Program-made: the position numbers and the translations under genes
Part shown: positions 1 to 23,638 of the stretch, piece by piece
Layout of the letters: each line of letters opens with the position of its first letter
Position numbering within the stretch: the first letter of the stretch is position 1
The notes under the pieces: generated by a model
The model's input: only the letters and a program-made list of their open reading frames with translations
Told to the model about the DNA's origin: nothing
Databases searched by the model: none
Virus record (IMG/VR): IMGVR_UViG_3300032296_001408
Span: 1-23,638 of that record
Length of the DNA: 23,638 bases
Direction: 5' to 3' (one strand)
Source of the DNA: a virus

Positions 1-153
1 AAAGAGTATTTAGTAAAGAATGTGAATATCAATGTGCCTTCATGGGGCGCAAAGACGGGTGAAGATTGGAGCATTTGTTGTGAGGGTAGTGTCGTGATTG
101 ACCGCGAAACCTCAACGATTACGATAGGAGAGCGAGCATGTTCGCAGAAGTAA
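1..153 (+). CDS. C-terminal end of an unidentified phage protein (5' end outside window)
   Basis: Frame 1 is open from the first base to TAA at 151-153, giving 50 residues, so the gene starts upstream of the window. The visible tail is mixed beta-strand-like (NVNINVPSW, CEGSVVIDRE, STITIGER) and has no membrane segment. The end overlaps the following chaperone-like gene by 16 bases, the tight packing seen throughout this cluster. A location just before a tail assembly chaperone-like gene suggests a tail or fiber structural protein, but that is inference from context; I do not recognise the family. Its last residues (ACSQK) lie in the overlap and may simply be a late stop. Confidence 0.5.
   Translation, partial: KEYLVKNVNINVPSWGAKTGEDWSICCEGSVVIDRETSTITIGERACSQK
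126..130 (+). promoter_or_regulatory. Ribosome binding site AGGAG for the 160-aa chaperone-like gene
   Basis: AGGAG lies seven bases before ATG 138. It sits inside the upstream open frame and fixes this start. Confidence 0.6.
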
Positions 154-620
154 ACAATCAGACTGTCGTGACTTACCCTTACGACTACGATACTTTGGTT
201 AAGAAAAACCCAAGTACCAGATTCCCCCAAGAAGACCTGCTGTCTATGTATCAAGGCACAGAGGACAACTTAGCTGGGAATGAGCTAGTCCGTGTAGTCA
301 TGGCAGACGAGCCTTCTTACGACAGAAAGACTCAAGCAGCCGTGCTGAATAGCCAGCCTAGTCTAGTGAACGGCGTTTGGACTTTGGGTTGGTCGATTCA
401 GTCTTTGAGCGCTGAAGAGCAGGCTGAAAAACAGGCGCGGCAGGCATCGATTGTCCGGCATGACAGAAACAGCCGTTTGTCAGAATCAGACTGGTCGCAG
501 GGTAAAGACATATCCGATAGCGTCAGCACTGCATGGGCTACCTACAGACAGGCTTTACGCGACATTCCTACTCAAGCTGGCTTCCCTTGGGAAGTTACTT
601 GGCCTGCTAAACCGGAGTAA
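138..620 (+). CDS. Phage tail assembly chaperone-like protein, copy 1
   Basis: 160 residues. The C-terminal 55 or so carry the pattern of the phage tail assembly chaperone family (Phage_tail_APC type): RHDRNSRLSESDWSQ, then AWATYRQALRDIP, then GFPWEVTWP at the very end. Such proteins commonly lie next to tail fiber genes and are thought to help fold or assemble distal tail parts. The N-terminal 100 residues are not recognised; they contain PYDYDTLVKKNP and a central NGVWTLGWSI strand also seen, in modified form, in copy 2. The start at ATG 138 follows AGGAG. The gene is followed three bases after its stop by a fiber gene. A second copy lies at 3757-4200, so the two chaperone-like genes bracket the fiber genes. 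Family recognition is good; the actual role is inferred. Confidence 0.8.
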   Translation: MFAEVNNQTVVTYPYDYDTLVKKNPSTRFPQEDLLSMYQGTEDNLAGNELVRVVMADEPSYDRKTQAAVLNSQPSLVNGVWTLGWSIQSLSAEEQAEKQARQASIVRHDRNSRLSESDWSQGKDISDSVSTAWATYRQALRDIPTQAGFPWEVTWPAKPE

Positions 621-623
621 ATT

Positions 624-1181
624 ATGGCTACTTTATCCAGCATCATCACGCCAACTAACGTATTGACTAATACCAGTACGAATACGGTTACCAACAAAAC
701 CATAGCATTTAATAGTAATACGTTATCTGGTGTCGCCAGTACTGATACATCACAAACACTCACAAACAAAACCATAGCGTTTGGTAGTAACACGTTAACC
801 GATGTTGCCAGCACTGATACAGCACAGACGTTAACTAATAAGACGCTAACAAACCCTACAGTCACTAACTACACAGAGACACGCTTTACGGCGAACTCTA
901 GTACCGCAATCACGCTGAACCTCGCCAACGGCACGATGCAGGACATCACGCTGACTGGCTCTGCGACGATTACGATGCCGACAGCTACTGCTGGTAAGTC
1001 GTTCATTCTGCTTCTGCGTTCGGGTGCTGGTAGCTACACAGTAACTTGGACTACCGTTAAGTGGCCCGGAGGTACAGCGCCAACAGTTACTACAACCGCA
1101 AGTCGCTTAGACATCTATTCATTCTTCAGTGATGGCACAAACTGGTACGGCGTCACTGTGAACCAGAACTACACACCGTAA
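624..1181 (+). CDS. Short tail fiber-like protein with TNKT repeats
   Basis: 185 residues, rich in Thr, Asn and Ser, almost without charged residues, and no Cys. Residues 23-46 and 47-70 are two near-identical 24-residue repeats beginning TNKTIAF and ending STDT.QTL; a third begins at TNKTLTNPT (residue 71). Such TNKTL ladders are typical of beta-helical or trimeric fiber shafts in environmental phages. The C-terminal half (about 86-185) has alternating hydrophobic strands (AITLNLANGTMQDITL, ATITMPTA, KSFILLLRSG, NWYGVTVN) like a compact beta-sandwich tip. GGAG is six bases before ATG 624, and it overlaps the end of the chaperone gene. The gene ends nine bases before the large fiber gene, so it may be a connector or a second fiber subunit. 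The exact role is inferred. Confidence 0.7.
   Translation: MATLSSIITPTNVLTNTSTNTVTNKTIAFNSNTLSGVASTDTSQTLTNKTIAFGSNTLTDVASTDTAQTLTNKTLTNPTVTNYTETRFTANSSTAITLNLANGTMQDITLTGSATITMPTATAGKSFILLLRSGAGSYTVTWTTVKWPGGTAPTVTTTASRLDIYSFFSDGTNWYGVTVNQNYTP
690..857 (+). repeat. 72-bp in-frame repeats in the TNKT fiber gene
   Basis: Two full units (690-761 and 762-833) and the start of a third (834 on) encode 24-residue repeats. The DNA copies are clearly similar (ACMAACAAAACCATAGC blocks) but diverged at third positions, so the duplication is old or selection acts on the protein. Confidence 0.75.
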
Positions 1182-1190
1182 GGACAGCTC

Positions 1191-3749
1191 ATGTTTTCAG
1201 CAGCGACAAAAACGGATAACGTATCTTCAGCCGCGAATTACATTGAGGATGTATTCTCGACGTATCTCTATACTGGCAATGGTGTTGTGCAGACTATTCC
1301 AAACGGAATTGCACTAGGCTCTGCTTACGGTGGAAGCGTTTACTTTGATGGTACGGGGGATAATTTAAGTGTAGCCGATAATACGGCATTTACTCTCCCG
1401 GCAAACTTTACTATTGAGTGCTGGATTTACCCAACGGCTGGCGCGGCAAACAGGTTAATTATTAGTAAATGGGGTGGAACAGCAGAATATTATATTTTTA
1501 CCCAAACAAACAATGTAATAGGGTTTGCTTGGGGGCCATATAGTGCTTCTGGTTTATTTGGTGGCGCATTGCTTTTAAGTGGCAACAATGCGTTTGCGTT
1601 AAATACTTGGAGCCATGTAGCTGTTGTTAGAAATTCAAACACATTTACCTTATATGTAAATGGAACTTCCATTGCTACGGCAACCAATAGTGCTGCTGTA
1701 ACAGACGGCGCTGAACCGCTTACTATTGGTGATTATGGAGGTGGTGGTTTTGGGTTTGCTGGGTATATTTCAAATGCTCGAATTGTCAAAGGTACAGCGG
1801 TTTACACAGCGAACTTTACCCCAAGCGCTACGCCACTAACAGCAATCTCAGGAACATCGTTATTAACCTGCCAAACACCAAACACCGTACTAGACTACTC
1901 ATCTAACGCTTTCACTATTACGGTAACGAACGCTGTTGCTCAAAACGGTGGTGGGCCTTTTACAGACTCTACGGCTAACAAAGGTGGTTTGGTTTGGCTT
2001 AAATTAAGGAATGGCGCATCATCAAACATTCTGAATGACACCGTAAACGGTGCGGGAAATTTTTTGTATTCGAACACTACAAATGCATTAATTTCTCAAA
2101 CTTGGGGGGTTAGCTCGTTTTTAAACAATGGGTTTCAAGTATCTGGAAATGATCCATTCAATAATTCTACGGGCGGGTACAACTACACCTCATGGACATT
2201 CCGCGAGCAAGCCAAGTTCTTTGATGTGGTGACGTTTACTGCTAGTGCTGCCGCTGCATACACATTTAATCACAACCTTGGTTCTACTCCGGGTTTTGTA
2301 ATTATCAAGCCAACATCGGTGGGAGGGGCTTGGTATTGTTATCACACAAGCCTTGGTGTTAACAAATATCTTTTGTTAAATACAACTGATGCTTCAGGTA
2401 CAAACCCAAGTGGAAATTGGGCGGCTACTAGCACCACATTTACTGTTCCAACTGATTTTTTATCTGGCGGCACACAAACCTACGTAGCCTACCTATTCGC
2501 TCACAACGCAGGGGGCTTTGGCCCTGCCGGTACGGACAATGTGATTAGCTGTGGTTCGTTTAATGGCGCGTCAGCGGGTTCTGTAAGTTTAGGTTATGAA
2601 CCACAATGGATTTTGTTTAAAGATGCTACTAGCACAACGTCATGGGTAATATACGATGTAATGCGAGGATGGTCTGTTACATCAGGCAATTATCTTCTTC
2701 CAAATTCGTCTGGCGCTGAAGCTAACACTACTTCGTTTTATCCTGTTCCAAATGCAACGGGGTTTTCTTATCCTTCTGGGATGACTTCGGGGAATACTAT
2801 CTACATCGCCATCCGTCGCGGCCCGATGAAAACACCGACGAGTGGCACAACTGTTTACAGTCCAGTGGCGAGAACCGGTACTGGTGCGGCAGCATCTATA
2901 TCTAGCGTTCCATTCCCGCCAGATTGGGTTATGTTTGGGCCAAGAAGCATTGCTGACAACAAATATGAAATTGATAGGCTGCGTGGAAATAGCGAAGGGT
3001 TAATTACAAACTCTAGTAGTCAGGGTATAGGTTTAGGAGCTTCTCTGACGTTGAACATAAATGGAATTTCGTTTGCTGATGGGAATAGTGCATGGAACCA
3101 AAGCTCTGCAACTTACGTCAATTGGTTCTTTGGTCGCGCTCCCGGTTTCTTTGATGTGGTGTGCTATACAGGAACTGGAGCAAATAGAACGGTGACGCAC
3201 AACTTAGGTGTTGTGCCTGAGTTGATGATTGTTAAATGCAGAGATTTAGCAGGTGACTGGACAGTGTGGCAGTCATCATTTTCTATACTTAATCGTCTGA
3301 GGCTAAACACAACTCAAGCTGTTGATGTTAACAACACTCAGCATTTTGGTGGAACTTTGCCAACATCTTCTGTATTTTATGTGGGCAGCACAAATTCTGA
3401 TTCTGGCGCACTCTATGTCGCCTACCTATTTGCTTCTTGCCCCGGCGTATCCAAGGTAGGTAGCTATACAGGCACAGGTGCGTTGCAAACGATTAACTGT
3501 GGCTTTGCTGCTGGCGCAAGATATGTTTTGATTAAGCGAACCGATTCAACTGGCGCTTGGTATGTTTACGATAGCGCACGAGGCATTTCTAGCGGCAACG
3601 ATCCTTATTTATTATTGAACAGTAACGTCGCAGAGGTCGCTAACACCAACTACGTGGACACTGCAAGCACAGGGTTCCAAGTAACGGCAGCAGCGCCTGC
3701 TGATTTAAATGCTAACGGTGGTACTTATATTTTCTTGGCAATAGCCTGA
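1191..3749 (+). CDS. Large tail fiber / adhesin with LamG-like domain and tandem beta modules
   Basis: 852 residues, Gly/Asn/Thr/Ser-rich, with no signal peptide or membrane segment. Residues about 47-205 resemble a concanavalin/LamG-type jelly roll (SVYFDGTGDNLSV, FTIECWIYP, TWSHVAVVRNSNTFTLYVNG, GYISNARIVKG), a fold often used for binding sugars. After it come about six related modules starting near residues 265, 341, 447, 555, 652 and 754. Each has a variant of FFDVV.YTG, a HNLG.VP..M/VIVK strand, a W.V/CY strand and an end such as YVAYLFA, IYIAIRRGP or YIFLAIA. This build fits the receptor-binding fiber of an environmental phage. The start ATG 1191 has AAGGA six bases before it, overlapping the preceding stop. 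Chaperone-like genes lie on both sides of the fiber pair. The fiber role is well supported; the ligand is unknown. Confidence 0.8.
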   Translation: MFSAATKTDNVSSAANYIEDVFSTYLYTGNGVVQTIPNGIALGSAYGGSVYFDGTGDNLSVADNTAFTLPANFTIECWIYPTAGAANRLIISKWGGTAEYYIFTQTNNVIGFAWGPYSASGLFGGALLLSGNNAFALNTWSHVAVVRNSNTFTLYVNGTSIATATNSAAVTDGAEPLTIGDYGGGGFGFAGYISNARIVKGTAVYTANFTPSATPLTAISGTSLLTCQTPNTVLDYSSNAFTITVTNAVAQNGGGPFTDSTANKGGLVWLKLRNGASSNILNDTVNGAGNFLYSNTTNALISQTWGVSSFLNNGFQVSGNDPFNNSTGGYNYTSWTFREQAKFFDVVTFTASAAAAYTFNHNLGSTPGFVIIKPTSVGGAWYCYHTSLGVNKYLLLNTTDASGTNPSGNWAATSTTFTVPTDFLSGGTQTYVAYLFAHNAGGFGPAGTDNVISCGSFNGASAGSVSLGYEPQWILFKDATSTTSWVIYDVMRGWSVTSGNYLLPNSSGAEANTTSFYPVPNATGFSYPSGMTSGNTIYIAIRRGPMKTPTSGTTVYSPVARTGTGAAASISSVPFPPDWVMFGPRSIADNKYEIDRLRGNSEGLITNSSSQGIGLGASLTLNINGISFADGNSAWNQSSATYVNWFFGRAPGFFDVVCYTGTGANRTVTHNLGVVPELMIVKCRDLAGDWTVWQSSFSILNRLRLNTTQAVDVNNTQHFGGTLPTSSVFYVGSTNSDSGALYVAYLFASCPGVSKVGSYTGTGALQTINCGFAAGARYVLIKRTDSTGAWYVYDSARGISSGNDPYLLLNSNVAEVANTNYVDTASTGFQVTAAAPADLNANGGTYIFLAIA

Positions 3750-3756
3750 GGTAATC

Positions 3757-4200
3757 ATGGAAATCAGAATACGAGAGACTGGCGCGGTAGTTACAAGTAG
3801 CGAGTTCCGCGCAATGCATCCAAACACCGGCTTTCCTCAAGTATTGGTCGAGGAAATTTTAGATGCGTTTGGTGCTGATCCTGTTTTTAACGGGCCACAA
3901 GCACAGCCTACTCGCTACCAAGTTGCTTACCGTGATGGCGTAGAGCAGGTTAATGGCAAGTGGTACACCAAGTTCGCCGTAGCCGACATGGGCGATGACG
4001 CCAAAGCCGCTTTAGATGAGCAGCAAGCAACATCAATAAGAAACGAAAGAAATAAAAAACTTTCGGAATCAGACTGGTCGCAGGTAGAAGATTCGCCTGT
4101 GGATAAGGCTGCATGGGCTACCTACCGTCAAGCGCTGCGTGATCTGCCATCACAATCCGGCTTCCCTTGGGATGTTACTTGGCCTACCCAGCCGGAGTAA
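3757..4200 (+). CDS. Phage tail assembly chaperone-like protein, copy 2
   Basis: 147 residues, paralogous to the 160-aa protein at 138-620. The C-terminal parts align closely: RNERNKKLSESDWSQ, AWATYRQALRDLP, GFPWDVTWPTQPE. The N-terminus (MEIRIRETGAVVTSSEFRAM) differs from copy 1 and resembles the N-terminal part common in phage genes of this type, followed by VNGKWYTKFAV in place of copy 1's NGVWTLGWSI. GAGG at 3748-3751 lies five bases before the ATG and overlaps the stop of the 852-aa fiber gene. The different N-terminal halves with a shared C-terminal half suggest each copy serves a different client, perhaps the fiber just before it; this is inference. Confidence 0.82.
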   Translation: MEIRIRETGAVVTSSEFRAMHPNTGFPQVLVEEILDAFGADPVFNGPQAQPTRYQVAYRDGVEQVNGKWYTKFAVADMGDDAKAALDEQQATSIRNERNKKLSESDWSQVEDSPVDKAAWATYRQALRDLPSQSGFPWDVTWPTQPE

Positions 4201-4206
4201 AAAATT
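4194..4206 (+). promoter_or_regulatory. Ribosome binding site GGAG with a probable ATT start codon
   Basis: GGAG (4194-4197) is followed by TAAAAA and then ATT at 4204. At the paralogous junction after chaperone copy 1 the same CCGGAGTAA end is followed at the same six-base spacing by ATG (624). This parallel, with the open frame from 4204, supports ATT as initiation codon. Confidence 0.6.
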
Positions 4207-4899
4207 GACCCGCTCACCCTTCTAGCAGCAGCAAATGCAGCGGTCGCAGCAGTCCGTAAGGGCTGCGAGTTGTACAAGGAAATTAAGAGCGTTGCCGGGG
4301 AAGCAAAAGATGTCATTGATGATCTGAAGCAGCAGTACGACAAGATCGTCGATCCGACCCCAGCGCAGAAGCAGCAGTACCACGCAGAAGTGCAGCGTGT
4401 GCAGGAGGTAGCGAAAGCCGACCCGAACGACGTTTTTACCGACATCGGCAATCAGCTAGGTGCGTTGATGGACTCGTATGACGCTATCAGCAAGTTGTTC
4501 CTAAAGGAGCAGCTGGACGCAAAGCAGGTCTACAAGGGTGAAGAGAGTATAGGTAGGCGGGCGTTGAAACGAATACTGATTACAGCAAGGTTAGATGCCA
4601 TGTTGGTAGAGATACGAGAGACGATGACGTACCGAGCGCCGCCGGAGTTAGGTGCCTTGTGGAGTAAATTTGAAGAGATGTGGCAGCGTATCGTTGCCGA
4701 GCAGGAAGAAGCCCACGCAGAGGAACTGAGGTTAGCTCAGATAGCAAGATGGCGACGCAAAAGAAGAATAGCGGATCTCAGGGCAAAAGTGGCATGGATT
4801 TCAGCAGTCGTTTTCGTAATAGCGTGGGCGGTGGGACTGATGTGGCTGACGACAAGAAGCGCAACTCAGAGGATGTACCTTGGTCACTTATCGTTGTAG
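4204..4899 (+). CDS. Helical, C-terminally membrane-anchored phage protein (ATT start)
   Basis: 231 residues if ATT 4204 initiates; the first canonical-type alternative is TTG 4270 (209 residues). The extra N-terminus reads (M)DPLTLLAAANAAVAAV, an Ala-rich helix that continues smoothly into KGCELYKEIKSVAGEAKDV. Residues about 20-190 are charged and helical, with coiled-coil potential (EEMWQRIVAEQEEAHAEELR). RWRRKRR precedes a single membrane segment at about 198-215 (WISAVVFVIAWAVGLMWL). The protein has no enzyme motif. It opens the membrane/lysis cassette and is followed by two more membrane proteins, so a role in lysis timing or membrane-associated assembly is possible but unproven. Its last 150 bases are shared with the next gene in another frame. 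I do not know a function for this family. Confidence 0.7.
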   Translation: MDPLTLLAAANAAVAAVRKGCELYKEIKSVAGEAKDVIDDLKQQYDKIVDPTPAQKQQYHAEVQRVQEVAKADPNDVFTDIGNQLGALMDSYDAISKLFLKEQLDAKQVYKGEESIGRRALKRILITARLDAMLVEIRETMTYRAPPELGALWSKFEEMWQRIVAEQEEAHAEELRLAQIARWRRKRRIADLRAKVAWISAVVFVIAWAVGLMWLTTRSATQRMYLGHLSL

Positions 4900-5054
4900 T
4901 GATGACCGTTCTCTTGATGTTCTTCATCATCATGCCGATCTTAGCTTTTATGTATTACGACATGTACTACGCCACCCAAGCAGCGATACATGAAGTTCGG
5001 AAGATGCGGGAACTACGCAAAGAGATTCAGATTGAACGGATGTACGATAGATAA
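4749..5054 (+). CDS. Small single-pass membrane protein overlapping the previous gene
   Basis: 101 residues from ATG 4749; an inner ATG at 4794 would give 86. The frame is open further upstream, but that part is arginine-rich shadow of the previous gene. Residues 1-44 are polar, 45-70 form one strong membrane segment (WSLIVVVMTVLLMFFIIMP then ILAFMYY), and 71-101 are a charged helix (HEVRKMRELRKEIQIERM). The topology, polar N-terminus then membrane helix then basic helix, is compatible with a small holin or an accessory lysis protein, but no signature motif settles it. Neither ATG has a strong ribosome binding site, so translation may depend on ribosomes finishing the overlapping upstream gene. 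It is followed 9 bases later by the holin-like gene. Confidence 0.65.
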   Translation: MATQKKNSGSQGKSGMDFSSRFRNSVGGGTDVADDKKRNSEDVPWSLIVVVMTVLLMFFIIMPILAFMYYDMYYATQAAIHEVRKMRELRKEIQIERMYDR

Positions 5055-5063
5055 GGAGTAGTG

Positions 5064-5576
5064 ATGCTGACGCTTATTTCAACTCTTGGCGGTTACTTAG
5101 TCGCCCTCTTCCCTCGACTGTTTGATCTTCTGCAAGACCGTGCGGACAAGAAGCACGAGCTAGACATCCTGCACATGCAGATGCGCCAGCAGTTGGCGCT
5201 GACCGATAAAGGCTATTCCCCGTCAGACAAGACTGAGGAAGTCCGCGAGAACGACGAGCAAGACCATCAGCAATACATGGTTCAGATGGGCATGGTCTAC
5301 AACAATCAAGAAAAACTATTGGAATCGTCTTCCCAATGGGTAAAAGATATGACTGCGGCTACCCGCCCGTTCGTGACGTTTGTTTTCGTCCTTGAGTTAG
5401 TCCTGATCAATTTGCTGACGATGCTGTGGATTTTCCTGCACGGCAACACAATCACTTCTGTGGGCGAGTTCATTCAGATCATGGAGATCGTGTTTGACGC
5501 AGACGAGATGGCGCTGCTTGGCACCATTATCGCTATGTGGTTTGGTTCCCGTGGTAACTCGAAGGCGGGCAAGTGA
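5064..5576 (+). CDS. Three-segment holin-like protein (GTA_holin_3TM type)
   Basis: 170 residues from ATG 5064, which has AAGGAG (5053-5058) five bases upstream; GTG 5061 is too close to it. The N-terminal hydrophobic helix (LISTLGGYLVALFPRLFDLL, 4-23) is followed by QDRADKKHELDILHMQM, a polar coiled stretch (25-97), a second segment at about 102-126 (RPFVTFVFVLELVLINLLTM onward), and a third at 148-160 ending WFGSRGNSK. The ATRPFVTF motif and the acidic FDADEMALLGTIIAMWFGSR end are typical of the 3-TM holin family (formerly DUF3154). Holins make membrane lesions that release the endolysin. The endolysin gene follows after a micro-ORF and has no export signal of its own, so it would need this. 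Family call is confident; holin activity is by family. Confidence 0.75.
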   Translation: MLTLISTLGGYLVALFPRLFDLLQDRADKKHELDILHMQMRQQLALTDKGYSPSDKTEEVRENDEQDHQQYMVQMGMVYNNQEKLLESSSQWVKDMTAATRPFVTFVFVLELVLINLLTMLWIFLHGNTITSVGEFIQIMEIVFDADEMALLGTIIAMWFGSRGNSKAGK

Positions 5577-5647
5577 TTTACCTTGTCTATGCGCGGATAG
5601 CCGCAACGGTATTGCTATGTGCTTATTTGATAAGTAATTTGCCATGA
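5573..5647 (+). CDS. 24-residue hydrophobic micro-ORF coupled to holin and endolysin
   Basis: GTG 5573 opens a frame of 24 codons ending in TGA 5645-5647. It begins inside the holin stop (GTGA, 5573-5576) and ends inside the endolysin start (ATGA, 5644-5647), filling the gap exactly. GAAGG at 5561-5565 lies seven bases before the GTG. The peptide is almost wholly hydrophobic after one Arg (MIYLVYARIAATVLLCAYLI) and could span the membrane once. The endolysin ATG has only a weak ribosome binding site, so translation of this frame may serve to deliver ribosomes to it, whether or not the peptide acts in lysis. Too small for family recognition. The double overlap and the ribosome binding site are seen; expression is inferred. 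Confidence 0.55.
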   Translation: MIYLVYARIAATVLLCAYLISNLP

Positions 5648-6129
5648 AACTACCACTTGCCACAATAGCAATGATTAAGCATCACGAGGGTGTGAGATAC
5701 AAGCCTTACAAATGCCCGGCAAAGCTTTGGACCATCGGGGTGGGGCATGTGCTCTACCCAGAGCAGGGCAAGATGCCCGTCGATCAACGCGATAAGTTCG
5801 CACTCAAAATAGAGGACTTCCGTGTATTTAGCAAAGAAGAAGTTGATTCGATCCTTGAGAAAGACCTACAGCGGTTTGTCGCTGGTGTTCTTCGTTATTG
5901 CCCTGACCATCTTAACGAAAATCGCTTGGGCGCGTTGGTCAGCTTTGCATTCAATGTTGGGTTAGGTACCCTCCAGAGATCGACCCTGCGGCAGAAGCAC
6001 AACCGGGGTGACTTTGAAGGTGCAAAGCAAGAGTTCCTGAAGTTCACCAAAGGCGGTGGCAAAGTCTTGCCGGGTCTGGTCAAACGCAGGAATGACGAGA
6101 TAGCCCTGTATTTTGCGGAGCCGAAATGA
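5644..6129 (+). CDS. Endolysin, T4-type lysozyme (glycoside hydrolase family 24)
   Basis: 161 residues, the usual size for this family. It hydrolyses the N-acetylmuramic acid to N-acetylglucosamine bond of peptidoglycan at the end of infection. The catalytic pattern is plain: E15 (KHHEG), then eight residues, C24, then five residues, T30 in WTIGVGH. The central AL.SFAFNVGLG and C-terminal VLPGLVKRRNDEIALY are also typical. The second position is Cys where T4 has Asp; a Cys here is known in phage P1 Lyz. There is no signal peptide or signal-arrest-release helix, so export should depend on the holin. The start overlaps the micro-ORF stop (ATGA), and the stop overlaps the Rz start by four bases. 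Confidence 0.93.
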   Translation: MKLPLATIAMIKHHEGVRYKPYKCPAKLWTIGVGHVLYPEQGKMPVDQRDKFALKIEDFRVFSKEEVDSILEKDLQRFVAGVLRYCPDHLNENRLGALVSFAFNVGLGTLQRSTLRQKHNRGDFEGAKQEFLKFTKGGGKVLPGLVKRRNDEIALYFAEPK

Positions 6130-6605
6130 ATCCGTACCTGATTCTGGGTGCTGTACTAGCCATTGGCGCGGCGGCAACAGGGGGGTATTATTCAGGTAGA
6201 AACAGTGGCATGGCAGAGGTGCAACAGGCGTGGGATAAAGAGAAGACTGCCCAATACACCCAGTACGCCAAGGCGATGGAAGAGTCTGTTGAGAAGCAGC
6301 AACAGCTTCAGATGGGCGCAGATAGATTAAGACAGGAGAAGGATCGTGAGATTCGGGATATTGCTGCTAGGAATACCGCTCTTGTTAACAGCCTGCGCGA
6401 CCGCCAAAGTCGCCCCACCACCCAAACAGGTACCGTGCCCAATTCCACCGGCGCTGGATCCACCGTCACAGCTTGTACTGGAGCCGAGCTTTACAGACCG
6501 GATGCAGAATTTCTTGCAAGGGAAGCTGCCAGAGCAGATGAACTCCGTGTCGCCCTCAAACAATGCTTCGCCCAATACGAAGCGGTAAGACAAACGGTGA
6601 AATGA
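6126..6605 (+). CDS. Rz: Rz-like inner-membrane spanin subunit
   Basis: 159 residues with an N-terminal membrane anchor at about 4-25 (YLILGAVLAIGAAATGGYYS) followed by a long charged helix (AEVQQAWDKEKTAQYTQYAK ... EESVEKQQQLQ), the plan of an i-spanin. It would lie in the inner membrane with its coiled coil in the periplasm and pair with the outer-membrane lipoprotein encoded inside it (6346-6588) to fuse the two membranes in the last step of lysis. A Thr/Ser/Pro/Gly-rich middle (residues 96-115) coincides with the stretch where the nested gene encodes its proline-rich part. GGAG is five bases before ATG 6126, and the ATGA overlap ties it to the endolysin. Both spanin halves being present supports a Gram-negative host. 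Confidence 0.85.
   Translation: MNPYLILGAVLAIGAAATGGYYSGRNSGMAEVQQAWDKEKTAQYTQYAKAMEESVEKQQQLQMGADRLRQEKDREIRDIAARNTALVNSLRDRQSRPTTQTGTVPNSTGAGSTVTACTGAELYRPDAEFLAREAARADELRVALKQCFAQYEAVRQTVK
6346..6588 (+). CDS. Rz1: Rz1-like outer-membrane lipoprotein spanin subunit, nested in Rz
   Basis: 80 residues, read in another frame wholly inside Rz. The N-terminus is a lipoprotein signal peptide (MRFGILLLGIPLLLTAC) with lipobox L14-T15-A16 and the lipidated Cys at 17, so the mature protein has about 64 residues. Just after follows a proline-rich part (VAPPPKQVPCPIPPALDPP), a hallmark of Rz1. A GTG start at 6346 has AGGAG (6334-6338) seven bases before it. Embedded Rz1 genes are known from lambda and many other phages. 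A second Cys at 30 could form an intermolecular disulfide, as o-spanins sometimes do. Confidence is high because lipobox, proline content, ribosome binding site and position agree. Confidence 0.88.
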   Translation: MRFGILLLGIPLLLTACATAKVAPPPKQVPCPIPPALDPPSQLVLEPSFTDRMQNFLQGKLPEQMNSVSPSNNASPNTKR

Positions 6606-6606
6606 G

Positions 6607-8715
6607 ATGCCCTTAAAAAAGTTACTGTTTCGCCCCGGCGTTAACCGTGAAAACACTCGGTACACAACCGAAGGGGGTTACTACGACTGCGACAAGATCA
6701 GGTTCCGTCAAGGCACGCCAGAAAAAGTAGGTGGTTGGGCACCGATAAGTATCAACACGTTCTTAGGAGTATGCCGGTCACTTTGGGCGTGGGTTACGCT
6801 TCAATTTGTTACTTTGATTGGGGTAGGTACAAACCTCAAGTTTTACATCTCTCGTGGTGGCGACTACTACGACATCACACCTATTCGTGCGGCGGCAACG
6901 CTAAACGGCCCCTTCGCTGCGTCTAATGGCTCTCCAGTAATTACTGTTACCGACAGCGCTCACGGCTGCATAACCGGGGACTTTGTTACTTACAACGGTG
7001 CGGCTAGTCTGGGCGGTGCAATTACTGCGGCTGTTTTGAATACTGAGCATCAAGTTACTGTTCTTAGCGCCAATACTTATACGATCAACGTAGGGGTTAA
7101 CGCAACCGCTGGCGACTCTGGGAATGGTGGCACCACTGTCCGTGCGGTTTATCAAATCAATACAGGCGCTGCAACGGCTATCCCCCTAAGTGGCTGGGGT
7201 GCAGGTGGTTGGGGTAGTGGCACTTGGGGTTTTGGGCAGACAGCTTTTGGTTCGATGAGCCTGTGGAGCCAGAGTAACTTCGGTCAAGATTTAGTGTTTG
7301 GCCCTCGTGGTGGGGCTATCTATTATTGGTTTACTGATATTGGGCCTACCCCTGTGACCGTTACGATTACGGTTGCATCCCCTGCGGTTTTAACTACGGC
7401 GGCACCGCTCTTTAACGATACACCGGTTGTGCTTGAGACTTCGGATGCGCTGCCTACAGGACTGACTACTGGTACAACTTATTACGTTCGTAATGCGATA
7501 ACTACTGGCGGCTCTACTACGTTTAATGTGTCTGCAACACCAACTGGGGCGCTCATAAATACTAGTGGCGCTGGCTCTGGTACGCAGTACATTTCTCCAC
7601 GTGCAGTTAACTTAGCCGATTTTGGTGGGGCGTCTGACGTACCAGTGGTGCAGAACTTCATCTTTGTGTCGGACATCTTCCGGTTTGTGTTTGCATTTGG
7701 GGCTAATGACTACACCAGCACTACGCAGAACCCGATGTTAATTAGGTGGTCTGATCAAGAGGATGCGGTTAACTGGACCCCAGCAGCAACTACACAGGCG
7801 GGCAGTCTTGAGCTTTCGCATGGGTCAGAGATCATCAGTGCCGTACAGACACGTCAAGAAATTGTGGTGTTCACCGACAGTACGGTTTATTCGTTGCAAT
7901 ACCTCGGCCCGCCTTACGTATGGAGCGCTCAGCTTCTTGGTGACAACATATCCATCGAAGGTCAGAACTGCGTAGCGGTTGCTTCCGGTATCGTATATTG
8001 GATGGGTGTAGATAAGTTCTACAAGTATGACGGTCGGGTGCAGACTTTGCGTTGTGATCTTCGTCAATACATCTTTAACGATATTAATCAGTCGCAAGCC
8101 GAACAGATATTTGCTGGTACCAATGAAGGCTTCAACGAAGTCTGGTGGTTCTACTGCTCTGCTAATTCAACCGTGGTCGATAAGTACGTTGTGTACAACT
8201 ACCTAGAAGATATTTGGTACTACGGCACAATGGGGCGCACCGCATGGCTAGACAGCGGCATTCTTGATTTCCCGCTTGCTGCTACTTATAACAACACGTT
8301 GGTGTATCACGAGAATGGCCTTGACGACAACACCAACGGCACGCCGGTCGCGATGAATGCGTACATAACGTCTTCAGAATTTGACATTGAGGACGGGCAT
8401 AACTTTGGATTTATCTGGCGTATCGTGCCCGACATCACGTTCCGTGGGTCTACAACCAATGCTCCGCAAGCGACTATGACGCTGCTGCCGTTAAAAAGTT
8501 CTGGTTCTGGCTATACCAACCCACCGTCTGTAGGCGGGTCTGATTCTGGTTCGGTGACGCGGACTGCCACGGTTCCTGTGGAAGCCTTTACTCAGTATGT
8601 TTACGTGCGAGTCCGTGGACGGCAGATGGCGTTTAAGGTCGAATCTAATCAGCTTGGGGCTACGTGGCAGTTAGGTGCTCCCCGAATCGATATTAAGCCC
8701 GACGGCAGGCGTTGA
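6607..8715 (+). CDS. Tail nozzle / DNA stabilisation-type structural protein
   Basis: 702 residues without membrane segments. The N-terminus (LLFRPGVNRENTRYTTEGGYYDCDKIRF) and the central part (MLIRWSDQEDAVNWTP, SGSEI-like LSHGSEIISAVQTRQEIVVF, VYSLQYLGPPYVW, GIVYWMGVDKFYKYDG) have the repeating bladed strands of podoviral tail proteins of the T7 gp12 nozzle / P22 gp10 kind, which close the portal channel and hold the DNA. Two stretches look inserted: residues about 100-182 (SPVITVTDSAHG, GDFVTYNGA, like the FCCH-type small beta domain of phage proteins) and 249-331 (ALPTGLTTGTTYYVRN). The start lies two bases after the Rz stop with only a weak ribosome binding site, so it may be coupled. The ejection-type genes downstream fit a nozzle. 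Which of the two families it belongs to is not decided here. Confidence 0.65.
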   Translation: MPLKKLLFRPGVNRENTRYTTEGGYYDCDKIRFRQGTPEKVGGWAPISINTFLGVCRSLWAWVTLQFVTLIGVGTNLKFYISRGGDYYDITPIRAAATLNGPFAASNGSPVITVTDSAHGCITGDFVTYNGAASLGGAITAAVLNTEHQVTVLSANTYTINVGVNATAGDSGNGGTTVRAVYQINTGAATAIPLSGWGAGGWGSGTWGFGQTAFGSMSLWSQSNFGQDLVFGPRGGAIYYWFTDIGPTPVTVTITVASPAVLTTAAPLFNDTPVVLETSDALPTGLTTGTTYYVRNAITTGGSTTFNVSATPTGALINTSGAGSGTQYISPRAVNLADFGGASDVPVVQNFIFVSDIFRFVFAFGANDYTSTTQNPMLIRWSDQEDAVNWTPAATTQAGSLELSHGSEIISAVQTRQEIVVFTDSTVYSLQYLGPPYVWSAQLLGDNISIEGQNCVAVASGIVYWMGVDKFYKYDGRVQTLRCDLRQYIFNDINQSQAEQIFAGTNEGFNEVWWFYCSANSTVVDKYVVYNYLEDIWYYGTMGRTAWLDSGILDFPLAATYNNTLVYHENGLDDNTNGTPVAMNAYITSSEFDIEDGHNFGFIWRIVPDITFRGSTTNAPQATMTLLPLKSSGSGYTNPPSVGGSDSGSVTRTATVPVEAFTQYVYVRVRGRQMAFKVESNQLGATWQLGAPRIDIKPDGRR

Positions 8716-8716
8716 G

Positions 8717-9883
8717 ATGACGTCGATTATTCCGTCAAAAGCACCCAGTCTGCCTCTAGCTACTGTTGAGTACGAGGCTAGGTATCAGGATCAGCTTTCT
8801 AACATTCTGCGGTTGTACTTCAACACAATCGACAACGCGCTTGGCGAGATTATCCGCACCCTAGATTACACAGGGCCATTTGATACACTGTATGCAAATA
8901 CAGTACAGGCAACAAATGTAAACGCAACAAATGTAAACACTACCAATCTGGCATCCCTGTTTGCAACCATACAACAGCTTCAAGCCACTACGATTGCCGC
9001 CGCCAATATTCAGGGGGGCAACGGTGTTTTCAATGATTTAACAGGATCGAATGTAAACGCCAGTATGTTTACCGGCTCCGGCAGGCAGATAAATCTCCCT
9101 CACGGTGCTTTTTCTGACAACCAAGACCAGTTTGTTTTTGCAACCGATACAGCGTATCCGATCCGGTTCGATACTATTGATTTTAGTTACGGGGTATCAA
9201 TTTCATCTCGTACCGCAGCGTTTACAGCAACTATTGACGACGGTACTCCTCCCGGTGCTGGAACAGTAATGACGGTGTCCGCAGTATCTTCTGGGTCGTT
9301 GATTGCTGGGATGTTGGTAACTGGTGGTAGTACTTCTGCCAATACTTACATTGTCAAGCAACTTACCGGAACTACAGGCAGCACCGGCACTTATCAGGTC
9401 AGCGTTTCGCAGGAAAGAACGTCCGCTTCTCTTACGGCAGCAGTTCAGTCCAAGATTTCCTTTGCGTACCCCGGCGTCTATAACATCCAGTTCAGTATTC
9501 AATTTGCTAACCAAGACTCATCCATCTCAACAGTGGATGTTTGGGGTGCTTTAGGCGGCACATACATACCAGCAACCAATACTCGGTTTGATATCATATC
9601 TAGCCACGGTGGGAGTGACGGGCATATCTGTGCGGCGTTGAATCTTTTTATTTCCGTCGATGATGTCAACGCGGACTTCTTTGAGCTGTTTTGGTGGGCA
9701 AGCGACGTTGATACCTACATGGAATACAAACCGGCAGGAACTGCCCCTACCCGACCGACTACCCCATCCATCATTTTGACAGCGGCTTTTGTATCGGCTC
9801 CTGTACCGGCTAAGACTCAAATCACCCCAATTGGGGTATCCGGCTATGGTCGTATAGGCGCTCCAACCATTGTAATCACTTGA
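8717..9883 (+). CDS. Virion protein with helical N-terminus and C1q-like jelly roll
   Basis: 388 residues from ATG 8717, two bases after the nozzle stop; an upstream in-frame start at 8675 would run into the nozzle gene and is less likely. Residues 17-49 are a conserved helix (VEYEARYQDQLSNILRLYFN) likely to bind the tail. Residues 57-100 are an NT-rich shaft (ATNVNATNVNTTN) leading to a C-terminal C1q/TNF-like beta sandwich (about 138-375: AYPIRFDTIDFSYGVSIS, ISFAYPGVYNIQFSIQF, FFELFWWAS, SIILTAAFVS). Residues about 165-245 look like a small domain inserted between two strands of that fold (TVMTVSAVSSGSLIAGMLV, TYIVKQLTGTTGSTGTYQVS). The build, anchor-shaft-trimeric head, fits a fiber or tail appendage attached near the nozzle. 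Role inferred. Confidence 0.65.
   Translation: MTSIIPSKAPSLPLATVEYEARYQDQLSNILRLYFNTIDNALGEIIRTLDYTGPFDTLYANTVQATNVNATNVNTTNLASLFATIQQLQATTIAAANIQGGNGVFNDLTGSNVNASMFTGSGRQINLPHGAFSDNQDQFVFATDTAYPIRFDTIDFSYGVSISSRTAAFTATIDDGTPPGAGTVMTVSAVSSGSLIAGMLVTGGSTSANTYIVKQLTGTTGSTGTYQVSVSQERTSASLTAAVQSKISFAYPGVYNIQFSIQFANQDSSISTVDVWGALGGTYIPATNTRFDIISSHGGSDGHICAALNLFISVDDVNADFFELFWWASDVDTYMEYKPAGTAPTRPTTPSIILTAAFVSAPVPAKTQITPIGVSGYGRIGAPTIVIT
8909..8938 (+). repeat. 15-bp perfect tandem repeat in the jelly-roll protein gene
   Basis: GCAACAAATGTAAAC occurs twice in direct succession (8909-8923 and 8924-8938), encoding repeated ATNVN units of the shaft. A two-copy repeat of this size is prone to slippage. 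Confidence 0.85.
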
Positions 9884-9918
9884 CAGATCAAACATAATAT
9901 GACCAGCTACGAATTTAG

Positions 9919-9923
9919 GAGGC
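9919..9923 (+). promoter_or_regulatory. Strong ribosome binding site for the Gly-rich virion gene
   Basis: AGGAGG (9918-9923) lies four bases before ATG 9928 in a 44-base gap after the jelly-roll gene. It is the most consensus-like site in the window, suggesting high expression. No promoter is recognisable in the gap. Confidence 0.65.
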
Positions 9924-9927
9924 TCTT

Positions 9928-10908
9928 ATGGGCACAGGGGTAGGCGAGGCGCTATTAATTGGCGCGGCAACAGGTGCTGGTACGTCAGCCCTAACGGGAG
10001 GTGATCCGCTCAAAGGCGCTCTATTTGGTGCTATAGGTGGCGGGGTTACGTCCGGTCTTGGTGGGGCTTTGGGTGGCGCGAAGGCAGGGGCTACGGCGGG
10101 GGCAACAGGCTCTTTGGCTAATGTTTCTGATGATATCGCTTTGGCTACTATGAATGCTGCCGGTAGAACACCTATTGACCCTTCGACTCTTTTGTCTGGG
10201 GCAAGTAAAGCCCCCACAGTCGGACTATCCCCTACTAGTGCTGGAGCTTCAAACATTACTGGTAATTTTGGCGCTAACGTACCTACTGGGTCGTTAATTA
10301 CTCCTACGACTGTTCCAGAAACCGGTTTTTTTGACGTATTTAAGTCTACTCCGGGTGGCCCTGATTTTAAGCAACGTCTTGGTAACTACATGGTGCAAAA
10401 CCCCGGACAAGCGGCAATGTCTGGCGGTAGTCTTGCTAATACACTGTTTAATCAGCCTGACTTCTCGGCACCATCTGATGAGTATGATGGCCCGCTAAAG
10501 CGCTTCCGTTTTAATCCATCTACTTATCGCCCCGCGTTTGCCGAGGGTGGTGGCATCACTGATATTGATCTTGGTAGCACAGCTAGACTGACTGGCTCTC
10601 CAGTTACTATGATGGCTGATGGTGGTATAGCTGATCTTGGTGGATATTCCGATGGTGGGCGACTTTTGAAGGGACCCGGAGATGGCATGTCTGATTCGAT
10701 TCCTGCTCGTATTGGTCGCCGCCAACCTGCTCGGCTTGCTAACAACGAGTTTGTGGTTCCTGCTGATGTGGTATCGCACTTAGGTAATGGTTCGACCGAT
10801 GCTGGCGCAAAACAACTTTATGCCATGATGGACAGAGTGCGCCTTGCCCGTACTGGCAATAAAAAGCAAGGTAAAGAAATAAACCCACAGAAGTACGTGC
10901 CAGCTTAA
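9928..10908 (+). CDS. Gly/Ala-rich virion protein, probable ejection protein
   Basis: 326 residues. Residues 1-62 are Gly/Ala with GxxxG-type spacing (GAATGAGTSALTGG, GALFGAIGGGVTSGLGG), able to form a packed or membrane-inserting helix pair. The middle is low in charge. Residues about 205-245 carry repeated GG motifs (FAEGGGITDIDLG, MADGGIADLGG, YSDGGRLL). The C-terminal 85 residues (KGPGDGMSDSIPARIG, NEFVVPADVVSHLGNGSTDA, AKQLYAMMDRVRLARTG, INPQKYVPA) look like a folded, conserved domain found at the ends of structural proteins of environmental phages. It opens a run of virion-type genes placed after the nozzle gene, where T7 keeps its internal core genes, so an internal/ejection role is likely. 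No enzyme motif is seen. The function is inferred from place. Confidence 0.55.
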   Translation: MGTGVGEALLIGAATGAGTSALTGGDPLKGALFGAIGGGVTSGLGGALGGAKAGATAGATGSLANVSDDIALATMNAAGRTPIDPSTLLSGASKAPTVGLSPTSAGASNITGNFGANVPTGSLITPTTVPETGFFDVFKSTPGGPDFKQRLGNYMVQNPGQAAMSGGSLANTLFNQPDFSAPSDEYDGPLKRFRFNPSTYRPAFAEGGGITDIDLGSTARLTGSPVTMMADGGIADLGGYSDGGRLLKGPGDGMSDSIPARIGRRQPARLANNEFVVPADVVSHLGNGSTDAGAKQLYAMMDRVRLARTGNKKQGKEINPQKYVPA

Positions 10909-10917
10909 GGATTTGTT

Positions 10918-12216
10918 ATGAGCTATTCAAGACGACAATTAGAAGCTTTAGGTGAACCGTTTGGTTCTTGCGCCACTCGTGTAAAGCCGGGCGGCTATGG
11001 GCGCATCTATGGCGTAGGCAACGAACCAGAACCTGAAGGCAGCAGACCATCCGGCGAAGACTATTACTACCAGACCGGTACTATGGGAAGTGGGCCATAC
11101 GGTGGGCAACCAGCTGGGTTTATGGTCGCTAACCCTGAATATAAGGGCGCAGAGTACGTGCCGTATACAGGTGAAGGAGTTCCTTCTGGCGACGACTATT
11201 ACTATAACCGGGGTTCTTTAGGCGCTCCCGCCGGTTACATGGTTGCAAACCCCGAGTACCAAGCAGATGTACCGGCGTACGTTCCTTATGTAGCGCCCAC
11301 CACAACAGCTACGTCTACAACTACTGGCGGTGGCGGTACAACTACAAATACTGGCGGTGGCGGTACAACTACTGGTGGAAATGTCACAGCGCAAACAACA
11401 CAGTTATTACAAGATAGGCTGGGAACAACGCCGACCCAAGATCAAGTTAATTATTGGAGCGGTATATTTGGATTAGATAACCAAATTACACCTGATGAAG
11501 TCACTCGACTAGATTCGGCTATTGGCAATACTGGTAGAACTCCCGGCCCGTCTACGCTTGCAAATACTATTTTAGGTACTCAACAGCAACAACAGCAACA
11601 GCAACAGCAACAACAGCAACAGCAACAACAGCAACAGCAAGTTAATCAGGGTGGGGTAGCCCCACCGCCGGGGTTCTTAGGCACTCGACCTTCGTTTACT
11701 GGTGTACGTAATCCATTCTATGAAGGATCGGATACACGTTCTGATTTAGTGAACATGGCATATCAACGTCTTTTAAATAGACCACCAGACGCCGCAGGGC
11801 TTGCCAACTATAGCCAAGAAATGATGCGTGGTTTAACTGGACAAGGGTTGGTTTCTGCACTGGCAAACTCACCAGAGTTCCAAAGGACTCAAGATTTCCA
11901 ACGTGCGTATACTTCGACATTCCGTCCCGGTTATCAAGAGTTTGGGCCAAGTGGTCAGTACAACCAGCCAATCTATTTAAGTAACTACACAGACTATGCA
12001 AGGGCACCCGGATTTACGCAGCCTACGTACAACACGGAGATGATGACTCCGCAAGACGTGGGGTATGGGTTTGGGTCATTTAATCCATTTGCATATGGCA
12101 GCACTAATCCATTTGCGGGTGACACTGCTGCACCAACAAGCGAAGGTAGCCCGGCGGCTGCAAGTGGGGGCAGAATTAAAGACGATGACGGTATTACTGC
12201 GCTATTGAAACGATGA
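10918..12216 (+). CDS. Virion-type protein with poly-Gln tract and DUF4214-like domain
   Basis: 432 residues. Residues 1-31 (MSYSRRQLEALGEPFG, VKPGGYGRIYG) are shared with the 464-aa protein two genes on. Residues 44-88 and 89-124 are two repeats (PSG[ED]DYYY ... PAG[FY]MVANPEY ... YVPY). A Thr/Gly linker (127-155) precedes a stretch reading LLQDRLGTTPTQDQVNYWSG, then a run of 20 Gln at 222-241. Residues about 275-322 resemble DUF4214 (MAYQRLLNRPPDAAGLANYS ... LVSALANSPEFQ), a domain often found in secreted or surface proteins with sugar-related context. The C-terminus is ASGGRIKDDDGITALLKR. AAGGA six bases before ATG 10918 overlaps the upstream stop. The stop forms ATGA with the GNAT-like gene. 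Virion role is inferred from neighbours. Confidence 0.6.
   Translation: MSYSRRQLEALGEPFGSCATRVKPGGYGRIYGVGNEPEPEGSRPSGEDYYYQTGTMGSGPYGGQPAGFMVANPEYKGAEYVPYTGEGVPSGDDYYYNRGSLGAPAGYMVANPEYQADVPAYVPYVAPTTTATSTTTGGGGTTTNTGGGGTTTGGNVTAQTTQLLQDRLGTTPTQDQVNYWSGIFGLDNQITPDEVTRLDSAIGNTGRTPGPSTLANTILGTQQQQQQQQQQQQQQQQQQQQVNQGGVAPPPGFLGTRPSFTGVRNPFYEGSDTRSDLVNMAYQRLLNRPPDAAGLANYSQEMMRGLTGQGLVSALANSPEFQRTQDFQRAYTSTFRPGYQEFGPSGQYNQPIYLSNYTDYARAPGFTQPTYNTEMMTPQDVGYGFGSFNPFAYGSTNPFAGDTAAPTSEGSPAAASGGRIKDDDGITALLKR
11581..11640 (+). repeat. CAA/CAG trinucleotide run encoding 20 Gln
   Basis: Sixty bases of mixed CAA and CAG codons. CAACAG units recur irregularly, which is consistent with expansion and contraction by slippage, although the mixed codons partly interrupt a perfect repeat. 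It separates two predicted globular parts of the protein. Confidence 0.95.
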
Positions 12217-12644
12217 ATTTATCGGTACAGTCAGTTGCTACGGAATACATAAGCCAAGTATGGCCTATGATAGAAAGTTATCTGCAAGAAGCACTGACAA
12301 AAGGTTGTGAGGATATTGAATGGAGTGCTGGCTACAACATCCATCACGTTCAGGCTTTCTTAACTACCGGGCAGTGGTTGTTATTAGTCGCAGCAGATGA
12401 AGCTGGAACAATACATGGAGCGGCTGCGGTGTCTTTTGCGAATTACCCATTACATCGCGTTGCGTTTATCACATTGATTGGCGGTAAGCTTATTTCCAAT
12501 CAAGAAACCTTCGCGCAATTAAAGAACATTCTGAAGCAACGGGGGGCTACAAAAATCCAAGGATATGGTCGAGAGTCAATCGTTCGGCTGTGGAAGCGTT
12601 ATGGATTTGAGCCACGTACTACTTTAGTGGAAGTGCAACTATGA
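12213..12644 (+). CDS. GNAT-fold-like protein in the virion operon
   Basis: 143 residues, no membrane segment. The middle (WLLLVAADEAGTIHGAAAVSF, HRVAFITLIGGKLI) looks like the paired central strands of a GNAT fold, and the end (FAQLKNILKQRGATKIQGYG, VRLWKRYGFEPRTTLVEVQL) like the last helix-strand part with the usual KRYGFE. The acetyl-CoA loop Q/R-x-x-G-x-G/A is not evident, so the protein may be a structural or scaffolding relative without activity. It overlaps both neighbours by ATGA (12213-12216 and 12641-12644), so it is expressed with the virion genes. Its size and place after the nozzle region recall T7 gp13; that analogy is inference. Such small GNAT-like genes recur in structural clusters of environmental podoviruses as far as I know. 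Confidence 0.6.
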   Translation: MNLSVQSVATEYISQVWPMIESYLQEALTKGCEDIEWSAGYNIHHVQAFLTTGQWLLLVAADEAGTIHGAAAVSFANYPLHRVAFITLIGGKLISNQETFAQLKNILKQRGATKIQGYGRESIVRLWKRYGFEPRTTLVEVQL

Positions 12645-14035
12645 ACTACTCACGACGCCAGTTAGAAGCCCTTGGAGAACCACTTGGGGAATCCGTTACA
12701 CGGACTAAACCGGGGGGCCGCATTTACGGCAGTGGTGGCGGTGGGCATACCACTAGCACGGTGACTCAACAAAACATCCCTGACTGGCTACGCCCGCAGA
12801 CAGAAGCCCTGCTTGGCGGTGCGACTAAAGAGTTCTTCCAAACCAAAGAAATCCCCGGCACCGGAGATCAGCCTAGCACTTTTGAAATCCAAGGGATCAA
12901 GCCGTACGTACCGTATAGCGTTAACGCTAGAGATTATGTTGCTGGGTTTAGCCCGATGCAGCAGCAGGTGTTTTCTGAATCGGCGAACATGCAGCGGCCT
13001 GCTGGGTTTGGTTATGGCTCCGAGTTAGCCGGTATTTCTGGACTGGGCGGGCTTGAGAGCGCTAGTAAAGGGTTTGGCTACGGACAAGCTGGCTTCGGCG
13101 CAGGTCAGTTAGGGCAACAACTTGCTGTAGGTCGTGGCGGTCTATTTGGCAATCTGGGTGCTGGGTATGGCATGCAGTCTGCTGGTATGGGTGGTCGGTA
13201 TGAGGGCATGGCAACTAGCCCCGGTGCTGTCCAATCGTTCATGTCGCCGTATCAGCAAAACGTGATCGACATGCAGAAACAAGCTGCCATCCGTGACTAC
13301 GATGTACAGGCGCAAAACCTCAAGGCACAAGCGGCACGAAGCGGGGCATATGGTGGCTCACGTCAAGCCATCCAAGCTGCTGAAGCACAGCGTAATCTGA
13401 ACGCACAGCTACAAAATATCGAGAATACGGGGCGTCAGTCTGCGTATGACAGAGCTATACAGTCCATGCAGTTCGGTACCTCAACAGGGCTACAAGGGCT
13501 TCAAGGTGCTCAAGCTGGTCTTAGCACGGCACTTCAGGGCGTTCAGCAACAACTTGCTGGCACTGCACAAGGTATGCAGGGCGCTCAGGCTGGTCTACAA
13601 GGTGTCTCTAGCGCTCAAGCCGGATACGGCCTAACCGGTCAAGCCGCGCAGAACTTGGCAAATATTGGCAGGTCGCAACAAGAAGCTGACATTGCACGTA
13701 TGGGCTTTCAGGGGCAACAAGGACAACTTCAGAGAACCGCAGAGCAAGACATCATCAACCAATCGATTCAGAACTACGCGCTGGCACAACAATATCCGGC
13801 ACAGCAGTTGGCTGCATACAACGCGTTACTACGTGGTCAAGCAGCACCGGCAACAACAGTATCTCAGTATCAAGCTGCGCCGAGTGGAGTGTCACAGCTA
13901 GCAGGCTTAGGCATGGGCGCGTACGGCTTATCCAGAGCGATTGGCAGTAAGAAGGGCGGTAAGATTGAAGATAAGGATGCGGAAGGTATTGATGACATCC
14001 TCATTCGCAAAACCATGAAAAAGGTGAAAGCATGA
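12641..14035 (+). CDS. Gln/Ala/Gly-rich helical internal virion-type protein
   Basis: 464 residues. The N-terminal 30 (MNYSRRQLEALGEPLG, TRTKPGGRIYG) match the start of the 432-aa protein. Residues 120-200 are Gly/Phe/Tyr-rich low complexity. Residues 201-270 are a charged helical stretch (MSPYQQNVIDMQKQAA, NLKAQAARSGAYGGSRQA, AEAQRNLNAQLQNI) typical of a conserved phage structural family, followed by Gln/Ala/Gly repeats (about 283-330, GAQAGLQG-like) and a second helical part. The C-terminus is KKGGKIEDKDAEGIDDIL followed by basic residues. It has neither Cys nor a membrane helix. Place, composition and length make it a candidate for the T7 gp14/gp15 class of ejected core proteins. The start overlaps the GNAT-like stop (ATGA); the stop overlaps the next start (ATGA). 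Role inferred. Confidence 0.62.
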   Translation: MNYSRRQLEALGEPLGESVTRTKPGGRIYGSGGGGHTTSTVTQQNIPDWLRPQTEALLGGATKEFFQTKEIPGTGDQPSTFEIQGIKPYVPYSVNARDYVAGFSPMQQQVFSESANMQRPAGFGYGSELAGISGLGGLESASKGFGYGQAGFGAGQLGQQLAVGRGGLFGNLGAGYGMQSAGMGGRYEGMATSPGAVQSFMSPYQQNVIDMQKQAAIRDYDVQAQNLKAQAARSGAYGGSRQAIQAAEAQRNLNAQLQNIENTGRQSAYDRAIQSMQFGTSTGLQGLQGAQAGLSTALQGVQQQLAGTAQGMQGAQAGLQGVSSAQAGYGLTGQAAQNLANIGRSQQEADIARMGFQGQQGQLQRTAEQDIINQSIQNYALAQQYPAQQLAAYNALLRGQAAPATTVSQYQAAPSGVSQLAGLGMGAYGLSRAIGSKKGGKIEDKDAEGIDDILIRKTMKKVKA

Positions 14036-15723
14036 GCGTAACCGGATTAGGCCGTATTGCTATGGCTGAAAAAATGTCTGTGTCGCAGCTTCAAGAAGCG
14101 CTGGAAAATAAGACGCTTCCTGCTTACATCGCGGCACCGCTGCTTGAAGAAAAGCTGGACATGCAAGAACGCAAGCGCAACGCCATGATCATGCAACAGC
14201 AAGCACAACAACAGCAGCGGGCTCCAATCGTGGATCGTCTTATGCAACGTGCGGCTATGGAGCCCGGCATTGAAACACTACCTACTAACTTAGCACCTGC
14301 ACAGCGTATGGCTGGCGGCGGTATCGTTGCGTTTGAGGAAGGTGGTGAAGTTCCGCGTTATGCGAAGGGCGATTTAATCGATAAAGAATTTAAGACAACC
14401 GACCCGGCAAAAATTAACCAAGCCAAACTAGACATCCTCCGTGCAGAGCTAGCGGAGGAGCAACGGAATCTAGGGTTAGAAACCGACCCAACTAAAAAGG
14501 CAAGAATTCAAGCCAACATAACGGCGATTAATAGAGAGATCGCGACTGCTAGTAAATCTCCTTCACCTGAAACTAGTATGGGTGGGTTTGGTAAGGTAAC
14601 TAAAATTCCTAGTAACGATCCGGGTATAGCGGCGCAACGCACTGCTATGTCACTACCTGCAATGCCTCAAGGACAGGCAGCGTCGACTATGACTCCAGAA
14701 CAAATGCTAGCTAATGCAAGGGGCATTACGGATTTGGTTTACCCCACAACTAGCGCACCGACGGAAACTACGCCTGAAAAATCACTTGAGCAGGTTGACA
14801 AGTTTTACACTATGGCAGGGGTTGACCGCGACATATTTAGAAAACAGGGTAAGGGCATTGAGGAAGAACGTGCTGGTATAGCGAAGGACAAAGAAGAAGC
14901 CAAGACATTCCGTATCTTAGAGGCCGCTGCTGGAGTTTTAAGTGGTACTTCTCCGTTTGCGTCAGTCAATATTGGTAAGGGCGCGTCCCCTGCTATCCAA
15001 GGATTGGCGTCGGACATGAAGGAATTCCAGAAGAACGAACGTGCGCTGCGTGCGGCTGAGCGTGACCTAGCTATGAGCGAACAGAAGTTCAATCTCACCC
15101 GTGCGTCAGACGCGCAGGCTCAGATGCTAAGAGACCGAGATCGTGTTGATAAATACCAAGATAAGAGAGCAGGACTCACTAGTGATTTGATTAAATCATC
15201 CAATACTGTTGAGGGTCAAATTAGAGTTGCTGAAACTTATGGCAGAACCTCTAAGGAACTTGAACTCCTGCGTCAAAACGCACCGCCAGAACTTGTTAAG
15301 ATGGCAGATAGACTTAAGAAAGACATGCCGGGTAAATCTGAACTAGAGCGACTGGAGGTTGCGGCTGACATTATGTTCCCGGGGAAAGGGCTGGCAGCAA
15401 TTATTGGAGCCGAATCTAAAGCTGCACAGGCTGTTGAAGAAGCATTCAACACTAACCTACTCACAAATAAGAGACTTAAAAATTTAAATGAAAAAGCTCA
15501 AGCCGGTGATCCAGATGCGAAAAGAGAAATAAAAGAATTCAAGGACAATTTACTTAAAGACTATTACAGTCGTATGCCAACACTATCTAGCCGTATGGGG
15601 GAAAACCCACAGGTGGGGGGCGTAACGCTGTCGTCTGAAGATCAGCAAGCTTTAGCTTGGGCTAACGCAAACCCAAATGACCCACGTTCCGCTCAGATTA
15701 AGCAACGTCTAGGAGTACGGTAA
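14032..15723 (+). CDS. Coiled-coil internal virion-type protein
   Basis: 563 residues from ATG 14032, which has AAGGTG five bases upstream and overlaps the previous stop by four bases; an inner ATG at 14062 is possible. The N-terminus (MSVSQLQEALENKTLPAYIA) is followed by a Gln-rich helix and MAGGGIVAFEEGGEVPRYAKGD (about 94-115), a GG motif shared in kind with neighbouring genes. Residues about 130-180 and 280-390 are charged helices (KNERALRAAERDLAMSEQKF). A hydrophobic patch around 300-325 (ILEAAAGVLSGTSPFASVNI) is short. The C-terminal ALAWANANPNDPRSAQIKQR resembles an ending common in phage virion proteins. Located directly before the giant protein, it corresponds in position to T7 gp15. 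Function inferred. Confidence 0.6.
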   Translation: MSVTGLGRIAMAEKMSVSQLQEALENKTLPAYIAAPLLEEKLDMQERKRNAMIMQQQAQQQQRAPIVDRLMQRAAMEPGIETLPTNLAPAQRMAGGGIVAFEEGGEVPRYAKGDLIDKEFKTTDPAKINQAKLDILRAELAEEQRNLGLETDPTKKARIQANITAINREIATASKSPSPETSMGGFGKVTKIPSNDPGIAAQRTAMSLPAMPQGQAASTMTPEQMLANARGITDLVYPTTSAPTETTPEKSLEQVDKFYTMAGVDRDIFRKQGKGIEEERAGIAKDKEEAKTFRILEAAAGVLSGTSPFASVNIGKGASPAIQGLASDMKEFQKNERALRAAERDLAMSEQKFNLTRASDAQAQMLRDRDRVDKYQDKRAGLTSDLIKSSNTVEGQIRVAETYGRTSKELELLRQNAPPELVKMADRLKKDMPGKSELERLEVAADIMFPGKGLAAIIGAESKAAQAVEEAFNTNLLTNKRLKNLNEKAQAGDPDAKREIKEFKDNLLKDYYSRMPTLSSRMGENPQVGGVTLSSEDQQALAWANANPNDPRSAQIKQRLGVR

Positions 15724-18700
15724 TGCCGTTTGATCCAGATGCGTACCTAAAGAAAAAACCGGAGCAAACTACTAACCCGTTCAAAGCGGAAGGGTTTGAT
15801 CCTGATGCGTATCTGAAACAAACACCAAAACCGTTTGATCCCGACGCCTACCTAGGGGCAAAACCTGCGGCACCTACACAACCATCTGCACCGCCAGAAG
15901 AATCCGGCTTTTTACGCCAAGCTGCTGATATTCCTATTGGGATAACCAAAGGGATGGTTACTGGCGTACGTATGATTGCAGATGCGTTCGGTGCGGGCAG
16001 TGATGCCTCGAAACTAATCAAAACTTACGAAGATCAAATCGGCGGTCTTCTATCTGCACAAGCAAAGAACGACCAGAAAGAAATTAGCCGCATCCTCAAG
16101 GATGCCCAAGACAAAGGCGTTCTCGATCAATTAGCCGCTGCCGGTAAAGCATTTGCAACTGCCCCAATTGATCTCACGGTTCAAGCTCTCGGCACTTCCG
16201 CCCCGGCTCTCATTACTGGTTTAGCCACTACGATTGGCGGTGCGCCGACTGCTGTGGCACTAGGTACTTCCGCTCTCATGGGTTCTGTCATGGGTGCAGG
16301 TGAAGCGAAGGGTAGTATCTACGAAGCGACCAAAGAAGAACTGCTGAATATAAAAGTACCAAAAGACAAAGCCGAGCAGATAGCTATAGCTGCACAAGAG
16401 TATGGCGGTAAAAACTTAGATCAGATTCTGTTAGCTGCTGGACTTGGTGCGGCTACATCGGCAACCGGCTTCGAAGCCAGTGCTATTAAAGGGATGACTA
16501 CGCGCATCTTAAGTAAGGCCGCTGTTAAAGAAACCGCCGGCGCTGCCGCTAAAGAAGTAGCTGAAAAAGGTGTGGCACGTAGTATAGCTACTGGAATAGG
16601 TAAAGAATCTATTCCTGAGTTACTGCAAGGATCGCAGATACAACTTGCCGAGAACCTTGCTTTACAACGGGAAGGCTTTGACGTTCCCACCATGCGTGGA
16701 GTTGTTTCCCAAGGCGCGTTGGAGGCTTTATCTGGTGCCCCATTAGGCGCGTATGCTGGTTATAGAGAACGCGGTGCTCCTACTGTTGGTGAAGATACCC
16801 GTGAGGGCAAAGCACTTAGTGAGCTGGATAGGCTAGCAGCGGAAGAAGAAAAAGTCGCTCGCTCTTTTGTTGAGCGTAAGTTATATGCTGAATTGGGTCG
16901 TCCGCCACTTGAGGAAGAAATACTGGAGGGCATCAATGATTATCTGGACGAGCAGAACGCAGGTAGAGGAACTAAGCCCGGAGCAGGTATCGCTGGCGTT
17001 TCTGATATTAGTGAGCCCGAAGCCACCGGAGTTCCAGATACCACAGTCGCTACAACACCTGAATCGGAAGGACTGGATACTACTGGAGGGGCTACTACAG
17101 TCGCTGGAGCTGGAACTGGAGCACAGCCGGGTGCATTAGAAGAGGCCGCTGCGCCTACAGATTTAACAGCACTTGAGCAAGAAGCACGTACCCGGTTCGA
17201 TGCGGTAAAGGGTATTCAAGAGCAGCAGCAAGCGCTTTTAACTAAAGCTGGTCGGATACCTGCTAAGAATTCCCCTGCGCGGAAAAAGTACGATGCTTTG
17301 GCTGAACAACAGGCAGAAGCTAAATCGGCTTGGGATGAAGCAGATAGAAAGCTACGTGAGGCTAAAGCGGGGTTTACTTCCGATGTAAGGGCTATCGCCG
17401 ACACTTACGCAGACGAGCTGTTTGCAGCTAACCCCAACTACGATTCCGCTGCTTATGATGCCGCCGAGACTAAATTATTTAACGACCTCAAGGCCCAAGG
17501 CATAACTGATAAAGCCGCAAGAAGCGCTGCGGCTGAAGCATTTAGCAACCGCCTAGTCCAACTGGATGAAAACAAAGGTAAGCCACCAGCACCTGCTTCG
17601 GCGAAGCCGACTTTTGTGTTGCCGGAGGAATATGCTCATGGCACCGACTACTTAACCGCACAAAACATTATTCGCGGTGGAAGGCTTATTCCTGATGCGG
17701 GTAAGCGGATGTATTCCTACTCGCAGTTTGGTAGGAAAGCCGTATATCTAACGGCGCGAGATGGTTGGTGGCTGGACGCAGATAAAGCTGCTGAAGGTCG
17801 TGCGGCTGTCTATGACGCTTCGGTACCGTTTAAGTTAGACCCCAAAGCAAAAATACGTGAGGTAAACACCCCAGCCGAACTGGATGCTATTGCCCGCGAA
17901 ATTGGTGAGCCTGATGGCGCCACCATGATGCGCAAGTTAAGTGTAGAAAATCTTGACTATGAGCAAGAAGCCCGCAAAGTTAAGGGTACGTCGTTTGAAA
18001 ATTTTGTTAAGCAAGAAGTTAATCGTCGTCGTGAGCAATTGAAAAAATTTGATGCGCCCGATGCTGATACTGTAACTGATATAGATAGTTGGGTAGCACA
18101 GCAAGAAAAAGAATATGAAGATCGCCCAGAATTTATCCGTAGCAAAGAGGACGTACTTAACACGCTGCGGGAGCGGTACGACTTCTTACAAAACTATGAA
18201 AACGAATACAAAGACGCGGATGAAGTAACGCAGAAACTTCTTGACGCTGGTATCGACGGTATCTACGTTGGCCCTGACTTTGGAGCGGTTAACCCCGAAG
18301 AATACAAAGCGTTTGATGATCTATGGAATAGAACGCAAGATGCTATGCCGGGGGCGTCGCCGGAGGAAGTATTTGCTGCCGCCAAAGAAGAATACAGAAA
18401 AATAAATCCTACATATTTTGACCGCGCATCTGACGTAGTTGCATCGGATCAACTCGCCCTTTTCCGCCCAGAGCTTGCAGTAGTAGACCGTGCACGGTTG
18501 GCTGCGACTAGACCCGCGCCATCACAAAAACCAGCTCTGTCAGTCGAAGAGTTTAAGAAGAAGCCCGGCGAGACTGAAGATGATTACGTAGACCGCGTAT
18601 CAAGAAGCACTGGCTCGGAAATGGCTCCCAACATCGTCGAGATGTTGCGTAATAACGACTTGAACGGCGCGTTACGTGAAGTGGCAAACATCCTTCCCGG

Positions 18701-21700
18701 GTTCAATGGCACATTAGCCAATAGGTTGGCTCAATTAAACCTACCGAGTGGAGTACGTATTGGGGATCAGCGTAACCTTACTCGGCGTAGCATAGACCAT
18801 ACATCTGGTAAACAGCAGATACGATTGTTTGGGTACTTACGAACTGCCGCACCTGATTTTTTTAATAAGTATTTTAATCAATACGACAGAGAAGAGAACT
18901 TAGAGACCGTATATAAGGGGCTGACTGAGCTACCTAATTTTGTGTCCGATACAAAGCTAGGCCCGGTGCGTACCGAATACGATACGGTACTCCAATCGTT
19001 TGAAGACAACATGCTGGGACTGTCGGCGCTAGGTGCGTATTACCCAGTATTTGACGAGATAAACCTTAACGATAAATCTCGTGCGTATGGCACCGGTATG
19101 CGTCGGGACTCGGGGCTATCCTACCGTACGTTCTTGCATGAGACTGTTCACGCCGCCACCGAACTACTGCTACTCACCCCGCGAGATCAAAGAACCGCAG
19201 AACAGAACGCTGCGGTTGACGAGTTAGAGCGCCTCTACGAGTACGCGATTGGCAAGATTAGTGGTAGGCGCTATGGGTTTACAAACCTATCGGAATTTAT
19301 TGCCGAGATCATGACCAACCGTAGCTTTCAGAATGAACTGAAAGCTATCCCGTATCCACCTACTAGAAGCAATGTCTTTACTCGTTTTGTTCAGGCGGTA
19401 TTGAAGTTAGTCGGCTTGGACAACGTGGCTGGTCGTGCAATGGTAGAGGCCGAAAGACTATTCAACATAGAGCGCCCATACCAAGTTCTTTCTGCTGGCC
19501 CCCGGTTTACACAAGCCCCCAAGAAACGGAGGGTGCGTGGGCCTATCTCTACGCCGGATACATATCGTACAGCGGAAAGCCAACAGAATGCGTTGAAGCA
19601 AACTATCAAAGATGCCTACGAAGGGCGTATGCCGTGGGCGGATGCCGTAAAAATTATTGGTCCTAGCATATGGGATTCTGGTAACACGATACTACGTAAG
19701 ACAGCGCTGCCGGTAATGAACCTGACGCAGCTTGAAGATTTGACCCGTACGAAGTTCACGCAGATCACCGGTGCATTGAAGATCATCCGTGACATGGTGG
19801 CTTCCCGCGCTAAGAAGATGAATACCGCATCGGAAATCATGCGGGACTGGACTAAGGCGCAGAAAAAGAACTTTGCACAGTCGCAGCTAATGGGGCGCAT
19901 TATGATGGAGGCAACAATCCGTGGAATCGACCCGGATACAGCCCCCGCCGGTGCGCTTAATAAACCGCTTCAAGATGCTTGGAATACTTTAGACAACGAC
20001 TTTAAGATCATCTACCGTCGTGTCCGTGACTTCTACGCCAACTCCGTCAATGAGATGGTAAAGGAGATGGAGCGCAGGGCATCGGCTAATCCAGACCCTG
20101 TTGCGCGTGCCAAAGCCTTGAAAAAAATAAAAGAGCAATTTGGCCCGGATAAACTAATCAAGCCATACTTCCCGTTACGCCGTTTTGGGCAATATTTCTA
20201 TCAAGTCGGTGAGAAAAACTTTAAAGAGTTTTATGAGTTTGAAGACCCATTCACTCGTGACGCTGCCATGCGTAAGCGGATTAAAGATTTGTCCGCAGGC
20301 AATGAACAACAACGCAAATTGGCTGCGTCAATCCAAAAGGGCAACGGTATATCCGAGCTTTATGGGAAGAACATAAGTACGACACAGGCGCTTAAAGACG
20401 TAGAAGAATTAGTTGACAACATCTCTGCGACGGATGTTGCCGACTTGAAAGACCAATTAAAGGACAGCCTGAACCAGCTTATCTACATTCTGCTACCGCA
20501 GCAGAGCGTGCGGAAGATGTTCATCAACCGTAAATCTATTCAGGGCGCTAGCGCCGACATGCTACGCGTGTTTGCTACCACGGCTGTACACAGTGCTTAC
20601 CAGCAGTCTCGGTTTATGTACTCTGAGAAGTTCTTGCAGAACCTGAATAATGCTAGAGATGAAATAATTAATGCCCAAAAAATGGGGATGTTGAGCATTG
20701 ACGATGCCGCAATGTATAAAGATTTTATACTTGAGGTCGAGCAGCGGGTGCCAACAATCATGAGCAACGAGGACACCAGCATGACCGCACAGGTGGCTGG
20801 CAAGGCTTCTGAACTCACGTTTTACTACATGCTCTCGGCACCGTTTACGGCGATGCTTAACACTATCGGTGCGGTGCAGTTGGCTATGCCCTATATCGGC
20901 GGATCATATGGGTACGCCCGTGCGAATGCTTTGTTAGTCAAAAACATGGGGCGGTATCTTGCCACGTCGCCTACTCGCACGTTCTCCCCATTAACAAAAC
21001 GTGACTTTGCGCAAGTCAACTTCCCTTCGATTGCGGAAGGCCGCAAGCTGCCACCGTTGCTACAAAAAGCTGCTGACAGGTTCATTGATGATGGTGTAAT
21101 CGACATCTCGCTAACCAACGACATCTTTGAGTTAGGCGAGCGCCCATCAGCTTTGTATACCGGCACATCAGCAACAATCAAAAAGATTATGTCTGGGTTG
21201 TTCCACCAATCTGAACGGATGAACCGTGAGATTGTTTTACTGACAACCTTTGAGCTTGCCTACGATAAATTCTTGAATGACTACCAGCGTCAGCCGGGTA
21301 TGGAAGGTTTGCGTGGAGTCTACTTGCGTGACGCACGGGGCGATAAGATAAAGAACACCCCAGACCAAGCGTTCGAACTTGCTATTGAAGAAGCCACGCG
21401 GGTTACTTCTACTTCGCTGGGTGATTATTCACGTCAGACAAAGGGTCGGATATTTGCCAACCCAATAATGAATCTGCTGTTGAAGTTCAAGCAGTATCCG
21501 ATTTTGGCGATGTATTCAATAATGCGTAACTTCCACGTCGGTATAGTTGCTCCATTCAAGAAAGCCGAGATCGATCAGTATCGCGCCCTGCTGGAACAGG
21601 AACTGAAGAACGACCCCAACAAAGATAAAGTTATTGCCCAACGCCTGCAAGAAGTAGAAGCGCAGCGCAAGGCGTTAGAGAAGGAAGGGCGTCGTCGTTT

Positions 21701-22628
21701 AGCCGGTATCCTCGGGGTTACTACAATACTTGGTGGGGTAGCTGCATCTCCGTTTTTCTCGTTGGTTGTCGGCAACCTAGTCAAGATGTTTGCAGATGAC
21801 GATGATGACGAATACTTTGATTGGGAAAACTGGTTCTACAACTACATGGAAGGCGAGTTTGGCGGCTATCTCGGTGGCATGCTTGCCAATGCTGGTATAG
21901 AACCAAAAACCGCAGAAAAGGCTGGGCGTAAAACTGCTGAAGCTGTTTCTCGTGGTTTACCTGCTGCTATGGGTGCGGCTGTAGCCGACCGTGTCAGCCT
22001 TGATCCTAAAGCGCTGCTGTGGCGCGATGGTCGGTATTCGCCTGATGCGCGGGAGAACTTCATCGAGTCTTTGATCGCCAACGCCGGTCCGGTTGTTGGA
22101 CTTGCACTTAACTTTGTGGATGCCTACCAACTTGCCAAAGAAGGGCAGTATGCTCGTGCGGTAGAGAAAGCGGTACCTGCAATTATTGCTAAACCAGCCT
22201 CGGCGGTACGCATGGCTGAAGAAGGCGCTACCACTAAGAAAGGCGATGTGCTGATAGATGACTTTACAGTAACCGAACTAGCCATGCAGTCGATTGGTTT
22301 GCAGCCTGAACGCCTCGCGCAGAAACAAAAAGCCGCTATCTCCATAAAGCAGAAAGAACAAAAGATTCTGGATGCGCGTGAAGCTATTATGGACAGGCTG
22401 TGGATGGAGCGGGATAACCCTGATGGCTATGAAGCCGCGATGGAAAGGGCGCTTGAATTTAACAGCAAGCGCAAAGACCCGAAGATGCTCATTACGCCTA
22501 AGAAAATTAGAGAGTCGTTTAAAAAACGGGCGCAACTCAAAGCCGAGGCCGAAACTCTAGGTGCCAAGTACGATAAGCGCCTACGTAGTGAACTGATGGA
22601 TATGGGTGAGTTTGCGGACGATGAATAA
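15723..22628 (+). CDS. 2301-aa polyvalent internal virion / ejection protein
   Basis: ATG 15723 shares one base with the preceding stop (TAATG), with AGGAG seven bases before it. Residues 3-9, 25-31 and 38-44 are three FDPDAYL motifs. Residues 142-192 and 233-250 are Ala/Gly-rich hydrophobic helices. Residues about 634-865 include HGT (H639), VYLT (Y675) and PEEYKAF (E859/E860), compatible with an H-Y-E ADP-ribosyltransferase-like fold. Residues about 1050-1215 hold HETVH (1139-1143) and SEFIAE (E1191/E1195), a zinc-peptidase pattern. The last 900 residues are helical, with KFKQYP near 1921, a membrane-like segment at about 1993-2020, and DDDDDE at 2025-2030, as in large polyvalent phage proteins (LPD38-like). 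Place and size suggest a T7 gp16-like protein sent into the host with the DNA. No lytic transglycosylase motif was seen. Confidence 0.65.
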   Translation: MPFDPDAYLKKKPEQTTNPFKAEGFDPDAYLKQTPKPFDPDAYLGAKPAAPTQPSAPPEESGFLRQAADIPIGITKGMVTGVRMIADAFGAGSDASKLIKTYEDQIGGLLSAQAKNDQKEISRILKDAQDKGVLDQLAAAGKAFATAPIDLTVQALGTSAPALITGLATTIGGAPTAVALGTSALMGSVMGAGEAKGSIYEATKEELLNIKVPKDKAEQIAIAAQEYGGKNLDQILLAAGLGAATSATGFEASAIKGMTTRILSKAAVKETAGAAAKEVAEKGVARSIATGIGKESIPELLQGSQIQLAENLALQREGFDVPTMRGVVSQGALEALSGAPLGAYAGYRERGAPTVGEDTREGKALSELDRLAAEEEKVARSFVERKLYAELGRPPLEEEILEGINDYLDEQNAGRGTKPGAGIAGVSDISEPEATGVPDTTVATTPESEGLDTTGGATTVAGAGTGAQPGALEEAAAPTDLTALEQEARTRFDAVKGIQEQQQALLTKAGRIPAKNSPARKKYDALAEQQAEAKSAWDEADRKLREAKAGFTSDVRAIADTYADELFAANPNYDSAAYDAAETKLFNDLKAQGITDKAARSAAAEAFSNRLVQLDENKGKPPAPASAKPTFVLPEEYAHGTDYLTAQNIIRGGRLIPDAGKRMYSYSQFGRKAVYLTARDGWWLDADKAAEGRAAVYDASVPFKLDPKAKIREVNTPAELDAIAREIGEPDGATMMRKLSVENLDYEQEARKVKGTSFENFVKQEVNRRREQLKKFDAPDADTVTDIDSWVAQQEKEYEDRPEFIRSKEDVLNTLRERYDFLQNYENEYKDADEVTQKLLDAGIDGIYVGPDFGAVNPEEYKAFDDLWNRTQDAMPGASPEEVFAAAKEEYRKINPTYFDRASDVVASDQLALFRPELAVVDRARLAATRPAPSQKPALSVEEFKKKPGETEDDYVDRVSRSTGSEMAPNIVEMLRNNDLNGALREVANILPGFNGTLANRLAQLNLPSGVRIGDQRNLTRRSIDHTSGKQQIRLFGYLRTAAPDFFNKYFNQYDREENLETVYKGLTELPNFVSDTKLGPVRTEYDTVLQSFEDNMLGLSALGAYYPVFDEINLNDKSRAYGTGMRRDSGLSYRTFLHETVHAATELLLLTPRDQRTAEQNAAVDELERLYEYAIGKISGRRYGFTNLSEFIAEIMTNRSFQNELKAIPYPPTRSNVFTRFVQAVLKLVGLDNVAGRAMVEAERLFNIERPYQVLSAGPRFTQAPKKRRVRGPISTPDTYRTAESQQNALKQTIKDAYEGRMPWADAVKIIGPSIWDSGNTILRKTALPVMNLTQLEDLTRTKFTQITGALKIIRDMVASRAKKMNTASEIMRDWTKAQKKNFAQSQLMGRIMMEATIRGIDPDTAPAGALNKPLQDAWNTLDNDFKIIYRRVRDFYANSVNEMVKEMERRASANPDPVARAKALKKIKEQFGPDKLIKPYFPLRRFGQYFYQVGEKNFKEFYEFEDPFTRDAAMRKRIKDLSAGNEQQRKLAASIQKGNGISELYGKNISTTQALKDVEELVDNISATDVADLKDQLKDSLNQLIYILLPQQSVRKMFINRKSIQGASADMLRVFATTAVHSAYQQSRFMYSEKFLQNLNNARDEIINAQKMGMLSIDDAAMYKDFILEVEQRVPTIMSNEDTSMTAQVAGKASELTFYYMLSAPFTAMLNTIGAVQLAMPYIGGSYGYARANALLVKNMGRYLATSPTRTFSPLTKRDFAQVNFPSIAEGRKLPPLLQKAADRFIDDGVIDISLTNDIFELGERPSALYTGTSATIKKIMSGLFHQSERMNREIVLLTTFELAYDKFLNDYQRQPGMEGLRGVYLRDARGDKIKNTPDQAFELAIEEATRVTSTSLGDYSRQTKGRIFANPIMNLLLKFKQYPILAMYSIMRNFHVGIVAPFKKAEIDQYRALLEQELKNDPNKDKVIAQRLQEVEAQRKALEKEGRRRLAGILGVTTILGGVAASPFFSLVVGNLVKMFADDDDDEYFDWENWFYNYMEGEFGGYLGGMLANAGIEPKTAEKAGRKTAEAVSRGLPAAMGAAVADRVSLDPKALLWRDGRYSPDARENFIESLIANAGPVVGLALNFVDAYQLAKEGQYARAVEKAVPAIIAKPASAVRMAEEGATTKKGDVLIDDFTVTELAMQSIGLQPERLAQKQKAAISIKQKEQKILDAREAIMDRLWMERDNPDGYEAAMERALEFNSKRKDPKMLITPKKIRESFKKRAQLKAEAETLGAKYDKRLRSELMDMGEFADDE
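17622..18317 (+). other. Candidate ADP-ribosyltransferase-like region of the 2301-aa protein
   Basis: Residues about 634-865. The first block EEYAHGTDYLTAQNIIRGGR fits the H-containing strand and helix of H-Y-E type transferases, and AVYLT 35 residues on fits the Y strand. After a long helical insertion (about 740-835) comes GIDGIYVG and PEEYKAF, where E859 or E860 could be the third catalytic residue. The long insertion is unusual and weakens the case; an RNA 2'-phosphotransferase-like or degenerate fold is also possible. Confidence 0.38.
18870..19374 (+). other. Zinc metallopeptidase-like region of the 2301-aa protein
   Basis: Residues about 1050-1217. HETVH at 1139-1143 is a full HExxH motif preceded by TFL and followed by AATELL, as in helical active sites of zincins. 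NLSEFIAEIM about 50 residues later gives E1191 or E1195 as a likely third zinc ligand. The region before it (YYPVFDEINL, SYRTFLHE) fits the edge strands. Known relatives occur as parts of large phage polyvalent proteins; substrate unknown. Confidence 0.5.
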
Positions 22629-22664
22629 AAAACCCCCGACGCGAAGGGGAGGTACGCCGGGGGG
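22626..22664 (-). terminator. Intrinsic terminator between convergent genes
   Basis: The arms CCCCCG (22633-22638) and CGGGGG (22658-22663) pair, with one mismatch and a further CG pair inside. Read on the minus strand, the stem is followed by TTTTTTATT, the U-tract of a classic terminator, for the 65-aa gene ending at 22720. The U-tract complement overlaps the stop codon of the 2301-aa gene. On the plus strand no T-run follows, so it should work poorly there as an intrinsic terminator but may still stall or protect the late mRNA end. Confidence 0.72.
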
Positions 22665-22719
22665 AGTGACAAACAGCTAGGAGAAAGCAACACAGGAACG
22701 CATTGCTGTCTGGATATTA

Positions 22720-22917
22720 CTACTTAATTCTCCAGACCCGCAAGCCCCGGATGCCATCTTCGATTACTACTTTGATTGTTACTCTGAACCCGAGTCGGCG
22801 AGCTAGTTTTTTAACATCTTCACGGGCTTCCGGTGCGTGGATGCAGGGGACAAAAAAGGAAGCCCCGACCACGAACTTCCTCCAATTCACTTCGTGAATT
22901 ACCCCGTCAACTACCAT
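22720..22917 (-). CDS. 65-residue conserved-looking hypothetical protein
   Basis: 65 residues, mixed alpha/beta by eye (VIHEVNWRKFVVGASFFVPC, EAREDVKKLARRLGFRVTIK, GIRGLRVWRIK), basic, no membrane segment. The pattern strand - helix - strand and the basic ending would suit a small nucleic-acid-associated or regulatory protein, though I recognise no family. Its start overlaps the stop of the upstream minus-strand gene by 11 bases, and its stop lies about 55 bases before the terminator, so it ends that operon. The antisense plus-strand frame has no comparable support. Confidence 0.65.
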   Translation of the reverse strand: MVVDGVIHEVNWRKFVVGASFFVPCIHAPEAREDVKKLARRLGFRVTIKVVIEDGIRGLRVWRIK

Positions 22918-23638
22918 CGGTGCCGGTGGCTATCGCCTCACTATCCTGTACTTCTTCTTGTTCGGCGCTAGCAGCGTTGATGTACATGTCAGAGTCAAGG
23001 AAGTCACCACGAGAGCAGTCAAACACATAAGCATCGACCGGCGGGGTGCTTGAAAGTTTGGTTCCTTTTGCCATACGTTTCTTAACCGTGCCAACATAGA
23101 CGCCCTCCGCAGTTAACGCGTTCAGTACATCCTTAAGCGTAATTTGGTTCTTGGAGCAGTACTCACGGAACTTTTTGGAGATGATAAACAGTTTCTGTGT
23201 ATCCGGCTCCATGCGCACCGTAAGCTCCCCACGGGGTTCCAAAATTGGCAACAACTCAACACCCGTGCGTTTGTCCACCTCATCGTTGATGACTAAGGTG
23301 TTCTGACGTTGCTCGTTCCAGAACTCACCGACCACGCTGGCGTACGACGATGCCGGTGGTTTGATCTCTTGGCGCATCTGGGTGAACTCTTTGACCATCC
23401 ACTTAAACACTCGGCCTACGTCAATATCAATTAGCCCAAGCCTACGGGCGAACATAGCACCGGCGATGTTGCAAGCCGCTACGCCCGACCAGAACCGCTC
23501 ACGGTTGGTGAAGCCGATCTTGCGGTCGATCAATAGCTGGATGTCCTTTACTTCCCTTACCCGCTCCTCAAGATTGCAGACAAGATCCCGGATGTAGATA
23601 CGCCCTGCATGCCCATAGTTCTGGTACAGCTTGGGGAA
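22907..23638 (-). CDS. C-terminal part of a probable DUF927-like replication protein (5' end outside window)
   Basis: The frame is open to the window edge, giving at least 243 residues; TTG 23533 is internal and not a true start. The part seen begins FPKLYQNYGHAGRIYIRDLV and continues ERFWSGVAACNIAGAMFARR, LGLIDIDVGRVFKWMVKEF, VINDEVDKRTG, EPRGELTVRMEPDTQKLFII, and TAEGVYVGTVKKRMAKGTKL, ending in a variable acidic tail. As I recall, this matches the C-terminal region of phage proteins annotated with DUF927, a family with a P-loop ATPase part that would lie outside the window. Such proteins belong to replication or DNA-handling modules, which fits the switch of strand. No nucleotide-binding motif is in the visible part. 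The family call needs a search. Confidence 0.55.
   Translation of the reverse strand, partial: FPKLYQNYGHAGRIYIRDLVCNLEERVREVKDIQLLIDRKIGFTNRERFWSGVAACNIAGAMFARRLGLIDIDVGRVFKWMVKEFTQMRQEIKPPASSYASVVGEFWNEQRQNTLVINDEVDKRTGVELLPILEPRGELTVRMEPDTQKLFIISKKFREYCSKNQITLKDVLNALTAEGVYVGTVKKRMAKGTKLSSTPPVDAYVFDCSRGDFLDSDMYINAASAEQEEVQDSEAIATGTDGS

Follow-up and report, generated by a model that had tools for sequence, protein, structure and literature searches.

A giant polyvalent protein with an HExxH motif

The window (the whole 23,638-nucleotide stretch of viral DNA that we analysed) encodes on its plus strand a 2301-aa protein that its sequence matches identify as polyvalent and PLxRFG-type (Table 1), the PHROG search giving a DarB-like family match in the C-terminal half. 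A PLxRFG-type protein has been detected in a virion by mass spectrometry (JC1 gp69; PMC9144972). Since the 2301-aa protein is homologous to the PhiM1 tetrameric ejection protein and to the N4 virion RNA polymerase (vRNAP), it is probably packaged in the head and ejected with the DNA, as judged from its homologues (PMC11440229, PMC12633501, PMC9144972).

Table 1. Features of the 2301-aa protein, in window coordinates
Feature	Position	Strand	Basis
2301-aa polyvalent / PLxRFG-type protein	15723..22628	+	ORF, NCBIfam NF032893, Pfam LPD39, PHROG DarB-like
Three FDPDAYL repeats, aa 3-9, 25-31 and 38-44, N-terminus	15729..15854	+	sequence
ART-like stretch, aa 636-950 (HGTDYL...VYLTA...GIDGIYVG)	17628..18572	+	by eye only
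Predicted zincin-like metallopeptidase domain, ~aa 1033-1251	18819..19475	+	alignments A1-A4, AF2 models, structure matches, profile match
HETVH, aa 1139-1143, two predicted zinc ligands and general-base Glu	19137..19151	+	sequence, 47-domain alignment
E1191, predicted third zinc ligand	19293..19295	+	invariant in 47/47 aligned domains
Low-confidence linker after peptidase, aa 1249-1290 (GPRFTQAPKKRRVRGPISTP)	19467..19592	+	conserved in three closest relatives
LPD39 domain, aa 1324-1456	19692..20090	+	Pfam PF18858, E 5.1e-13, above cut-off
PLxRFG domain, aa 1481-1849, PLRRFG at aa 1484	20163..21269	+	NCBIfam NF032893, E 6.7e-86

The N-terminal FDPDAYL repeats are a possible packaging signal. 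Other short repeats occupy the N-termini of two relatives, L053 and L054 (NPFDxFD, NYLEEAKKFGG); these may serve packaging, as in P1 DarB. The ADP-ribosyltransferase-like (ART-like) stretch returned no profile, PDB or phage match; its HGTDYL includes H639, one of the protein's seven histidines. Elsewhere in the window, a tail-region protein (10918-12216) contains a long poly-glutamine tract, and two proteins (138-620 and 3757-4200) closely resemble each other at the C-terminus (ALRDIPTQAGFPWEVTWP / ALRDLPSQSGFPWDVTWP), the former matching a tail assembly chaperone family.

The first-pass annotation had pointed to an HExxH metallopeptidase-like site in this protein, with a complete set of possible zinc ligands contributed by HETVH and a downstream SEFIAE. 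We found that the motif is real and beyond chance: in a protein with 7 His and 0 Cys the expected HExxH count is 0.0016, HExxH arose in 0.17% of 20,000 shuffles, and HExxH followed 40-70 residues later by EFxxE arose in none (0/20,000). SEFIAE lies in frame, with E1191 48 residues beyond the second His and E1195 at 19305-19307. Among 47 distinct homologous domains E1191 was always kept, and this is the independent figure because the rows were anchored on HExxH; E1195 was kept in 31 and replaced by W, Y, G or T in the other 16. The sole invariant columns of alignment A1 (H91, E92, H95 and E143) correspond to H1139, E1140, H1143 and E1191. The alignments therefore predict E1191, the first Glu of SEFIAE, and not E1195 as the third ligand, so that the proposed ligand set stands through the former residue and not the latter.

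Homologous domains and the predicted fold

A search with aa 1051-1260 matched five viral contigs and, weakly, phages of Achromobacter, Limnohabitans, Pseudomonas, Xanthomonas and Acinetobacter as well as crAss-like phages, and HExxH with a downstream EF or EL motif was present in every match that was checked and in the further contig loci from follow-up scans. The homologous domain is found in phiKMV gp37 (HEAVH at 423, then EF or EL), the PhiM1 tetrameric ejection protein (gp48), crAss-like phages and N4-type vRNAPs, among them N4 gp50 (HELVH at 2228, then an EF motif). Eight more phages with N4-type vRNAPs, at identities down to ~24%, all carry HExxH, and the first zincin copy keeps it in 11/11 of the N4-type vRNAPs compared. 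Three relatives (L052-L054) were fetched with the C-terminal half alone (aa 1294-2259; 74-77% identical there) and all retain HExxH and EF(V/L)AE; the loss of HExxH in close homologues, which had been named as a refutation, was thus not seen in relatives chosen independently of the motif. Scans seeded with Paidla (L010) and a scan of genome contigs gave no further matches, and a scan seeded with L004 returned L004 itself and nothing else. The zincin domain of the Paidla ejection protein (L010:4471-9048) also lies under an endolysin-type label. An unannotated ORF of crAss-like phage cr10_1 (L013) has two HExxH copies, at aa 568 and 809 (241 residues apart), and in L029, L032 and L033 an ART-like domain appears to be inserted in the peptidase between the first helix and the first strand, with an ART-PolyVal match in L033.

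The region was searched with profiles for zincin families, as the first-pass annotation had proposed. Pfam named no zincin family in the region (a single chance OST-HTH match overlapped the domain), and its MPTase-PolyVal entry (PF18818) did not match the window domain and matched 1/14 homologues at E 0.047. Solved ejection proteins were matched (9sfn_G, E 1e-20; 8vb2_A from PhiM1, 6e-14; 23sg_S, 8e-9), as was, remotely, anthrax lethal factor (E 0.0004-0.004). The window domain also matched the virion RNA polymerase family phrog_2206 (E 6.4e-09; profile-profile probability against the vRNAP group 98.9%), and profile-profile probabilities for the peptidase domain between phage groups were 97.6-99.7%. 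Our literature search found no paper in which HExxH and 'internal virion protein' occur together.

Two AF2 models (mean pLDDT 64 and 76) place HExxH on one helix and E1191 on another, with pLDDT of about 83-95 there; in the first, three strands are flanked on either side by helices, and the second, of higher mean confidence, has two of these strands only. Aligned with VIA, the first resembled the PhiM1 tetrameric ejection protein (Z 9.3, rmsd 3.6, 147 aligned), the N4 vRNAP (Z 8.0, rmsd 4.0, 176 aligned), anthrax lethal factor (Z 7.6, rmsd 4.8, 149 aligned) and PPEP-2 (Z 6.8, rmsd 4.5, 151 aligned), followed by more zincins, these Z-scores being moderate and the comparison covering the zincin families listed by Foldseek. 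The second model aligned to PhiM1 (Z 9.0, rmsd 6.2, 117 aligned) and N4 (Z 8.5, rmsd 3.1, 101 aligned), the two models falling on two different N4 segments. Foldseek alone gave no match in the PDB at E <0.001 and seven among viral models at that threshold, including phi14:2 and phiKMV-like core proteins. The histidines are not predicted apart or buried in a helical bundle, an outcome that had been named as counting against the site; in the models, HExxH and E1191 each occupy a confidently predicted helix within a zincin fold.

From sequence and models, aa ~1033-1251 are predicted to constitute a catalytically competent zinc metallopeptidase domain of the polyvalent-protein MPTase type, its fold and family being nearly certain. 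A motif picked out by eye has become a well supported predicted enzyme domain, by which an environmental phage is linked to the ejection proteins of N4, phiKMV, PhiM1 and crAss-like phages. That the domain is an iron/alpha-ketoglutarate HExxH oxygenase, an alternative setting of the N4 C1 motif according to PMC12633501, is the most improbable reading we considered, the alphaKG-HExxH domain 8s5f aligning at Z 3.7 against 7.6 for the zincin peptidase.

The second model had aligned to residues 2430-2581 of N4 gp50 (L015), just after C1. In 11 schitoviruses (including L055-L062) this stretch resembles a zincin copy from which all ligands have been lost (hhalign probability between first and second copy, 79%; score with a general zincin profile, 31.4 against ≤15.9 for 40 column shuffles). 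The second copy sits in the C2 region, for which the structure paper reports no structural homologue, and a tandem pseudo-peptidase in N4-type vRNAPs is a fair reading. If it is real, ligands disappear from a copy that can do without them, and their retention in the first copy speaks for catalysis there. This argues against the domain being a spacer of the ejectosome, a zincin fold without catalysis, as does the invariance of both histidines and both glutamates of the site at ~25% identity; although in PhiM1 the domain forms part of the complex present before infection and the papers cited here report no activity for any member, we regard a purely structural role as improbable.

A predicted peptidase at the junction of variable and constant parts

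When the 2301-aa protein was compared with 11 relatives, the N-terminal part matched in none (0/11 at 1e-5) and the peptidase and C-terminal parts matched in all (11/11). Identity to the three closest relatives is 16-32% over aa 601-1000 and climbs to 63-85% beyond aa 1300; these relatives carry another HExxH motif in the N-terminal part, at about the position of the window's ART-like stretch. Across phage groups the peptidase was the only clearly shared domain in profile-profile comparison, which found no homology between the C-terminal parts. With a variable N-terminal part, a constant C-terminal part and the peptidase alone common to the groups, the peptidase is, on this sequence evidence, fixed at the border between exchangeable N-terminal cargo and a constant LPD39/PLxRFG C-terminal part.

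This junction position favours self-cleavage after ejection. From the sequence, the conservation of the ligands, the predicted fold and the place of the domain in a modular protein we infer a target, an activity and a timing, as follows. Zinc would be held by H1139, H1143 and E1191, with E1140 activating water; the protein would enter the head in one piece, pass down the tail and fold again inside the host, where the peptidase would sever the chain it belongs to close to the junction and so release the cargo domains from the C-terminal part. A candidate stretch for the cut is the linker at aa 1249-1290, whose residues 1249-1268 have pLDDT mostly <50 in the second model. For the MPTase class, Iyer et al. 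proposed autoprocessing, from domain architectures, or host-directed cleavage (PMC5512222). Counting against self-cleavage, the N4 vRNAP is packaged unprocessed (PMC5512222), the recombinant protein showed no degradation (PMC12633501), and the PhiM1 domain is visible in the virion before infection; any self-cleavage must therefore follow ejection. We give self-cleavage after ejection an even chance, and rate it no less likely than cleavage of a host or envelope protein.

The main rival is a host-directed effector, in which an active zincin would, soon after infection begins, cut a host protein (an envelope protein, a defence factor or a transcription factor). The stability of the N4 protein against self-cleavage fits such a role, as do the closest solved non-phage enzymes, which cut other proteins, and the sharing of this domain alone among groups with unrelated C-terminal parts; yet in the groups examined the domain stays at the junction, and an effector at work in unrelated hosts, from Bacteroidetes to Proteobacteria, would require a shared target or re-targeting. 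We hold a host target to be possible but doubtful. Somewhat more doubtful is that self-cleavage extends to one common post-ejection processing peptidase for the unrelated phiKMV/PhiM1, N4-like, crAss-like and PLxRFG phages. Were it so, a shared peptidase would split each giant protein at the junction and free its cargo. The C-terminal domain of N4 inhibits the polymerase, so that cleavage there would, speculatively, have a purpose in relieving this inhibition.

The first-pass annotation had also considered peptidoglycan peptides as the substrate, with the wall opened during ejection, having seen no lytic transglycosylase motif. Pfam likewise matches the giant protein to neither a transglycosylase nor a lysozyme domain, and databases call phiKMV gp37 an 'endolysin domain' (GenBank; L016:7567-11580). 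That label, however, coincides with the zincin region: the PhiM1 paper describes residues 268-528 as endolysin/exotransglycosidase-like, mentioning neither HExxH nor a peptidase, and the window-domain profile sets the zincin of PhiM1 gp48 at 371-516, which suggests that the endolysin labels on PhiM1- and phiKMV-type ejection proteins are misannotations. The fold neighbours (the lethal factor catalytic domain and PPEP-2) cut linear polypeptides, and the PhiM1 paper assigns a lysozyme-like domain to a separate ejection protein. The peptidoglycan role accordingly fares poorly and is, in our estimate, very unlikely.

Relation to known systems

The domain is of a kind described before in injected phage proteins, the N4 vRNAP among them, and the window protein adds one further member. 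The zincin-like MPTase of polyvalent proteins was published with 12 clades (Iyer et al. 2017; PMC5512222). As in that class, the window domain has an HExxH helix, a Glu helix and, with three strands in one model and two in the other, a small stranded core, and the phage protein around it is very large and multidomain, with domains of the LPD kind (LPD39, PLxRFG); the difference is that Pfam's MPTase-PolyVal model misses the window protein. Iyer et al. placed N4 C1 in the wider MPTase group (PMC5512222), and membership of the window domain in that group follows from its homology to N4 C1, the PF18818 entry itself being unmatched.

DarB-like / PLxRFG proteins share the constant C-terminal PLxRFG part and have an HExxH 375-545 aa before PLxRFG in 5/6, but these HExxH domains are missed by the window-domain profile and probably belong to another MPTase clade. 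The anthrax lethal factor catalytic domain (M34) and PPEP-2 have the zincin fold with HExxH and a distant Glu (Z 7.6 and 6.8); their biology differs and their sequence similarity is only remote. PhiM1 gp48 and phiKMV gp37 contain the same domain, with HExxH and an EF or EL motif, but are shorter, have a C-terminal part without detectable homology to that of the window protein, and are annotated as endolysin rather than peptidase. N4 or phiKMV would offer direct test systems for the target and timing of the conserved injected peptidase. N4 gp50 differs from the window protein in having an RNA polymerase and a C-terminal part without detectable homology, while its C1 (aa 2124-2375) resembles the window domain in its HExxH (HELVH, 2228), in a downstream motif that reads NEF in N4, in fold (Z 8.0) and in the large C-terminal part that lies beyond it.
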